Assembly: GCA_018889975.1 (NCBI GenBank)
Contig: CP076546.1
Location: forward strand, 186,001-250,000
Direction: 5' to 3'
Origin: Bacillus sp. NP157
GTDB lineage: Bacteria; Pseudomonadota; Gammaproteobacteria; Xanthomonadales; Rhodanobacteraceae
Length of the DNA: 64,000 nucleotides
Shown here one piece after another: positions 1-64,000 of this stretch. Every line of letters starts with the position of its first letter. The stretch's first letter is position 1. The notes beneath the pieces were generated by a model. The model was given only the letters and a program-made list of their open reading frames with translations, ran no database searches and was not told the origin of the DNA. Position numbers and translations under genes: made by a program.

Positions 1-2
1 CG

Positions 3-173
3 ATCCGCCGCCAGTCGGCGGTGGTCGATGCCTGGCCGAGCAGCCGTTCGGCGGTGGGATTCAAGAATCTGGCCAGGTCGGTCGATACATGGGGGGAACC
101 CGAACCCCGTGGACAGGGTCGCATCGGCTTTTTTGCCGGGCGTGAGCACGTGGGGGGAGGGCTGCCGTTGTGA
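3..173 (+). CDS. flhG: FlhG/FleN flagellar number regulator, C-terminal fragment
   Basis: Only the last 56 codons lie in the window and the gene is open at the left edge. The tail contains VVDAWPSSRSAVGFKNLAR, which matches what I remember of the C-terminus of the MinD-like ATPase FlhG/FleN (proline-serine-rich turn, then xFKNLAR). That protein sets flagellar number and antagonises FleQ. The stop TGA overlaps the GTG start of fliA as GTGA, so the two genes are probably translationally coupled. The position just before fliA is the standard flhF-flhG-fliA order of Pseudomonas and xanthomonads. The identification uses the short tail plus context; the ATPase motifs are outside the window. Confidence 0.72.
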   Translation: MRRQSAVVDAWPSSRSAVGFKNLARSVDTWGEPEPRGQGRIGFFAGREHVGGGLPL

Positions 174-901
174 GTGTCGCGAGCGAATACCTTGAAATCA
201 CTAAGGTTCCGGCCGATCAACTGGTAAGAACGCACGCGCCGCTGGTGCGCCGGATCGCCTATCACCTGATGGGCCGCCTGCCGCCCAGCGTCGATGCAAA
301 CGACCTGATGCAGGCCGGCATGATCGGTTTGCTTGAGGCGGCAAGGAATTATTCGCCGACTCGCGCGGCCAGCTTCGAAACCTATGCGGGCATCCGCATT
401 CGTGGCGCCATGCTGGACGAGCTGCGCAAGACGGACTGGACACCGAGGTCGGTGCACAGGAAGTTGCGCGAGGTGGCGGAAGTAACGAGGCAGATCGAGA
501 ACGAAACCGGCGGCGACGCCAACGACGTGGAAGTGATGAAGCGTCTTGGCATCGATGCCATGGAGTACAACCAGATCCTGGCGGACGCGGCGAGTGCGCG
601 GTTGCTGAGCCTGACGGCGCCCGAAGGCGACGAAGGTTCCGCCATCGATGTCGCCGATCCGGATGCCGCGGGTCCGGAAGGGCTCTTCGAACAGGCCGGC
701 CTGCGCGGTGCGCTTGCCGAGTCCATCGATGGCCTGCCGGAGCGCGAAAAGCTGGTGATGTCGCTGTACTACGATGAAGAACTCAACCTGAAGGAAATCG
801 GTGCGGTGTTGGGGGTTAGCGAATCGCGCGTGTGCCAGATCCATGGCCAGGCCCTGATCCGCCTCCGCGCGCGCATGTCGGGTTGGAAAGACAAACACTA
901 A
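170..901 (+). CDS. fliA: RNA polymerase sigma-28 factor FliA
   Basis: A 243-residue protein, normal for FliA, which directs RNA polymerase to late flagellar and chemotaxis promoters. Region 2 is clear at about residues 20-90: VRRIAYHLMGRLPPSVDANDLMQ, then GLLEAARNY and the RGAMLDELRK segment typical of sigma-28. Region 4 near the C-terminus has LPEREKLVMSLYYDEELNLKEIG followed by the helix-turn-helix GVSESRVCQIHGQALIRLR. The GTG start is chosen because it overlaps the flhG stop; no earlier start is plausible. It heads the chemotaxis block cheY-cheZ-cheA. FliA activity is normally held back by the anti-sigma factor FlgM, which is not in this window. Confidence 0.96.
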   Translation: MSVASEYLEITKVPADQLVRTHAPLVRRIAYHLMGRLPPSVDANDLMQAGMIGLLEAARNYSPTRAASFETYAGIRIRGAMLDELRKTDWTPRSVHRKLREVAEVTRQIENETGGDANDVEVMKRLGIDAMEYNQILADAASARLLSLTAPEGDEGSAIDVADPDAAGPEGLFEQAGLRGALAESIDGLPEREKLVMSLYYDEELNLKEIGAVLGVSESRVCQIHGQALIRLRARMSGWKDKH

Positions 902-931
902 GAACGACGCGGCTGTAAGGCGGAGAAAGCT

Positions 932-1333
932 TTGGACAAGAACATGAAAATCCTGGTGGTGGACGATTTCTCCACCATGCGGCGCATCGTCCGCAACCTG
1001 CTGGTCGAGCTGGGTTTCACCAACACGCTCATCCAGGAGGCCGAGGACGGCAATGCCGCGCTGGCGCTGTTGCGCGCGCAGCCGATCGACCTGGTGGTGA
1101 CCGACTGGAACATGCCGAACATGACCGGCATCGAGCTGTTGCGCGCCATCCGCGCCGACGCCGCCCTGAAGTCGTTGCCCGTGCTGATGGTGACGGCCGA
1201 GAACAACCGCGACCAGATCATCGCCGCCGCGCAGAGCGGCGTGAACGGCTACGTGGTGAAGCCGTTCACGGCGGTCACGCTGAAGGAAAAGCTCGACAAG
1301 ATCTTTGAACGACTCGCCGCGGCCGCGGGCTAA
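932..1333 (+). CDS. cheY: Chemotaxis response regulator CheY
   Basis: A single receiver domain of 133 residues. Phosphorylated CheY binds the flagellar switch (FliM) and changes rotation. With the TTG start, the acidic pocket is D11/D12 in [11 protein letters not shown], the phospho-acceptor is D58 in VVTDWNMPN, and the conserved switch residues are T88, Y107 and K110 (GYVVKPF). The TTG at 932 is preferred because GGAG lies about six bases upstream and the resulting N-terminus MDKNMKIL fits the family; ATG at 944 is the alternative. There is no output domain. It sits directly before its phosphatase CheZ and kinase CheA. Confidence 0.95.
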
Positions 1334-1343
1334 GGGACTGAGC

Positions 1344-1985
1344 ATGAACATGACGATTACCGCCGGCCACGAGGTCGCTCCCGAGTTGCGCGAGCTGTTC
1401 GACGCTGACGACAGCACCGCGTTCGAACAGGCGCTGGACCGACTCATCCGCAGCCGTGAACAGCACCTGTTCATGGCCTTGGGCCACCTTGCGCGCGACC
1501 TGCACGAATCCGCCCGCCGCCTCGCGGTCGATATCTCCAGCGATGGCATCCCGGGCAACATGGGCGACGCCCGCAAGCACCTGCGCGACGTGCTCGAAAT
1601 GAGCGCGCAGGCCGCCCATCGCACGCTGGACTTCAGCGAACGCCTGCGTCCGCAGGCGCAGGCGCTGGCGAAGCAGGCCGACGAGCTGCTCGTGCTCGAC
1701 CAGGCCGATCCGGGCTTTGGCTCCAACGCGACGGCGCTGGCCGTGCGCGTGGGCGACTTTGCGCAGAACTGCGACATCGGCCTGGGTGAAATGGTCGAGG
1801 CGCAGTCCTGGCAGGACCTGTCCGGCCAGCGCGTGGCCAAGGTCGAGGCCTTCATGGCCAAGGTCGAATCTTCGCTGGTGGAGCTGGTTCGCCTCACGGG
1901 TTCGCTGGCGGGTGCGAACGCGCCGGTCGCGGACAAGGTCAGCCAGGACGAAGTGGATCGCCTCCTTAGCGAATTCGGCTTCTGA
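1344..1985 (+). CDS. cheZ: CheY-phosphate phosphatase CheZ
   Basis: A 213-residue CheZ that dephosphorylates CheY-P. The catalytic helix contains QSWQDLSGQ; by analogy with D143 and Q147 of E. coli the active residues are D158 and Q162. The last residues, QDEVDRLLSEFGF, form the amphipathic CheY-binding tail typical of CheZ. I start the gene at ATG 1344, which has AAGGGA six bases upstream; the longer frame would overlap cheY by about 30 bases without a better ribosome site. The same acidic-hydrophobic tail pattern recurs inside the CheA linker. Confidence 0.94.
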   Translation: MNMTITAGHEVAPELRELFDADDSTAFEQALDRLIRSREQHLFMALGHLARDLHESARRLAVDISSDGIPGNMGDARKHLRDVLEMSAQAAHRTLDFSERLRPQAQALAKQADELLVLDQADPGFGSNATALAVRVGDFAQNCDIGLGEMVEAQSWQDLSGQRVAKVEAFMAKVESSLVELVRLTGSLAGANAPVADKVSQDEVDRLLSEFGF

Positions 1986-1992
1986 GGCCGGA

Positions 1993-4110
1993 ATGAGCGT
2001 CGAGCTGGACAACGAGCTGCTCAACGTCTTCCTGATCGAAGCGCGCGAACTGCTGGAGACCCTGGGCGAACAGCTCGTGGACCTCGAAGCGTCGCCGGAA
2101 GACGTCGAGCTCCTGAACGCGGTGTTCCGTGCGTTCCATACCGTAAAGGGCGGTGCGGGCTTCCTTGGCCTGAACGCCATGGTGGAACTCTGCCACCGCG
2201 CGGAAGACTTGCTCAACGAAGCGCGCAATGGCGCGCTGCTCCTCAATGCGGCCCTGATGGACGCGTTGCTGGAGTCGCTCGACCTGCTCAACGACATGAT
2301 GCGCGCGGCCGATGCCGGCGTTCCGATCGAGCCCGCGCCGCGTTCGCTGCTCGATCGCCTGCTGATCCCCGGCCGTGCCGCGTCGGTCGCACCGGTGGCG
2401 CTTGCCGTGCCGGTGCGCGCGTCGGCCGCGGCAGCGGCCCCGGCGGCGCCGAGCGCACCGGCGAAGCCGTACGACCCGATCGAAGACGAATTCGAGGCCA
2501 TGCTCGACGCGGCGCGCGCCGACCGTGAGCCCACGCCCGCCTCCAACGGCACCATCTCCGACGACGAATTCGAAGCCCTGCTGGATTCGCTGTACGGCAC
2601 GGGTGCGCCCGGTGCCGACGCGGCGGGCGACGAGCCGGCGGATGGCATGGACCTCAATGCGGCCTCGCTGGCCAGTACGCCCGCGCCGGCCACCGCCGCG
2701 CCGGCCGACACCAGCATCAGCGACGACGAATTCGAAGCCCTGCTCGACCAGCTCTACGGCACCGGCGCCCCCGGCGCCACCACCACTGCCCCTGTAGGAG
2801 CGGCCCCGGCCGCGACCGCAGCCGCGACACCGTCTGCACCATTACCGGCACCGTCGCCGACCGCACCCCCGGCACCACTTAAAAGCGCCACCCCCAAACC
2901 CGCCACCCCCAACGACAAGCGCCAGCCCAGCGCTGCCGCCGACGCCACCGTTCGCGTCGACACGCATCGCCTGGACAGCCTCGTCGATGCCGCGGGCGAA
3001 CTGGTACTGGTACGCAACCGTCTTACCAACCTCGCGCCGCGCGGTACCAACGACCCGATGGAACGCGCCATCGGTGAACTGGAGCGCGTGGCGGAAGACC
3101 TGCAGAACGCCGTGCTGCGCATGCGCATGCAGCCGGTCGGCAAGCTGTTCTCGCGATTCCCGCGCATCGTGCGCGACCTCGCCCGCCAGCTTGGCAAAGA
3201 GATCGAACTGGTTACCGAAGGCGAAGACACCGACATCGACCGCAGCGTGGTCGAGGCACTCGCCGATCCGCTGGTGCACCTGCTGCGCAATGCCGTCGAC
3301 CATGGCATCGAGATGCCGGACGTGCGTGCGCGCGATGCGAAGCCACGCGTCGGCACCGTGCGCCTGGCCGCGGGCCAGTTCGGCGACCGCATCGTCATCA
3401 CCGTCACCGACGACGGCAAGGGCATGGACCCGGAAGTCCTGCGTCGCAAAGCCGTCGAAAAGGGCCTGATGGACGAAGAGCAGGCCGCTCGGCTGGACGA
3501 GCGCGAGTGCTACGAAATCGTCTTCCGCCCGGGGTTCTCCACGGCCAGCGAGGTCTCCGACATCTCCGGCCGCGGCGTCGGCATGGACGTGGTGAAGACA
3601 AAGATCGTCGAACTGGGTGGTACCCTGTCGATCGATTCGCGAGTCGGCCACGGCAGCACGGTGCGTTTGTCGGTGCCGCTGACGCTGGCGATCCTGCGCG
3701 TGCTCATGGTGCGCGTGGGCAACCGTTTGCTGAGTCTTCCGATGTCCAACGTCGCCGAAGTATTCGAGCTTTCGCCCGGCCAGGTGCAGGAACTGGACGG
3801 CCGCATCGTGGCGTCGCATCGCCAGCGCGCGCTGCCGCTTGCCGACCTCGGCAACTGGGCCGGCGCGCAGGGCAGGGGCGGACACGTGGTGGTCGTGCAG
3901 ATCGGCCACCAGACACTGGGCTGCCTCGTCGACGAAGTGCTCGGCCGCGAAGATGTCATGGCCAAGCCGCTCGGCCCCTTCCTCAAGGACGTGCCTGGCG
4001 TTGCCGGCGCCACCATCACCGGTGACGGCCGCATTTCGCTCGTGCTCGACCTTGCCGGCCTGGCCGATGACAGCGGGCAGGTGTTGCCCAGCCTGAGGAT
4101 GGCTGTCTGA
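1993..4110 (+). CDS. cheA: Chemotaxis histidine kinase CheA
   Basis: A 705-residue CheA. The P1 Hpt domain has H49 in AFHTVKGGAGFLGL. The linker (about 115-310) lacks an obvious folded P2 domain. It carries two near-identical acidic repeats, ISDDEFEALLDxLYGTGAPG (about residues 187 and 242), and a degenerate third, EDEFEAMLDAA (about 163). The dimerisation domain starts near 320 (RVDTHRLDSLVDAAGELV), followed by the ATPase domain (HLLRNAVDHGIE, DDGKGMD, GRGVGMDVV) and a CheW-like P5 domain. A GTAG-type REP palindrome is embedded in frame in the linker at 2792-2816. The start at 1993 fits the family N-terminus; the longer open frame overlaps cheZ. It couples receptors to CheY; its stop is one base before motC. 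Confidence 0.95.
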   Translation: MSVELDNELLNVFLIEARELLETLGEQLVDLEASPEDVELLNAVFRAFHTVKGGAGFLGLNAMVELCHRAEDLLNEARNGALLLNAALMDALLESLDLLNDMMRAADAGVPIEPAPRSLLDRLLIPGRAASVAPVALAVPVRASAAAAAPAAPSAPAKPYDPIEDEFEAMLDAARADREPTPASNGTISDDEFEALLDSLYGTGAPGADAAGDEPADGMDLNAASLASTPAPATAAPADTSISDDEFEALLDQLYGTGAPGATTTAPVGAAPAATAAATPSAPLPAPSPTAPPAPLKSATPKPATPNDKRQPSAAADATVRVDTHRLDSLVDAAGELVLVRNRLTNLAPRGTNDPMERAIGELERVAEDLQNAVLRMRMQPVGKLFSRFPRIVRDLARQLGKEIELVTEGEDTDIDRSVVEALADPLVHLLRNAVDHGIEMPDVRARDAKPRVGTVRLAAGQFGDRIVITVTDDGKGMDPEVLRRKAVEKGLMDEEQAARLDERECYEIVFRPGFSTASEVSDISGRGVGMDVVKTKIVELGGTLSIDSRVGHGSTVRLSVPLTLAILRVLMVRVGNRLLSLPMSNVAEVFELSPGQVQELDGRIVASHRQRALPLADLGNWAGAQGRGGHVVVVQIGHQTLGCLVDEVLGREDVMAKPLGPFLKDVPGVAGATITGDGRISLVLDLAGLADDSGQVLPSLRMAV
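2792..2816 (+). repeat. GTAG-type REP palindrome inside the cheA coding sequence
   Basis: The sequence CTGTAGGAGCGGCCCCGGCC followed by GCGACC matches the intergenic REP family of this window (CTGTAGGAGCGCGCC plus GCGCGCGA). It is read in frame as Pro-Val-Gly-Ala-Ala-Pro-Ala-Ala-Thr in the low-complexity linker of CheA. The TAG of the REP head is out of frame here, so it does not stop translation. Confidence 0.7.
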
Positions 4111-4111
4111 C

Positions 4112-4852
4112 ATGGATATCGTGAGCGTCGTCGGCACGATCCTGGCCTTCCTGGTCATTATCGTGGGGACCATCCTCAAGGGCTCGAGCCTCGACGCCCT
4201 GTGGAACCCGGCCGCCTTCGTCATCGTGTTCCTCGGCACCTTCGCCGCCTTGCTCGTACAGACCCCCGGCCCCGTGCTCAAGCGCGCGTGGGCCATGTTG
4301 CCGTGGGTGTACCGGCCACCCGACATCGAATCGGAAAACCTGGTCAGCCGCATCGTCGGCTGGAGTGAAATCTCTCGCCGGACGGGCCTGCTGGGCCTCG
4401 AGCCGGCGATCGAGCGTGAGCAGGATCCGTTTATCCGCAAGGGCCTGCAGCTGCTCGTCGACGGCACCGAGCCCGACGCGATGCGCTCGGTGCTGGAAGT
4501 GGAAGTATTTACCCGCGAGCACAGCGACATCGAAGCCGCCAAGGTGTTCGAGAACGCCGGTGCGTACTCGCCGACCATGGGCATCATCGGCGCCGTGATG
4601 GGCCTGATGGCCGTGATGCAGAACCTCGCCGATCCGAGCAAGCTCGGCCATGGGATCGCCGCGGCGTTCGTCGCCACGATCTACGGCATCGGCCTGGCCA
4701 ACCTGCTGGCGCTGCCGATGGCAGCGCGCCTGAAGGGCCTGGCCCGGCAGCGTTCGCAGATGCGCGAGATCCTCGTCGAAGGCCTGGTCTCGATTGCGCA
4801 GGGCGACAACCCGCGGCATATCGAAAGCAAGCTGCAGGGGTTCCTGCCGTGA
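4112..4852 (+). CDS. motC: Flagellar stator protein MotC (MotA family)
   Basis: A 246-residue MotA/TolQ/ExbB-family membrane protein. It has two N-terminal membrane segments (about 3-22 and 33-52), a cytoplasmic domain, and two C-terminal segments. The first of these includes ENAGAYSPTMGIIGAVMGLM, with the conserved proline of MotA-type channels. With MotD it should form a proton-driven stator unit that turns or supports the flagellum; the Pseudomonas motCD pair occupies the same place. It starts one base after the cheA stop and ends in a GTGA overlap with motD. In Pseudomonas cheB lies between cheA and motC; here there is no room for it. Confidence 0.9.
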   Translation: MDIVSVVGTILAFLVIIVGTILKGSSLDALWNPAAFVIVFLGTFAALLVQTPGPVLKRAWAMLPWVYRPPDIESENLVSRIVGWSEISRRTGLLGLEPAIEREQDPFIRKGLQLLVDGTEPDAMRSVLEVEVFTREHSDIEAAKVFENAGAYSPTMGIIGAVMGLMAVMQNLADPSKLGHGIAAAFVATIYGIGLANLLALPMAARLKGLARQRSQMREILVEGLVSIAQGDNPRHIESKLQGFLP

Positions 4853-5757
4853 AGCGCCGCCATCACGAAGAGCATATCAACCACGAACGCTGGGCGATCC
4901 CCTACGGCGACCTCATCACATTGCTGCTGGCGCTGTTCGTGGTGATGTACGCCGTATCCGCGGTGAACGAAACCAAGTTCAGGGTCATGGCGGCATCGAT
5001 CAACGAAGCCTTCAATGGCACCGGCAAGGTGATCGAGCCGGTGCAGGCCACCGCGCCTGCCGTGCAGGTGCCGCTGCCGAACCAGTCGCGCGCGCCATCG
5101 GCCAGCCCGATCGCGAAGATCGACGTGCCGCTGCCGCCACGCAACCTGCCGTTGCCTGGCCACGAAGGCGCTGCTGCCGAGGCCCAGCCGGGCGACAAGA
5201 AGCAGTCGGCACCGGCCGACAACGCCACCGTGGGCAAGGTTGAGCAGCCGAACCTCAGCCAGATTTCCGACGAAGTGCAGCGTGCGATGAAGCCGCTGAT
5301 CGACAAGAGCCTGGTCAGCGTCCGCCAGACGCCCGACTGGCTCGAGATCGAAGTGCGTACCGACATCCTGTTCCCGGTCGGCGTGGCGAAGCTGCAGCCT
5401 GCCGCCGAAGACGTGCTGCGCAAGCTCGCCGGCATCCTCGCGCCGTTCCCGAACGGGATGCGCGTCGAGGGCTATACCGACAACACACCCATCGCCACGG
5501 CGACGTTCCCGTCGAACTGGGAACTGTCCGCCGCGCGTGCCGCCACGGTGGCCCGCCTGATCACCGAACAAGGCGTGGATCCCCACCGCGTCGGGATCAT
5601 GGGCTGGGGCGAATTCCGCCCAGTGGTCGCGAATACGTCGGACGATGGTCGTAACCGAAACCGCCGCGTGGTGATCGTGGTGATGAGTGACAAGGCCGCG
5701 CCGGACACACCGGGTGCGGCCCTCGCTCGCTTCCAGCCGGATGGAGGAAACCGCTGA
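4849..5757 (+). CDS. motD: Flagellar stator protein MotD (MotB/OmpA family)
   Basis: A 302-residue MotB-type protein. The short cytoplasmic N-terminus leads into one membrane helix, PYGDLITLLLALFVVMYAVS, in which D21 is the expected proton-carrying aspartate. A low-complexity linker (about 60-130) follows, then an OmpA-like peptidoglycan-binding domain (about 160-285) with VEGYTDNTPI, NWELSAARAATVARL and NRRVVIVV. The GTG start overlaps the motC stop. The protein should anchor the MotC channel to the cell wall. The next gene (parA) begins in a TGATG overlap with its stop. Confidence 0.93.
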   Translation: MKRRHHEEHINHERWAIPYGDLITLLLALFVVMYAVSAVNETKFRVMAASINEAFNGTGKVIEPVQATAPAVQVPLPNQSRAPSASPIAKIDVPLPPRNLPLPGHEGAAAEAQPGDKKQSAPADNATVGKVEQPNLSQISDEVQRAMKPLIDKSLVSVRQTPDWLEIEVRTDILFPVGVAKLQPAAEDVLRKLAGILAPFPNGMRVEGYTDNTPIATATFPSNWELSAARAATVARLITEQGVDPHRVGIMGWGEFRPVVANTSDDGRNRNRRVVIVVMSDKAAPDTPGAALARFQPDGGNR

Positions 5758-6545
5758 TGCGCGTCTGGGCGATTTCAAACCAGAAGGGTGGCGTGGGCAA
5801 GACCACGACCGCGGTGTCGCTCGGCAGCCTGCTTGCCGCGAGCGGCAAGCGCACCTTGCTGGTCGACATGGATCCGCATGCATCGCTGTCGGGTTACATC
5901 GGCGTCGAAGCCGGCGCGCACGGCAGTGTCTACGATCTGTTCGGACTCGGCGCGACGCCACTGCCTGTGCGTACCCTGGTCCACGCCACGGCGTGGGACC
6001 GGCTCAGCGTGCTGCCGGCCTCGGCGGCGATGATCACGCTGGATCGCCAGCTCGGCACGCGACCGGGCATGGGCCTGGTGCTCACCCAGGCGCTCGCCGA
6101 CCTCGCGCCCGACTTCGACCATGTCTTGCTCGACTGCCCGCCGACGCTCGGCGTGCTGATGGTCAACGCGCTGGCGGCGAGCGATCGCCTGCTGGTGCCG
6201 ACCCAGACCGAAGCGCTCGCGCTGGCTGGCCTGGAACGCATGCTGCGCAGCCTGTCGATGATCGAGCGTTCGCGTGGCAAGCCGATGCCGCGGACGATCG
6301 TGCCGACGCTGTTCGATGCACGGACGCACGCATCGCGCGCCTGCCTCGACCAGCTGCGCGAGAAATACGGCGACGACGTCAGCCAGGCGGTGATCCCGAC
6401 CGACACGCAGATTCGCGAAGCCAGCGCGGCGGGCGTACCGCTCGCATCGTGGCCCGCGGCCCGTCGCGGTGGTCTTGCCTATCGGCAGTTGCTCGAAGAG
6501 TTGCTGGAGAAATCCAGCCCGACCGTCGAGGATGCGGCCGCGTGA
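5757..6545 (+). CDS. ParA/MinD-family ATPase of the chemotaxis operon
   Basis: A 262-residue ParA-type ATPase with the deviant Walker A NQKGGVGKTTTAVS (signature lysine K10, phosphate-binding K15), DMDPHASLSGYIG, and Walker B-like VLLDCPPTLGVLM. In this operon position it corresponds to the ATPase that works with ParP to place polar chemoreceptor arrays and hand them to daughter cells, as shown for Vibrio ParC/ParP. It is not a plasmid or chromosome ParA, because no parB or parS-like cluster is nearby. The stop overlaps the start of the ParP-like gene, implying coupled expression. Confidence 0.9.
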   Translation: MRVWAISNQKGGVGKTTTAVSLGSLLAASGKRTLLVDMDPHASLSGYIGVEAGAHGSVYDLFGLGATPLPVRTLVHATAWDRLSVLPASAAMITLDRQLGTRPGMGLVLTQALADLAPDFDHVLLDCPPTLGVLMVNALAASDRLLVPTQTEALALAGLERMLRSLSMIERSRGKPMPRTIVPTLFDARTHASRACLDQLREKYGDDVSQAVIPTDTQIREASAAGVPLASWPAARRGGLAYRQLLEELLEKSSPTVEDAAA

Positions 6546-7123
6546 TCGGCAACATGAACGAGGCCGAGCAGATCGTCGCGGGTTACCTCGCGGAACTGCT
6601 CACGCCCGCACCGGTCACCGTCGAGCCGGTGCCGGCCGAGGTCAAGGTGGTTACGATCGAATCGTGGCGTAACGTGGCGCCGTCGCCCGAGCCTGCACCG
6701 GCCGAGCGCGCACCGCGCTACCTGCTGTGCGTCGCGGCGGGGGTCAAGGTCGCCGTGCCGATGGCCGACGTGACCCACATGCTGCCGATGCCGCCGCTCA
6801 GCCCGCCGCACCATGCCAACCCCATTTGCCTCGGACGCTGGCGCCATCCCAGCGGCGAAGCGCGCGTGGCCGACCTGGCCGCGATCCTTTCGCCCGACAT
6901 GGCCGGCGCGCATGCACCGACGCTGGTGCTGCTCGGTGACCGGCGTTGGGCCCTGGCCTGCGAGGTCACAGACGAGCCAGTCGAAATCGACATGGCCGGC
7001 GTGCAATGGCGCGCCGGCGCGGCGACCCGGCCCTGGCTTGCCGGCATGTCGCGCGAACCCCGTTGCGGCGTGATCGGCACGGCAGAACTTATCCATTGGC
7101 TGGAACAGGAGCTCGGCGCGTGA
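6542..7123 (+). CDS. ParP-like CheW-domain protein
   Basis: About 193 residues from GTG 6542 (GTGA overlap with the ATPase stop), or 189 from ATG 6554; neither has a strong ribosome site, so the start is uncertain. The N-terminal third is an extended proline/glutamate-rich segment. Residues about 60-190 form a diverged CheW domain (YLLCVAAGVKVAVPMADVTHML, then LGDRRWALACEV). In Pseudomonas the matching slot holds a CheW-like gene, and in Vibrio the ParP protein links the ParA-type ATPase to CheA in the array; that function is inferred here. It ends in a GTGA overlap with cheW. Confidence 0.82.
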   Translation: MIGNMNEAEQIVAGYLAELLTPAPVTVEPVPAEVKVVTIESWRNVAPSPEPAPAERAPRYLLCVAAGVKVAVPMADVTHMLPMPPLSPPHHANPICLGRWRHPSGEARVADLAAILSPDMAGAHAPTLVLLGDRRWALACEVTDEPVEIDMAGVQWRAGAATRPWLAGMSREPRCGVIGTAELIHWLEQELGA

Positions 7124-7569
7124 CCGATCCACAACGCGAGGGCCGTGATCTGTGGCTCGGTTTCACCCTGAAAGGACAGCGCTACGCGGTGTCGCTTGCC
7201 ACCGTGCGCGAAGTGATCCGCCCGGGTGACATCACGCCCGTGCCTGGCGCACCCAGCGACGTGCTCGGCATCGTCAACCTGCGTGGGCAGATCGTGCCCG
7301 TGCTGGACGGTCGCCGCCGCTTTGGCCTGGAAGGCGAGGTCAGCGCCAGCGAAGCCGACATGCAGCGCGTGATCGTGTTCGACGACGCCGGCACCACGGT
7401 CGGCCTGCGCATCGACGTCATCGGCGACATGCTCCAGTTCGACCCCTCCGACGTGGCCCCGCCACCGCCCGGCCGCGCCACCCGCCGCGACGACCCCGTC
7501 AGCGGCGTCATCACCCGCGACGACAGCTTCATCGCCCTCGTCGACGTCCCCCGTCTCTGCCGCGCCTGA
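7120..7569 (+). CDS. cheW: Chemotaxis coupling protein CheW
   Basis: A 149-residue CheW that links receptors to CheA. The domain is complete: DLWLGFTLKGQRYAVSLATVREVI, the conserved GIVNLRGQIVPVLD, and VGLRIDVIGDML. The GTG start overlaps the upstream stop (GTGA) and is preceded by AGGAG about eight bases upstream. The longer open frame upstream is a shadow of the ParP-like gene. The coding sequence is followed by a REP palindrome and a 9-bp tandem repeat before the next gene. Confidence 0.93.
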   Translation: MTDPQREGRDLWLGFTLKGQRYAVSLATVREVIRPGDITPVPGAPSDVLGIVNLRGQIVPVLDGRRRFGLEGEVSASEADMQRVIVFDDAGTTVGLRIDVIGDMLQFDPSDVAPPPPGRATRRDDPVSGVITRDDSFIALVDVPRLCRA

Positions 7570-7581
7570 CCAACTGCCCCG

Positions 7582-7606
7582 TGTAGGAGCGCGCCCGCGC
7601 GCGACC
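7582..7606 (+). repeat. GTAG-type REP palindrome
   Basis: TGTAGGAGCGCGCCCGCGCG followed by CGACC. The head GTAG and the GCGCGC-spacer-GCGCGC hairpin are shared with about a dozen copies in the window. It lies between cheW and the DUF2802-type gene. Confidence 0.85.
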
Positions 7607-7616
7607 CCCTCCGATC

Positions 7617-7652
7617 GCAATACCCGCAATACCCGCAATACCCGCAATACCC
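7617..7652 (+). repeat. Four perfect tandem copies of a 9-bp unit (GCAATACCC)
   Basis: GCAATACCC is repeated four times without a mismatch, followed by a degenerate ACCCCACCC. It sits in the 155-base gap between cheW and the next gene, 10 bases after the REP. Copy number is likely to vary by slippage. No function is evident. Confidence 0.9.
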
Positions 7653-7724
7653 ACCCCACCCAAGATTCCTAACCGCCCCCCAAATGCGCTACCGTGACCC
7701 GGCCTCAACCGGAGCCCCGCCCGC

Positions 7725-8135
7725 ATGACCGCCGACGCCCTTGGCTACGTCCTCATCGCACTAGCCGTCCTCAACCTCGTCGGCCTCCTGCTCGTGTTCA
7801 AGCGCCTCGGCAACACCCCCGCGCCCGTTCCAGCCGCCGCCCCCGAAGCCGCCGCCAGCGAACCAGCCGCCTCGCCGCTCGCACCCGCCATCGAACCCGA
7901 CCAGCTCGCCGGCATGCTGCGCCGCCTCGAGAACCGCCTCGGCGACATCGAAGACCAGGTTCGCCGTGGCCCCAACGTCGCGCTGTCGTCCGAGCCCGGT
8001 GGCACCAGCGACCGATCGCTCGCACTGGCACAGCGCCTCGCACGCCAGGGCGCTTCGCCGAAAGACATCGCCGAGACCTGCGGCATTTCGTTGACCGAGG
8101 CCGAACTGCTGCATCGGTTGCACTCGGGGCGCTGA
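7725..8135 (+). CDS. DUF2802-type membrane protein
   Basis: A 136-residue protein with one N-terminal membrane helix (about residues 6-26, YVLIALAVLNLVGLLLVFK), an alanine/proline-rich linker, and a C-terminal domain of about 45 residues. That domain, LALAQRLARQGASPKDIAETCGISLTEAELLHRLH, resembles the helix-turn-helix-like DUF2802 region of the gene that follows cheW in Pseudomonas. It closes the flagellar/chemotaxis block. The function is unknown; conserved linkage suggests a link to motility or polar arrays. Confidence 0.8.
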   Translation: MTADALGYVLIALAVLNLVGLLLVFKRLGNTPAPVPAAAPEAAASEPAASPLAPAIEPDQLAGMLRRLENRLGDIEDQVRRGPNVALSSEPGGTSDRSLALAQRLARQGASPKDIAETCGISLTEAELLHRLHSGR

Positions 8136-8150
8136 TCGGCCGGGCAGGGA

Positions 8151-8176
8151 GATCGCGCGCAGGCGCACTCCTACAC
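8151..8176 (-). repeat. Degenerate GTAG-type REP palindrome
   Basis: In reverse orientation, GTGTAGGAGTGCGCCTGCGC followed by GCGATC, with one change from the family pattern. It lies just after the DUF2802-type gene, upstream of the metallopeptidase gene. Confidence 0.65.
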
Positions 8177-8305
8177 TGGGCGGGGTGAACGGATTTTGCG
8201 ACGCGGGTCACATGTTCGTTCGGTCGCAGGAAAACTCAGAATTCTTCTATTCCAGGGCCATCGCGCCCACCGCTAACGTCTGCACCCCCTCACGCGGAGT
8301 GCTAC

Positions 8306-9565
8306 ATGACGACAACATCAGGCGGGTTTTTCCAACGCACATCCTGGTCGCTCCCATGGCGATCGCTGGCGCTGGTTGCGTGCTGCACGGTGCCTCAACT
8401 GGCAAACGCGACGCAGCAGATCGACGTCCAGCTCAGCTCACCCTACCTCTACGACAAACAGCGCGCCTCGATCATCCACGTGGAAATCGCGAACGTGGGA
8501 GACGAAGACGTCTCGCTCCTTCTGTGGGACACCCCCTTCGCCAAGGCCGCAGGCAGGCTTCCCAAGCCCCTGTTCGACGTTACCGATATCCACGGGAAGG
8601 AGCTTCGTTATGCCGGTCGCTGGGTAAATATAGGGCGCTTACATCTCGACGACTTTGTCGTGCTCCATCCGGGCGAGCGTCGCTCGGGCGATGTAGATCT
8701 GCGTCCTGAATATGACTTCGGCAACGGCGGCGCGTTCGCCGTGCGCTACACGCTTCCCCTCGGTCGTGAGCCTGATCCCAGCAACGTGACTCCGGAGCAG
8801 TATGCAGCCTTCCGGCGCAATACCCTGAGCGAAGTAACGTCGAACGAAACGCTGATTCTCATCGATGGTCCCGTTATCCGGTCCGCTGCTGTCAACGATA
8901 ACGAGTGCCGCCAAGACCAACTCGATGTCATCTACTCGGCGAAGAGCCTCGCCTTTCAACGCACCTACGACGCGTCGGCTTACATGCACAGCCGCTACCC
9001 GTACGTAAAAGGCAGCGACGGTAAATACCACACCGTATTCGAGCCCCATCCACGCTACGAGCGTTGGTTCGGCTCACACGGCGAAGGTCCCGTACCAGGT
9101 GATGAAGATTGGAAGGACAGCGACAATGGACATGCGTACATAGCGCTAGACCGAATCTGGAGTCGCATGCTCGGTGGCGGCGGTAGTCAGTTCAAACCGC
9201 AGTGTGGATGTCCCGGATATCCCCCCAATTCAACCGCATGGGCGGAGGAGGATTCTCGTTACACCGTCCATTTCTGCGATCTCTTTTTCAAGTTGCCAGA
9301 GAAGGGCTGGCCTGCGTCTCGAATGGGTGTCGTAGCCCATGAATTTTCGCATTTCACCGATGGATATAGCGCGAAAGACTACGAATACGGAGTGCGAGAC
9401 GTCGAAGAGCTGGCGAAAAAAGATCGATGGAAAACTGTCCGCAATGCAGACTCGTTTGAGTTCTTCATCATGGACACTACGCCGTACGACGAGCCGCAGC
9501 CTGACGCAGGAACACAGCAGGCATCGGACGCGGGAGTGGAGGCAGAGTCACCGGCTCTGGATTAA
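8306..9565 (+). CDS. Secreted M35 (aspzincin) metallopeptidase, deuterolysin/AsaP1-like
   Basis: A 419-residue exported protein with a signal peptide ending near residue 36 (ANA-TQ). Residues about 38-200 form the prodomain-like N-terminal region (SSPYLYDKQRASIIHVEIANVGDEDVS, then YDFGNGGAFAVRYT). The C-terminal half is the peptidase: HEFSH (H345, E346, H349) followed nine residues later by D358 in AKDYEYG. This is the same spacing as the HExxH-D zinc site of peptidyl-Lys metalloendopeptidases, with Y361 matching the catalytic tyrosine; NADSFEFF is another family motif. The N-terminal half resembles propeptides of bacterial aspzincins. CGGAG lies eight bases before the ATG. A disordered acidic tail follows the catalytic domain. 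Confidence 0.85.
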   Translation: MTTTSGGFFQRTSWSLPWRSLALVACCTVPQLANATQQIDVQLSSPYLYDKQRASIIHVEIANVGDEDVSLLLWDTPFAKAAGRLPKPLFDVTDIHGKELRYAGRWVNIGRLHLDDFVVLHPGERRSGDVDLRPEYDFGNGGAFAVRYTLPLGREPDPSNVTPEQYAAFRRNTLSEVTSNETLILIDGPVIRSAAVNDNECRQDQLDVIYSAKSLAFQRTYDASAYMHSRYPYVKGSDGKYHTVFEPHPRYERWFGSHGEGPVPGDEDWKDSDNGHAYIALDRIWSRMLGGGGSQFKPQCGCPGYPPNSTAWAEEDSRYTVHFCDLFFKLPEKGWPASRMGVVAHEFSHFTDGYSAKDYEYGVRDVEELAKKDRWKTVRNADSFEFFIMDTTPYDEPQPDAGTQQASDAGVEAESPALD

Positions 9566-9583
9566 CCAGGTCATTTCTTTCAG

Positions 9584-9609
9584 GGGATCCTCAGTCACGT
9601 GAGGATCCC
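9584..9609 (+). terminator. Hairpin after the M35 peptidase gene
   Basis: GGGATCCTCA pairs perfectly with TGAGGATCCC across a six-base loop (GTCACG), 18 bases after the stop codon, followed by the AT-rich CTAATTCATT. There is no true U-tract, so termination is likely but not certain. Confidence 0.55.
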
Positions 9610-9782
9610 TAATTCATTCAAGGTGCCGCGGCTGGACTACGGCCAAACGGAGTCGCTCACACGCGGTAGAGGGCGGCTTACCGCTCAGTTCGTCGTTGTT
9701 GCGTAAGCAAGAAGCTCCGAATCCTTCCATTTCGAAGAACATGTTTCGAAAGTAAGGTATGCACCCATCCAGGGAAGGCGAC

Positions 9783-10379
9783 ATGAGTAACGTGCCAAGA
9801 ATTTTTTCGATCCACGGCTTGCTGATTAACGCTTTTCGGGCGGTCGTCGTGGTGGCATTCTGCACCGTGCCGCACATGGCGCACGCCGGCCAGCGGCTCG
9901 ACGTACGAATCAGCTCACCGTATCTCCACGACAGGCAGCGTGCGTCGATCATCCACGTTGAATTAGCCAACGTTGGTGACGAGGATATCTCGATCTTCTT
10001 GTGGGAGACCCCGTTCGTACAGATCCCTAAAGGTCTGGCCCGGCCCTTGTTCGACATCACCGACAGCGTCGGAAAGAGGGTTGACTACATAGGCCGATCC
10101 GTCAGCGTCAAAAGGGTCGACCTGACGTCGTTCATTACGTTGCATCCCGGCGAGATCCGTTCGCGGGACGTCGACCTTCGCCACGAATACGACTTCGGCA
10201 ACGGCGGCGCTTTCGCTGTCCGCTACACGGTGCGCCTGACGCACGAGCCCGACCTCGACGTGGTCGGGCCGGAGGCGTTCGCGGCGTTTCACCGAAACAC
10301 CCTTGAGGAAGCCACGTCCAACGAAACCATCATCCTCATCGACGGCCCCGTCGCACGCCCCGCGCCCCCACCCCTGTAG
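9783..10379 (+). CDS. Secreted paralogue of the M35 peptidase prodomain, without catalytic domain
   Basis: A 198-residue exported protein with a signal peptide ending at AHA-GQ (about residue 36). It matches the N-terminal region of the preceding peptidase almost end to end: LDVRISSPYLHDRQRASIIHVELANVGDEDIS, HEYDFGNGGAFAVRYT, ATSNETIILIDGPV. There is no HExxH and no peptidase domain. The stop TAG is the TAG of a REP element inserted right after the prodomain region. The gene may therefore be a peptidase gene cut short by the REP, or a free prodomain acting as chaperone or inhibitor of the neighbour. ATG 9783 is chosen because AGGGAAGG lies about six bases upstream; ATG 9759 lacks this. Confidence 0.75.
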   Translation: MSNVPRIFSIHGLLINAFRAVVVVAFCTVPHMAHAGQRLDVRISSPYLHDRQRASIIHVELANVGDEDISIFLWETPFVQIPKGLARPLFDITDSVGKRVDYIGRSVSVKRVDLTSFITLHPGEIRSRDVDLRHEYDFGNGGAFAVRYTVRLTHEPDLDVVGPEAFAAFHRNTLEEATSNETIILIDGPVARPAPPPL

Positions 10380-10399
10380 GAGCGCGCCCGCGCGCGACC
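10374..10399 (+). repeat. GTAG-type REP palindrome supplying a stop codon
   Basis: CCTGTAGGAGCGCGCCCGCG followed by CGCGAC. The TAG of its GTAG head (10377-10379) is the in-frame stop of the prodomain paralogue. Confidence 0.85.
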
Positions 10400-10430
10400 C
10401 AGTCCCGCCGCAGGCCAGCCCCAGCGCCGC

Positions 10431-13400
10431 CTACCGCTCCAGCCGATAATTCAAACTGGCCCGGCTGAAGTCCGTCGCGTTCTGCGCTTCGAAGTTCCAG
10501 CGATGGCTGAACAGATAGCGCAGCGTAATCACCTGGCCCGGATCGAACAGGCCGACGCCGTAGCTCAGGTACAGGCGCGGCGAGAGGTATTTGCCGACGG
10601 TGAAGGCCGACGTGCCGCCGAGCGCATCGTTGTTGCTCACGCCGATGTCGTCCACGCCGATGCGCGAACCGACGCTCTTGGCCAGCAAGTCACCCGCCGC
10701 CGATCCGAGCGCCTGCGCGGCCGCGCCCACCATGTTGCCTTCGCCACCCTTCACCTGCGACAGCGGCTTGCCGGTGACGAGGTAGGAGAGGGCGTCGGAC
10801 TGCTCCATCACCGGGTTGGAGAACACGGTGAGGATCGGACGGCGTGCGGTGCCGGACACATACAGGCCGACCTTCTGACCGTCGTCGATGGTCGCGTTCG
10901 GATTGAGCGTACGCGCTGCACGAATATTGATGGCGGGATTGTCGATCGGAGTGCTGGCGAACAACAGCTGGCCCGATTCGATCTTCAGGTCCTGCCCGTA
11001 GGCCTTGTAGGTACCGTCGACGCCGATCTGGCCCTGGCCCGTCGTCGCGCGGCCGGGCCGCTCGCGTACGTCGAGCTGGCCGGTGATGCGACCGTCGATG
11101 CCGAAGCCGACCAGATGGACCTTCTGGCCGAGGTCCACGCGGATGTCCGCGCTGATCGGCGAGGCTTCGGCGGCGGCTTCCTGCGCCTTGTCGTCGACGA
11201 CGACGACATCGGACGAGGCCTTGGTGGCGCCCGCGCCCGGGAGCTTCTCGACGTTCACGTCGGCGAGGTCGATGCCGACCTTGCCGGTGACGTTCATGCC
11301 CTTCGCGTCCTGCACGATGGTGAGGTCGGGCGAGACGATCGCCTTGGCGGCCGGGATGTCGACCGCCGTGAACTTCGAGCCCTGGATGCCCAGGCGCATC
11401 TGCGCACCGGCGCCAAGCGCCGCGGTGCCCTTGATCCCCAGCGTGCCCTCGCCCGAGGCGATGGTGCCGTCGACCGCGTAGTTGGTGGCATCGGTGGTGC
11501 TGACGCTGAAGCGGCCGTCGTGCAGTTTCAGTCCAGCGCTCGGCACTTCGCCAGCGAAGCCAGCGACCACGGCCTGGCCAGTGATCGCCGGCGTCGCCAC
11601 GGTGCCACCGAGGTTGAAGCTGGCATCGAGGCCGCCCTTCACCGAGGCCAGCTCGGTGGTGAACAGCTCGATCACCGACAGGTTCTTCAGGTGCAGTGCG
11701 ATGTTGCCGCCCAGTGCCTGCTGGGCACCGGTGACCGATACGTTGCCGGCAAGCGTGCCGCCATCGTTGAGCGACGCGTTGACCGTCACGCGCTGGCTAT
11801 CCGGTGCCAGCTGCGCATTCACCGCCAGGTTGTCGTACACCAGCAGCGGCTGGTCGCTGCGGTCCGGGTAGACCACGCTGCCATGCGGCGAGGCCAGGCT
11901 AGCCTGGCCGGAAAGCGCGCCGGCTGCCGTGCGTCGCACGCTGCCGTCGCCTTCGATGAAACCGTCCGCGCGCATCGGCGTGTTGCCGGCTTCCGCCGCC
12001 GTCATGAGCAGCGACAGCGGCACGCGACGCAGCCGGTAATTCGCATCGAGGTTGCCGGCCTTGTCCTGCTTCGCCGCGACGCAGAGCAGGGGATCGCCCG
12101 CGGTGAGGCAAAGGTCGCTCATGCTCGCGGCGCCATCCTTGAAGGCAAGCTGGCTGGCGTTCTGCAGGCGCCAGCGCGGCAGGCCCTGGAAATCGATATT
12201 TAGCGAGGACAGCGTGCCGTTCCACCCGTTGTCCTTGTACGAGCCCGACAGCTGCAGGTCCGTGCTGAGCGGCTTGCCCTTCGCGTCGATCGATAGCTGG
12301 TGGCGCTCCTGCGTGCCGTTGGCGTTGACGGCGATGCGCTCGAAAACCATGCCACCGGCGTTGGCGCCCGTGGCCACCACGTCGAACTTGCCACCCGGCG
12401 CGCTGACATCCGGGATGTCGGCATTGACGGTCAGGGCATCCACTTTCTGCCCCGCATAGACGATCGCGTTGCCGCGCAGGTCGGCTTTCACGGCGAGTTT
12501 GGGTACGTTGCCCTTCGCATTGATCGTGCCCTGCAGGCGACCGCCGGCATCCGGCAACCAGTCACCGAGCGAGGCGATGGCCAGCTTCAGCTGCGCGTCG
12601 TTCGACGTATCGCCCTTCGCATCGAGGCTGATGGTGCTGCCGCCCGAGGCGAGGTCCAGCGTACCGTTCACCACCTGGCGTGGCTTGAGCTCGAGCTTGC
12701 CGTTGCCGCGTAGCGGACGCTGGCGCAGCGTGCCATCGAGCTTACGCAGCTCCAGGGTGCCGAGCGGCTCGTCGTTGACGAGGCGGCCCTCGGTGGAAAG
12801 GTCGAGGTTGAGCGCGCCGCCCCACGCGGCCAGCAGCTGGCCGGGATCGAAGCGATCGCCCTTCATGTCGAGCTTCCAGGCGATGCCCGGCTTCAGCGTG
12901 ACTGTGCCGCTGGCGGCGAGCACGCCGTTCGGCTGTTTCAGTTCAAGCGTGTGGATGTCGATGACGTCGGGTTTGCCGTTGACGTCCAGGGTGAACTTGC
13001 CGAGGTGGTCGGGCGGGCCGATGTCGACGTCGCCCAGCGCGTGGTAACTCTCGTCGCCGCCCTGGAAGCTCAGCTTACCGTTGCTGGCGAGCACCTGGCC
13101 GGCGACGTCCTCGGGCACGACCACGTCTTTCCAGGCCAGCGACAGGTCGGCGGTGAGCGGGTTGGCCGCGATCTCGACGGTGCCCTTCGCGGTCAGCGAA
13201 CCCTTCACCTGCGGCGAGCCGACGGTGAGCTCGTTGAGGGTCAGGCGCTTGTAGTCGTGGTCGAACGCGGCGTCGATCGGCGCCAGGTGCACGCGGTAAT
13301 CGTTGAGGTCGACGTCGCCATCGAGCTTCGCGCCGTAGCGGTCGCCCGAGCCCTTCAGCGCGAGGCCGAGCGCGATGAGGCTGCTGTCGCCGATCAGCGG

Positions 13401-14180
13401 TTTCGGGTTGAACGCGGGCGCATCGATCGAGCCGGTCCACGCGTAATCGCCGCTCTGCACGAGGTTGGCGTCGACCTGGGCCACGAAGGGCAGGCGCAGC
13501 CGGACGATGGTGTGGGCCTTCGCGCCATCGCTATGCGCCTCGAGGTCGCCCGCGTACTCCACCTCGCCGACCTTCCACTGGAAGCTGGCCTTGCCGTCGC
13601 CCATGTAGCCCTTGCCCACGGCAAGGTTGCCGGCGAGGTCGGCCTGGCCATCCGGTGCGCGCAACGCGAGCTTGCCCACGGCGATGCCCTTGCCGGTCCA
13701 CGAGGCGGCGAGGTCGAGCGAGTTCGACTCGAACAACGGCTGGCCGGCCTGGCTTACCTTCACGTGGCCGATCTTCGCATCGTCGATCACGATGTCGAGC
13801 GGCGGCTTCAGCGTGAACGGTTCGGAGGGCTCGTTGGTGTCGGGCTGGCTGGGCGGCAACGCCACGTCGACGTCGCCGACGACGAGGCTGTAGACGTGCG
13901 CCGACTTGTGCAGCAAGGCGCCGAACGAAAAATCGACGTGCGCCTTCGCCACGCGCACGTCCATGCCCTTGCCGTCCTTGTAACGCACGCCGGCGAGGTC
14001 GAGCGGGCCGGCGAGGCGGCCCTCGGCACGGTCGACGGTGAGCGCGTTGTCCGTGAAACCCTGGGCGCGGGTGAGGGCGAAGCGCAGGCCCGCGGCGGTA
14101 CCGACCAGCCACCAGACGCCGAGCGCCACGATCAACACCAGGGCGCCGAGCGCGATGCCGGTACGGATCAACCACTTCAT
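10431..14180 (-). CDS. tamB: Translocation and assembly module protein TamB
   Basis: A 1249-residue AsmA/TamB-type inner-membrane protein. One N-terminal membrane helix (WLIRTGIALGALVLIVALGVWWL) is followed by a very long beta-rich periplasmic region. It ends with the conserved TamB domain: VDGTYKAYGQDLKIESGQL, NPAINIRAAR, LSYLVTGKPLS, and a final beta strand LNYRLER. TamB spans the periplasm and works with the outer-membrane partner TamA in autotransporter insertion and phospholipid transfer. The ATG at 14180 is chosen because the hydrophobic anchor begins there; the open frame reaches further back into tamA. It lies 11 bases downstream of the tamA stop, forming a tamA-tamB operon on the minus strand. 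Confidence 0.93.
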   Translation of the reverse strand: MKWLIRTGIALGALVLIVALGVWWLVGTAAGLRFALTRAQGFTDNALTVDRAEGRLAGPLDLAGVRYKDGKGMDVRVAKAHVDFSFGALLHKSAHVYSLVVGDVDVALPPSQPDTNEPSEPFTLKPPLDIVIDDAKIGHVKVSQAGQPLFESNSLDLAASWTGKGIAVGKLALRAPDGQADLAGNLAVGKGYMGDGKASFQWKVGEVEYAGDLEAHSDGAKAHTIVRLRLPFVAQVDANLVQSGDYAWTGSIDAPAFNPKPLIGDSSLIALGLALKGSGDRYGAKLDGDVDLNDYRVHLAPIDAAFDHDYKRLTLNELTVGSPQVKGSLTAKGTVEIAANPLTADLSLAWKDVVVPEDVAGQVLASNGKLSFQGGDESYHALGDVDIGPPDHLGKFTLDVNGKPDVIDIHTLELKQPNGVLAASGTVTLKPGIAWKLDMKGDRFDPGQLLAAWGGALNLDLSTEGRLVNDEPLGTLELRKLDGTLRQRPLRGNGKLELKPRQVVNGTLDLASGGSTISLDAKGDTSNDAQLKLAIASLGDWLPDAGGRLQGTINAKGNVPKLAVKADLRGNAIVYAGQKVDALTVNADIPDVSAPGGKFDVVATGANAGGMVFERIAVNANGTQERHQLSIDAKGKPLSTDLQLSGSYKDNGWNGTLSSLNIDFQGLPRWRLQNASQLAFKDGAASMSDLCLTAGDPLLCVAAKQDKAGNLDANYRLRRVPLSLLMTAAEAGNTPMRADGFIEGDGSVRRTAAGALSGQASLASPHGSVVYPDRSDQPLLVYDNLAVNAQLAPDSQRVTVNASLNDGGTLAGNVSVTGAQQALGGNIALHLKNLSVIELFTTELASVKGGLDASFNLGGTVATPAITGQAVVAGFAGEVPSAGLKLHDGRFSVSTTDATNYAVDGTIASGEGTLGIKGTAALGAGAQMRLGIQGSKFTAVDIPAAKAIVSPDLTIVQDAKGMNVTGKVGIDLADVNVEKLPGAGATKASSDVVVVDDKAQEAAAEASPISADIRVDLGQKVHLVGFGIDGRITGQLDVRERPGRATTGQGQIGVDGTYKAYGQDLKIESGQLLFASTPIDNPAINIRAARTLNPNATIDDGQKVGLYVSGTARRPILTVFSNPVMEQSDALSYLVTGKPLSQVKGGEGNMVGAAAQALGSAAGDLLAKSVGSRIGVDDIGVSNNDALGGTSAFTVGKYLSPRLYLSYGVGLFDPGQVITLRYLFSHRWNFEAQNATDFSRASLNYRLER

Positions 14181-14191
14181 GCCGGCGCTCC

Positions 14192-15958
14192 TCACAGGTC
14201 GGGCCCGATGACGACATGCAGGTGGATGCCATGTTCGGTCTTGTCGTGGACCGGCACGGCGACGTCGACGCGGATCATGCCCACCGGCGACAGCCAGCGC
14301 ACGCCCAGGCCGGTGCCGATCTTCGGCTTGTAATCCGTGCCGGCGAACGCGTTGCCGGCGTCGACGAACGCGGCCATGCCCCAGTTGCGGGTGAAGTAGT
14401 GCTCGACCTCGGTGCTGCCCACGAGCAGGTTCTCGCCACCGACCACGCGGCCGTAGGCGTTGCGCGGGCCGATGCTTTCGAAGTCGTAGCCGCGCACGCT
14501 GCGGTCGCCACCGGCGAAGAAGCGCAGCTGAGGCGGCAGGGCGCTGAAGTCGTCGGTCCAGGTCTTGCCCGCCGTGCCGCGCAGGATCAGGCGATCGCGG
14601 CCCCAGAACGACTGGATCCATTTCGCGTCGGCCATCACGGTCGAGAACCGCGCGTCCGACAAGAGCGTGCCCACCGTGCTGCGCGCGGTCATGGTCAGCG
14701 ACCAGCCGCTGCGTACGAAGGTGGGGTTGTCGCCCTTTTTCTTGCTGAGCGTGATCTCGGGATAGAGCAGGGTGCTACGGCCGTGCTCGAGGCCCTCGGC
14801 GTTGTCGCCTTCGCCGCCGCGCTTGCCGACGGTGAAGGTGCCGGTGAGGGCGTTCATGCCGATGGTGCGGGTCCAGCCGTGCCACAGGCGGGTTTCGTTG
14901 GCGACCAGCTGCAGCGTGCGCGACTTCGAGGTGACGGTGTTCGCGTCACGGTAGTTCGCGCCGAAGTTGAAGCTGCGCTGGTTCGGGCCCGGCATGGGGA
15001 TCTGGTACAGCGTCGACAGCGTTTTCAGGCGCTGCGCCACCACCAGCTCGTTCTTCCACTTGTGCCCGCGGTCGTTGATCCAGCGCTTCTCGATGCCACC
15101 GCGCAGGCCGGGGCCGGTGTCGGTGCCGAAGAACGGCCCGCCGGTGTAGATGGTGCGCTTGGCCGGCGCGAGTTCCACGTTGATATCGACGGTGCCGTCC
15201 TTCGCGTTGTCGGTATCCGGGATGACGTTGACCACGGCGAAGTAGTCCGCGCCGTTCAACGCCTGCTGCAGCTGGAGCAACTGGTCCTGGGCGAAGTAAT
15301 CGCCGCTCTTGAAGGGCAGGTAGCGATCGAGGAAGCCGTCGCGGAACTGCGAGTTCTTGAAATTGACGTGGCCGTAGCGGAAACGCTGGCCAGCCTCCCA
15401 CTTCAGCTCGACCGTGGCGCTGTGCTCGGCGCGGTTCACTTCCACGCGATGGGTCACCAGCTTGGCGTCGAGGAAGCCCGTGGCGGTCAGGGCGCCGCTC
15501 ACCGCATCGCGCGCGGCGTCGTACTGGCCGTCGTTCATCGGCTTGTCTTTCATGTTCTGCACGCCGCGCAGCGCACGGCGCACGGCCGGCACCTTGCCTG
15601 CGTCGCCTTCGAGCGAGACGTTCACCGTCTTCACCGTGACCGGCGTGCCGGGCACCACGTGCAACGTCACCTGCCAGTTATTGCCCACCTGCTTCAGGTC
15701 GCCGGTGGCGGTGGCCTCGTAGTAGCCATAGGGGCGCAGCGCGGCCTGGACCTGGTCGGGCGCATTGGCGTAAAGGCGGCGCACCTGCGCGTCGGTAACG
15801 TCGCGCGCGGTGTACTGGCTGAGCTCGACGCCCGCGACGACCGCGTTCTTCAGGTTTTCGTCCACGCCGTCCACGTTCAGGACGACGCCCGCGTGCGCGG
15901 CGGCAGGGAAGAAGAACCACGGCAGAAGCAGCAGTCCATGGCGTCTTGTGAGGCGCAT
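14192..15958 (-). CDS. tamA: Translocation and assembly module outer-membrane protein TamA
   Basis: A 588-residue Omp85-family protein. A signal peptide (cleavage after AHA, about residue 23) is followed by three POTRA domains (about 25-265) and a 16-strand barrel with FFAGGDRSVRGYDFESIGPRN, the L6/RGY-like hallmark of the family, and GTGLGVRWLSPVGMIRVDVA. TamA is the outer-membrane half of the TAM complex. It is encoded immediately upstream of tamB in the same operon. A large plus-strand open frame over this gene (14216-16012) is an antisense artefact of high GC. Confidence 0.93.
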   Translation of the reverse strand: MRLTRRHGLLLLPWFFFPAAAHAGVVLNVDGVDENLKNAVVAGVELSQYTARDVTDAQVRRLYANAPDQVQAALRPYGYYEATATGDLKQVGNNWQVTLHVVPGTPVTVKTVNVSLEGDAGKVPAVRRALRGVQNMKDKPMNDGQYDAARDAVSGALTATGFLDAKLVTHRVEVNRAEHSATVELKWEAGQRFRYGHVNFKNSQFRDGFLDRYLPFKSGDYFAQDQLLQLQQALNGADYFAVVNVIPDTDNAKDGTVDINVELAPAKRTIYTGGPFFGTDTGPGLRGGIEKRWINDRGHKWKNELVVAQRLKTLSTLYQIPMPGPNQRSFNFGANYRDANTVTSKSRTLQLVANETRLWHGWTRTIGMNALTGTFTVGKRGGEGDNAEGLEHGRSTLLYPEITLSKKKGDNPTFVRSGWSLTMTARSTVGTLLSDARFSTVMADAKWIQSFWGRDRLILRGTAGKTWTDDFSALPPQLRFFAGGDRSVRGYDFESIGPRNAYGRVVGGENLLVGSTEVEHYFTRNWGMAAFVDAGNAFAGTDYKPKIGTGLGVRWLSPVGMIRVDVAVPVHDKTEHGIHLHVVIGPDL

Positions 15959-16066
15959 GAGCGTCCTTCAGGTCGTGGTCCAGGGCCATGCGGGCGGCAT
16001 GGCTGCCCGTAGAGCGCAATCCGGGCGCTCCGCATGGGCCGTAACTTACCGCGAGGTGGCGTGTAG

Positions 16067-16085
16067 GTCGAGCGAACGGCTCGAC
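16067..16085 (-). terminator. Short perfect hairpin after the glucan synthase gene
   Basis: GTCGAGC pairs with GCTCGAC across a five-base loop, about 17 bases after the stop of the GH17-GT2 gene on the minus strand. No U-tract follows, so the terminator role is uncertain. Confidence 0.35.
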
Positions 16086-16101
16086 AAAAGTGAACGAGGC
16101 G

Positions 16102-18702
16102 TCAGCCTGCCTCGTCACCCGACTGGTGCGCGATCCATGCGCCGACCATGGCCGACACGTACGGAATCGACTGCGCGGCCAGGATGAACATCCATAGCGT
16201 GCTCTCGACATACTGAGTGCCGTAGTGCGTGGCCATGCCGATGATCGCAAGCAACAGCGCGACCGCCATGAGCACTTCCTCACGAACGGGCGAGAAAGCG
16301 GCGAAACCGCTGCCACCCATGCGCCGGCTCTTGGCGGTCACCACGAAGGCGGTCTTCTCGCGGGTCAGGCCATGCAGGATGCCGCGCGCGATGGCGTGCG
16401 AAAGGCCCATGCTGGCCACCGACGCCATCAGCGTGTCGTACCAGCTACACGGTACGCGTGCGCGGTAGAGCACCACGCCGAAGATGGCCTTGGCGAAGAA
16501 GAACCCGATCACCGGGATCATGAACAGCTGCATGGGCAGGTTGAAGTAGTCCGGCGCGGCGATCATGCCGGCGGTCCACAACAGGCCCATCATCGTGAAG
16601 ATGTAATGCAGCGCGTCGGCAAACCAGCTGAACCAGCCGGTGAGGAAGTGGAAGCGCTGTCCCGCGGTGAGCGGTCCCTTGCGCGTCATCCAGTGCCAGC
16701 GCCCCTTGAGGATCTGCATCGCGCCGAAGGCCCAGCGGTAACGCTGGCTCTTGTACGCCTTGAAGTCGGCCGGGGTGAGGCCCTTGCCCATCAGTTCGTC
16801 GACGTAGACCAGCTCGTAGCCGGCGTGCATCAGGCGCAGGCCGAGCTCGGCGTCCTCGCAGATCGTCCATTCCGACCAGCCGCCCGTGCCTTCCAGCGCC
16901 GAGCGACGGACCATGGTCATGGTGCCGTGCTGGATGATCGCGTTGCGTTCGTTGCGGTGGTGCATGCCGATGCGGAAGAAGCCGTCGTACTCCCATGCCG
17001 TCATGCGGCGGAAGCGGTTCTTCTCGAATTCGCGATGGGCCTGCGGGCACTGCACCACGGCCACTTTGGCGTCGTGGAAATAGCCGGTCAGCGTGGACAG
17101 CCAGTCTTCGCGCACGGCGTAGTCGGCATCGATGACGGCGACCACGTCGGCACGTTCGTCGGTGACGGTCAGGCCGAAGTTCAGCGCGCCTGCCTTGTAG
17201 CCGGGCCACGGCTCCAGGTGGAAGAAGCGGAACTTCGCGCCTAGCTTTTCGCAATATTCTTCGACCGGCTTCCACACCGCCGGATCCTTGGTGTTGTTGT
17301 CGAGCACCAGGACTTCGAAGTTCTCGTAATCGAGCGCGGCCAGCGAATCCAGGGTGAGCTGGACCATTTCCGGCGGCTCGTTGTGGCAGGCCAGGTGGAT
17401 CGACACGAACGGCTGTCGCTCCACCGGGTCGGGCGGCAGCATGCCGGCGTAGCGCACCCATTCGCGCCGCCACAGCACCTCGGTGAACTCGAAGCCGTTG
17501 ATCAGCAGGATGCCGAGGATGGCGATCTGTGCCGGGAACAACAGGATCAGCATGGCCCAGTCGAAGGGGCCGAGGTAGAAGTTGAAGGGCAGGGTGGCCG
17601 ACCAGACGATCAGGCCGCAGGCGAGCTGCACCAGCGCCATGAAGAACAGGAGGCCGCCAAGCTTGAAGCGGCGGAACGCGATGCCGAACCACAGCATGGG
17701 GATGAAGGCGAGCGCCGAGGCGGCGATGGCCTTCCACGGCCAGTGCACGTCCTCGGTGACCGGGCCGGTGAAGGGGAACTTCAGCTGGCGGTCCGCGTTG
17801 AACATGCCCCAGTAGGCGCCGGTGCGGCCCTCGCCGAGGTTTTCCTTCCACGGCTGGTCGATCGCTTCCAGCACGTAGTAGTCGTCGATGCCGTTCCGCT
17901 TGGCCTCGTTGAAGAACGAGCGCAGGAAGATGGCTTCGTTGGACACGCTGGGATAGGCCGCCTTGAAGCGGTCGCCGTTGGACGGCCAGCCGATTTCGCC
18001 GACGACGATGTGCTTGCCCGGGAATCGCGCGGCCAGGCTCTGGTAGCTGCCGATGGCGTCGCCCACGCCCGCACGGGCGGTGATGCCGTTCCAGTAAGGG
18101 AACAGATGGACGGTGATGAAGTCGACGTGGTTGGCCAGTTCCGGGTTCTGCATCCAGACGTGGAACGGCTCGGCCACCGAGACCGGCTGCTGCACGGCGG
18201 CGCGCACGCGGTCGAGGTAGCCCATGACCTGCTCGGGCTTGAGGTCGCCGCGGAACAGCACTTCGTTGCCGACGATGACCCGGGTGATGGTTTTCGGATA
18301 GCGCCGGGCCTGGGCGATCAGCGCATCGATCTCGCGCTCGTTGTTGTCCAGGCGGGTGTCGATCAGCGCGCCGGCCATCAGGTCCAGGCCTTCCTTGTCG
18401 GCAAGGCGGGCCACCTGCGGGTTTTCCAGCATCGAGTAGGTGCGGATACGCGGCGAGTAGCGCTTGATCAGGCGCAGGTCGCTGTCGATCTCCGGATCCG
18501 TGGAGACGTCGCCTTTCATCGGGTTCTGGTAGCGCTGGTAGGCCGTGAAGGCGAAACCGGGCACCGGGGCCTTCCAGTCGTCAGGTCCGTTGGGCAGGTT
18601 GGCAACCAGCCACAGGCCGATGTTCAGGCCGGCGACGGCGATCGCCAGGATCACCGCGACAAGGATGGGATGCTTTCGGTCGGTCGTGCTGGTAGCGCTC
18701 AA
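16102..18702 (-). CDS. GH17-GT2 fusion: putative membrane beta-glucan synthase
   Basis: About 866 residues. After a first membrane helix (about 12-32) comes a GH17-like domain (about 50-330) with both catalytic glutamates in place: IVGNEVLF (acid/base) and VVGEIGWPSNGD (nucleophile). Two or more membrane helices follow, then a family-2 glycosyltransferase with LVLDNNTKDP, VIDADYAV, CEDAELGLRL and QRYRWAFG, and several C-terminal membrane helices. Such fusions are linked to cyclic or linear beta-1,3(1,6)-glucan synthesis (NdvB/NdvC type); the product here is not known. TTG 18702 is preferred, with GGGGAA just upstream and the membrane helix beginning soon after; a TTG at 18786 would add 28 unconvincing residues. 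Confidence 0.83.
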   Translation of the reverse strand: MSATSTTDRKHPILVAVILAIAVAGLNIGLWLVANLPNGPDDWKAPVPGFAFTAYQRYQNPMKGDVSTDPEIDSDLRLIKRYSPRIRTYSMLENPQVARLADKEGLDLMAGALIDTRLDNNEREIDALIAQARRYPKTITRVIVGNEVLFRGDLKPEQVMGYLDRVRAAVQQPVSVAEPFHVWMQNPELANHVDFITVHLFPYWNGITARAGVGDAIGSYQSLAARFPGKHIVVGEIGWPSNGDRFKAAYPSVSNEAIFLRSFFNEAKRNGIDDYYVLEAIDQPWKENLGEGRTGAYWGMFNADRQLKFPFTGPVTEDVHWPWKAIAASALAFIPMLWFGIAFRRFKLGGLLFFMALVQLACGLIVWSATLPFNFYLGPFDWAMLILLFPAQIAILGILLINGFEFTEVLWRREWVRYAGMLPPDPVERQPFVSIHLACHNEPPEMVQLTLDSLAALDYENFEVLVLDNNTKDPAVWKPVEEYCEKLGAKFRFFHLEPWPGYKAGALNFGLTVTDERADVVAVIDADYAVREDWLSTLTGYFHDAKVAVVQCPQAHREFEKNRFRRMTAWEYDGFFRIGMHHRNERNAIIQHGTMTMVRRSALEGTGGWSEWTICEDAELGLRLMHAGYELVYVDELMGKGLTPADFKAYKSQRYRWAFGAMQILKGRWHWMTRKGPLTAGQRFHFLTGWFSWFADALHYIFTMMGLLWTAGMIAAPDYFNLPMQLFMIPVIGFFFAKAIFGVVLYRARVPCSWYDTLMASVASMGLSHAIARGILHGLTREKTAFVVTAKSRRMGGSGFAAFSPVREEVLMAVALLLAIIGMATHYGTQYVESTLWMFILAAQSIPYVSAMVGAWIAHQSGDEAG

Positions 18703-18823
18703 AACATTCCCCGGACCGATTGGCCCCCAAGTGGCATCAATGTGAGGTAACCCGGGGAGCTTAACGAACGGTGGGGTATGGCTCAACGCCGGGCTGAACG
18801 GCTGGTCAGGCTGGCGACAGAGA

Positions 18824-18909
18824 AAAGCGGGAGTTGGGGGGTGGGAAGTGGGCGCGTAGCGTCGCGCACCGGGCTTGCGCCCTCACTTCCCACCCCCAAC
18901 CCCCGCTTT
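18824..18909. repeat. Long imperfect inverted repeat between dps and the glucan synthase gene
   Basis: The left arm 18824-18855 and right arm 18877-18909 pair over about 32 bases, with a 21-base centre. The arms are G-rich/C-rich (AAAGCGGGAGTTGGGG on the left, CCCCCGCTTT on the right). On the minus strand the hairpin is followed by TTTTCTCT, so it may terminate dps. A similar structure lies at 37630-37715. Confidence 0.7.
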
Positions 18910-18925
18910 CACACGCTTCTAACTA

Positions 18926-19393
18926 TCAGCGCAGCAGCGAGCGCAGCATCCAGGCGGTCTTCTCGTGCTCCTTCAGGCGGCCCGTGACCATGTCCGCGCT
19001 GCCTTCGTCGCCGGCTTCGTCGGCGGCCTTTATCACTTCGCGCGACGTGGCCGCGGCGATTTCATGGCCTTCGACCAGTTGGGCGACCATGTCCTTCCAG
19101 TCCGGCACGCCGGATTCTTCCTTGATCGAGGTCAGCTTGGCGAACTGGCTGTAGGAGCCCGGGGCGAACACGTCGAGGATGCGGATGCGCTCGGCGATCT
19201 CATCGGCGGCGGTCCACAGCTCGTTGTATTGCACCTCGAACATGTTGTGCAGGCTGTTGAACTGCGGGCCGGTGATGTTCCAGTGGAAGCTGTGCGTCTT
19301 CAGGTACAGCGAATAGGTGTCCGCGAGCAGCTTGGACAGCTGCTTTGCAACCGCTTCGCGGTCTTTCTTGGCGATACCGATGTCGATGGCCAT
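18926..19393 (-). CDS. dps: Dps-family ferritin-like DNA-protection protein
   Basis: A 155-residue Dps/ferritin-like protein. The ferroxidase motif is present in its usual form: [30 protein letters not shown] gives the histidines, aspartate/glutamate and tryptophan of the inter-subunit iron site. Dps dodecamers oxidise and store iron using hydrogen peroxide and protect DNA in stress. Its start is preceded by AAGGAGAG at good spacing. It diverges from hrpA; the 115-base intergenic region carries an ATAG-N7-CTAT inverted repeat. Confidence 0.93.
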
Positions 19394-19480
19394 GCTGCGA
19401 CTCTCCTTGGTTTAGCGTTCTGGGATGGAATGTTAACGAGCGCCGGCGTGGGCGTGAAATGAAACGTTCCGATCCCGATG

Positions 19481-19495
19481 ATAGGCACACGCTAT
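19481..19495. promoter_or_regulatory. Possible OxyR-like operator between dps and hrpA
   Basis: ATAG-N7-CTAT, inside the longer inverted repeat ATGATAG-N7-CTATCAT. It resembles half of an OxyR site, although the inner bases do not match the consensus. It lies 88 bases upstream of dps and 14 bases before the hrpA start. Confidence 0.3.
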
Positions 19496-19508
19496 CATTG
19501 GCGTTCCC

Positions 19509-22500
19509 ATGAGTACCCCGACAACCCCAGCTCGCCATCCACCTGCCGATCCACGCCTGAAAGAGCTGCGTGACGCCCTCTCGCGCGTATCCAGCCGCGA
19601 TTTCGGCCGCCTGCTCGGCCGCTGGCGCAACCTGTCGCGCAAGCCCGACACCGGCCGCATCGATGCCCTGGCCCAGGACATCGCCACCTCGATGGCCCGG
19701 CGTGCCGCGCGTGCCGCGGCCAAGCCGGCGATCTCGGTGGACGCCTCCCTGCCGATCGCCGCACGCGCCGACGACATCATCAAGCTGATCCGCGAGAACC
19801 AGGTCGTGGTGCTGGCCGGTGAAACCGGCTCGGGCAAGACCACCCAGTTGCCGAAGCTATGCCTGGCCGCGGGCCGCGGCGAAGCCGGCCTGGTCGGCTG
19901 CACCCAGCCGCGCCGGCTGGCGGCACGTTCCGTGGCCGCGCGCGTCGCCGAGGAGCTTGGCACCCCGCTGGGCGACAAGGTCGGTTTCCAGGTGCGTTTC
20001 AGCGAGAAGGTCTCCGACCAGGCACTGGTCAAGTTCATGACCGACGGCATCCTGCTGGCCGAAACCCAGTCCGACCCGTGGCTGTCGGCATACGACACGA
20101 TCATCATCGACGAGGCCCACGAACGCAGCCTCAACATCGATTTCCTGCTCGGTTACCTGAAGCGGCTGTGCGAGCGCCGTCCCGACCTGAAGGTGATCGT
20201 CACCTCGGCGACCATCGATACCGAACGCTTCGCGGCCCATTTCGGCGATGCGCCGGTGGTCGAGGTGGAAGGGCGTACCTATCCGGTCGAGGTGCGCTAT
20301 CGCCCGCCGGGCGAGCGGGGCGAAGGCAACGTGTCGCAGCAGGTGGCCGATGTCATGGACGAGATCACCCGCGAGGATCCGCGCGGCGACGTGCTGGTCT
20401 TCCTCCCGGGCGAGCGCGAAATCCGCGACACCCACCTACTGCTCTCGCGCAAGCAGTACCGGGAGACCGAAGTGCTGGCGCTGTACGCCCGCCTGTCGGC
20501 GAGCGAGCAGGACCGCGTCTTCCGGCCCGGCCCGAAGCGGCGCATCGTGCTGGCCACCAACGTGGCGGAAACCTCGCTGACGGTGCCGCGCATCCGCTAC
20601 GTGGTCGATCCCGGAACCGCGCGGGTCAAGCGCTACAGCCAGCGCGGACAGCTCGAACGCCTGCACATCGAGCCGATCTCGCAGGCCGCCGCCAACCAGC
20701 GCAAGGGTCGCTGCGGCCGCGTCGGCCCTGGCATCTGCTATCGCCTGTACGAAGAGCAGGATTTCAACCTGCGGCCCGAGTTCACCGACCCCGAGTTGCT
20801 GCGTTCGTCGCTGGCCAACGTCATCCTGCGCATGCTGGCGCTGGACCTGGGCGAGGTGGAGGACTTCCCGTTCCTCGAAGCGCCGGATCCGCGCGTCGTC
20901 GCCGATGGCTACCGGCGCCTGGCCGAGATCGGCGCGATCGGCGACGACCGCCGCCTGACCGAGATCGGCCGCACGGTCGCGCGCCTGCCGATCGACGTAC
21001 AGCTGGCGCGCATGCTGGTGGAAGCGCGCCGCCTCGGCAGCCTTGCCGACCTGACGACCATCGTCGCGTTCCTGTCGATCCAGGATCCGCGCGAGCGGCC
21101 ACCCGAGGCCCGCGGCCAGGCCGACGCGGCACACGCGCAGTTCGCGGATCCGAGGTCCGACTTCGTCGGTGTCATCAACCTGTGGAAGGCACACCTTGCC
21201 GCCGCGGAAGAGCTCACCTCGTCCAAATTGCGCGACTGGTGCTCGCGTCACTTCCTCAGCTTCATGCGCATGCGCGAATGGCGCGAGCTGCACCGCCAGC
21301 TGGTGCTGGTCATCCGCGAACTCGGCTGGCGCGACGCCCCCGCCGCTCCCGCTGCCCCTGTAGGAGCGCGCCCTGCGCGCGATGCCGCGACCGCGGCACC
21401 CGCCTCACACACGCTCAACCCCGACGCCCACTTCGAGGCGATCCACCGCAGCCTGCTTGCCGGCCTGCCTACCCAGGTCGGCCACAAGGACGAGAAGGGC
21501 ATCTTCCGCGGTACCCGCGAGCGGCGCTTCCAGGTCTTTCCCGGCTCCGCGCTGGCCAAGGCCCCGCCGGCGTGGATCTTCGCGGCGCAGATCCTCGATA
21601 TCGGCGGCCGCGTGTGGGCGATGATGAATGCCCGCGTCGACCCCGCATGGATCGAGTCCCAAGCCATCCACCTGGTGCGCGCCACGGCGCGCGATGCCCA
21701 CTGGTCGCGCAAGCGCGGCACGGTGGTGGCTTACGAACAGGTCACCCTGTTCGGCCTGGTGCTGGTCGAGCGCCGCCCCGTGACCTTCCACAAGCAGGAT
21801 CCGCGGCTGGCCCACGAGATCTTCCTGCGCGAGGCGCTGGTCCGCGGTGAACTGGACAGCCGCGCCGACTTTGTTCGTGCGAACACGCGCGTGCTGGAGC
21901 AGGCCCACGACATCGAGGCGAAGCAGCGTCGTGCCGGGCTGTTGCGTTCGGATGACGAACTGGCCGCCTTCTTCGAAGGCAAGCTGCCCGAATCGATCGC
22001 CGATACCCGTGCCCTCGACGCCTGGTATCGCAAGGCCGCGCCGGGCGAGCAGGCTGCGCTGCGCTGGACGCTGGCCGACGTGATGGACACTGGCGCCGGC
22101 CTGGATCCCAAGGCCTTCCCGGCCTCGCTCGACATCGGCCAGCATCGCTATCGGCTGGAATACCGCTTCGTGCCCGGCGATCCCGCCGACGGCGTCACCC
22201 TCAACGTCCCGCTGGCCTTCCTCAATGCGGTGCCGTCGGCACGTGGCGAATGGCTGGTGGGTGGCCTGTTGGCCGACAAGGTGGCCGAGCTCATCCGTGG
22301 CCTGCCCAAGCCGCTGCGCCGCAACTTCGTCCCCGCACCGGACTTCGCGCGTGCGTTCGCCGAGGCCGAAAGCGCGCGCGATGAGCCCCTGGCGAAGGCG
22401 CTGGCGGCGTTCCTCAAGCGAACCACCGGCGTCGATGTCGATGCCGGTGCCTTCGCCGGGATCGAGCTGCCGGTGCATTTGCAGATGCGCTACCGCGTGC

Positions 22501-23465
22501 ACGACGAAAACGGCCGCACGGTAGCCGAGGGCCGCGACCTGGCTGCGATCCGTGCCCAATGGGAAGGCAAGGCGCGCGAGGCGTTCTCGCGCAAGACCGA
22601 CATCGAGCTGACCCGCGAAGACATCCTCACCTGGGATTTCGAATCGATCCCGCGCGAGGTCCAGTCGGAAGCCGGCCTGAAGGCGTATCCGGCGCTGGTC
22701 GATCTCGGCGAAGCGGTGGCCCTGCGCGTGTTCGAACGCGCCGACGAAGCTGCGCTAGCCCACGTCGGCGGCGTCGAGCGGTTGCTGCGGGGTGCGCTGG
22801 CGCCCGAGTTCAAGCGTGCGCGCCGCCAGTTGCCGATCAGCAATTCGCTGTCGCTCAAGTACGCGCCGCTCGGCAGCGTTGATGGCCTACGCGACGACCT
22901 GGTCGAAGGTGGCTTCGACGACCTGCTGGCCGACGCATCGCTCAATGTGCGCACACTGGCTGACTTCGAGCACCTCAAGGGCGAGATGGGCCGTGCGCTG
23001 TTCGGCGCCGCCATGGCGCGGCAGAAGCTGGCCGAGCCGATCATCGAGGCCCAGGCCGAACTCAAGCCGTGGATGGAGCCGCCCCTGATGGGCTTCGCCA
23101 AGGCCAGCTACGACGACCTGCGCGAACAGCTGGCCGGCCTGATGCAGCCGGGCTTCCTGCGCGAGCTGCCGCTGTCGCGGCTGGCGCACATCCCGCGATA
23201 CCTCAAGGCGATGCGCCTGCGCGCGGAGCGCCTGCGCCAGGATCCGCAGCGTGACCAGTCGCGTATGCTGCAGGTGCTGCCGTATTGGCGCGCCCTGCTC
23301 AATGCAGGTGGCACCGCGCTGGATGCGACGGCCTGGGCCGAACTGCGCTGGCTGGCCGAGGAATGGCGCGTTTCGCTGTTCGCCCAGGAATTGAAGACGG
23401 CCGAGCCGGTTTCGGCCAAGCGCCTGGCCAGGGCGCTGGAATCCGCACAGGCAAGCACCGCATGA
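19509..23465 (+). CDS. hrpA: ATP-dependent RNA helicase HrpA
   Basis: A 1318-residue DEAH-box helicase, normal for HrpA. Motif I is AGETGSGKTTQLPKL (about residue 105), motif II IIIDEAHERSLN, motif III VTSATIDTERF, motif V NVAETSLTVP, and motif VI QRKGRCGRVGPG. The helicase-associated HA2 and OB regions and the long HrpA-specific C-terminal part follow. HrpA acts on mRNA and rescues stalled ribosomes in E. coli. Around residues 617-632 a GTAG REP palindrome is embedded in frame (21358-21382) between two conserved parts. The stop overlaps the start of relA in ATGA. Confidence 0.95.
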   Translation: MSTPTTPARHPPADPRLKELRDALSRVSSRDFGRLLGRWRNLSRKPDTGRIDALAQDIATSMARRAARAAAKPAISVDASLPIAARADDIIKLIRENQVVVLAGETGSGKTTQLPKLCLAAGRGEAGLVGCTQPRRLAARSVAARVAEELGTPLGDKVGFQVRFSEKVSDQALVKFMTDGILLAETQSDPWLSAYDTIIIDEAHERSLNIDFLLGYLKRLCERRPDLKVIVTSATIDTERFAAHFGDAPVVEVEGRTYPVEVRYRPPGERGEGNVSQQVADVMDEITREDPRGDVLVFLPGEREIRDTHLLLSRKQYRETEVLALYARLSASEQDRVFRPGPKRRIVLATNVAETSLTVPRIRYVVDPGTARVKRYSQRGQLERLHIEPISQAAANQRKGRCGRVGPGICYRLYEEQDFNLRPEFTDPELLRSSLANVILRMLALDLGEVEDFPFLEAPDPRVVADGYRRLAEIGAIGDDRRLTEIGRTVARLPIDVQLARMLVEARRLGSLADLTTIVAFLSIQDPRERPPEARGQADAAHAQFADPRSDFVGVINLWKAHLAAAEELTSSKLRDWCSRHFLSFMRMREWRELHRQLVLVIRELGWRDAPAAPAAPVGARPARDAATAAPASHTLNPDAHFEAIHRSLLAGLPTQVGHKDEKGIFRGTRERRFQVFPGSALAKAPPAWIFAAQILDIGGRVWAMMNARVDPAWIESQAIHLVRATARDAHWSRKRGTVVAYEQVTLFGLVLVERRPVTFHKQDPRLAHEIFLREALVRGELDSRADFVRANTRVLEQAHDIEAKQRRAGLLRSDDELAAFFEGKLPESIADTRALDAWYRKAAPGEQAALRWTLADVMDTGAGLDPKAFPASLDIGQHRYRLEYRFVPGDPADGVTLNVPLAFLNAVPSARGEWLVGGLLADKVAELIRGLPKPLRRNFVPAPDFARAFAEAESARDEPLAKALAAFLKRTTGVDVDAGAFAGIELPVHLQMRYRVHDENGRTVAEGRDLAAIRAQWEGKAREAFSRKTDIELTREDILTWDFESIPREVQSEAGLKAYPALVDLGEAVALRVFERADEAALAHVGGVERLLRGALAPEFKRARRQLPISNSLSLKYAPLGSVDGLRDDLVEGGFDDLLADASLNVRTLADFEHLKGEMGRALFGAAMARQKLAEPIIEAQAELKPWMEPPLMGFAKASYDDLREQLAGLMQPGFLRELPLSRLAHIPRYLKAMRLRAERLRQDPQRDQSRMLQVLPYWRALLNAGGTALDATAWAELRWLAEEWRVSLFAQELKTAEPVSAKRLARALESAQASTA
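21358..21382 (+). repeat. GTAG-type REP palindrome inside the hrpA coding sequence
   Basis: CTGTAGGAGCGCGCCCTGCG followed by CGCGA matches the intergenic REP family. It is translated as Pro-Val-Gly-Ala-Arg-Pro-Ala-Arg-Asp within an alanine/proline-rich stretch of HrpA. The TAG is out of frame. Confidence 0.75.
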
Positions 23466-25585
23466 AGACGCCGCCACCCAGCGCAGGGCCCGAAAGCGCG
23501 CCGGACACCGCCCCGCGGCTGACGCTCACCGAGCGCGCTCGCGAGGCCTGCGCCGCGCTGCCCGCGACCGCGCGCGGCGAAGCGGAAACCATCATCGAGC
23601 TGCTCCGCCAACTCGGCTGCGACGACGAAACCTGCGCTTCGGCGCTGTGGTACACGCTGGCGCGCGGCGTGCCCGGCGGTGCCGACGAAGCCTCGCGCAC
23701 GTGGCCCGCCTCGCTGAAGCGGCTGGTCGACGGGCAGGCCGAAGCGGAGAAAGTCTGGGCGCTGCATGCGCAACGTGGGCCTGCCACGGGTTCGGAAGGC
23801 CTGCGCCGGCTGTTGCTGGCGATCATCCGCGACCTGCGCGTGGTCTTCGTGTTGCTGGCCCGCCAGCTCGCCACCATGCGCACGGCGATGGCCTTGCCCG
23901 ATGCCGAGCGCCGCGAACTGGCCCAGCTCACCGCCGACATCCATGCGCCGCTGGCGAACCGGCTGGGTATCTGGCAGCTCAAGTGGGAGCTGGAAGACCT
24001 CGCCTTCCGCTACCTCGAACCCGATACCTACCGGCGCATCGCACGCTTGCTCGACGAGCGGCGCACCGACCGCGAGCGTTTCATCGCCACCAGCCTCGCC
24101 GAATTGCACGCGGTGCTGGACGGCGCGGGCATCCCGGCCGACCTTGCCGGCCGGCCCAAGCACATCTTCTCCATCTGGAAGAAGATGAAGAAGAAGGGGC
24201 TGGAGTTCTCCGATCTCTACGATATCCGCGCCGTGCGCATCCTCGTCGACAACGTCGCGGATTGTTATGCGGCGCTGGGCCTGGTCCACAGCCTCTGGCC
24301 GCACCTGCCCGGCGAGTTCGACGATTACGTCGCGCGGCCGAAGGGCAACGGCTATCGCTCGCTGCATACCGCCGTGATCGGCCCGGAAGGCAAGACGCTG
24401 GAAGTGCAGATCCGCACCCATGAGATGCATCGCGCCAACGAGCTGGGCGTGGCCGCGCACTGGCGATACAAGGAAGGCGGCGGCGCGGACGCGGAATTCG
24501 AGGCGAAGATCGCCTGGATGCGCAAGTTGCTCGAACCGCGCGGCGAAGACGATGCCGAGCTCGTCGCGGGCTTCGAAACGGAGTTGATGGAAGACCGCGT
24601 GTACGTGCTTTCGCCCAAGGGCGAAGTGATCGACATGCCGCGCGGTGCGACCGTGCTGGATTTCGCGTACCACATCCATACCGAGGTGGGGCATCGCTGC
24701 CGCGGTGCGAAGCTCAACGGCCGCATCGTGCCGTTGACCACGCATCCGCGCAGCGGCGATCGTGTCGAGATCCTCACCACCAAGGTGTCCGAGCCGAGCC
24801 GCGACTGGCTGTCCGCGCATCATGGCTACCTGGTGACCTCGCGTGCGAAGGAGAAGGTGCGGGCGTGGTTCCGCCGCGAAGCGCACGAGGCGAACATCAT
24901 CGCCGGCAAGGCGACGCTGGAGAAGGAGCTGCGCCGGCTGGCGGTGGACGACGTGGATCTCGCGGCGCTGGCCACGCATTTCCGCCTGAAGGGCACTGAG
25001 GATCTGTTCGTGACGGTGGCGCTGGGCGAGATTTCGCTTGGCCAGATCGCCCGTCACCTGCAGCAGCCGGACGAGCCGGCGTTCACCCAGTCCACCGCGC
25101 CGGTCGGTTCGCGCGCGGCGCAGCACGACCGGGGTGCGCTGTCGATCGAGGGCATCGGCAACCTGCTGACCACGCTGGCGCGTTGCTGCCAGCCGTTGCC
25201 GGGCGATCCGGTGCGCGGGTTCATTACGCGTGGCCGTGGCGTGTCGGTGCACCGCGCGGATTGCCCGGCGCTGTCGCGGCTGGCGCGGAAGGATCCGGAC
25301 CGGGTGATCGAGGTGAGCTGGGGCAGGGTGGAGGTGCAGAACTACGAGGTGGATATCGAGCTGCGTGGTTACGACCGGAAGGGTTTGCAGAAGGACGTGG
25401 CGACGACGATCAATAACATCGGGCCGCATATCGTGGCCTCGTCGAGCCGGGTGAATACGCGGACGAGCGAGGTGGACATGCGGTTTACCCTGCGTGTCCG
25501 CGATTACGAGCAGCTGTCGATGTTGCTGGGTCGCCTCTCGGCGTTGCCAAACGTGACCGACGCCCGCCGCCTCGGCGGCCGCTGA
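23462..25585 (+). CDS. relA: (p)ppGpp synthetase RelA
   Basis: A 707-residue long RSH protein. The N-terminal HD region has lost the HDxxED hydrolase motif (about residues 50-170), which marks a synthetase-only RelA. The synthetase domain has RPKHIFSIWKKMKKKGLEF, the RelA-type LEFSDLYDIRA, and FDDYVARPKGNGYRSLHT. It is followed by a TGS domain (VYVLSPKGEVIDMPRGATVLDFAY), a zinc-finger/helical region with RCCQPLPGDPVRGF, and a C-terminal ACT domain. It makes (p)ppGpp on starved ribosomes. ATG 23462 overlaps the hrpA stop as ATGA; the earlier in-frame start lies deep in hrpA. Confidence 0.93.
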   Translation: MKTPPPSAGPESAPDTAPRLTLTERAREACAALPATARGEAETIIELLRQLGCDDETCASALWYTLARGVPGGADEASRTWPASLKRLVDGQAEAEKVWALHAQRGPATGSEGLRRLLLAIIRDLRVVFVLLARQLATMRTAMALPDAERRELAQLTADIHAPLANRLGIWQLKWELEDLAFRYLEPDTYRRIARLLDERRTDRERFIATSLAELHAVLDGAGIPADLAGRPKHIFSIWKKMKKKGLEFSDLYDIRAVRILVDNVADCYAALGLVHSLWPHLPGEFDDYVARPKGNGYRSLHTAVIGPEGKTLEVQIRTHEMHRANELGVAAHWRYKEGGGADAEFEAKIAWMRKLLEPRGEDDAELVAGFETELMEDRVYVLSPKGEVIDMPRGATVLDFAYHIHTEVGHRCRGAKLNGRIVPLTTHPRSGDRVEILTTKVSEPSRDWLSAHHGYLVTSRAKEKVRAWFRREAHEANIIAGKATLEKELRRLAVDDVDLAALATHFRLKGTEDLFVTVALGEISLGQIARHLQQPDEPAFTQSTAPVGSRAAQHDRGALSIEGIGNLLTTLARCCQPLPGDPVRGFITRGRGVSVHRADCPALSRLARKDPDRVIEVSWGRVEVQNYEVDIELRGYDRKGLQKDVATTINNIGPHIVASSSRVNTRTSEVDMRFTLRVRDYEQLSMLLGRLSALPNVTDARRLGGR

Positions 25586-25637
25586 AGCGGTTGCCGCTGG
25601 CGCGGCCATGCCGGGCGGCCTCCGGCCGAACCCCCGC

Positions 25638-25663
25638 CCTGTAGGAGCGCGCCTGCGCGCGAT
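25638..25663 (+). repeat. GTAG-type REP palindrome
   Basis: CCTGTAGGAGCGCGCCTGCG followed by CGCGAT. It forms the left border of composite repeat copy A. Confidence 0.85.
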
Positions 25664-25699
25664 TGCCGTCCGCGCGGCGCTCGGGCTCGGTCGCAGGAC

Positions 25700-25837
25700 A
25701 GCCCTCGGTGCCTACCCTCGCTGCTCAGACAGGTCCTCCGCGCTCGATAAGGTTGGCCGCAGCCGCGGCCCATGTACTTATTGCCCTACGGGCGCTCGCT
25801 TGTGCGGAACTCGCCTCGAGGGTAGGCACCGAGGGCT
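25700..25837 (+). mobile_element. MITE-like 138-bp element with perfect 21-bp terminal inverted repeats (copy A)
   Basis: The element begins AGCCCTCGGTGCCTACCCTC(G) and ends with its exact reverse complement (25817-25837). The interior is GC-rich and has no coding capacity. A second, inverted copy with about 85-90% identity by eye lies at 26697-26835. In that copy the terminal repeats carry matched compensatory changes (GGTGCCTACC versus GGCGCCCACC), so the ends stay perfectly paired. No obvious target-site duplication is seen. Confidence 0.75.
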
Positions 25838-25904
25838 CTCTTCATCCGTGTCGCGAGCTGGGTGGGACGGCCACCACCGGCATCCCCGACGCAGCGATGG
25901 CTCG

Positions 25905-25929
25905 TGTAGGAGCGCGCCTGCGCGCGACC
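25905..25929 (+). repeat. GTAG-type REP palindrome
   Basis: TGTAGGAGCGCGCCTGCGCG followed by CGACC. It forms the right border of composite repeat copy A. Confidence 0.85.
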
Positions 25930-26071
25930 GGGTGCGCAATCGGGACATGGCTGTTGGTCCGCAGGCACCGGGGCAGGGTCTGATGAAGCGGCATGCCTGT
26001 ACGAGCGCGTCTGTAGTGGCCGGGATTTCCTCGATGCCCCAGTAGATGCAAAATCTCCTGCGAGGTGATCC

Positions 26072-26443
26072 ATGAGTTTCAAGATAACTTCCCCGGCCAT
26101 CAAGGCCGAAGCCATTCGACTGGTGGTTGAGGCGGGCTACAGCTCGCCCCAGGCCGCGAAAATAGCCGGTGTCGGCCCCACGGCGCTGCGGCGTTGGGTC
26201 GAGGAGTGGCGGCAAGAACAAGCGGCGATACCGTCGACGACGGCCGCGCAGGCGCTCCTTATCGAGCAGCTCAAGGAGCGGCTGGCGGCTTCGGAAAGAG
26301 CGCGCGAGGTCCTGGCCGAAGAGCGTGATGTCCTAAAAAAACAGTTGCCCTCTCACCTCGAAAAAATCTTGAAGCCCCGCAGGTCATCAAAAAAGGTGAG
26401 AACGATACTGTCGAGCCAGCGCACCCCGGCAACGTTGGATTAG
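26072..26443 (+). CDS. Orphan IS3-OrfA-like helix-turn-helix protein
   Basis: A 123-residue protein. Residues 1-50 form the IS3/IS911-type helix-turn-helix (SPAIKAEAIRLVVEAGYSSPQAAKIAGVGPTALRRWVEEW). Residues about 65-95 form a heptad-rich coiled coil (LLIEQLKERLAASERAREVLAEERDVLKK), as in IS3 OrfA. The usual OrfA C-terminus is missing, and no OrfB (DDE transposase) follows in any frame. A run of seven A at 26335-26341 is where an IS3 frameshift site would sit, but the shifted frames do not read like OrfB. AGGTGATCC precedes the ATG. It is probably a remnant or a domesticated DNA-binding protein; it lies between two inverted composite repeats. Confidence 0.65.
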   Translation: MSFKITSPAIKAEAIRLVVEAGYSSPQAAKIAGVGPTALRRWVEEWRQEQAAIPSTTAAQALLIEQLKERLAASERAREVLAEERDVLKKQLPSHLEKILKPRRSSKKVRTILSSQRTPATLD

Positions 26444-26620
26444 CCGCGTAGCAGCTACACCGTCTGACGGAGCGGCAACGCGGCAGGTACGCGCCTGCGT
26501 GCGAATAGCGGACATTCCGGAGATGACGGAACCTGTGTCACCGGCTCACACTTGCGCCTTTGAATCACATCGAAACGATGCCCTGAGCTTTGGCATTTGC
26601 CATTGTTCGGCACCATCCAT

Positions 26621-26644
26621 TCGCGCGCAGGCGCGCTCCTACAG
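26621..26644 (-). repeat. GTAG-type REP palindrome
   Basis: The reverse complement reads CTGTAGGAGCGCGCCTGCGC followed by GCGA. It borders composite repeat copy B. Confidence 0.85.
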
Positions 26645-26696
26645 ACGCCGCCGCTGGCGATGCTTTCCCACCCGTCGCGTGCGGCCGGCAAGAACA

Positions 26697-26835
26697 GCCC
26701 TCGGCGCCCACCCTCGAGGCGAGTTCCGCACAAGCGAGCGGCCGTAGGCCGATTAAATACACGGGCCGCGGCTGCGGCCAACCCTGTCGAGCGCGGAGGA
26801 CCTGTTTGAGCAGCGAGGGTGGGCGCCGAGGGCTG
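26697..26835 (-). mobile_element. MITE-like 139-bp element with perfect 21-bp terminal inverted repeats (copy B)
   Basis: Its ends are AGCCCTCGGCGCCCACCCTC(G) and the exact reverse complement (26815-26835). On the minus strand the interior matches copy A (for example CAGGTCCTCCGCGCTCGA and GGTTGGCCGCAGCCGCGGCC). It is flanked by REPs in the same relative layout as copy A, so the repeated unit is a composite of about 290 bp. Confidence 0.75.
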
Positions 26836-26890
26836 GTCCTGCGGGCACGTTCGAGCGCCGCGGGGAGGTTCGATGGAACGGCGACCCCAA

Positions 26891-26915
26891 TCGCGCGCAG
26901 GCGCGCTCCTACAGG
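26891..26915 (-). repeat. GTAG-type REP palindrome supplying the yggT stop codon
   Basis: The reverse complement reads CCTGTAGGAGCGCGCCTGCG followed by CGCGA. Its TAG is the in-frame stop of yggT (26909-26911 on the minus strand). Confidence 0.85.
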
Positions 26916-27484
26916 CCCATGAGGAGGCGGCCGCCGAGGTCCTGGAGGGGCTGGGCGATGAGGATACGGGCCAGGAACAGGCCGAGCAGGACGACGGTCG
27001 GCGAGAAATCCAGGCCGCCCAGGGTCACCCGGCCGCGCAGCGGACGGACGAGCGGCTCGGCCAGCGCCGTCACGAAACGCGCCACCGGATGGTAGCGGTC
27101 CGTCGACAACATGCTCATCAGCGACCACGCGAACACCACGACGATCCAGGTCAGCAGCAGGAAATCCAGCAGCTCGGCGATGCCCAGCACAAGGATGCCC
27201 AGCGGCGACAGCGGCAAACCCGCCAACAGCACCACCAGGACCACCTTCACCCACTCGATCACCAGGGCGACCAGCACGGCGCCCGTATTGATCCGGCGAA
27301 CGCTGGGCAGTGCCTTGCGCAGCGGGCGCAGCACCGGGTTGGTGAAGCGGTAGAGGAACTGGCAGATCGGGTTGTTGAAATCCGCGCGGTTCGCCTCGGC
27401 CAGCAGGCGCAGGACGAACAGGGCCACCAGGGCGCCGAAGATCACGTTGAGCAGCAGGCCGCCCGCGTTGGTCAGGTAATTCAC
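26909..27484 (-). CDS. yggT: YggT family membrane protein
   Basis: A 191-residue integral membrane protein with two YggT repeats. The first (about 3-75) has LLNVIFGALVALFVLRLLAE and CQFLYRFTNPVLRPLRK; the second (about 95-185) has TDRYHPVARFVTALAEPLVRPLR and FSPTVVLLGLFLARI. YggT proteins are commonly encoded next to proC, as here, and have been linked to osmotic stress and cell division; the mechanism is unclear. The start overlaps the proC stop (ATGA). The stop codon is supplied by a REP element, so the native C-terminus may have been shortened or replaced by a few residues. Confidence 0.9.
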   Translation of the reverse strand: MNYLTNAGGLLLNVIFGALVALFVLRLLAEANRADFNNPICQFLYRFTNPVLRPLRKALPSVRRINTGAVLVALVIEWVKVVLVVLLAGLPLSPLGILVLGIAELLDFLLLTWIVVVFAWSLMSMLSTDRYHPVARFVTALAEPLVRPLRGRVTLGGLDFSPTVVLLGLFLARILIAQPLQDLGGRLLMGL

Positions 27485-28305
27485 GAGTTCTGTTCCATCT
27501 GTTCGGAGAGTTCAACACCGCGGCGGCGTGCCGCGTCGACGGCGCGTGCCACGATGGCGGGGAAATGGTCGTCGCGGAAGCTTTCCAGCGCGGCCTGGGT
27601 GGTGCCGTTGGGCGAGGTCACTTTTTGCCGCAGGCTGGCGGCGCTTTCGCCGCTTTCGATCAGCATGCGGCCCGCGCCGAGCGCGGTCTGCGCGGCCAGC
27701 GCCCGGGCGGTCTCGCGCGACATGCCCTGGGCGAAGGCGGCATTCTCCAGCGCCTCGACCAATAGGAAGAAGTAGGCCGGACCGGATCCGGAGAGGGCGG
27801 TGACGATGTCCAGCTGGTCCTCGTCAGGCACCCACACGGTGAGCCCGGCGGCATCCAGCACGTGCTGGGCCTCGGCGCGTTGCGGCGCGCTGACCCGGCC
27901 GTTGGCGTACAGGCCGGTGGCACCGGCGCCGAACATGGCCGGGGTGTTGGGCATGCAGCGAACGATGGGCAGGGCGGCGTCCAGCCAGCGCTCCAGCTGG
28001 GCGATGCGGATGCCCGCGGCGATGGAGACCACCATGGGCCGGTATTGCTGGACCACGCTGCGCAGGCCGCGGCAGACCTCGGCCATCATCTGCGGCTTCA
28101 CGGCAAGGACCAGGATCGAAGCGCCTTCGGCAGCCGTGGCGTTGTCGGTGTAGGTCGCCACGCCATACTGGCGGGAGAGCTCCTGCAGGGGCTCGGCGCG
28201 TGGCTCGGCCACGGCGATGCCGCCGGGCTGGGCGCCATGGCGGACAAGGCCCGCGATCAGGGCCGTGGCCATGTTGCCGCCGCCGATGAAGGCGATCCGA
28301 TTCAT
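27481..28305 (-). CDS. proC: Pyrroline-5-carboxylate reductase
   Basis: A 274-residue ProC that reduces pyrroline-5-carboxylate to proline with NAD(P)H, the last step of proline synthesis. The Rossmann motif IAFIGGGNMATALIAGL begins at residue 4. VLAVKPQMM and the family signature around SGSGPAYFFLLVEALENAA with KVTSPNGTTQAAL are present. The gene is divergent from pilT across 116 bases and is followed by yggT with a four-base overlap. Confidence 0.95.
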   Translation of the reverse strand: MNRIAFIGGGNMATALIAGLVRHGAQPGGIAVAEPRAEPLQELSRQYGVATYTDNATAAEGASILVLAVKPQMMAEVCRGLRSVVQQYRPMVVSIAAGIRIAQLERWLDAALPIVRCMPNTPAMFGAGATGLYANGRVSAPQRAEAQHVLDAAGLTVWVPDEDQLDIVTALSGSGPAYFFLLVEALENAAFAQGMSRETARALAAQTALGAGRMLIESGESAASLRQKVTSPNGTTQAALESFRDDHFPAIVARAVDAARRRGVELSEQMEQNS

Positions 28306-28421
28306 GCGTGGTCCACTCCGTTAGCGACGACGTTCACATACCCATAAAGCATATATGGTGTGCCGCCTTGCGCCGACCCCCGGGGCTGGTTACCTTTGGC
28401 CCACAAAGATAGGGGACCACA

Positions 28422-29459
28422 ATGGATATCGCCGAACTCCTTGCCTTCTCAGTGAAGAACAAGGCCTCCGACCTGCACCTTTCCGCAGGCCTCCCGCCCA
28501 TGATCCGCGTGGACGGTGACGTTCGACGCATCAATATCCCGCCCCTGGAGCACAAACAGGTCCATTCGCTGATCTACGACATCATGTCGGACAAGCAGCG
28601 CCGCGACTATGAGGAATTCCTTGAAGTCGACTTCTCGTTCGAGATTCCCGGCCTGGCCCGCTTCCGCGTCAACGCCTTCAACCACAACCGTGGCGCGGGC
28701 GGCGTGTTTCGTACCATTCCGTCCGAAGTGCTCACCCTGGAAGACTTGGGTGCGCCGAAGATCTTCCGTGAGCTGATCGAACAGCCGCAGGGCCTGATCC
28801 TGGTGACCGGTCCGACCGGCTCGGGCAAGTCGACGACCCTGGCGGCCATGGTCGACCACATCAACAAGAACGAATACGGCCACATCCTCACCGTCGAGGA
28901 TCCGATCGAATTCGTGCATACCTCGCAGAAGTGCCTGGTCAACCAGCGTGAAGTCCATCGCGATACCCACGGCTTCAACGAGGCCCTGCGTTCCGCGTTG
29001 CGCGAAGATCCCGACTACGTGCTGGTCGGCGAGCTCCGCGACCTGGAAACCATCCGCCTGGCGCTGACCGCCGCGGAAACCGGCCACCTGGTGTTCGGCA
29101 CCCTGCATACCTCCTCGGCCGCCAAGACCATCGACCGCATCATCGACGTGTTCCCCGCCGGTGAAAAGCCGATGGTCCGCTCGATGCTCTCCGAGTCCCT
29201 GCGCGCGGTGATTTCGCAGTCCCTGCTGAAGAAGGTCGGTGGCGGCCGTACGGCAGCCCACGAAATCATGGTCGGCATCCCGGCGATCCGTAACCTGATC
29301 CGCGAAGACAAGGTCGCCCAGATGTACTCGGCCATCCAGACCGGCCAGCAGTACGGCATGCAGACCCTGGACCAGAACCTCACTGACCTGGTCAAGCGCG
29401 GCCTGATCACCCGTCAGGAAGCGATGATGTATGCGAAGAACAAGGAAGGCTTCCGGTAA
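28422..29459 (+). CDS. pilT: Type IV pilus retraction ATPase PilT
   Basis: A 345-residue secretion ATPase that powers pilus disassembly and twitching. The PAS-like N-terminal domain (ASDLHLSAGLPPMIRVDG) precedes the RecA-like core: Walker A GPTGSGKSTTLAAM, Asp box LTVEDPIEF, Walker B REDPDYVLVGELRD, and His box TGHLVFGTLHTSSA. The C-terminal AIRNLIREDK motif is the conserved AIRNLIRE of PilT. The ribosome site is AGGGGA. pilU follows about 200 bases downstream, the usual pairing. Confidence 0.96.
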   Translation: MDIAELLAFSVKNKASDLHLSAGLPPMIRVDGDVRRINIPPLEHKQVHSLIYDIMSDKQRRDYEEFLEVDFSFEIPGLARFRVNAFNHNRGAGGVFRTIPSEVLTLEDLGAPKIFRELIEQPQGLILVTGPTGSGKSTTLAAMVDHINKNEYGHILTVEDPIEFVHTSQKCLVNQREVHRDTHGFNEALRSALREDPDYVLVGELRDLETIRLALTAAETGHLVFGTLHTSSAAKTIDRIIDVFPAGEKPMVRSMLSESLRAVISQSLLKKVGGGRTAAHEIMVGIPAIRNLIREDKVAQMYSAIQTGQQYGMQTLDQNLTDLVKRGLITRQEAMMYAKNKEGFR

Positions 29460-29483
29460 GGGAGTAGGAGCGTTTGGGGTTGG

Positions 29484-29556
29484 GAGTAAGGAGTTGAGGG
29501 TAGGAGCCGGGGTGGGCTGGCCCTGGGTCTGACTCGGTACTCTCAACCCGGTACTC
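29484..29556. repeat. Imperfect inverted repeat between pilT and pilU
   Basis: GAGTAAGGAGTTGAGGGTA (29484-29502) pairs imperfectly with TACTCTCAACCCGGTACTC (29538-29556). It is one of several G-rich/C-rich intergenic hairpins in the window and may attenuate or separate pilT and pilU transcription. Confidence 0.5.
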
Positions 29557-29661
29557 GGTACGCTCTGTGCTCCGTGAAGCCGGTCGCTGCAAGCGTGCCA
29601 GCGCAGGTATATGATCGCCCTACAGGGGAGCCGGCCCGTTCCGGCAACGGGGATCCACGCC

Positions 29662-30825
29662 ATGAGCGAGTTCGACTTCACCTCATTCCTCAAGCTGATG
29701 GTGCATAAGCAGGCGTCCGACCTGTTTATCACCGCTGGCGTCGCGCCTTCGATGAAAGTGCAGGGGCGGATCGTGCCGATCACCCAGAGCCCCCTGTCGG
29801 CGCAGCAGTCGCGCGACATGGTGCTGAACGTGATGACGCCGGCGCAGCGCGAAGAGTTTGAAAAAACCCACGAATGCCAGTTCGCCATCAGCGCCTCGGG
29901 CGTGGGCCGGTTCCGTGTCTCGTGCTTCTACCAGCGTAACTGCGTGGGCATGGTGCTGCGCCGGATCGAGTCGAAGATCCCGACGCCGGAAGAGCTGAAC
30001 CTGCCGCCGATCATCAAGCAGCTGGCGATGACCAAGCGCGGCATCATCATCTTCGTGGGCGGCACGGGTACCGGTAAGTCGACCTCGCTGGCGTCGATGA
30101 TCGGCTACCGCAACCAGAATTCCACCGGGCACATCATCACGATCGAAGACCCGATCGAGTATGTGCATCGCCACGAAGGCTGCATCATTACCCAGCGCGA
30201 GCTCGGCATCGATACCGATACCTGGGAAAACGCGCTGAAGAACACGCTGCGCCAGGCGCCCGACGTGATCATGATCGGCGAAGTGCGTACCCGCGAAACG
30301 ATGGAACACGCCATCAACTTCTCGGAAACCGGCCATCTTTGCCTTTGCACGCTGCACGCGAACAACGCCAACCAGGCCCTGGATCGCATCCTGCACTTCT
30401 TCCCGGAAGACCGTCGCAGCGCGCTGCTGATGGATCTGTCGCTGAACCTGAAGGGCATCGTGGCGCAGCAGCTGATCCCCACGCCGGATGGCAAGGCGCG
30501 TCGCGTGGCGGTCGAAGTCATGCTCGGCACGCCGCTGGCGCAGGACTACATCCGCCAGGGCGAGATCCACAAGCTCAAGGAACTGATGCGCGATTCCAAC
30601 CAGCTGGGCATGCGTACCTTCGACCAGAGCCTGGTCGAGCTCTACCACGCTGGCGAGATCTCGTACGAAGACGCGCTTCGCCATGCCGACAGCTCGAACG
30701 AAGTCCGCCTGCGCATCAAGCTGGCCCAGGGCGGCGACGCCCATACGCTGTCGCAAGGCCTGGACGGCGTCGAGATCGACAAGCCACAGGACCGCAACAG
30801 CTTCGGCGGCATGCTCCAGCGCTAA
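29662..30825 (+). CDS. pilU: Type IV pilus retraction ATPase PilU
   Basis: A 387-residue PilT paralogue. It has FTSFLKLMVHKQASDLFITAG at the N-terminus, Walker A VGGTGTGKSTSLASM, ITIEDPIEYVH, the Walker B region QAPDVIMIGEVRTRETM, and TGHLCLCTLHANNANQALDR. Unlike PilT it lacks AIRNLIRE and ends in a longer tail. PilU assists PilT in retraction against load. ATG 29662 gives the normal N-terminus MSEFDFTSFLK; the 17 extra upstream codons have no ribosome site. A REP and a terminator follow. Confidence 0.95.
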   Translation: MSEFDFTSFLKLMVHKQASDLFITAGVAPSMKVQGRIVPITQSPLSAQQSRDMVLNVMTPAQREEFEKTHECQFAISASGVGRFRVSCFYQRNCVGMVLRRIESKIPTPEELNLPPIIKQLAMTKRGIIIFVGGTGTGKSTSLASMIGYRNQNSTGHIITIEDPIEYVHRHEGCIITQRELGIDTDTWENALKNTLRQAPDVIMIGEVRTRETMEHAINFSETGHLCLCTLHANNANQALDRILHFFPEDRRSALLMDLSLNLKGIVAQQLIPTPDGKARRVAVEVMLGTPLAQDYIRQGEIHKLKELMRDSNQLGMRTFDQSLVELYHAGEISYEDALRHADSSNEVRLRIKLAQGGDAHTLSQGLDGVEIDKPQDRNSFGGMLQR

Positions 30826-30842
30826 CGCCGCCCGTCCCGTTG

Positions 30843-30868
30843 CTGTAGGAGCGCGCCTGCGCGCGAGA
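30843..30868 (+). repeat. GTAG-type REP palindrome
   Basis: CTGTAGGAGCGCGCCTGCGC followed by GCGAGA, 17 bases after the pilU stop. Confidence 0.85.
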
Positions 30869-30896
30869 CAGGTGCCCCACCGCCAGCGAACGCACG

Positions 30897-30924
30897 AAAA
30901 AAGGGAGCCTTTCGGCTCCCTTTT
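30897..30924. terminator. Bidirectional terminator between pilU and the BON gene
   Basis: AAGGGAGCC pairs with GGCTCCCTT across the loop TTTC, with A-rich bases on the left and TTTT on the right. It can therefore work for pilU on the plus strand and for the BON gene on the minus strand. Confidence 0.85.
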
Positions 30925-30942
30925 CATGCCATTTCGAACGTA

Positions 30943-31308
30943 TTACTTGGCAGCAGCCGAGACGGTCACGCCGCTGGCATCGACGCTCTTCACGCCCTTG
31001 ACCTTCTTGGCGATCGCTTCGGCGTGGCTCTTTTCCTTAGCCGTGGCGACGGTGCCGGTCAGGGTGACGACGCCTTCGGTCGTGCTGACCGAGATGTCGG
31101 TGCCCTTGACGCTCTTGTTGGCAGCGAACTCGGACTTCACCTTGGTGGTGATCCACGTATCGTCGGCCTTGCCGGCGACCGTCTGGTTGTCACCCTTCGA
31201 AGCGGCCGCGGCGGAGTCCTGGGCATACGCCTGTGCGAACGGCACCGAGCCGAGACCGGCAACGAGGGCGGCAGCGAACAGGGCCTTGCGGATATTGGCG
31301 TTCATCAT
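30943..31308 (-). CDS. Periplasmic BON-domain protein (OsmY-like)
   Basis: A 121-residue exported protein. The signal peptide runs to about residue 29 (AYAQD). One BON domain (about 50-115) follows: DTWITTKVKSEFAANKSVKGTDISVSTTEGVVTLTGTV, then AIAKKVKGVKSVD. BON domains bind phospholipid or envelope surfaces, and OsmY-like proteins are induced by osmotic or stationary-phase stress; the precise role is unknown. It starts with two methionines (31308 or 31305). It is a single gene with its own terminator. Confidence 0.85.
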   Translation of the reverse strand: MMNANIRKALFAAALVAGLGSVPFAQAYAQDSAAAASKGDNQTVAGKADDTWITTKVKSEFAANKSVKGTDISVSTTEGVVTLTGTVATAKEKSHAEAIAKKVKGVKSVDASGVTVSAAAK

Positions 31309-31491
31309 GGGGAACTCCTTCTACTCTGGAATGGGGCGGCGGGCGCCACGCACTGTGGCTGCCTCGGTCGCGGGGCCAATCTGACCAGCGCACCCGTGAA
31401 CGATTCGTGGGTGGAAATCGGGGTGGTTCAGGTTTGCCGATTTCGTTTTCACGGTTGGGAGTGGGGCGAGCTTTATCGCGGGCAAAAAAAA

Positions 31492-31515
31492 GGGACGCCT
31501 GGTGGCGTCCCCTTT
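31492..31515 (-). terminator. Terminator hairpin after the large lipoprotein gene
   Basis: GGGACGCC pairs with GGCGTCCC across TGGT. On the minus strand it is followed by a run of T (complement of AAAAAAAA at 31484-31491). It lies about 30 bases past the lipoprotein stop at 31548, with a REP between. Confidence 0.75.
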
Positions 31516-31538
31516 TCGCGCGCGGGCGCGCTCCTACA
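31516..31538 (-). repeat. GTAG-type REP palindrome
   Basis: The reverse complement reads TGTAGGAGCGCGCCCGCGCG followed by CGA, between the lipoprotein stop and its terminator. Confidence 0.82.
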
Positions 31539-31547
31539 TGTGCACGT

Positions 31548-33296
31548 TTATTTGTATTCGACGGCACCGGAGATGACGAGGCCCTTTTCGTCGACGTGGG
31601 CTTCGCCACCGACCTGGACCACGCGTGCGGCCTGCGCCTTCATCGCATCGAACTGTGCCTTCGAACGCTGCGCGGCGGCCGTGTCGCTTGCCTGCGTGTC
31701 CGGGGCGCCGTCGGCGGTGGAAGCTTCGGCCATGGCGGTGGCGTACTGCTGGGCCTTGTCGGACATGACGTCGACCCACGTGCGGTACATATCGCCGTTG
31801 AGGTGCAGGCGGGCCATGCGGCCGGCATCGCCGGTGCTGCCCATCAACACGTCGTCGAGCTTGGCGTCTTCACCGGCGCCCAGGCCGATGGCGATGGCCT
31901 GGCCGTTCATGGCGGCCCATGCGGGCATGCCGAGCGACTGGGTCAGGTTGGCGGGCAGTGCGACCGGCTTGCCGTCGGCGGCGAGCTTGAAGTCACCGCC
32001 GAGCACGGCCTGGCCCATGGCGAGCAAGCCTGCCGGGTTGCGCGTGCCGAGCACGACGCGACCGGTGACCTGCGGCAGGGCCGCACCCGGTGCGCCGGGC
32101 TTGTAGGAGTCGACGATGATGCGCACGCCACGGATATCGCCGAACGGCGGGATCGCGGCCTGCTGCATCGTCGAACCCAGGCGGGTGAAGCTGTCGTTGA
32201 GGCTGGCGAAGGCCGGGCAGGTGAACGGCTTGGCCGCCACCGCGTCAGCCTGCGCGCTGAAGAACGTACGCAGCTGCTCGACCGGCAGGGCGAAGCTGGC
32301 TTCGAACGGACCGGTGGCATCGCTGCCCAGGCCCGGCAGTTCCACCTTCAGGCCGGAGAAGGCCGTGGTGATGTCGTTGGCCAGGGCCACGTCGACGCGC
32401 TGCTCGACGTGGTGCAGGTCGAGGCGGGTGTAGCCGAAGCTGAAGGACGGCACGCGCGATGCGACGCGGGTGGCCTCTTCCTGGCAGCTCGCCGGGATCT
32501 GCGGAGCGGGTTCGCCGGTCTTCTTCGACTGCTGCTTCATGAAGGTGGCGAACAGCGGATCCTTGCCGGCCGCGACCAGCGGCAGCAGGCGGGCGAGGTC
32601 GACCTGGCCGACCACGTAGTCCTTGTAACCCTTGGCCTTGGCGAGGTCGGCGAGGCGACCGTCGTCCTGCAGGTTCTTGTCCGGGCGGTCGACGCCCAGC
32701 GCCTGGCGCACGAGCGGCTCGGCGGCATCGCCCGGGAGCAGGGCGGCGACGGCCTGCTTGTCGACGGTGGCGATCACCAGCTGCACGCCGGAATCACCCA
32801 GCGCCACGTGGCGGTAGGCCTGGCCACCGGCGTTGGCGGTGTCCAGCTTCTTGCCGTAGGCGGTTTCGAGGCGGCCCACGAAGGCGTCCCACGCGGCCGG
32901 GTCGGCGAGCGCGGCACGTGCCACCGGGGACAGGCCGATGCCGTACACGGCCGAGCCGGTCTTGATGTCGACGCCGGTGCTCTTCAGCACGGTTTCGGCG
33001 TTCTTGCCATCCAGTTCGGTGACCAGGGCGCGCATCAGGCGGGCCGTGTCGACGTTGCCCTTGCCCTCGAACTCCTGGGCATAGGATTTCAGCTGCACGA
33101 CCTGGCCGGGCAGTTCCGCATTGATCTGGGCGATCACCGCCTCGTAGGCGCTGTCGTCCAGCTTGTCGAGGCTTGCCACGACATACGGTGTATCGGCCGG
33201 CACGAAAGCCAGCGGGGCATCCTTGTCCTTGTGGCCGCAGGCCGCCAGCAGCACGCTGGCGACGCCGAGCGCGAGGAGTCGCTTCGTCGGTCGCAT
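31548..33296 (-). CDS. Large lipoprotein of unknown function
   Basis: A 582-residue protein with a lipoprotein signal, ALGVASVLLAAC (lipobox LAAC, Cys at about residue 20), so it should be lipid-anchored in the envelope. The mature part starts APLAFVPADTPYVVASLDKLDD, reminiscent of DUF3352-type proteins with FVPADTP near the N-terminus. It is otherwise free of recognisable catalytic motifs and ends with an alanine-rich helical stretch and a short beta segment. It stands alone, followed by a REP and a terminator. The function cannot be stated from sequence; it is probably family-restricted. Confidence 0.8.
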   Translation of the reverse strand: MRPTKRLLALGVASVLLAACGHKDKDAPLAFVPADTPYVVASLDKLDDSAYEAVIAQINAELPGQVVQLKSYAQEFEGKGNVDTARLMRALVTELDGKNAETVLKSTGVDIKTGSAVYGIGLSPVARAALADPAAWDAFVGRLETAYGKKLDTANAGGQAYRHVALGDSGVQLVIATVDKQAVAALLPGDAAEPLVRQALGVDRPDKNLQDDGRLADLAKAKGYKDYVVGQVDLARLLPLVAAGKDPLFATFMKQQSKKTGEPAPQIPASCQEEATRVASRVPSFSFGYTRLDLHHVEQRVDVALANDITTAFSGLKVELPGLGSDATGPFEASFALPVEQLRTFFSAQADAVAAKPFTCPAFASLNDSFTRLGSTMQQAAIPPFGDIRGVRIIVDSYKPGAPGAALPQVTGRVVLGTRNPAGLLAMGQAVLGGDFKLAADGKPVALPANLTQSLGMPAWAAMNGQAIAIGLGAGEDAKLDDVLMGSTGDAGRMARLHLNGDMYRTWVDVMSDKAQQYATAMAEASTADGAPDTQASDTAAAQRSKAQFDAMKAQAARVVQVGGEAHVDEKGLVISGAVEYK

Positions 33297-33374
33297 TCTC
33301 TATCCTGTTGATTGTTCCCTTGGAACCGCCATTATGCCGGATCGCGCGCCGCGGTGGCGGCCGGGCAGGGCGGC

Positions 33375-34301
33375 TTAGCGGCCGAGCACTTCACACAACA
33401 CGGCCATGCGGACGAACACGCCGTTGCCGACCTGCTCGAGGATCCGCGACTGGGCGCCGTCGGCGACGTCCGAGGCGATCTCGATGCCGCGGTTGATCGG
33501 GCCCGGATGCATCACCAGGCAGCCCTTTGCCGCGCGGGCCAGCCGCCGGGTGTCCAGGCCGTAGCGCTCGAAATAGGCCGCTTCGTCGGGTAGGTCGGTC
33601 GACGCCATGCGCTCTTTCTGAAGGCGCAGCATGATCACGGCGTCGACCCCGGCAATGGCCTCGTCGAGATCCTCGTGGTAGGTCACGCCCTTCAGCTCGC
33701 CCTCGGTGGGCAGCAGGGCGGACGGCCCGACGATGCGAATGTCCTTGGCGCCGAGGGCGGCCAGCACGTGCACGTCGGAGCGGGCCACGCGCGAATGGCG
33801 CACGTCGCCGCAGATGGCGACCTTGACCTTGCGCATGTCCGGATGATGGTTGCGGATGGTCAGGGCGTCGAGCAGGCCCTGGGTCGGGTGGGCGCGGTTG
33901 CCGTCGCCCGCGTTGACCACGGAAACGCCGCTCATGGCGTGCTTGACCAGTTCCTCGGGCGTGCCCGAGACCTTGTGGCGGACGATGATCGCGTCCAGGT
34001 GCATGGCCTCGAGGGTGTGCAACGTATCGAACAGCTCCTCGCCCTTGCTGGTCGAGGACAGGCCGATGTCGAAGTTGATCACGTCGGCGCCGAGCCGGCG
34101 CGCCGCCAGTTCGAACGACGTGCGCGTGCGCGTAGACGGTTCGAAGAACAGGTTAAGCACGGTGCGCCCCGACAGGGTGTCGAGCTTGCGCGTGCCATGG
34201 GCACTGGCGTCGCGCATGGCGTTGGCTTTGTCGAGCAACCGCTCGATGGTCTCGCGCGGCAGGTTCTCGAGGGTGGTCAGGTGGCGCAGGCGATTTGACA
34301 T
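33375..34301 (-). CDS. pyrB: Aspartate carbamoyltransferase catalytic subunit
   Basis: A 308-residue PyrB catalysing carbamoyl phosphate plus aspartate to carbamoyl-aspartate in pyrimidine synthesis. The carbamoyl-phosphate loop FFEPSTRTRTSFE is at about residues 52-64, STSKGEELFDTLHTLE at about 83, HPTQGLLDALTI in the middle, and HPGPINRGIEI near the end. There is no adjacent pyrI; the upstream neighbours are ruvX and yqgE, the yqgE-ruvX-pyrB order common in gammaproteobacteria. A pyrC-like inactive partner was not seen in the window. Confidence 0.95.
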   Translation of the reverse strand: MSNRLRHLTTLENLPRETIERLLDKANAMRDASAHGTRKLDTLSGRTVLNLFFEPSTRTRTSFELAARRLGADVINFDIGLSSTSKGEELFDTLHTLEAMHLDAIIVRHKVSGTPEELVKHAMSGVSVVNAGDGNRAHPTQGLLDALTIRNHHPDMRKVKVAICGDVRHSRVARSDVHVLAALGAKDIRIVGPSALLPTEGELKGVTYHEDLDEAIAGVDAVIMLRLQKERMASTDLPDEAAYFERYGLDTRRLARAAKGCLVMHPGPINRGIEIASDVADGAQSRILEQVGNGVFVRMAVLCEVLGR

Positions 34302-34334
34302 GACGTCCTCAAGCTAACAAGGGAATCTTCGGGC

Positions 34335-34754
34335 TTACGATTGCAGAAGGTACGACTCGAGGATCACCGCGGCGGCTTCGGCATCGATGGATTTTGCATC
34401 CGATCGCTTACGCGTGCCTGCGGCGCGGCCCTCGGCGAAACGCCGGGCCGCCTCCTGCGAGGTCATGCGTTCATCGGCGAACGCCACGGCGATGCCGTAG
34501 CGCTCGGTAAGGCGCTGGGCGAACCGCCGCGCGGTGCGCGTCATCGGTTGCTCCTTGCCATCGTTGTCCAGTGGCAGCCCGACGACCAGTTCCGCGGGCA
34601 ACCATTCGCGGCGCAGGTTATCCAGCGCCTGCCAGTCGGGCGCGCCGTCGCGCACGGGCAGGGTGGCCAGCGCACGCGCGGTGCCGGTGAGGCGGTTGCC
34701 CACGGCTACCCCGACGATCTTGGTGCCGACGTCGAATCCGAACAGACAGCTCAT
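34335..34754 (-). CDS. ruvX: Putative pre-16S rRNA nuclease / YqgF-RuvX family
   Basis: A 139-residue RNase H-fold nuclease. The first acidic residue is in FGFDVGTKIVGVAVGN (D8). Others are in VVGLPLDNDGKEQ, AFADERMTSQEA and the C-terminal DAKSIDAEAAAVILESYL. YqgF (RuvX) processes the 5' end of 16S rRNA in E. coli. It begins four bases after the yqgE stop and lies 33 bases before pyrB, so the three genes probably form one transcript. Confidence 0.92.
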   Translation of the reverse strand: MSCLFGFDVGTKIVGVAVGNRLTGTARALATLPVRDGAPDWQALDNLRREWLPAELVVGLPLDNDGKEQPMTRTARRFAQRLTERYGIAVAFADERMTSQEAARRFAEGRAAGTRKRSDAKSIDAEAAAVILESYLLQS

Positions 34755-34757
34755 GGA

Positions 34758-35324
34758 TCAGGCGTGCCCGGCGTAGCCGGCCAGCTGGGACGGGTCGCGC
34801 ACGCCCATCTTGCGGGTGGCGGCGAACCAGCGTTCTTCGATCGGCGTGTCGAATACGATGTGCTCGTCTGCCCGGGTGGTGAGCCAGGCATTTTCCATCA
34901 CTTCCTGTTCGAGCTGGCCGGCTTCCCAGCCGGCGTAGCCCAGCGTGACCATGGCGCGGCGCGGGCCTTCGCCATGCGCCATCGCCACGAGGATGTCGCG
35001 CGAGGTGGTGACCGACCAGTCGTCGTTGATCCGGTAGCTGGAATCCCAGTGGCCGTGATCGCGATGGAGCACGAAACCGCGCTCCTGCTGCACGGGGCCG
35101 CCAATCAACACGGGGTGGTCGGCGATCTCGATGTCTTCGCACGGCAGCTTCATCTGGGCGAGCACGTCGCCCAGGCGGTATTCGGACATCTGGTTGATGA
35201 GCAGGCCCACTGCACCGTCCTCGCCATGCTGGCAAAGGAAGGCAACCCCACGAGCGAACGGCGGCTCGGCGAGCGAGGGCATGGCGATGAGGAATTGCCC
35301 GGCGAAGGTGTTGGCGATACTCAT
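34758..35324 (-). CDS. yqgE: YqgE/AlgH family protein
   Basis: A 188-residue UPF0301 (AlgH/YqgE) protein. It has NTFAGQFLIAMPSLAEPPFARGVAFLCQHGEDGAVGLLIN near the start, HPVLIGGPVQQERGFVLH, and TLGYAGWEAGQLEQE. Its biochemical role is unknown. ATG 35324 is preferred, since the family starts right before the FxGQFLIAMP motif; the longer frame to 35417 runs into the upstream spacer. It is the first gene of yqgE-ruvX-pyrB. Confidence 0.92.
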   Translation of the reverse strand: MSIANTFAGQFLIAMPSLAEPPFARGVAFLCQHGEDGAVGLLINQMSEYRLGDVLAQMKLPCEDIEIADHPVLIGGPVQQERGFVLHRDHGHWDSSYRINDDWSVTTSRDILVAMAHGEGPRRAMVTLGYAGWEAGQLEQEVMENAWLTTRADEHIVFDTPIEERWFAATRKMGVRDPSQLAGYAGHA

Positions 35325-35415
35325 GGCTCCATTGTAGCCGCAGGCGGCCGCCGCCGCGCGGAAATGTTCAGCCCGGATCGCGTAGCGTGTGGACCGGTTC
35401 ACAAGGAGGCACGTC

Positions 35416-35742
35416 ATGCCGAAGATGATGTTTGTAAAAGGTTTTATCGGCGTCTTCGCCGTGTGTTCGGCGTCCGCCGCGAGCGCCTCGACGCCCGCCG
35501 CCTGGAAGGACTATGACCAACGGGTAACCCAGGCATGCGTGGCCGCCAGCGGGCTGAAGGACGCGAAGCCGGTCGGCGGCCTGATCCAGTACGACGACCG
35601 GGTGCCGGTGACCGCGCTGGTGCTGGCCGGGCGTTATCCGCAGAAGCACATGAAAAACGCGCCGGGGCGCGAGCTGTGCGTGTGGGATAGGAAGGCGAAC
35701 AAGGCGTACGTCAGCGAGGCGGACCAGCTGTTGAAGCCGTGA
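35416..35742 (+). CDS. Small exported protein of unknown function
   Basis: A 108-residue protein with a signal peptide (about residues 1-25, FVKGFIGVFAVCSASAASAS). The mature part has two cysteines, in RVTQACVAASGL and GRELCVWDRKANKAYV, which could form a disulfide. AAGGAGG lies seven bases before ATG 35416, which decides this start over the upstream GTG at 35389. I do not recognise the family. It stands alone, followed by a REP. Confidence 0.72.
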   Translation: MPKMMFVKGFIGVFAVCSASAASASTPAAWKDYDQRVTQACVAASGLKDAKPVGGLIQYDDRVPVTALVLAGRYPQKHMKNAPGRELCVWDRKANKAYVSEADQLLKP

Positions 35743-35754
35743 AGCAGTCGGCGA

Positions 35755-35777
35755 TCGCGCGCAGGCGCGCTCCTACA
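35755..35777 (-). repeat. GTAG-type REP palindrome
   Basis: The reverse complement reads TGTAGGAGCGCGCCTGCGCG followed by CGA, in the 49-base gap between two convergent genes. Confidence 0.85.
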
Positions 35778-35791
35778 CGCGATCCCGCGCC

Positions 35792-36651
35792 TCAATACGT
35801 CCCCAACACATCACCCTGCTTGAACTGCCACGTCCGCGTGACGTAAAGCTCGTCCACCTTCTCTTTCGGATCTTTCGGAACCGCGGGGAACGGTGCCGCC
35901 AGCTTCACGATCTTCTGCGCGGCCAGGTCGAGCACCTCGGAGCCCGAACTCTTGACCACTTCCATGCTCTTCACCGTGCCATCCCGGTTCAGGCAGACGG
36001 TAAGGATCAGCTGGCCGTGGATCCCGCCGCGGCGGGCCGCGTCCGGGTAATTCAGGTTACCGACCCGCTCCACCCGGCTCACCCAGCCCTTCATGTAGGC
36101 GGCGTAGGCGTATTCGCGCGTGTTCGAGGAGATGTATTTCTTCTTCGGCCGCTTCGCGTAGGCCTCGGATTCGTCGCGGACCTCGGCCGCCAGCCGGGCC
36201 ATTTCGAGCTTGCGCTGCACGTCCTTGTCGGAGGGCGGCAGCGGTGTTTCCTTCTGCTCGGTCTGGGCCTGGGTGGTGTCGACGCGGAAGGCGGTCTGCC
36301 CGGCCGTGGTCAGGACCTGGTCGGGCGTGGCTTCGCGCGGCGTGGGCGCCTGCGCTTCCTGGGTCTCGGCCACCACGCCCTGGTTTTTCGTGGGCAGGGG
36401 CCCGCTCACACGCTCGGACGGACGCGAGGCCTTGTCACGGTCGCCGCCGCCCGAATTGTTGGCCTGGGCCAGGAAGTCGGCCTTGTCGGGCTGTTCCTGG
36501 TTAGCGACGTCGACCAGCGTCACGTCCAGCGTGGGCACGCTGGGCGCGGGTTTTTCCGCCTGGAAGGTGACCCCAAGGATCAGCACGCCATGCAGCATCA
36601 AAGAAAACAGCAGGGTCGCGCCGATCAGGTCGGCGCCGGTGGTACGGGTCG

Positions 36652-36655
<4 letters not shown>
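35792..36655 (-). CDS. TonB-family energy transducer
   Basis: A 287-residue TonB-like protein. One N-terminal membrane helix (about 10-30, LIGATLLFSLMLHGVLILGV) precedes a polar linker of about 150 residues. The linker is less proline-rich than classical TonB. The TonB C-terminal domain (about 195-285) has RVERVGNLNYPDAARRGGIHGQLILTVCLNRDG, then VLDLAAQKIVKLAAPF. It may energise outer-membrane receptors or another envelope process. ExbB/ExbD are not adjacent. It starts in a four-base overlap with the gshB stop; tonB-like after gshB is a familiar gammaproteobacterial order. Confidence 0.88.
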
Positions 36656-37593
<938 letters not shown>

Positions 37594-37629
37594 GGGGTGA
37601 GTTCCGGACGGAGAATGAGGCGAAGTTTA

Positions 37630-37715
37630 GCGGGAGACGGGGGAAGGGAAGTGGGGGCGCAACGTTGCGGATAGCCCCCAGGTCCGCTCGTGCGCCCCCA
37701 TTTCCCATCTCCCGC
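37630..37715. repeat. Long imperfect inverted repeat upstream of gshB
   Basis: Arms 37630-37661 (GCGGGAGACGGGGGAAGG and onward) and 37691-37715 (ending CATCTCCCGC) pair around a 29-base centre. The arm sequence resembles the inverted repeat at 18824-18909 (shared GCGGGAG and GGGAAGTGGG), suggesting a second, longer repeat family. Confidence 0.65.
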
Positions 37716-37738
37716 CCCGCCTTTAAGAAGAATTCATC

Positions 37739-37767
37739 TTGACTCAACCACGTCCACCCATTAAACA
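37739..37767 (+). promoter_or_regulatory. Possible sigma-70 promoter for the pil-chp operon
   Basis: TTGACT at 37739-37744 and TTAAAC/TAAACA at 37761-37767 are spaced 16-17 bases apart, about 140 bases before the pilG start. The -35 is good and the -10 is weak. Confidence 0.35.
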
Positions 37768-37904
37768 GCCACACAAGGGCCGCCGCAGAGCGGTGACCGC
37801 TGCCCGGGGGGTAGCGGGCTTTACGACCTGGCGCACGGATGACCCGGCGATATCGGGCTATCCTGCTGCCGGGACTTGCAGTTTTTTCGTGTGACGGGGG
37901 CGCA

Positions 37905-38306
37905 GTGAACGACAACGGACGCGGTACGGACCTGGCCGGCCTGCGGGTCATGGTCATCGATGACTCGAAAACCATCCGGCGTACGGCGGAGACCCTGTTG
38001 AAGAAGGAAGGCTGCGACGTGCTGACCGCCGTCGACGGTTTCGAGGCGCTGGCCAAGATCTCGGACCAGAAGCCCAACATCATCTTCGTCGACATCATGA
38101 TGCCGCGCCTGGACGGGTACCAGACCTGCGCGCTGATCAAGAACAATGCCCAGTTCCGCGGCACGCCCGTGATCATGCTGTCCTCCAAGGACGGCCTGTT
38201 CGACAAGGCGCGTGGTCGCATCGTGGGCGCGGAACAGTACCTCACCAAGCCGTTCACCCGCGACGAGTTGCTCGGCGCGATCCATCGCTACGCGACGGCC
38301 GGCTGA
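37905..38306 (+). CDS. pilG: Twitching motility response regulator PilG
   Basis: A 133-residue CheY-like receiver domain. D19/D20 in VMVIDDSKTIRRTAE and phospho-acceptor D63 in IIFVDIMMPRLDGYQ are present, with LTKPFTRDELL at the end. PilG promotes pilus extension through PilB in Pseudomonas. GTG 37905 is chosen because GGGGG is four bases upstream and the length matches the family; the open frame extends 22 codons further into the leader. First gene of the chemosensory operon. Confidence 0.93.
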   Translation: MNDNGRGTDLAGLRVMVIDDSKTIRRTAETLLKKEGCDVLTAVDGFEALAKISDQKPNIIFVDIMMPRLDGYQTCALIKNNAQFRGTPVIMLSSKDGLFDKARGRIVGAEQYLTKPFTRDELLGAIHRYATAG

Positions 38307-38341
38307 TCGACACACCCTTACACAAGCGTCCAGGGGGACGT

Positions 38342-38713
38342 GTGGCAAATATCCTAATCATCGACGACTCGCCGACCGACGTACGCGTGTTCACCACGCT
38401 GCTCGAAAAGGCGGGTTTTTCCGTCTCCAGCGTCGACAATGCCGAAGCTGGCATCGACCGCATCCGTGCCAGCAAGCCTGACCTGGTGATCATGGACGTG
38501 ATCATGCCGGGCATGAATGGCTTCCAGGCCACGCGCACGCTCAGCCGCGACCCGGCCACCGCCGACGTCCCGGTCGTGATGATCACCACCAAATCGATGG
38601 AAACCGACCGCGTCTGGGGCTTGCGCCAGGGTGCCAAGGCGTTCATCACCAAGCCGGTGAACGAGAAGGAACTGCTCTCGACCATCGCTGACCTGTTGCC
38701 GAAGCAGAACTGA
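38342..38713 (+). CDS. pilH: Twitching motility response regulator PilH
   Basis: A 123-residue receiver domain with IDDSPTDVRVFTTLLEK, phospho-acceptor D52 in VIMDVIMPGMNGFQATR, and ITKPVNEKELL. PilH acts as the second CheY of the Pil-Chp system, reported to act on retraction or as a phosphate sink. The start is GTG with AGGGGGA just upstream. It is 35 bases after pilG and seven before pilI. Confidence 0.93.
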   Translation: MANILIIDDSPTDVRVFTTLLEKAGFSVSSVDNAEAGIDRIRASKPDLVIMDVIMPGMNGFQATRTLSRDPATADVPVVMITTKSMETDRVWGLRQGAKAFITKPVNEKELLSTIADLLPKQN

Positions 38714-38720
38714 GGTCGTT

Positions 38721-39266
38721 ATGAGCGAGAACGTGGCACTGACGCCCTTTGAACTGCTCGCCCATTACGAACGCGCCTGCCTCGTGCACTCGGCCGGTGC
38801 GCCCGAACGCGTGGAAAACGTCGGCCTGTGGCGTGGCATCGGCTTCCGCGTCGGCCGCCGCGCCTTCGTGAGCGGCATCGACGAAATCAACGAACTGCTG
38901 GCGGTGCCGGCCCTGACCAACGTGCCGGGCACCCAGCCCTGGCTGATGGGCGTGGCCAATGTCCGCGGCAACCTCGTCCCGGCGATCGACCTGGGGCGGT
39001 TCCTGTTCGACGAACGCACGCCGTCGTCCGAGCGCACCCGGTTGCTGCTGGTGCGCCAGCACGGCGGCACCGTGGGCCTGCTGGTCGACGAAGTGTTCGG
39101 CCAGCGCACCATGGACGACGAACAGCGCGGTGGCGGTGACGAAGAGCTCGATCCGCGCCTTGCGCGTTTCGTGACGGAGAACATCCAGCTCGGCGAGCAA
39201 TCGTTCGGGCTGTTCAGCATGAACCGCCTGGTTCGTGCGCCGGACTTCCGGCAGGCGGCGCTGTAA
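38721..39266 (+). CDS. pilI: CheW-like adaptor PilI
   Basis: A 181-residue CheW-domain protein. It has GIGFRVGRRAFVSGIDEINELLAVP, the conserved WLMGVANVRGNLVPAIDL, and LLLVRQHGGTVGLLVDEVFGQR. It couples the receptor PilJ to the ChpA kinase. A spacer of 172 bases with a GC hairpin separates it from pilJ; the other junctions in the operon are much shorter. Confidence 0.93.
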   Translation: MSENVALTPFELLAHYERACLVHSAGAPERVENVGLWRGIGFRVGRRAFVSGIDEINELLAVPALTNVPGTQPWLMGVANVRGNLVPAIDLGRFLFDERTPSSERTRLLLVRQHGGTVGLLVDEVFGQRTMDDEQRGGGDEELDPRLARFVTENIQLGEQSFGLFSMNRLVRAPDFRQAAL

Positions 39267-39384
39267 GGCGCCCAGTAAGGGGGACGGGACGGCCGCAGGC
39301 CCTCCCGCAACAGGATACGCGGGGCAGGGCAACCGGTCGCGCGACGGGAACGAGGGGGCGGCCGTCAGAACGGTCGCTCGTCTG

Positions 39385-39405
39385 CCGGGGGCTGCCTAGC
39401 CCCGG
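39385..39405 (+). other. GC-rich hairpin in the pilI-pilJ spacer
   Basis: CCGGGGGCT pairs with AGCCCCGG across GCCT. There is no U-tract after it, so it is unlikely to terminate; it may stabilise or process the mRNA between pilI and pilJ. Confidence 0.4.
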
Positions 39406-39438
39406 TCAATGGCTTTGCCAGGTTTGGGTGAGGTGGAT

Positions 39439-41469
39439 ATGAGCAGTACAACAGGGGGCGTGGGCCGTGAAGGTGGGTACACGATGGTTATCGTGTTCCT
39501 GCTGCTATCCATTGGCCTGGCATCGGTGGACTTCTGGCTGTTGAACAGCAAGAACGGTGAAGACCGCGAAGCCATCGCACTGACGACGCAGGTGCAGGTG
39601 CTTTCGCAGCAGACTGCGAAGTACGCGCTGGAGGCGTCCGACGGCAATCGCGATTCGTTCCGCGAGCTGTCCGCCACGCGCAACACCATCGACTCGGCCG
39701 TGCAGCGACTGGTCGCCGGCGACGACAAGACCGGCATGCCGGCCTACGCGCAGCAGGCGGGTAACACCGGCCGCTCGATCGGTGCACTGGCGAATGCCTG
39801 GCACCAGCTGGACGCGGACATCGGCAAGATCCTCGGCAACAAGGAGCTGGTGCTCGCCTCGGGTGAGCGTGCCGACCTGTTCGCCAAGCAGATGCCGCTG
39901 CTGAACGCGCGCACGGACGAAGTGCTGAACATCGTGCAGCAGAAGAACGCCTCGGTGGAGCAGACCTTCACCATCGCGCGCTGGATGCTGATGGCTGACC
40001 GCATGATCCGCCGCGTGCAGGAAATCCTGCAGGGTGGCGACTCCGCACAGTCCGCCGCCGATGGCCTGTCCCGCGATGCCCAGCTGTACGGCTCGGTGCT
40101 CAAGGGCCTGGTCGAAGGCAACCCGGACGGTGGCGTGCGCGCCATCCCCGACGCCAACGCCCACAAGATCCTGGTCGACATGCAGACCTCGTGGGGCGAC
40201 CTGGTCGACCCGGTCACCCAGTTGGTCTCGGCGTCGCCGAACCTGCAGGACGTGAAGCGCGCCGGCAACCAGGCGTCGCTGGACTCGCAGACGGTGCTGT
40301 TGCGCGCGAACGAATCCGCGGACCAGATCGCGAAGCTGCCGCTGACCCGCCTGTTCCCGAACGTGTGGGCCGGCTTGCTCGGTGCGATCGCCACGGTCGC
40401 CTTCGCCCTGGTCCTCGTCTTCAGCCTGGTCCGCGACCAGCGCCGCCGCCTGGAGACCACCAGCGAACTGAACCAGCGTAACCAGACCGCGATCATGCGG
40501 TTGCTGGACGAAATGGGCACGCTCGCCGAAGGCGACCTGACCATCAAGGCCACGGTGACCGAGGACATCACCGGCGCCATCGCGGACGCCATGAACTCCG
40601 CGGTGGACGAGATGCGCAACCTCGTCACCACGATCAACGAGACGGCGGTGCGCGTCTCGGCGGCAGCCCAGGAAACCCAGGCCACCGCCATGCACCTGGC
40701 CGACGCGGCCGAGCAGCAGGCGCAGCAGATCACCTCGGCGACCTCCGCGATCAACCAGATCGCCACCTCGATGGATACGGTGTCGAAGGACTCCGCGGAA
40801 TCCGCCGACGTGGCGCAGCGCTCGGTGCAGATCGCATCGCGCGGTGCCGAAGTGGTGCGCGAAACCATCCAGGGCATGGATTCCATCCGTGACCAGATCC
40901 AGGAAACCTCAAAGCGCATCAAGCGCCTGGGCGAGTCGTCGCAGGAAATCGGCTCGATCGTGGAACTGATCAACGACATCGCCGAGCAGACCAACATCCT
41001 CGCACTGAACGCGGCCATCCAGGCCGCCTCGGCGGGTGAGGCGGGCCGCGGCTTCGCGGTCGTGGCGGACGAAGTGCAGCGCCTGGCAGAACGTTCCGCC
41101 AGCGCGACCAAGCGAATCGAAACGCTGGTGCAGGCGATTCAGTCCGATACCAACGAAGCGGTGAGCTCGATGGAACAGACCACCGCGGAAGTGGTGGCAG
41201 GCGCACGCCTCGCCGAGGATGCCGGTACGGCCCTGGGCGACATCGAGCGCGTGTCGAACGATCTGTCGGCACTCATCCAGAACATCTCGGCGGCAGCCCG
41301 CCAGCAGTCGGCGGCGGCGACGGATACGTCGGCCACGATGAACGTCATCCAGGAGATCACCTCGCAGACGTCGCTCGGCGCAAGCCAGACGGCGGAATCG
41401 ATCGGTAACCTGGCCCAGCTCGCGAACGACCTGCGACTCTCCGTCGCGAACTTCAAGCTGCCGGGCTAA
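39439..41469 (+). CDS. pilJ: Type IV pilus methyl-accepting chemoreceptor PilJ
   Basis: A 676-residue chemoreceptor. Membrane helix 1 is near residues 14-34 ([21 protein letters not shown]). A periplasmic PilJ-type helical sensor region of about 270 residues follows, then membrane helix 2 ([21 protein letters not shown]), a HAMP-like linker, and the signalling hairpin with tip [19 protein letters not shown]. It senses surface or pilus-related signals for ChpA. ATG 39439 is preferred for the upstream GAGGTGG and the short cytoplasmic N-terminus; ATG 39409 is the alternative. No cognate pilK methyltransferase is present in the operon. Confidence 0.93.
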
Positions 41470-41473
41470 TGCA

Positions 41474-44400
41474 GTGAGACTTCAAGACCATACCGATTTC
41501 ACCACGCTGCACTGGGTCAAGGCGGAGCTCGACGACGCCTTGTCCAAGGCACGCCAGGCGCTCGAGTCGTACGTCGAGGATTCCCGCGACACCTACGTCA
41601 TGCATACGTGCGCCGCGGACCTGCACCAGGTCCACGGCACGCTGCGCATGGTGGAGTTGTATGGCGCGGCGATGGTCGTGGGCGAGATGGAGCAGCTGGT
41701 CGCAGCGCTCATCGGCGACCGTGTAGCCCATCGCGACGATGCCTATGCCGCGCTGATGCGCGGCATGATGCAGATGCCCGATTACCTCGAGCGCCTGCAG
41801 AGCGGCCATCGCGACGTACCCATCGTGCTGTTGCCGCTGCTCAACGACCTGCGCGCCAGCCGTGGCGAGCAGTCGCTGCACGAGTCGGCGCTGTTCACCC
41901 CGAACCTGGATACCCCGCTGCCGGTCGGCGCGCCGGGTGCGTCCGATCCGGGCGTGGCCGAAGACCACCGTAGCGAGTTGCCCGAACTGCGCGCCCGTTT
42001 CCAGCAACAACTGCTGGCATGGTTCCGCGGGCAGGGGGGCGACCGCCAGTTGCTCGGCATGCGTGCGACGCTGGACAGCATCGCGGCCCGTTGTTACACC
42101 ATCGCGGGCCGTCGCCTGTGGTGGATCGCCGCAGGCGTGCTCGAAGGCCTCGAGCGCGGCGTGCTGCGTGCCCACGAAAAAGACGTTCGCCAGCTCATCG
42201 GCCGCGTCGACCGCTCGATCCGCGAGCTGGTCGATGGTGGCGAAGAGGCCATGCTCACCGGTGATTCGGACGAGCTGGCCCGCAAGCTGCTTTATTACGT
42301 CGCGCAGGCCCGCCCGGGCAGCGAGCGCCTGGACGAACTGCGTCAGGCCTATCGCCTTGACGGCCTCCTGCCGCAGGCATCGGAAGTCGAGCACGCGCGT
42401 GGGTCCATGTCGGGCCACAACCGCGCGTTGCTGGACACGGTGTCCGTGGCGATCAAGGACGACCTGCTGCGCGTGAAGGAATCGCTCGACCTGTTCCTGC
42501 GCCGTCCCGATGGCGACCCGGCACAGCTCGGCCCGCAGGCCGACGTGCTCGACCGCGTGGGCGATACGCTGGGCATGCTGGCGCTCGGCGTGCCGCGCCG
42601 CGTCGTCGGCGAACAGCGCCGGATCATCGGCGAGATCGCCACGGGCGCGCGTGCGCCGGACGAAGAGTCGCTGCTCGACGTCGCCGGTGCGCTGCTCTAC
42701 GTCGAAGCGTCGCTGGACGACCACATCGAGCGCCTCGGCGCCGAGGGCGAGACGCCCCTGTCGGACAGCGGCCCCTCGCCGCTGCCGCGCAGCGAAGCGC
42801 GCCACATCCTGACCGCGCTGATGCGCGAAGCCACCACGAACACCTCGCGGGTGAAGGACGCCATCGTCGCCTTCGTCGAGTCGTCGTGGGACCACGACCA
42901 GCTTGCCGGCACGCCGGACATGATGGCCGAGATCGGTGGCGCCATGCGCATGCTGGGCGCGCCGCGTCCGGCTGACCTGGCCGACGGCATCGGCATGTTC
43001 ATCCACCGCGAACTGCTCGGCGATCGCCGCGTGCCGAACGGTGCGCAGATGGATCGGCTGGCGGATGCGCTTGCGGCGCTGGAGTATTACCTCGAAGCCG
43101 CCCGCGAGCATCGCGGTGGCCTGGACCACATCCTCGACGTCACCCAGCAGAGCCTGGCCGAACTCGGCTACTGGCCGCTGCCGGTCGATGAAGAGAATGA
43201 AGAGCTTGGCAGCGAAGCGCTCGAAACCATCGAGGCCGAAGCGGTCGAGCACATCGCCGTGCCGTCCAGCAGTGAAGACGTGGGCGAAACGGTTTCGACC
43301 TTCGCCGATACCTTCGACCTGATCGACGAGCCGCCGGCCGACGACGTCGTGCTGCCTGCGGCAGCCGAGGTGGCGCAGGCCGCCCCGGCACCGGAAGACG
43401 ACTGGGTCGAGATCGAAGAAGAAATCGAGCAGGAAGTGGGCGGGACCGGCATGGCCGAGTTCGCCGGCTTCCAGGTCACCGTCGACGGTATCGACGACGA
43501 GATCCGCGAAATCTTCCTGGAGGAAACCCAGGAGGAAATCGACAACCTGCGCAGCGCCGTCGCCGCGTGGATGAAGGATCCGGAGCGCATCGAAGCGCTC
43601 ACCCCGATCCGTCGCTCGTTCCACACGCTGAAGGGTTCCGGTCGCCTGGTCGGTGCCCGCCTGCTGGGCGAGTTCGCCTGGAAGGTCGAAAACATGCTCA
43701 ACCGCGTGCTGGATGGCACGATCGGCCCGCACGAGGGCGTGCAGGCGCTGGTCGGCCATGCGGTCGACGCATTGCCGCAGCTCAAGGCCGCGCTGGAAGG
43801 CGATGCGCACGTCAACGCGCCGATCGGCGCGATCATGGAGACCGCCGATCGCGTGGCCATGGGCGACATGGCGTTCCTCGAGGACATCGCGCGCAATTCG
43901 GTCAAGCTGGTCCGCACGAAGGTGAAGCGCCGCGTGCCGCGCGACACCATCGCCGCGGTCCCGACGGCCGCGTTCGCCAGCTACGGTCGCACCCCCGAGC
44001 CCGAACCGGCCCAGGTGGAAGAGCCGGCTTACGTGGCGCCGCCGTTGCCGCCGGTCGACGCCGTGCTGCTCGACATCCTGCGCACCGAAGTGGCGCAGTA
44101 CCTCAACATCATCCGCGCCAACCTCGCGCGTGCCGGCGACGGTCCGTTGCCGGTGGATGACGGGCTGCTGCGTGCCGTGCACACCCTGCACGGTGCCATC
44201 GGCATGGTCGATATCCCGGTGCTGATCCAGGTGCTGGCACCGCTGGAAGGACTGATCAAGCGCGTGCGCGCCTCTGGCGTGCCGCTGCGCGCGGCTGGCG
44301 TGGATGCGCTCACCGACGCGGCCGACCTCGTCGATCACGTCATGGACCTGTTCGATACCGTCGATCCGCGCGTGCCCGACGTTTCCGCGCTCGCCGCGCA

Positions 44401-47400
44401 GATCATCGCCTTGCGCGACGAGCAGCCGGAAGCCACGGTCGCGCATATCCTTTACGAGCCCGATCCGCTGCCGGTGGACGACGAGCCGGCCAGCGCGCTC
44501 GATGCCGTTGCCGATGAAATCGTTGCCGACGATGCCGTCGCCGACGATGTCGCCGTGGCCGCGCCGCTGTCGTCCGACGACGAAGCCGAGCTCGACGCGT
44601 TCCTGCACGAACACGAGCGTTTCGACAACGACGTGCGCGAAGCCGAGGCGCATCTCGCTGCCGACGCATCCGACGCCCATCGCGTCGAAGAGACGGCGAC
44701 GAACGACGAGCTGGTCGCCGCGGAAGCGACGCCGGAGTCGCTCGAAGCCGAGCTCGAGGCGATGCTTGCAGGTGAACTGGCCAGCATCGAAGCCGCCGCT
44801 GCCGAAGCCGACGCACCTGTGGCTGAGCCTGTGGCTGGCGACGAGGCAGGTGACGAAACCGTCGACGAAACCGCATCGCCGGCTGTCGTGACCTCCGACG
44901 AACACATCGAGGAGCAGTTGCAGCCGGACGCAGGCGACGGGCAGGGCACCGACCTCGCCCCGATCCACCTGGCGGATGCCGAGCACGACCTCACCGCCGA
45001 GCTGATGGCGTCGCTGGAAGGCTTCGCGATCGACGTTCCGAAGATCGAAGTCACGCCGATCGGCAAGTACGACGCATCGCAGGACGCGGCGTGGCGCGCG
45101 CTCGTGGGCGAGACCGGCGACATGCCGGAACTGACCCTTGACGCTCCGTCGGAAAGCGAATCGGAAAGCGAGCCGGTCGTACACGCGGCCGACGCCGAAG
45201 CCGACGCCGAAACGCTCCCGCAGCCGATGTCGCACGACGGCGACGTCCTGCACCTCGACGACGGGGTCCTCGACGAACAGCCCGATGCGCGCCTGGCGTT
45301 CGAAGCGGACGTCACCGACGAAACCCAGCTCGATCCCGACCTCGCCTTCGAGCCTGAGCTGCAGTCGGAATCCGAGGCTGCTGCCGAGTCCGCGTCCGAG
45401 GCCGAGTCCGAGCCCGAGTCCGAGCCCGAAGCCCCCGTCACCATCGAAGACCAGTCGCACGAGCCGCGCGCCGAGCCCGTGCATGAACCGGTCGACGACG
45501 TGGCCCCGGCCCTCGTGCCCGAGCTGTCGCCCTACGCCGATATCGATCCCGACCTGCTCGAAGTCTTCGTCGAAGAAGGCCGCGAGATCCTCGACCACGC
45601 CGATGCATCGCTGGCGGCATGGCGCACCGAGCCGCAGCAGGGCGAGCATGTCGCCGCGCTGCAGCGCGACCTGCACACGCTGAAGGGCAGTGCACGCATG
45701 GCGGGCCTGCCGCCGGTCGGCGACCTCGCCCATGCGATGGAAGCCGTGCTCGATGCGGTCGCGGGTGGCCATCGCGAAAGCGACGACGCCTCCATCTCGG
45801 CCATGGAAAGCGGTTTCGATCGCCTCCACGGGATGATCCAGTCGATCGCGAAGCTGCGTCCGATCGGGCTCAGCGAAGCCGACATCGAACCGTTCGCCCG
45901 CCTTGCGGGTGCGCCGATCGCGCCGGACACGCTCACCGCGGAGAACTATCGCGACGAGCGCGAAGCCGCCGCGCAGCCGGAGCATGCGGAGACGACCGTC
46001 GTGCCGCCGGAAGCCATCCCGGTGCTCGACCGCGTTCTGCCCGACCTTCTTCCGGAAATGGAAGAAGAGGAGATCCAGCGCGCGTCGCAGGAACAGATCC
46101 GTGTCCGCGCCGACATGCTCGACACGCTGGTGAACCATGCCGGTGAAGTGTCGATCTACCGTTCGCGCCTGGAACAGCAGACGGCCAGCTTCCGTTCGGC
46201 GCTGACTGAGCACGAACAGACGGTGAGCCGCCTGCGCAGCCAGCTGCGCATGCTCGAAATCGAAACCGAAACGCAGATCATCGCGCGTTACCACCAGGAG
46301 CACCGGGACGCGGGCGCGACCAGCTTCGATCCGCTCGAACTGGATCGCTTCTCGCAGCTGCAGCAGTACTCGCGTGCTCTGGCCGAGTCGGTTTCCGACC
46401 TTGTGTCCCTGCAGACGATGCTGGACGACCTGACCCGCCAGACCGAAACGCTGCTGTTGCAGCAGCAGAAGGTCAACGCGGAGCTGCAGGAAGGCCTGAT
46501 GCAGACGCGCATGTTGCCGTTCGATGCGATGGTGCCCAACCTGCGCCGCACGCTGCGCCAGGCCGCCTCCGACGTGGGCAAGCGCGCCCAGCTGGTGGTG
46601 GAGGGTGCCAACGGCGAAATGGACCGCAACATGCTCGATCGCATCAAGGCGCCGTTCGAGCACATGCTGCGTAACGCGGTGGCCCACGGCATCGAGACGC
46701 CGGAGACCCGCGAAGCGAGCGGCAAGAACGCCGAAGGCACGGTGCGTATCCAGGTCGCGCGCGAAGCGACCGAAGTGGTGGTGCGGCTGTCCGACGACGG
46801 TGCCGGCATGGACCGCGACGCGATCCGCGACAAGGCCATCGAGCGCGGCCTGCTGCGTCCCGATGCCCGCGTCTCCGACGACCAGATCTTCCAGCTCACC
46901 CAGGTGCCGGGTTTCTCCACCGCCGAAAAGGTCACCCAGGTGGCCGGCCGCGGCGTCGGCATGGACGTGGTCGCCAACGAGATCAAGCAGCTCGGCGGCA
47001 CCCTGGCCATCGAATCGCAGCGCGGCACGGGAACCACGTTCGTGATGCGCCTGCCATTCACCCTCGCCGTGACCCAGGCCCTGATCGTCCGCATCGGCGA
47101 AACCAACTTCGCCATCCCGATGACTTCGGTGCATGGCGTGGCGAAGGTCGAACCCAACGAACTCGCCCATCGCATGGCGGACGAGCATTCGCAGTTCGAA
47201 TACGCCGGCGAGGACTATGCGATCCACGACCTGCCGCAGCTGCTGGGCGTGCACGTGATCGCGTCGCCCGACGAAGGCGACATCCCGTTGCTGCTGGCCC
47301 GCTCGGGCGACCTGCGTGCCGCCATCCGCGTGGATGCCGTGCTCGGTTCGCGCGAAATCGTGGTCAAGCCGGTCGGCCCGCAGGTCAGTTCTGTGCCGGG

Positions 47401-47923
47401 TATCCTCGGCGCGACGATCATGGGCGACGGTTCGGTGCTGATGATCCTCGACCTCGCCCCGCTGGTGCGCCATGGCGTTGCCCGCCGTGCGTTCGAAGCG
47501 GAAGCGGCCCTGCCGCAGGCCCCGCGCAAGCAGGACGAAGTGCGCGTGAAGCCCCTGGTCATGGTGGTCGACGATTCGATCACGATGCGCAAGGTGACCG
47601 GCCGCGTGCTTGAGCGCCATGAGTTCGAAGTCATGACGGCGAAGGACGGCGTGGATGCACTCGAAAAGCTCAACGAGCGCGTGCCCGACCTGATGCTGCT
47701 CGATATCGAGATGCCGCGCATGGACGGTTACGAGCTCGCCACCGCGATGAAGGCGGACGAGCGACTGGCCGGCGTGCCGATCATCATGATCACCTCGCGT
47801 ACCGGCGATAAGCATCGCCAGCGCGCCTTCGATATCGGCGTCGAGCGTTACATCGGCAAGCCCTATCAGGAGAACGACCTGGTGGTACAGATCAACGACG
47901 TGCTCGGGGTGCTCCATGGATGA
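41474..47923 (+). CDS. chpA: ChpA/PilL: multi-Hpt hybrid CheA kinase of the Pil-Chp system
   Basis: A 2149-residue hybrid kinase. Four Hpt-like sites with a candidate phospho-histidine can be seen: H51 (LHQVHGTLRM), H717 (FHTLKGSGRLVGA), H903 (VHTLHGAIGM) and H1401 (LHTLKGSARM). Between the third and fourth lies an acidic, low-complexity stretch (about 1000-1350) with Ser-Glu runs such as SESESEPV and SEAESEPESEPE. The kinase core follows (DTLVNHAGEVSIYRSRLE near 1555, LRNAVAHGIE near 1730, SDDGAGMD, GRGVGMDVV near 1827), then a CheW domain. A C-terminal receiver has D2077 in LLDIEMPRMDGYEL. The GTG start is four bases after the pilJ stop. The Pseudomonas orthologue has more Hpt domains. Confidence 0.94.
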   Translation: MRLQDHTDFTTLHWVKAELDDALSKARQALESYVEDSRDTYVMHTCAADLHQVHGTLRMVELYGAAMVVGEMEQLVAALIGDRVAHRDDAYAALMRGMMQMPDYLERLQSGHRDVPIVLLPLLNDLRASRGEQSLHESALFTPNLDTPLPVGAPGASDPGVAEDHRSELPELRARFQQQLLAWFRGQGGDRQLLGMRATLDSIAARCYTIAGRRLWWIAAGVLEGLERGVLRAHEKDVRQLIGRVDRSIRELVDGGEEAMLTGDSDELARKLLYYVAQARPGSERLDELRQAYRLDGLLPQASEVEHARGSMSGHNRALLDTVSVAIKDDLLRVKESLDLFLRRPDGDPAQLGPQADVLDRVGDTLGMLALGVPRRVVGEQRRIIGEIATGARAPDEESLLDVAGALLYVEASLDDHIERLGAEGETPLSDSGPSPLPRSEARHILTALMREATTNTSRVKDAIVAFVESSWDHDQLAGTPDMMAEIGGAMRMLGAPRPADLADGIGMFIHRELLGDRRVPNGAQMDRLADALAALEYYLEAAREHRGGLDHILDVTQQSLAELGYWPLPVDEENEELGSEALETIEAEAVEHIAVPSSSEDVGETVSTFADTFDLIDEPPADDVVLPAAAEVAQAAPAPEDDWVEIEEEIEQEVGGTGMAEFAGFQVTVDGIDDEIREIFLEETQEEIDNLRSAVAAWMKDPERIEALTPIRRSFHTLKGSGRLVGARLLGEFAWKVENMLNRVLDGTIGPHEGVQALVGHAVDALPQLKAALEGDAHVNAPIGAIMETADRVAMGDMAFLEDIARNSVKLVRTKVKRRVPRDTIAAVPTAAFASYGRTPEPEPAQVEEPAYVAPPLPPVDAVLLDILRTEVAQYLNIIRANLARAGDGPLPVDDGLLRAVHTLHGAIGMVDIPVLIQVLAPLEGLIKRVRASGVPLRAAGVDALTDAADLVDHVMDLFDTVDPRVPDVSALAAQIIALRDEQPEATVAHILYEPDPLPVDDEPASALDAVADEIVADDAVADDVAVAAPLSSDDEAELDAFLHEHERFDNDVREAEAHLAADASDAHRVEETATNDELVAAEATPESLEAELEAMLAGELASIEAAAAEADAPVAEPVAGDEAGDETVDETASPAVVTSDEHIEEQLQPDAGDGQGTDLAPIHLADAEHDLTAELMASLEGFAIDVPKIEVTPIGKYDASQDAAWRALVGETGDMPELTLDAPSESESESEPVVHAADAEADAETLPQPMSHDGDVLHLDDGVLDEQPDARLAFEADVTDETQLDPDLAFEPELQSESEAAAESASEAESEPESEPEAPVTIEDQSHEPRAEPVHEPVDDVAPALVPELSPYADIDPDLLEVFVEEGREILDHADASLAAWRTEPQQGEHVAALQRDLHTLKGSARMAGLPPVGDLAHAMEAVLDAVAGGHRESDDASISAMESGFDRLHGMIQSIAKLRPIGLSEADIEPFARLAGAPIAPDTLTAENYRDEREAAAQPEHAETTVVPPEAIPVLDRVLPDLLPEMEEEEIQRASQEQIRVRADMLDTLVNHAGEVSIYRSRLEQQTASFRSALTEHEQTVSRLRSQLRMLEIETETQIIARYHQEHRDAGATSFDPLELDRFSQLQQYSRALAESVSDLVSLQTMLDDLTRQTETLLLQQQKVNAELQEGLMQTRMLPFDAMVPNLRRTLRQAASDVGKRAQLVVEGANGEMDRNMLDRIKAPFEHMLRNAVAHGIETPETREASGKNAEGTVRIQVAREATEVVVRLSDDGAGMDRDAIRDKAIERGLLRPDARVSDDQIFQLTQVPGFSTAEKVTQVAGRGVGMDVVANEIKQLGGTLAIESQRGTGTTFVMRLPFTLAVTQALIVRIGETNFAIPMTSVHGVAKVEPNELAHRMADEHSQFEYAGEDYAIHDLPQLLGVHVIASPDEGDIPLLLARSGDLRAAIRVDAVLGSREIVVKPVGPQVSSVPGILGATIMGDGSVLMILDLAPLVRHGVARRAFEAEAALPQAPRKQDEVRVKPLVMVVDDSITMRKVTGRVLERHEFEVMTAKDGVDALEKLNERVPDLMLLDIEMPRMDGYELATAMKADERLAGVPIIMITSRTGDKHRQRAFDIGVERYIGKPYQENDLVVQINDVLGVLHG

Positions 47924-49637
47924 GCGGGAACCGGCGGTCGCGCTGTTGTTCGATGATTCGGCGTTGTCCGCCCACCTGCGCGACGCCCTCGTCGAGCACG
48001 GTGCGCGGATCGTCTACGAATCCGACCTGAAGGCTTTCGCGCCGGCCGAACTGGTCGGCTCGTCCGCCGACGTGGTGGTCGTCGACCTCGACGATCCGAG
48101 CGATTCCGATCTCGATCGCCTCTATGAAACGGTCGAGGGCGGGCATCCGCGCCTGGTGTTCAACGACGCCGACGCGACCCGCGACCTTGCCGGCTGGGAC
48201 CGCGCACGCTGGGCCCGCCACCTGGCCGCGAAGCTGGTCGGCAGTTCGCCGCTGGATCCGCCGCGACCCGGGGATGCCCGGGCGATCGAACCGCGCATCG
48301 CCGCGCTGGCGAGCGAACCGGCACCCGCCGAAGAGCTGCTGGCGGAACCGGTCGTCGACGATCTTTCGATCACCGGCGTACACGGCTATCCCGAAGCACC
48401 GATGGCCACGCTCGATGAGCCGCAGGCCCTGGTCTCGCTGGACAACGTGGCCGACATCGAAGGCGACGTGCCCGACGACCTGAGTTTCTCGACGACGCTG
48501 TCGTCCACCGACGAAGTGGAAGGCGCGGCGGATCCGGAAGACCTCGCCGCCGAGCTCGAAGCCGTGCTCGCCGAAGTGGGATCGGCCAACGTCGATGGCA
48601 CCGATGGTATCGACGACTTGCCGTCGATGCCGCTCGAACTCACCGAACTGGCCTCGCTGGATCTCTCCGGCTTCGAGGTAGTTGACGAGACACCGCCGCC
48701 GGCACCGGCGCCGGAACGCGAATTCGATGCCAGCCAGTTCAGCCTGGCGTCGATGGAGGAGGGCGTTCCGCCCGCCGCTTCGCTGGCGACACCGACGCTG
48801 GAGATCACCTCGCGTTCGACTGAATACGCTCCGCCCCCGGCGCCCGAATGGGACCTGCTCGACCACGACACGATCGTGGCCGACGCTCCCGTGCGTGGCG
48901 ACGCCGCCGACTTCGGCATCGAAACGATGAGTGCGGCCGAGTTCCTCGCGCAGGATATCGTCGACGACGGTAGCGTCGCGATCGAGAGCGGGCTGAAGCT
49001 CGAACTGGTGTCGCTGGAGGATGCCGTGGCGCCTCGCACGGACGGCCACTTCGCCCACGAGATGATCCTCGAATCGAATACCCGTGCCGTTCGCCGCGTG
49101 ATCGCGCTGGCCGGCACGGTGGACAGCGAGGCATCGATCCAGGCGTTCATCGCTGGCATGCCGCAACGCATCCCCGCGACGGTGCTCGTCGTGGCCCATC
49201 ACCTCGGTGACAGCCAGGCGTTCGCAGAGCGCCTCGGACGCAGCAAGGTCGCCGCCGACGGCGTGCCGACCAACCACGGCGAAGTGCTCGTAGTGCCGCG
49301 TGGCGCGCATGTGCAGGTACGCCGCGATGGCGGCGTGATCGTTCGCGAGGATGCCAGCGCGTCCAACATGGCCGGCCCGTCGATCGACGGTGTGTTCAGC
49401 ACGCTCGCGGGTGGCTTTGGTGCCGACGCCCTGGCCGTGGTCTTCGCGGGCCGGGGCAACGATGCCGTGGCCGGCGCGCAGGCGATCTATGACGGCGGTG
49501 GGCGGGTCTGGGTTGAAACGGTGCCGCCGGACGACGAGCGCGGACACATGGTTACCGGCATCCGCGAAGAGCGGGTCGCTTCCTATGCCGGCGACGTTGG
49601 CGCCCTGGCGAAGAAATTGAACGAGGAATTCCCATGA
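47916..49637 (+). CDS. chpB: ChpB-like protein with degenerate CheB methylesterase domain
   Basis: A 573-residue protein. The N-terminus (about 1-110) resembles a receiver domain (ALLFDDSALSAHLRDALVEHG, VVVVDLDDPSD). A low-complexity acidic middle follows. The C-terminal 190 residues are CheB-like, but the catalytic serine region reads VIALAGTVDSEASIQAF, with T401 or its neighbours where CheB has Ser-Thr-Gly-Gly. The catalytic histidine (H428, VVAHHL) and aspartate (D516, VFAGRGNDAVAGAQAI) remain. It is probably inactive as a methylesterase and may act as a scaffold or regulator. It overlaps chpA by eight bases and chpC by four. Confidence 0.82.
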   Translation: MDEREPAVALLFDDSALSAHLRDALVEHGARIVYESDLKAFAPAELVGSSADVVVVDLDDPSDSDLDRLYETVEGGHPRLVFNDADATRDLAGWDRARWARHLAAKLVGSSPLDPPRPGDARAIEPRIAALASEPAPAEELLAEPVVDDLSITGVHGYPEAPMATLDEPQALVSLDNVADIEGDVPDDLSFSTTLSSTDEVEGAADPEDLAAELEAVLAEVGSANVDGTDGIDDLPSMPLELTELASLDLSGFEVVDETPPPAPAPEREFDASQFSLASMEEGVPPAASLATPTLEITSRSTEYAPPPAPEWDLLDHDTIVADAPVRGDAADFGIETMSAAEFLAQDIVDDGSVAIESGLKLELVSLEDAVAPRTDGHFAHEMILESNTRAVRRVIALAGTVDSEASIQAFIAGMPQRIPATVLVVAHHLGDSQAFAERLGRSKVAADGVPTNHGEVLVVPRGAHVQVRRDGGVIVREDASASNMAGPSIDGVFSTLAGGFGADALAVVFAGRGNDAVAGAQAIYDGGGRVWVETVPPDDERGHMVTGIREERVASYAGDVGALAKKLNEEFP

Positions 49638-50104
49638 GCGAGCCGTTACCGCGCGAAATCCGCTGCGTCCTGATCCCGAGCGGTGGCGTGCGCCTGCTGC
49701 TGCCCAACGCGGCCGTCGCGGAAGTGATCACGCTCGCCCAGGTCGCGCCGGTCGACGGCGCGCCGGAGTGGTTGCTGGGCCAGATCGAATGGCGCGGCTG
49801 GCACATCCCGCTGGTTAACTTCGACCACGTGGCGAAGCTGGCCGAGGACGCGCCCGCGCAGGCGGCCCGCGTCGCCGTGCTGAAGGCCATCGGCAATCGC
49901 CCGGACATGCCCTACATCGCCGTGCTTACCCATGGCTTCCCGCGCCTCACGACGCTCAATGCGGAGCTGTTGCTGCCGACCCACGATGGCCGCGACCTGC
50001 CGTTCGGCGTCCGTGCGCGCGTGCTGGTGCGCGACGACACCGCGGTGATCCCGGACCTGGAAGGCATCGAGTCCGCACTCGTCGAGATGAACGAAGCGGC
50101 CTGA
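49634..50104 (+). CDS. chpC: ChpC-like CheW-domain protein
   Basis: A 156-residue single CheW domain: RCVLIPSGGVRLLLPNAAVAEVI, LLGQIEWRGWHIPLVNFDHVA, and PFGVRARVLVRDD. It is the second adaptor of the locus and would link other receptors to ChpA. ATG 49634 overlaps the chpB stop in ATGA. It is the last gene of pilG-pilH-pilI-pilJ-chpA-chpB-chpC. Confidence 0.88.
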   Translation: MSEPLPREIRCVLIPSGGVRLLLPNAAVAEVITLAQVAPVDGAPEWLLGQIEWRGWHIPLVNFDHVAKLAEDAPAQAARVAVLKAIGNRPDMPYIAVLTHGFPRLTTLNAELLLPTHDGRDLPFGVRARVLVRDDTAVIPDLEGIESALVEMNEAA

Positions 50105-50119
50105 GCGGCACATCGGGGC

Positions 50120-50147
50120 TTGACTCGTAATTGAGAATCATTATCAT
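50120..50147 (+). promoter_or_regulatory. Promoter of hemP
   Basis: TTGACT (50120-50125) and TATCAT (50142-50147) with a 16-base spacer, about 33 bases before the hemP start. The Fur box covers the spacer and reaches into the -10. Confidence 0.6.
50127..50145. promoter_or_regulatory. Fur box upstream of hemP
   Basis: GTAATTGAGAATCATTATC matches the 19-base Fur consensus at 15 positions, including all of AATCATTATC. Its position over the promoter predicts repression of hemP when iron is plentiful. Confidence 0.85.
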
Positions 50148-50180
50148 CAACTCCGCACCCTCACTTGCGGAGAGTTAGCC

Positions 50181-50378
50181 ATGTTGATGAGAAGCCTGCC
50201 CCTGACCGAGACCGCCGGCCGAGACAAGGTCGTTCCGCTGCGTGCCAGCGCGGCCCCGACCCGTCGCGTCGAGAGCAAGAACCTGCTCGACGGCTCGCGC
50301 GAGCTGGTCATTGAGCACCAGGGCGCCGAGTACCACCTGCGCCTCACGCGCAACGACAAGCTGATCCTTACCAAGTAA
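50181..50378 (+). CDS. hemP: Hemin uptake protein HemP/HmuP family
   Basis: A 65-residue HemP-type protein. The family signature is in the second half: SKNLLDGSRELVIEHQGAEYHLRLTRNDKLILTK. HemP/HmuP proteins are small regulators needed for haem receptor expression in several proteobacteria. GGAGAG lies about ten bases before the ATG. A strong Fur box and promoter are directly upstream, consistent with iron control. No haem receptor or transporter gene is adjacent in this window. Confidence 0.88.
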   Translation: MLMRSLPLTETAGRDKVVPLRASAAPTRRVESKNLLDGSRELVIEHQGAEYHLRLTRNDKLILTK

Positions 50379-50467
50379 GCACCCCTCTCCCCGACGCCAA
50401 GCCACGCGGTACCTCCCCGGGCCGCGCCAGCCAGGCCTCCGCTCCATCGCAGCAACCGGGAGGCGAC

Positions 50468-51031
50468 ATGTTCGGCTGGCTTTCGTCCTTCGGCGCGTCC
50501 ACGCGCGCCCGCAGCACCCCCACCACGCGCTGGCTCGCGCTCGCGCCGCGCACCCTATTCGAGGGCCTGGGCCAGCTCGGCTGCGTGCTCTACCTCGCGC
50601 CACCGCTGCGTGGCGGCGCCCTCGACGCGCCGGCCGTGGACGGTTGCCTCGTCGAGTCGGCCGATCTCGCGCCGCTCTTGGTTGCCCGACACGTCGGTCT
50701 GACCTGCGCGATCACCGCCGAGGGCCCGCGCGAATGGATCGATTGCGTGGGCGTGGAGGGCGATACCGTCGCCCGAATTTACCTGTTGCCCGACACCGAC
50801 TATCTCGCATGGGACGGTCTTTTCGCCGAAGCCCTGCCGATCGACGCCCCGAACCGCCGCGCGCCGAACCGCGAATGGTTGCGGACCTCGCGCGCGCGCG
50901 TGCTCACGTTCACCCGTCGCCGCATGACGGGCTTCACCGTGCTGGGGGCACGCGATGCGCGCATCTCCACGCTCGGCCACGGCGTGGCGCGCGACATCGC
51001 CATCTCCGAATCGGTCGGCATCGCCGGTTAG
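50468..51031 (+). CDS. Protein of unknown function downstream of hemP
   Basis: A 187-residue protein that I do not recognise. It looks genuinely coded: a normal composition, a GGGAGGCGAC ribosome site before ATG 50468, and hydrophobic-polar alternation (ALAPRTLFEGLGQLGCVLYLAPPL, then VEGDTVARIYLLPDTDYLAWDGLF). It has no signal peptide or membrane helix. It lies 90 bases after hemP in the same direction, so it may share the Fur-controlled transcript and be iron-related. A minus-strand reading frame from 51388 overlaps its last 477 bases. Confidence 0.7.
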   Translation: MFGWLSSFGASTRARSTPTTRWLALAPRTLFEGLGQLGCVLYLAPPLRGGALDAPAVDGCLVESADLAPLLVARHVGLTCAITAEGPREWIDCVGVEGDTVARIYLLPDTDYLAWDGLFAEALPIDAPNRRAPNREWLRTSRARVLTFTRRRMTGFTVLGARDARISTLGHGVARDIAISESVGIAG

Positions 51032-51388
51032 GTTCTGGATGCCTGCTTTGAATGGGGCGTCATAGCTTTGGCGCCACTGGCCGAAGACAGTGAAGATGAA
51101 CGTTGCGATGGGATCGTTCGGCGTAGCCTGGCCTTTGTTCGGAGATGGCTTGGCGTCGGGTTGCTGAGTCGTCGTTGCGCTGACGTCCAGGCTTTCATCT
51201 TCGAGGTCCCCGTCGTCCGCCGAGTCGTCCTCATCGCCCTGGAAAGATCGATTTCCCCTCGGATTTGCTACCGTGTCCACCGCCTGACCGCTCAGCTTCT
51301 GCACGATCTCCTTTTGGCCCGACGTTGCAGGCACGTCGACGATGCCGCTGTAGTCCAACACCGTGTCGAATTTCTTTTCGTCTGACAT
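50555..51388 (-). CDS. Acidic protein of unknown function, probably truncated at its 3' part
   Basis: The frame starts at ATG 51388 with an excellent ribosome site (GGAGG, about six bases upstream). The first 120 residues look real: an acidic, disordered stretch (GDEDDSADDGDLEDESLD) followed by ATFIFTVFGQWRQSYDAPFKAGIQNL. From about residue 120 the frame runs antisense through the plus-strand gene 50468-51031 and becomes an Arg/Gly/Ala-rich shadow. I read this as a gene whose original 3' end was lost at a junction near 51031. A genuine 277-residue overlapping gene is possible but less likely. I do not recognise the family. Confidence 0.45.
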   Translation of the reverse strand: MSDEKKFDTVLDYSGIVDVPATSGQKEIVQKLSGQAVDTVANPRGNRSFQGDEDDSADDGDLEDESLDVSATTTQQPDAKPSPNKGQATPNDPIATFIFTVFGQWRQSYDAPFKAGIQNLTGDADRFGDGDVARHAVAERGDARIACPQHGEARHAATGEREHARARGPQPFAVRRAAVRGVDRQGFGEKTVPCEIVGVGQQVNSGDGIALHAHAIDPFARALGGDRAGQTDVSGNQERREIGRLDEATVHGRRVEGAATQRWREVEHAAELAQALE

Positions 51389-51552
51389 AGAGCCTCCGTG
51401 GAGATGCGTCCGATCCTTCGACGAGAGGCTTCCGACCATACGCGCCGTGGGAACGACGTCGATAGGCCTTAAGCGATAGATGCACTCGCGCCGCGTCGTG
51501 GAAACAACCGGATGCCGCGCGCCGGCCGAAAACGCGTCGCCGTCCCACGCCC

Positions 51553-51578
51553 CTGTAGGAGCGCGCCTGCGCGCGATG
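51553..51578 (+). repeat. GTAG-type REP palindrome
   Basis: CTGTAGGAGCGCGCCTGCGC followed by GCGATG, about 80 bases upstream of the tandem palindromes. Confidence 0.85.
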
Positions 51579-51657
51579 GCGGCCACGGGCCGCCCCTGTA
51601 AAGACATCCCCACCGGCATGCGATGGCGTCTCCGTAGGGCTGCGGACGGAGCGTGTG

Positions 51658-51681
51658 TGTCCGGACAGTTGTCCGCGGACA
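51658..51681. promoter_or_regulatory. Tandem palindromes: likely activator-binding sites of the export operon
   Basis: TGTCCGGACA (51658-51667) and TGTCCGCGGACA (51670-51681) are two perfect palindromes two bases apart, and together they also form a larger inverted repeat GTGTCCG/CGGACAC. They lie about 57-80 bases upstream of the -24 element, the normal distance for NtrC-type enhancer sites. The expected binder is the response regulator encoded at 61531. Confidence 0.65.
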
Positions 51682-51737
51682 CCTCCCATCGTCATCCGTA
51701 TTTACGTAAGTCACGGATTCTCGGCTGGATTTTTCGT

Positions 51738-51753
51738 TGGCACGCGGATTGCT
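51738..51753 (+). promoter_or_regulatory. Sigma-54 (-24/-12) promoter of the export operon
   Basis: TGGCAC-GCGGA-TTGCT fits the consensus TGGCAC-N5-TTGCW exactly, preceded by a T-rich stretch (GGATTTTTCGT). The transcription start is expected near 51764, giving a leader of about 23 bases before the first gene. Confidence 0.85.
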
Positions 51754-51786
51754 GAAGTCCCTGGCAAGTACTCCAGGGAAGCCGCC

Positions 51787-53058
51787 ATGATTCGTGACAC
51801 CTCTGCCCAGGACCGCCTCGTCGAGGTTCGGCCCAGTCGCCACCGCAAGCTGCTGATCGCCGGTGGCGCGGTGGCCGTGCTTGTTGCCATCGGCTTCTCG
51901 GTGCCGAAGCTGGCCACGATGTTCTCGGCGGATAGCTCGGTCAGCGCCTCGCGCCTCACCTTCGGTACCGTCACCCGCGGCCCGTTCGTCCGCGACATCG
52001 CCGCCGAAGGCAAGGTCGTCGCCGCGGTGAGCCCGACCCTCTACGCACCGTACGGTGGTGCGGTGGTGCTCCAGGTCCACGCCGGTGACGTGGTGAAGAA
52101 AGGCCAGGTGCTGGCCATCGTCACCAGCCCGGAACTGACCAACAAGCTGGCCCAGGAACAGTCGGCCGCCGATGCCATGCAGGTCGAATACCTGCGCGCC
52201 CAGGTCGACGCCAAGAAGAAGCGCTCCGAACTGCAGAAGGCCTACGACAACGCGGTGGTCGACCAGACCGCGGCCGACCGCGACCTCAAGCGTTTCCAGG
52301 GTGCGTACGACAAGGGCGCCGTGATGACGGCCGACGTCGACAAGGCGAAGTCCGCGCTCGAGAAGGCCGCGATCACGCAGAAGCATGCGGCGACGGACCT
52401 CACCATGGACAACGACAGCCTGACCTTCGACATCCAGTCGAAGAAGCTCGCACACGATCGCCAGCTGCTGCTGGTGGAAGACCTCAAGCGCCAGGTCGAA
52501 GACCTCAACGTGAAGTCCCCGGTGGACGGCCAGGTCGGCCAGCTCTTCATCGCCGAGCGCGCTACGGTCGCCAAGGACGCGCAGCTGGTGAGCGTCATCG
52601 ACCTCACCGCGCTGGAAGTCGAAATGAAGGTGCCCGAAAGCTTCGCCCGCGACCTCGCCATCGGCATGCCGGGCGAGATCGCCGGCAACGGCAAGACCTG
52701 GAACGGCAAGGTCAGCGCCATCTCGCCGGAAGTCGTCAATGGCGAAGTCGCCGCCCGCCTGCGCTTCGACGGCGAATCGCCGCGCCAGCTGCGCCAGAGC
52801 CAGCGCCTCTCCGTCCGCATCCTGCTCGACCGCCGCGACAATGTGCTCACCGTGCAGCGTGGGTCGTTCGTCGACGAGAGCGCCGGCCGCTACGCCTACA
52901 TCGTGAACGACGGCATGGCCGATCGCCGCGACATCCGCGTCGGCGCCAGCAGCATCGACAAGGTCGAAATCCTCTCCGGCCTGAAGGAAGGCGACAAGAT
53001 CGTCATCTCCGGCGCCGACACCTTCGGCGATGCAAAGCATGTAGCGATAGCTCGTTAA
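51787..53058 (+). CDS. Membrane-fusion (HlyD/MacA-like) protein of the export operon
   Basis: A 423-residue periplasmic adaptor. One N-terminal membrane anchor (about 22-40, KLLIAGGAVAVLVAIGFSVP) precedes a split lipoyl domain (APYGGAVVLQVHAGDVVKKGQVLAIV, then VKSPVDGQVGQLF). A coiled-coil hairpin (about 110-230) lies in between, followed by beta-barrel and membrane-proximal domains. It should link the ABC permeases to an outer-membrane channel, which is not encoded here. AGGGAAG precedes ATG 51787; the longer frame would run through the sigma-54 promoter. First gene of an operon of eight transport genes and two regulators. Confidence 0.9.
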   Translation: MIRDTSAQDRLVEVRPSRHRKLLIAGGAVAVLVAIGFSVPKLATMFSADSSVSASRLTFGTVTRGPFVRDIAAEGKVVAAVSPTLYAPYGGAVVLQVHAGDVVKKGQVLAIVTSPELTNKLAQEQSAADAMQVEYLRAQVDAKKKRSELQKAYDNAVVDQTAADRDLKRFQGAYDKGAVMTADVDKAKSALEKAAITQKHAATDLTMDNDSLTFDIQSKKLAHDRQLLLVEDLKRQVEDLNVKSPVDGQVGQLFIAERATVAKDAQLVSVIDLTALEVEMKVPESFARDLAIGMPGEIAGNGKTWNGKVSAISPEVVNGEVAARLRFDGESPRQLRQSQRLSVRILLDRRDNVLTVQRGSFVDESAGRYAYIVNDGMADRRDIRVGASSIDKVEILSGLKEGDKIVISGADTFGDAKHVAIAR

Positions 53059-53128
53059 GCGTAAATCGTAAAGCGGTAGGTGGACGTTGCGCGCTGTTAC
53101 TGACTATTGACGTTTCACGCTTCACGCC
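53059..53128. repeat. Imperfect inverted repeat between the adaptor and ATPase genes
   Basis: GCGTAAATCGTAAAGCGGTA (53059-53078) pairs imperfectly with TGACGTTTCACGCTTCACGC (53108-53127). It may stabilise or partly terminate the mRNA between the first gene and the rest of the operon. Confidence 0.5.
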
Positions 53129-53160
53129 CTTGCCCCCTAAACCCTCGAAGTTCGTACGAA

Positions 53161-53173
53161 AGGAGCACCTCCT
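53161..53173 (+). promoter_or_regulatory. Ribosome site of the ABC ATPase inside a small inverted repeat
   Basis: AGGAG-CAC-CTCCT lies directly before ATG 53175, after the palindrome TTCGTACGAA. The CTCCT could pair with the AGGAG and partly hide the ribosome site. The three-base loop makes a stable hairpin uncertain. Confidence 0.4.
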
Positions 53174-53174
53174 A

Positions 53175-53888
53175 ATGCTAAAGATGACCCACCTCGCCAA
53201 GGTCTACCGCACGGAAGTCGTCGAGACCTATGCGCTTCGCGACTTCAACATCGACGTGAAGGAAGGCGAGTTCGTCGCCGTCACCGGTCCGTCGGGTTCG
53301 GGCAAGACCACCTTCCTCACCATCGCCGGGCTGCTCGAAACGTTCACCGGTGGCGAATACCACCTCGACGGCATTGAAGTCAGCCAGCTCAACGACAACG
53401 CCCGCTCGAAGATCCGCAACGAGAAGATCGGCTTCATCTTCCAGGCGTTCAACCTGATCCCCGACCTCAACGTGTTCGATAACGTGGAAGTGCCGTTGCG
53501 CTATCGCGGCATGAAGGCCGCCGAGCGCAAGCAGCGCATCATGGACGCGCTGGAGCGGGTCGGCCTCGCCTCGCGTGCGCGCCACTACCCGGCGGAACTG
53601 TCCGGCGGGCAGCAGCAGCGCGTCGCCATCGCCCGTGCCCTGGCCGGTTCGCCGCGCCTGCTGCTGGCCGACGAACCGACCGGCAACCTGGATACGCAGA
53701 TGGCCCGTGGCGTCATGGAGCTGCTGGAAGAGATCCACCGCGAGGGCGCGACCATCGTCATGGTGACCCATGACCCGGAGCTCGCCGCGCGCGCCCAGCG
53801 CAACGTGCACGTCATCGATGGCCAGGTCGTCGACCTGTCCGAAGAGCCGCGCTTCCACGCGCACAACCAGCACGTCGTCCGTTCCTGA
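53175..53888 (+). CDS. ABC transporter ATPase (MacB/LolD-type)
   Basis: A 237-residue ATPase with Walker A GPSGSGKTTFLTIAG, a Q-loop at GFIFQAFNLIPDLNVFDNVEVPL, signature LSGGQQQRVAIARALA, Walker B LLLADEPTGNLD and H-loop VTHDPELAARAQR. It belongs to the MacB/LolD/FtsE group that works with FtsX-type permeases. It is the only ATPase in the operon although six permeases follow. ATG 53175 gives the normal family start (MLKMTHLAKVYRT); the earlier frame start lies in the intergenic repeat. Confidence 0.93.
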   Translation: MLKMTHLAKVYRTEVVETYALRDFNIDVKEGEFVAVTGPSGSGKTTFLTIAGLLETFTGGEYHLDGIEVSQLNDNARSKIRNEKIGFIFQAFNLIPDLNVFDNVEVPLRYRGMKAAERKQRIMDALERVGLASRARHYPAELSGGQQQRVAIARALAGSPRLLLADEPTGNLDTQMARGVMELLEEIHREGATIVMVTHDPELAARAQRNVHVIDGQVVDLSEEPRFHAHNQHVVRS

Positions 53889-53916
53889 CCTGGCCTCATC
53901 GCCGAAGGTGGCACCC

Positions 53917-55224
53917 ATGTTCGCCTACTACCTCCAGCTCGGCCTGCGTAGCCTGCGCCGCAACCCGATGCTCACCGCACTGATGGTGATGGCCATCGGC
54001 TTCGGCGTGGCCGCGTCGATGACGACGTACTCAGTCTTCCGGGCGACGTCGCGCGATCCGATCCCGCAGAAGTCGCACGTGCTGTACAACACGCAGCTCG
54101 ATGCGTTCGGGCCGGAAAACATCGAGAAGGGCGAGCCACCGCCGGCGCTGAGCTACACCGATGCCACGGCGATCCTGCGCGCACACAAGGCGACCCGCCA
54201 GGCGATCATCTATCCGGTGAGCGTGTCGGTGATCCCGGACGAGCCGTCGCGGCTGCCGATGCGTGAAGGGGCATATGCCGCCGGCGCGGACATGTTCCCG
54301 ATGTTCGACGTGCCCTTCATCCAGGGCCAGGGCTGGACCCGCGACGACGACGAGAAACACGCCAGCGTGGTGGTCATCAACAAGGAACTGAACGAAAAGA
54401 TCTTCAACGGCGGCCAGAGCGTCGGCAAGCAGGTCAATCTCGATGGCCGGCTGTTCCGCGTGGTCGGCGTGATCGACAACTGGGCGCCGCAGCCGGTGTT
54501 CTTCGACGTCCCGAACACGGGCGGTTTCGACGAAGGCGCGGCGGTGTTCATCCCGTTCACCCGCGCCATCGACATCCAGCTGTCCACCGCCGGCAACAAC
54601 AACTGCGTGAAGGAGCCCGCGCCGGGCTGGGACGGTTACCTGCATTCGGAGTGCATCTGGCTGGCCCTGTGGAGCGAGATGGGCTCGCAGTCGGAAGTCG
54701 ACGCCTACCGCAACTACCTCAATGGATACGCCGCCGAACAGCAGCGTGCCGGCCGCTGGAACTGGGCGCCGAACGTGAAGGTGCGCAACGTCGTGGACTG
54801 GCTCGACGTGCAGAAGGTCGTGCCGCCGGAATCGCAGGTTTCGCTGATCGTCTCGTTGGGCTTCCTGGTCATCTGCCTGGTCAACACCGTGGGCCTGCTG
54901 CTGGCGAAATTCCTGCGCCGCGCCCCGGAGATCGGCGTACGCCGTGCGCTGGGTGCATCGCGCAGCCACATCTACGCACAGTTCCTGATCGAGGCGGGCG
55001 CGGTCGGCGTGGCGGGTGGCCTGCTCGGCCTGGTCCTGACCGGGCTGGGCATCCTCGGCACGAAGCTGGTTTTTCCCGAAAATATCTCCCGGCTTGCCAC
55101 CGTCGACCCCGTACTGATCCTGCTCACCCTGGCGACGTCGATCGCCGCCTCGGTGATCGCGGCGTTCTATCCCACGTGGCGCGCCGCACAGGTGCAGCCG
55201 GCGTGGCAGCTGAAGTCCAATTGA
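53917..55224 (+). CDS. MacB/FtsX-type permease, pair 1, type A
   Basis: A 435-residue permease. One N-terminal membrane helix (LRRNPMLTALMVMAIGFGVAASM, about 18-40) precedes a large periplasmic MacB-PCD-like domain (MFPMFDVPFIQGQGW, GGQSVGKQVNLDGRLFRVVGVI). Three C-terminal FtsX helices follow, starting near SLGFLVICLVNTVGLLLAKFLRR, then EIGVRRALGASRSHIYAQFLIEAG. It is closely related to the type A genes at 56478 and 58962. ATG 53917 follows AAGGTGG. It probably forms a heterodimer with the type B permease that starts 13 bases after its stop. Confidence 0.9.
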   Translation: MFAYYLQLGLRSLRRNPMLTALMVMAIGFGVAASMTTYSVFRATSRDPIPQKSHVLYNTQLDAFGPENIEKGEPPPALSYTDATAILRAHKATRQAIIYPVSVSVIPDEPSRLPMREGAYAAGADMFPMFDVPFIQGQGWTRDDDEKHASVVVINKELNEKIFNGGQSVGKQVNLDGRLFRVVGVIDNWAPQPVFFDVPNTGGFDEGAAVFIPFTRAIDIQLSTAGNNNCVKEPAPGWDGYLHSECIWLALWSEMGSQSEVDAYRNYLNGYAAEQQRAGRWNWAPNVKVRNVVDWLDVQKVVPPESQVSLIVSLGFLVICLVNTVGLLLAKFLRRAPEIGVRRALGASRSHIYAQFLIEAGAVGVAGGLLGLVLTGLGILGTKLVFPENISRLATVDPVLILLTLATSIAASVIAAFYPTWRAAQVQPAWQLKSN

Positions 55225-55237
55225 AGGCGCGCGGACC

Positions 55238-56458
55238 ATGAACCTGCAGATCAAGCCTATCCTCGCCGCATTGCGCCGCCACAAGGCGGGCACCATCCTC
55301 ATCGCGCTGCAGATCGCGCTGACTCTGGCCATCGTCTGCAATGCCCTGTTCATCGTGCACCAGCGCATCGAGCGCGTGCACCGCACCACGGGCATGGACG
55401 AGACCAACCTGGTCATCCTGCAGAACCGCTACGTGGGTACGCCCACGTCGTTCATCCCGCAGATGAAGACCGACGTCGAGGCGCTGCGTAACCTGCCGGG
55501 GGTCGAGTCGGCCTATGCCACCAACGCCTACCCGTTGCGCCGCGGCGGATGGTCCACCGGCATCCAGACCGAGCCGGACAAGACCAAGGACAGCCTGCCC
55601 AGCGCGCTGTACTTCGTCGACGAGCAGGCGCTGAAGACGCTCGGCGTGAAGCTCCTGGCCGGGCGTAACTTCAACCCGTCCGAAGTGGTGGTGGTGGGTC
55701 CGCAGACCACGCCGGCACCGCCGCAGGTGATCATCACCAAGGCCATCGCCGACAAGCTGTTCCCCAAGGGGGATGCGCTGGGCAAGACGATCTATTACTC
55801 GAAGGGCAAGCCCTCGACCATCATTGGCATCGTCGAAAAGCTGACCGTGCCCTGGATCGACTTCGACCACATGGATAACGTGACGCTGATGCCGGTGCGA
55901 TTCGACAGTGGCTACCAGCAGTTCCTCGTCCGCACCAAGCCGGGCCAGCAGGATGCGGTGTTCAAGGCTGCGCCGACGGCCCTGTACGCCACCAACCGGA
56001 TGCGCGTCCTGCCCGAGAAGTACGGTGTGCGCACCTTTGAGACCGTCCGTGCCACCGCCTATGAAGCCGACCGTGGGATGGCGATCCTGATGACCGTGGT
56101 CTGCGGCGTGCTGCTGGCCATCACCGCCGCGGGCATCGTCGGCCTGTCCAGCTTCTGGGTCGGCCAGCGCCGCAAGCAGATCGGCGTCCGCCGCGCACTG
56201 GGCGCACGCCGTTCCGACATCCTCAGCTATTTCATGACCGAAAACTTCCTGATCGCGTTGGGCGGCGTCATCGTCGGCACGGTCCTGGCGGTGGGCCTGA
56301 GCCAGTGGATGTTCACGCATTTCGAAATGCAGCGCTTGTCGTTCACCTACGTGCTGGTCGGCGTCGTCCTGCTCCTCGCGCTGGGCCAGGCGGCCGTCTT
56401 CGCGCCGGCGCTGCGTGCCTCGAAAGTGTCCCCCGTGGAAGCGACGCGCAGCGTCTGA
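55238..56458 (+). CDS. MacB/FtsX-type permease, pair 1, type B
   Basis: A 406-residue permease starting MNLQIKPILAALRRHKAGTI, with a first membrane helix ILIALQIALTLAIVCNALFIV. The periplasmic domain contains LKTLGVKLLAGRNF and KLFPKGDALGKTIYYSKGKPSTIIGIV. Three C-terminal helices surround GLSSFWVGQRRKQIGVRRALGARRSDILSYFMTENF, and the end PVEATRSV is shared with the other type B genes. The ATG lies 13 bases after the type A stop. Confidence 0.9.
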   Translation: MNLQIKPILAALRRHKAGTILIALQIALTLAIVCNALFIVHQRIERVHRTTGMDETNLVILQNRYVGTPTSFIPQMKTDVEALRNLPGVESAYATNAYPLRRGGWSTGIQTEPDKTKDSLPSALYFVDEQALKTLGVKLLAGRNFNPSEVVVVGPQTTPAPPQVIITKAIADKLFPKGDALGKTIYYSKGKPSTIIGIVEKLTVPWIDFDHMDNVTLMPVRFDSGYQQFLVRTKPGQQDAVFKAAPTALYATNRMRVLPEKYGVRTFETVRATAYEADRGMAILMTVVCGVLLAITAAGIVGLSSFWVGQRRKQIGVRRALGARRSDILSYFMTENFLIALGGVIVGTVLAVGLSQWMFTHFEMQRLSFTYVLVGVVLLLALGQAAVFAPALRASKVSPVEATRSV

Positions 56459-56477
56459 TTCGCACTAAGGAGCGGTG

Positions 56478-57785
56478 ATGTTTGGTTATTACCTTGAGTT
56501 GGCCTTGCGCAGCCTGAAGCGCGGCAAGGCCCTCACGGCACTGATGGTGCTGGCGGTGGCGATGGGCATTGGCGCGTGCATGACGACCCTGACCGTCCTG
56601 CACGTGGTCTCGGGTGATCCCTTGCCGTCGAAGAGCCACCAGCTGTTCTACCCGCAGCTGGAGCCGCGCGACGAAGACAATCAGATATACGCATCGGGCG
56701 AGCCGCCCGAGCAGGTGTCCTGGGTCGATGGCATGAACCTGATGCGTGCACACCGGGCCGATCGCCAGGTGCTCATGACCGGTGGCATGTCGCCAGTGCA
56801 GCCCATCGACGGTTCGCTGGATCCGTTCTTCGCACACGCCCGGATGACCACGGCCGACTTCTTCCCAATGTTCGACGTGCCGTTCCATTTTGGCCGTGGC
56901 TGGTCGGCAGCCGACGACGAGGATCGTGCGCGCGTGGTGGTGCTCAGCCACGACATGAATGACCGGCTGTTCCACGGCGAAGACAGCACGGGGCGCACGG
57001 TCCGCTTCAATGGCAAGGAGCTGCGCGTGGTCGGCGTGCTGGAGCCGTGGCGTCCCCATCCGCACTTCTACGACCTCAATACGGGCAGCTACGCCGATAC
57101 CGAAGAGGTTTTCCTGCCACTTTCGACCGGGCGTGCCATCCACGTGCAGCGCGCCGGTTCGCGTGATTGCTGGGGGCAGGGCAAGGCCGTGGAAGACCAG
57201 CTGGAAGCCGCGAACTGCACGTGGCTGCAGCTATGGGTGCAGATCAACGACCCGGCGAAGGTCGCCGACTACAAGGCATTCCTAACGCACTATTCGGACG
57301 AACAGCGCGCGGCGGGCCGGTTCAAGCTGCCGACAAACGTGCGCCTGCGCAATGTCGTGGAGTGGCTGGAATTCCAGCGCGTGGTGCCCAGCGACGTGCG
57401 TCTGCAGGTATGGCTGGCGCTCGGCTTCTTCGTGGTCTGCCTGGTCAATACCGTGGGGCTGATGCTGGCCAAGTTCATGCGTCGCTCGGGCGAGGTCGGC
57501 GTGCGCCGCGCGCTCGGTGCTTCGCGCCGCGCGGTTTTTGCCCAGTTGCTGACCGAGGCCGGCATCGTCGGCCTCGCGGGCGGCTTGCTGGGCATGTTGT
57601 TCGCACTGGGCGGCCTGTGGCTGGTACGGCAGCAACCCGATCAGTACGCATCGCTTGCGCACCTGGACCTGACGATGCTGGCGACGACCTTCGCGATGGC
57701 GATCGTTGCCACGGTCTTCGCCGGGCTACTTCCGGCGTGGCGCGCGTGCCAGGTCACTCCCGCCCTCCAATTGAAGAGCTCGTGA
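56478..57785 (+). CDS. MacB/FtsX-type permease, pair 2, type A
   Basis: A 435-residue permease (MFGYYLELALRSLKRGKALTAL, then VLAVAMGIGACMTTLTVLHVVSGDPLP). The periplasmic part has FFPMFDVPFHFGRGW, and the FtsX end has LGFFVVCLVNTVGLMLAKFMRRSGEVGVRRALGASRRAVFAQLLTEAG. AAGGAG is about five bases before ATG 56478; GTG 56475 is an alternative giving one extra residue. It is very similar to the type A gene of pair 3 and less so to pair 1. The stop overlaps the next start as TGATG. Confidence 0.9.
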   Translation: MFGYYLELALRSLKRGKALTALMVLAVAMGIGACMTTLTVLHVVSGDPLPSKSHQLFYPQLEPRDEDNQIYASGEPPEQVSWVDGMNLMRAHRADRQVLMTGGMSPVQPIDGSLDPFFAHARMTTADFFPMFDVPFHFGRGWSAADDEDRARVVVLSHDMNDRLFHGEDSTGRTVRFNGKELRVVGVLEPWRPHPHFYDLNTGSYADTEEVFLPLSTGRAIHVQRAGSRDCWGQGKAVEDQLEAANCTWLQLWVQINDPAKVADYKAFLTHYSDEQRAAGRFKLPTNVRLRNVVEWLEFQRVVPSDVRLQVWLALGFFVVCLVNTVGLMLAKFMRRSGEVGVRRALGASRRAVFAQLLTEAGIVGLAGGLLGMLFALGGLWLVRQQPDQYASLAHLDLTMLATTFAMAIVATVFAGLLPAWRACQVTPALQLKSS

Positions 57786-58972
57786 TGCTGGAAATCCGCC
57801 CCATACTCTCGACCCTTCGCCGGCACAAGGTGACCGCGATGCTGCTCGTGCTGGAAATCGCCCTGACCTGCGCCATCGTGTGCAATGCGGTGTTCCTGGT
57901 GCGCGAGCGACTCGACTGGATCCATATCAGCAGCGGCATCGACGAAGCGAACATCGTGCAGGTCCGGCCGGTCAACGTCGACGGCGATGCGTCCGGCACC
58001 CACGCCCGTGCGCAAGCGACCGCCGCGGCGCTGCGCGAGCTGCCCGGCGTGGCCTCGGTGTCGCTGGTCAACCAGGTGCCGCTGGGCAACGAGTCCTGGA
58101 ACTCCGGGATCAAGCTCGATCGCGAGATTGCCAAGCCGGCGATGCACGTCACCACCTATTACGGCGAACACCTGATCGACACGCTCGGCCTGCAGCTCGT
58201 CGCCGGCCGCGATTTCACGGACAGCGAGTACGCCTGGTTCGACGACGTGGTGATCGTCACCGAGTTCATGGCGCAGCGGCTGTTCAAGGGCAACGCCCTG
58301 GGCAAGACGATCTGGTACGGCGACGAGCCGCTGCGGATCATCGGCGTGGTGCGTAACGTCGTGCGCCCGAGCACGGACGATCGGGACGTGGTCTACGGCA
58401 GCGTCATCATGCCGATCCGCATGGTCGAATCGATGGGCGCAAGCTATGTGTTGCGCACGAAGCCGGGGCAGGCCGCCTCGGTGGTGAACGCGGCCGCGGC
58501 GACCCTGCGTGGGCTTGATCCCAACCGGGTCATCATGCAGAAGCGCACCTTCGCCGAGATTCGCAAGGCCTACTTCGCCAGCGACCGCGCCATGGCCAAC
58601 CTCCTCGTTGGCGTGTGCCTGGCGCTGCTGATCGTCACCGCCCTGGGCATCGTCGGCCTCGGTAGCTTCTGGGTCTCGCAACGCCGCCGCCAGATCGGCG
58701 TGCGGCGTGCGCTTGGCGCGACGCGGCGCGACGTGCTGCGCTATTTCCAGACCGAGAACTTCCTGCTCGCCACCATGGGCATCGCCCTGGGCATGGTGCT
58801 GGCCTACGCCATCAACATCGTGCTGATGGTTCACTACGAATTGCCACGGTTGCCCTTCGCCTACCTGCCGCTGGGCGCGGTGATCCTCTGGCTGCTCGGC
58901 CAGGCGGCGGTGTTCGCGCCGGCCTACAGGGCGTCGAACGTACCGCCCGTGGAGGCCACGCGTGGCAACTGA
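57785..58972 (+). CDS. MacB/FtsX-type permease, pair 2, type B
   Basis: A 395-residue permease: MLEIRPILSTLRRHKVTAML, membrane helix LVLEIALTCAIVCNAVFLV, LIDTLGLQLVAGRDF, and the FtsX block GLGSFWVSQRRRQIGVRRALGATRRDVLRYFQTENFLLATMGIALGMVLAYAINIVL. It shares long near-identical stretches with the type B gene of pair 3 (60271), pointing to recent duplication. ATG 57785 overlaps the type A stop; the longer open frame lies inside that gene. Its 3' end overlaps the next gene by 11 bases. Confidence 0.9.
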   Translation: MLEIRPILSTLRRHKVTAMLLVLEIALTCAIVCNAVFLVRERLDWIHISSGIDEANIVQVRPVNVDGDASGTHARAQATAAALRELPGVASVSLVNQVPLGNESWNSGIKLDREIAKPAMHVTTYYGEHLIDTLGLQLVAGRDFTDSEYAWFDDVVIVTEFMAQRLFKGNALGKTIWYGDEPLRIIGVVRNVVRPSTDDRDVVYGSVIMPIRMVESMGASYVLRTKPGQAASVVNAAAATLRGLDPNRVIMQKRTFAEIRKAYFASDRAMANLLVGVCLALLIVTALGIVGLGSFWVSQRRRQIGVRRALGATRRDVLRYFQTENFLLATMGIALGMVLAYAINIVLMVHYELPRLPFAYLPLGAVILWLLGQAAVFAPAYRASNVPPVEATRGN

Positions 58973-60269
58973 ACCGGGTTACCACCTTGAGATGGCCGTG
59001 CGCAGCCTGCGTCGCAACCCGGTCCTGACCGCGCTGATGGTCCTCGCCGTCGCACTGGGCATCGGTGCGTGCATGACGACGCTCACCGCACTGCACGTGT
59101 TGAGCGGCGATCCGCTGCCCGGGCGCAGCGACCACCTCTACACGCCACGGATCGAAGCCCGCTCGGCCGGGGGCGGCGAGACGGTGCTGCCGTTCCTGCT
59201 GACCTGGACCGATGGCATGGCGCTGCTCCACGCCGGCCGTGCGACCCACCAGGCGGTCATGGTCGGCGGCGCGGCGACGATCCATCCGGCCGATCCGTCG
59301 ACCGATGCGTTCCTTACGTCGGCGCAATACACCAGCGCCGATTTCTTTCCCATGTTCGAGGTGCCGATGCAGTTCGGCCAGGCCTGGGCCGGCGCCGAGG
59401 ACGAAAGCCATGCGCGCGTCGCGGTGATCAGCGATGCGCTCAACATGCGTCTGTTTGCCGGCGAAAACAGCGTCGGTCGTTCGATCCAGGTCAACGATGC
59501 GTCCTTCCGCATCGTCGGCGTGATGCTGCCGTGGCGGCCCGTGCCGCACTTCTACAACCTGGACACCGGCGATTTCGCCAAGGCGGAAGACGTCCTGGTG
59601 CCGCTGACGTCGGCGCGCGACGCCCACCTGCCGCGCAACGGCGGCATCGAGTGCTGGGCCGGTGGAAGTGGTGACGAAGAAAACATGGAAACGGCGCCGT
59701 GCGTCTGGCTGACAGTCTGGGTCCAGCTGGACGATGCCGCCGCCGTGAAGGCCTACCAGGCCTTCCTCGACGGCTACTCGCGCGAGCAGCACGCCGCGGG
59801 GCGCTTCGACCAGCTGCAGCCGGCCGCGCTGTCGAGCGTCAAGGCGCTGTTGGCCGAACGCCAGGTGGTTCCCAGCGACGTCCGCCTGCAGTTCTGGCTG
59901 GCGTCCGCGTTTTTCGTGGTCTGCCTGGTCAACACGGTGGGGCTGATGCTGGCCAAGTTCATGCGCCGTGCCGGTGAACTCGGTGTCCGGCGCGCGCTGG
60001 GTGCGTCGCGCGGCGACATCTTTGCGCAGCTGCTGGCGGAAGCCGCCATGATCGGCCTCGCCGGTGGGCTGCTCGGCCTCGGCTTCGCATGGCTCGGGCT
60101 GATGCTGGTCCGGATCAATCCCGATCGCAGCGCCCAGCTGGCGCACCTGGACCCGACCATGCTGGCGACGACCTTCGTCCTTTCGGTGGTGGCGGCGACG
60201 CTTGCGGGGTTGTTCCCTGCATGGCGCGTTTGTCAGGTACCGCCCGGCCTCCACCTGAAGGTCCAGTGA
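58962..60269 (+). CDS. MacB/FtsX-type permease, pair 3, type A
   Basis: A 435-residue permease: YHLEMAVRSLRRNPVLTALMVLAVALGIGACMTTLTALHVLSGDPLPG, FFPMFEVPMQFGQAW, then AFFVVCLVNTVGLMLAKFMRRAGELGVRRALGASRGDIFAQLLAEAA. The GTG start at 58962 lies inside the end of the previous gene (11-base overlap). The N-terminus aligns with the other type A genes with only a few extra residues. The next gene starts two bases after its stop codon. Confidence 0.9.
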   Translation: MATEPGYHLEMAVRSLRRNPVLTALMVLAVALGIGACMTTLTALHVLSGDPLPGRSDHLYTPRIEARSAGGGETVLPFLLTWTDGMALLHAGRATHQAVMVGGAATIHPADPSTDAFLTSAQYTSADFFPMFEVPMQFGQAWAGAEDESHARVAVISDALNMRLFAGENSVGRSIQVNDASFRIVGVMLPWRPVPHFYNLDTGDFAKAEDVLVPLTSARDAHLPRNGGIECWAGGSGDEENMETAPCVWLTVWVQLDDAAAVKAYQAFLDGYSREQHAAGRFDQLQPAALSSVKALLAERQVVPSDVRLQFWLASAFFVVCLVNTVGLMLAKFMRRAGELGVRRALGASRGDIFAQLLAEAAMIGLAGGLLGLGFAWLGLMLVRINPDRSAQLAHLDPTMLATTFVLSVVAATLAGLFPAWRVCQVPPGLHLKVQ

Positions 60270-60270
60270 C

Positions 60271-61485
60271 ATGCGCCTCGACATAGCTCCGATCCTCGCG
60301 GCGCTGCGCAAGCACCGGGTGACCTCGACCCTGCTGGTGCTGCAGATCGCGCTGACCTGCGCGATCGTCTGCAACGCGGTGTTCCTCGTGTCGGAACGGG
60401 CACGCTGGATTGGCACGCCCAGCGGCATCGACGAAGACCGGATCGCGTCCATCGAACTTTCGGCCCCCGGCAAGGGCGTGGACATCCACGCGCGTACCGA
60501 GGCGGATCTCGCGACGCTGCGCGCGGTTCCCGGCGTCGAAGCGGCGTCGGTGATCAACTCCTTGCCCTTCGGTGGGCGTTCGTGGAGCAGCGGGGTGCGC
60601 CTCAGCCTCGACGAGAAAGTATCCACGGCCAGTGTCGCGATGTACTACGGCGAGTCGGTGGGCGAACTGTTCGGCGCGCGGTTGCAAGCCGGACGCTGGT
60701 TCCGCCCCGACGAGTACCGCTGGATCGACGACGTGTCGTTGAAGCGCGTGCCGAGCGCCCCGGTCGTGGTGGTCACCGCACCGTTCGCGACACGCCTTTT
60801 CCCTCGGGGTGACGCGCTGGGCAAGACGATCTACATCGGCGAAACCGCGTATCGCATCGTCGGCATCGTGCACTGGCTTGCGCATGCCGCGTCGGGTCGT
60901 GGCCAGGTGGGAGAGGCCGTGCTGGCGCCATGGCGGATGGTGCCAACCTATGGTGCGGGCTTCGCGATCCGCACCGCGCCGGGCCAGGCCGGCGCCGTGC
61001 TGCAAGCCGCCGCGGCCGCGCTGAGGAAATCGGATCCACGCCGTGTGGTAACCGACACGCAGACCTTCGCCGAGATCCGCTCCAACTTTTTCGCCAGCGA
61101 TCGCTCGCTGACGGCGATGCTGGTCGGCGCCTGCGTGGTGCTGCTGGCGATCACCGCGCTGGGCATCGTTGGCCTGGCCAGCTTCTGGGTCGCGCAGCGG
61201 CGGCGCCAGATCGGCGTGCGCCGCGCCCTCGGCGCCACCCGCGGCGACGTGCTGCGCTATTTCCAGACCGAGAACTTCCTGCTCGCCAGCATGGGTATCG
61301 TCCTGGGCATGCTGCTCGCCTATGCGATGAACATCGTGCTGATGGTGCACTACGAGATTCCACGCCTGCCCTGGGGCTACCTGCCCGCCGGGGCAGTGAC
61401 GCTGTGGCTGGTCGGCCAGCTGGCCGTGCTGGCCCCGGCCCTGCGGGCGGCATCGGTTCCCCCCGTGGAGGCCACCCGTGGCTAG
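60271..61485 (+). CDS. MacB/FtsX-type permease, pair 3, type B
   Basis: A 404-residue permease: MRLDIAPILAALRKHRVTSTL, LVLQIALTCAIVCNAVFLV, LFPRGDALGKTIYIGETAYRIVGIV, then GLASFWVAQRRRQIGVRRALGATRGDVLRYFQTENFLLASMGIVLGMLLAYAMNIVL. It is the third type B copy and the last transport gene. The regulator gene starts 45 bases downstream with no terminator between, so transporter and regulators are probably co-transcribed. Confidence 0.9.
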   Translation: MRLDIAPILAALRKHRVTSTLLVLQIALTCAIVCNAVFLVSERARWIGTPSGIDEDRIASIELSAPGKGVDIHARTEADLATLRAVPGVEAASVINSLPFGGRSWSSGVRLSLDEKVSTASVAMYYGESVGELFGARLQAGRWFRPDEYRWIDDVSLKRVPSAPVVVVTAPFATRLFPRGDALGKTIYIGETAYRIVGIVHWLAHAASGRGQVGEAVLAPWRMVPTYGAGFAIRTAPGQAGAVLQAAAAALRKSDPRRVVTDTQTFAEIRSNFFASDRSLTAMLVGACVVLLAITALGIVGLASFWVAQRRRQIGVRRALGATRGDVLRYFQTENFLLASMGIVLGMLLAYAMNIVLMVHYEIPRLPWGYLPAGAVTLWLVGQLAVLAPALRAASVPPVEATRG

Positions 61486-61530
61486 AATGGCCGTTGCAAC
61501 CTTTTCCGGGGGAGATGCATCCATGACCGC

Positions 61531-62880
61531 ATGGCTAGGGACAAGATGCGCTGCGTACTGATCATTGACGATAACCCCGCCGTCGGCGAGGCCCTTTCGC
61601 TTGCACTGAGCCTGCGGGATATCCGCCCGCTGGTGGCGTTCACGCCGGAAGAAGGCCTGGCCACGCTGGCCCGCGAGCGCGTGGACGTGGTCATCCAGGA
61701 CATGAACTTCACCGCCGACACCACGTCGGGCGAGGAGGGGGCTGACCTGTTCCGCGCGATCCGCGGTCGCCACACCGACCTGCCAGTGATCCTGCTCACG
61801 GCATGGACCCATCTCGAAGCGGCGGTGGAACTGGTCAAGGCCGGCGCCGCCGACTATCTCGCCAAGCCGTGGGACGACACCAAGCTGCTGGCGACGGTCG
61901 AGAACCTGCTGGAGCTTTCCGAGACCACCCGCGAAGTGACCCGCGCGCGCAACGAGCGTCGCCGCCGCCGCGAGGCACTGGAAAGCAAATATGACCTCGA
62001 CGGACTGGTGTTCTCGTCCGAGGCCATGAGCCGCACGGTGGAGCTCGCCTGCCAGGTCGCCCGCTCGGACGTGCCGGTGCTGATTACCGGGCCGAACGGC
62101 GCCGGCAAGGAGCGCATCGCGGCGATCGTCCATGCCAATTCGCCGGTGCGCCGTGGACCGTTCATCGCCGTGAACTGCGGTGCGTTGCCGGGTGAGCTGA
62201 TCGAAGCGGAATTGTTCGGTGCCGACGCTGGCGCCTACACCGGTGCGAACAAGGCCCGTGAAGGCCGCTTCGAACTGGCCGATGGCGGCACGCTATTCCT
62301 CGACGAGATCGGCAACCTGCCGCTGCCGGGGCAGATGAAGCTGCTGCGCGTGCTCGAGACCGGGCAGTTCGAACGCCTCGGTTCCGGCCGGACGCGCCAG
62401 GCCAAGGTGCGCGTGGTCAGCGCGACCAACGCCGACCTGAAGGCGATGATCGCAGCAGGCACCTTCCGCGAAGACCTTTACTACCGTCTCAACGTCATCG
62501 ACGTGAACCTGCCGCCGCTGTCCGAGCGTAGCGACGATATCCTGCCGCTGGCCGAGTTCTTCCTCGACGGCAAGGCGGAGCTCAGCGAAGACGCGCGCGA
62601 AGCACTTCTCGCCCATGCGTGGCCCGGCAACGTCCGCGAGTTGAAGAATGCGATGGCCCGTGCCGCGCTGCTCGCGATGGGCAGCCGGATCGAACCGTCG
62701 CACCTGAACCTGCCCATGCCCACGCCCGCCAGTAACCGCAACCTGGACGAACCCACGCGTGAATCGGTCGAGGCCGCCCTGGCGACCGCGGGTGGGGTGA
62801 TCAGCCGTGCGGCAAGCAGCCTCGGCCTGTCGCGCCAGGCGCTGTACCGGCGGATGGAGCGTTACGGGCTGGCGGTCTGA
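61531..62880 (+). CDS. Sigma-54-dependent response regulator (NtrC family) of the export operon
   Basis: A 449-residue regulator. The receiver domain has D13/D14 in [13 protein letters not shown], phospho-acceptor D57 in VVIQDMNF and YLAKPWDD. The AAA+ domain has a modified Walker [14 protein letters not shown], the sigma-54 contact loop as GAYTGA (a known variant of GAFTGA), Walker [12 protein letters not shown], and the arginine-finger region [12 protein letters not shown]. The C-terminus is a Fis-type helix-turn-helix, [27 protein letters not shown] 61531 gives a short lead-in; ATG 61546 with AGGGA just upstream is a fair alternative. It most likely activates the sigma-54 promoter at 51738. 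Confidence 0.92.
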
Positions 62881-62891
62881 TCCGCGCGACC

Positions 62892-64000
62892 ATGAAACGC
62901 TTCTCGCTCGAGGGACGGATGACCATCGTCGTCGCGGCTGCGGCGATCATGGGCGCGCTGGTCTTCGCCGGCGTGGCGATCTGGCCTTTCCCCCAGGCGA
63001 TGGCATGGTTGCACGCCCTGGCCGAGAAACCCGGCCAGCCCGTGGTGCCGGGTCCGCCGGAGCCCTTCGATACCAGCACGGCGCTGATCATCTGCCTGCT
63101 GGTGCTGGTCCCGCTTTCGGCGTGGATGTCGCACGTGCTGGTCGAGCCGATCCGTCGGCTGATCCGTGCGCTGGAAAGCGCCGTGGCCAGCTATCGCGAC
63201 GGCGACTACAGCATGTCCATCGGCAGCGATCGCTCGGATGAACTGGGCGACCTGATCCGCATGCACAACGACCTAGGCACGATCCTGCGCGAGCAACGCC
63301 AGCATCTCGCCCAGCGCGAGCTGCTGCTCGACACCGTGGTGCAGAACACGCCGGTGGCGCTGGTGCTCACGGATGCCACCGGCAAGGTCACCTACGCGAA
63401 CATCGCGGCCCGCCACCTGTTCAACGAAGGCCGCACGCTTGCCGGGCTGGACTTCGCGCGCGTGCTCGAAGCCATGCCCGAAAACCTGCGGGTCGCGGCG
63501 GAAGCGGGCGAGGACGCGCTGTTCACCGTGGAGATGGAAGGCAGCGAAGAGACCTTCCATCTGTCGCAACGCGGTTTCCGCCTGCAGGGCAGGCCACACA
63601 GGCTGCAGTTGTACCGGCGAATGACGCGCGAACTGTCGCGGCAGGAAGTGCATACGTGGAAGCGCGTGATTCGCGTGATCAGCCACGAGTTGAACAATTC
63701 GCTCGCACCGATTTCTTCGCTGTCGCACTCGGGCGCGGAACTGGCGCGGCGCGGCGACCTCGCGCGATTGCCCGGCGTGTTCGCATCCATCGGCGATCGC
63801 GCGAAGCATCTGCACGGCTTCATTTCGGGTTACGCCAGCTTCGCCAAGCTGCCGACACCGCAGGCCCGCGAGATCGCCTGGGGGCCGTTCCTCGAGGCGC
63901 TCGCGCTGCATGCGCGGTTCCGGCTGGACAGCGCGTTGCCAAAGCAGCCGGGCTGGTTCGATCCCACCCAGGTCGAGCAGGTGCTGATCAACCTGATCAA
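62892..64000 (+). CDS. NtrY-like sensor histidine kinase (partial, cut by window end)
   Basis: The open frame runs off the right edge after about 369 residues. Two membrane helices (about 11-35 and 64-83) enclose a short periplasmic loop of about 30 residues, so the signal is probably sensed in or near the membrane. A HAMP segment (about 84-125, SDELGDLIRMHNDLG), a PAS-like domain (about 145-230, VVQNTPVALVLTDATGKVTYANIAA) and the phosphorylation helix VISHELNNSLAPISSLSHS with H265 follow. The sequence ends at QVEQVLINLI, the N-box of the ATPase domain. It starts 11 bases after the regulator stop and is its evident partner. Confidence 0.9.
   Translation, partial: MKRFSLEGRMTIVVAAAAIMGALVFAGVAIWPFPQAMAWLHALAEKPGQPVVPGPPEPFDTSTALIICLLVLVPLSAWMSHVLVEPIRRLIRALESAVASYRDGDYSMSIGSDRSDELGDLIRMHNDLGTILREQRQHLAQRELLLDTVVQNTPVALVLTDATGKVTYANIAARHLFNEGRTLAGLDFARVLEAMPENLRVAAEAGEDALFTVEMEGSEETFHLSQRGFRLQGRPHRLQLYRRMTRELSRQEVHTWKRVIRVISHELNNSLAPISSLSHSGAELARRGDLARLPGVFASIGDRAKHLHGFISGYASFAKLPTPQAREIAWGPFLEALALHARFRLDSALPKQPGWFDPTQVEQVLINLI

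Follow-up and report, generated by a model that had tools for sequence, protein, structure and literature searches.

Among the described systems that most resemble the locus analysed here, the MacAB-TolC pump is controlled by the two-component system PhoPQ, and in BceAB-BceRS the response of BceS requires its transporter, according to the available part of an account of both (PMC5985334). A general link between sigma-54 and permeases is already in print, as the part available of another report describes FtsX-like permeases (COG0577, ABC antimicrobial-peptide) as enriched among predicted sigma-54 targets (PMC12316311). The excerpts available on MgrB present it as a small bitopic repressor of the kinase PhoQ that has two cysteines on its periplasmic side (PMC10576120; see also PMC2789325), and the portion available on Xylella fastidiosa names only orthologues of NtrC and PilR as its activators (PMC3224663). 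No published account of the regulator considered below, of its site or of its small proteins was found in the literature searched.

An export operon preceded by a putative sigma-54 promoter

The window, meaning the whole stretch of 64,000 nucleotides that was analysed, belongs to the Luteibacter-like genome of a soil bacterium and closes with an operon on the + strand, whose genes are separated by gaps of -11 to 116 bp. The first gene (51787..53058) encodes a periplasmic adaptor of 423 residues with matches to HlyD_D23 and HlyD_3 and a score over the cut-off for RND_mfp. It is followed by an ABC ATPase (53175..53888; ABC_tran) whose best NCBIfam model is DarD, at a score below cut-off. Six permease genes come next, a feature not mentioned in the original prediction, and they form three pairs: 53917..55224 with 55238..56458, 56475..57785 with 57785..58972, and 58962..60269 with 60271..61485. 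All six products match both MacB_PCD and FtsX. The operon is completed by an NtrC-type response regulator (61531..62880) and a sensor histidine kinase with a short periplasmic loop (62892..64000); the window stops inside this last gene, which runs on to the equivalent of position 64283.

Upstream of the adaptor gene lies a -24/-12 promoter element, TGGCACGCGGATTGCT (51738..51753, + strand), which agrees with TGGCAC-N5-TTGCT at all 11 fixed positions and contains the GG-N10-GC signature. It starts 68 bp downstream of the start of the core palindrome TGTCCGCGGACA (51670..51681), a putative enhancer for the NtrC-type regulator, and a second palindrome, TGTCCGGACA (51658..51667), forms part of the half-site array. 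The promoter and the two perfect palindromes that had been predicted before the adaptor gene are thus all in place. At random positions of the window, an element matching at least 9/11 positions and lying 40-100 bp downstream is found at a background of 0.004 per position-strand.

Comparison of adaptor loci shows that the two palindromes differ in their conservation with the operon. The longer, TGTCCGCGGACA, stands upstream of the adaptor gene at 24/24 loci, the window included, and at each of the 23 related loci it is accompanied by a sigma-54 element of at least 10/11, 68-80 bp downstream, and by an additional TGTCC within 45 bp. Among more distant loci at which an adaptor was found, TGTCCG together with a -24/-12-like element of 8-11/11 occurs in 12/12. 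Exact copies of the shorter palindrome are limited to seven of the 24 loci, namely the window and six other Luteibacter, and TGTCCGGACA was rejected as a general second operator outside that genus. The original prediction would have been refuted by palindromes that are not conserved where the operon is; the longer palindrome passes this check, and the shorter one fails it outside Luteibacter. Conservation supports sigma-54 control of the operon, with the regulator encoded inside it.

The regulator combines Response_reg, Sigma54_activat (222 bits), AAA_lid_14 and HTH_8 matches with the sequence GAYTGA, so that the AAA+ activator with a GAFTGA-type loop and the Fis helix-turn-helix named in the original prediction are both found. 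A single rpoN gene is present in the genome. The segment SRQALYRR of the recognition helix is unchanged in all 25 regulator orthologues read. The kinase, taken at full length, has HAMP, PAS and HATPase matches, and about 30 residues separate its two hydrophobic segments; the near-absence of a periplasmic domain that had been described earlier is real, and almost no loop is seen in 11 of the 12 divergent kinases read. To judge from the sequence, so short a loop is compatible with sensing inside the membrane or through the transporter.

A shared palindrome at scattered genes

Sites, spacing, conservation, gene content and co-occurrence were read directly from the genomes. The host genome holds eight copies of TGTCCGCGGACA, each with a GG-N10-GC element of at least 9/11 at a distance of 44-91 bp. 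Outside the operon, the seven remaining copies stand before genes for a TolC-type channel, a hydrolase, an extra permease, several small membrane proteins and a protein that could not be classified. The outer-membrane channel gene (G000:C1:3787458-3788813) is absent from the operon and unlinked to it, and has its own TGTCCGCGGACA and -24/-12 element upstream. The original description of the module as self-contained is ruled out by these seven further sites. Because the same switch sequence precedes scattered genes for a channel, pump parts and small membrane proteins, the operon instead looks like the centre from which a wider export programme is coordinated. An imperfect palindrome near G000:C1:3829333 was not accepted as a target; it sits within a frame that we take to resemble recF.

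A survey of 77 TGTCCGCGGACA sites read in 30 relatives showed that 59 adjoin four families, namely adaptor, small-protein, pcm/tolC and permease genes. An element of at least 9/11 accompanies 47 of the 77 sites, and in 43 of these composite sites it lies at 76-80 bp, a conserved spacing. The other 30 palindromes are without such an element; 16 of them are pcm/tolC loci, that of Dyella included, and 11 adjoin none of the four families. The proposal that every palindrome is a sigma-54 enhancer was rejected on this count, and the palindrome may also serve another factor or work without sigma-54.

The composite pattern follows the regulator. In counts that score each half-site, so that a single promoter can count more than once, 181 matches against 5 for the control were obtained in 42 genomes with a regulator match of at least 80%, and 28 against 10 in 109 genomes without a regulator match. 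Enrichment is weaker outside the family (45 against 10 in 67 genomes). Furthermore, an element of at least 9/11 and TGTCCG are found together at 12/12 channel orthologues in Luteibacter and at 0/13 second-TolC paralogues (oriented loci).

Not all of the genome's own permease and hydrolase sites are conserved. For the permease target at G000:C1:4650394, TGTCCGCGGACA was found upstream in only three of 16 oriented permease loci, its own included (L234, L235 and L261), and 13 were without it. The exact palindrome is also missing in several family genomes that bear the regulator, for example G004, G016, G026, G030 and G041; in the first four of these, the adaptor promoter contains diverged half-sites.

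The pump and the small membrane proteins

The distribution of the system bears on what the pump might move. At the threshold used, the two-component system occurs in 141/250 genomes of the order, in 23 of them through a paralogue only, and the regulator in 50/53 genomes of family f2 of the order, small genomes included. Such constancy, together with the good scores, below cut-off, that the LolD and FtsE models give the ATPase, would suit a housekeeping mover of an endogenous envelope component, a lipid or lipoprotein, whose regulator fits capacity to demand. We nevertheless regard this role as unlikely, since the presence of an adaptor and of a co-regulated channel of TolC type favours transport out through the outer membrane, and since the permease pairs grow in number and diverge with an ATPase that remains 90-99% identical, as fits varied ligands.

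The small membrane proteins of the regulon form a family without a Pfam or NCBIfam match. Many have a predicted periplasmic tail with two cysteines, and shorter members are without these two tail cysteines. One frame of 27 residues encodes hardly more than a hydrophobic segment; it has the same length in two species, 12 of its 14 changed codons are non-synonymous, and the evidence from sequence that it is coding is weak. A clean joint origin of the kinase loop and the small proteins was rejected: locus L269 has the loop, and its genome, G006, gives no small-protein match.

Within genomes the family expands, G101 having eight matches, and its members are alike at their starts and differ at their ends, as might be expected if the small proteins were cargo and the regulon served peptide secretion, with permease pairs for different peptides. 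The ATPase and adaptor also resemble DarD and DarC, the models for the darobactin exporter, with scores under the respective cut-offs, and this points the same way. Yet the 27-residue member contains little besides its hydrophobic segment, no modification enzyme was noticed in passing beside the small proteins in the stretches read, and the pump operon is retained in genomes without a detected small protein. We therefore consider a cargo role quite improbable.

Proposed mechanism

Binding and phosphorylation of the regulator, DNA looping, the signal and the substrate are inferences from the observations above, as would be any effect that the small proteins might have on kinase or pump. The membrane or the pump would set the short-loop kinase, which would phosphorylate the NtrC-type regulator. 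The regulator would then assemble at arrays of TGTCCG half-sites with TGTCCGCGGACA at their centre, and a DNA loop would let it activate sigma-54 polymerase at the -24/-12 element. This would raise the output of the operon (adaptor, ATPase, permease pairs, regulator and kinase) and that of the unlinked targets, which encode the TolC-type channel, additional permeases and the small membrane proteins with a single helix. Several permease pairs would be served by one ATPase and adaptor.

From the sequence comparisons, it is probable that the regulator uses sigma-54 to drive both the operon that encodes it and a dispersed envelope-export regulon. A positive loop is likely because sigma-54 control is conserved and the regulator lies inside the operon, and a role in envelope defence is plausible. 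It is very improbable that the palindrome belongs to another enhancer-binding protein, with the regulator of the operon acting elsewhere: seven other proteins in the genome strongly match the regulator's ATPase domain and some pcm-tolC palindromes are without a sigma-54 element, but the site is fixed before the regulator's own operon at all 24 loci, composite sites track the presence of the regulator, and a genome that has lost the operon (G023) retains no more than the remains of the promoter and a single weak small-protein match, which contains a stop.

This reading supplies a precise cis code for a widespread two-component system, namely TGTCCGCGGACA with a -24/-12 element at a distance that is in most cases 76-80 bp. 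A shared putative enhancer connects the pump, of MacB type, with a channel of the outer membrane, and the regulon points to a family of small proteins. In a bolder and less likely reading, one ATPase-adaptor core is common to a growing set of permease pairs, and single-helix proteins of the regulon, a new family, would report its state to the nearly loop-less kinase or damp it there, which would amount to MgrB-like feedback within an exporter regulon. Should the small proteins have the kinase or the pump as their target, the system would show how the state of an exporter is conveyed to transcription.

Comparison with known systems

The likeness of the small proteins to MgrB in its relation to PhoQ is one of analogy alone, and the shorter members differ by the missing tail cysteines. 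The published association of sigma-54 with permeases is drawn at the level of gene class, and its available part mentions neither a regulator nor an enhancer site nor any small protein (PMC12316311).

With the darobactin exporter DarBCD the operon shares its nearest NCBIfam ATPase model, DarD, and an adaptor matched by the DarC model. The scores are below the curated cut-offs (77.5 of 450 bits for DarC and 256 of 375 bits for DarD), and nothing in the operon was recognised as a darobactin gene.

As in BceAB-BceRS, a transporter of FtsX type is encoded next to a kinase that has little of its length outside the membrane. Unlike BceAB-BceRS, the system described here is a tripartite Gram-negative pump with an NtrC-type regulator, a sigma-54 promoter and dispersed targets, and its permeases, which are 394-435 residues long and have a single MacB core and a single FtsX domain, are not of the ten-helix BceB type.

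With MacAB-TolC it has in common an adaptor and permeases with a periplasmic MacB core and a C-terminal FtsX domain (6/6), and a TolC-type channel is the candidate third part. It is not MacB proper, since the ATPase is a separate gene rather than fused to the N terminus of the permease, and the MacB equivalog model scores far below its cut-off. It differs further in its six paired permease genes and in having its own kinase and sigma-54 activator. The adaptor is encoded in the operon and the channel gene is unlinked, tied to it solely by the shared site. TolC expression is called constitutive in the available part of the account of MacAB-TolC (PMC5985334), whereas here the channel gene shares the putative enhancer of the pump.

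Operon anatomy and conservation of the adaptor promoter

The genome of Bacillus sp. NP157 is a single contig of 4.88 Mb, within which the window lies at G000:C1:186001-250000. The operon runs from the adaptor gene, which starts at 51787, through the ATPase gene and three permease pairs, all with MacB_PCD and FtsX domains, to the NtrC-type regulator and the kinase, and adjacent genes are separated by -11 to 116 bp; the kinase was read full-length from the genome sequence, beyond the window. Both palindromes, the shorter at 51658-51667 and the longer core TGTCCGCGGACA at 51670-51681, together with the -24/-12 element at 51738-51753, were confirmed at the positions claimed in the original prediction.

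The adaptor opens with MIRDTSAQDR (51787-51816), a short tail ahead of the first hydrophobic segment that is nearly invariant even among adaptors of just 45-63% overall identity. Just past the window end, 56 bp after the kinase gene, Pfam identifies genes for a Band_7/SPFH protein and an NfeD protein (L015:14341-15776). An SPFH gene also lies 3' of the kinase in six of seven other Luteibacter loci, while L031 has no match within the stretch available; the Band_7/SPFH gene may be an operon member.

A scan of named genomes, in which the nearest adaptor (92% identity) was that of Luteibacter yeojuensis SU11, yielded 23 further adaptor loci. On the strength of that match the genome is placed in or near Luteibacter, and its relatives point to the family Rhodanobacteraceae. 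The original prediction named recurrence of the palindrome pair and the -24/-12 element upstream of relatives' adaptors as a check, and such recurrence holds for TGTCCGCGGACA and the element but not for the shorter palindrome, which is exact in only 6 of the 23 loci, in addition to the window. All 23 carry TGTCCGCGGACA, an additional TGTCC within the 45 bp before it, and an element matching at least 10 of the 11 fixed consensus positions that begins 68-80 bp past the TGTCCGCGGACA start. This distance is 68-69 bp in 6/7 Luteibacter loci versus 77-80 bp in 15/16 others, a difference of approximately one helical turn. For 13 divergent regulators of the order, the 12 kb on the upstream side were read; an adaptor (45-63% identical) was found in 12, the stretch at L173 being the one in which it was not found, and each of the 12 loci with an adaptor shows TGTCCG half-sites together with a GG-N10-GC element of 8-11/11.

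Among the 22 family loci in which the ATPase is present, its identity is 90-99%. The three permease pairs found here compare with two in all seven other Luteibacter loci; at least three occur in all 15 other family loci (L033-L047), and of the 12 divergent loci ten have one pair, L168 has two and L171 at least three. Within our operon, identity to copy 1 is 44 and 40% for copies 2 and 3 of the first gene of the pair, and 46 and 43% for those of the second gene. In Luteibacter and at three Dyella-like loci the kinase has a loop of about 30 residues, and this loop is almost absent in 11 of the 12 divergent kinases read (L269 is the exception; the L264 kinase was not included).

Dispersed sites and their candidate targets

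Eight exact copies of TGTCCGCGGACA occur in the genome, and every one is accompanied by a GG-N10-GC element matching at 9/11 positions or more, the distances being 44, 47, 68, 78, 80, 80, 81 and 91 bp; the background for such an element within the window is 0.004 per position and strand. The seven copies outside the operon precede the gene for an outer-membrane efflux protein (OEP at 173 bits), two consecutive permease genes, two proteins of 43 residues each at a site of its own, a 27- and 63-residue protein pair, an alpha/beta hydrolase with a signal-peptide-like sequence, and a protein of 452 residues that Pfam does not place with confidence (best E 0.021).

Across 117 family genomes, TGTCCGCGGACA occurs 320 times, versus 20 for the reversed word, and at least once in 100 genomes. 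We read 77 of the 320 sites, from 30 genomes of six genera, with our own eight additional. An element of at least 9/11 lies within 40-100 bp at 47 of them, 43 of these at 76-80 bp, and a further TGTCC stands no more than 45 bp upstream at 39/47 sites with the element versus 4/30 without. Scored over a locus of about 3 kb, the 47 sites fall to the adaptor (17), small protein (16), pcm/tolC (4), permease (3) and other genes (7), and the remaining 30 to pcm/tolC (16), permease (3) and other genes (11); many sites are orthologous and hence do not count as independent. With up to one mismatch allowed, an IHF-like motif (WATCARNNNNTTR) is found in the spacer of 23/47 sites, versus 2.4 expected from shuffles, and of 3/8 own sites.

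The outer-membrane channel has orthologues, 73-100% identical, in 12 of 15 Luteibacter-group genomes; all 12 combine one or more TGTCCG with an element scoring 9/11 or better, and six have the exact palindrome. Among the 16 other TolC-type paralogues listed as matches (40-48% identical), 13 were checked in correct orientation (L218, L223 and L233 left out), and all of these lack both TGTCCG and an element scoring 9/11 or better; in two of them an 8/11 match lies about 300 bp off. In genus g24, the composite promoter, a TGTCCG half-site or palindrome with the element downstream, stands at four pcm-tolC loci (L118, L121, L154, L157). A further 16 pcm/tolC loci have the palindrome without an element of at least 9/11. 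Pfam supports the assignments at L061 (PCMT, OEP and a divergent TetR gene) and at L121 (OEP). At L061, L062, L069, L072, L074, L078 and others, TGTCCGCGGACA sits between the TetR gene and pcm-tolC with no good -24/-12 element, and repeated ATGACTTCCG-like words adjoin it at many such loci.

A single hydrophobic segment characterises the small proteins of 63-73 residues, and C-x8-C is present in our 63-residue member and all 20 best loci; the 43- and 27-residue members are without tail cysteines. None of four tested matched NCBIfam, and none of three Pfam. All 20 small-protein loci read have TGTCCG and an element of at least 10/11, L190 being without the exact palindrome.

Co-occurrence of regulator and sites

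A regulator match at E 1e-100 or better was obtained in 141 of 250 genomes of the order. Composite hits, in which a promoter with several half-sites scores more than once, number 181 versus 5 for the control in 42 genomes with a regulator at least 80% identical, 17 versus 0 in nine family genomes at 66-74%, 45 versus 10 in another 67 genomes that have an orthologue, 12 versus 1 in 23 genomes with a paralogue only, and 28 versus 10 in 109 genomes with no match, 89 of which were taken as absent for not being among the matches listed by name. With one 67-residue query, small-protein matches appear in 42/42 genomes whose regulator is at least 80% identical versus 1/208 others. All 25 orthologues read share SRQALYRR in the recognition helix, and three paralogues deviate from it. 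A second NtrC-type class (L280, L281, L282), about 48-50% identical and with its own short-loop kinase, occurs in other genomes of the order.

The one exception among the 208 is G023, a family genome without the regulator that retains the palindrome and a 10/11 element. Beside this enhancer-promoter remnant (L283:1322-2299), a truncated ISL3-type transposase start is fused in frame to a HATPase_c stretch, the end of which matches our kinase residues 403-459 at 86%. The 5.5 kb read revealed no further operon protein, and the single small-protein match is weak and contains a stop. G023 thus looks like a case in which the operon was lost naturally and one target decayed.

Comparison with known systems

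Judged from sequence, the anatomy would be that of a sigma-54 circuit that activates itself, and its dispersed targets would supply the parts missing for a tripartite exporter. The regulator is predicted to bind the site upstream of its own operon, and the circuit would therefore be one of positive feedback. The link between sigma-54 and FtsX-like permeases is already in print: PMC12316311 counts such permeases among the predicted targets of sigma-54 and presents this as the first evidence. A literature search, which most subscription papers fell outside, turned up nothing published on the regulator, on the TGTCCG enhancer, on the link to the channel or on the small proteins. Like our kinase, BceS sits beside an FtsX-type transporter (PMC5985334); the permeases described here, however, are not BceB. 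By analogy, regulon-encoded small proteins with two tail cysteines recall MgrB (PMC10576120).
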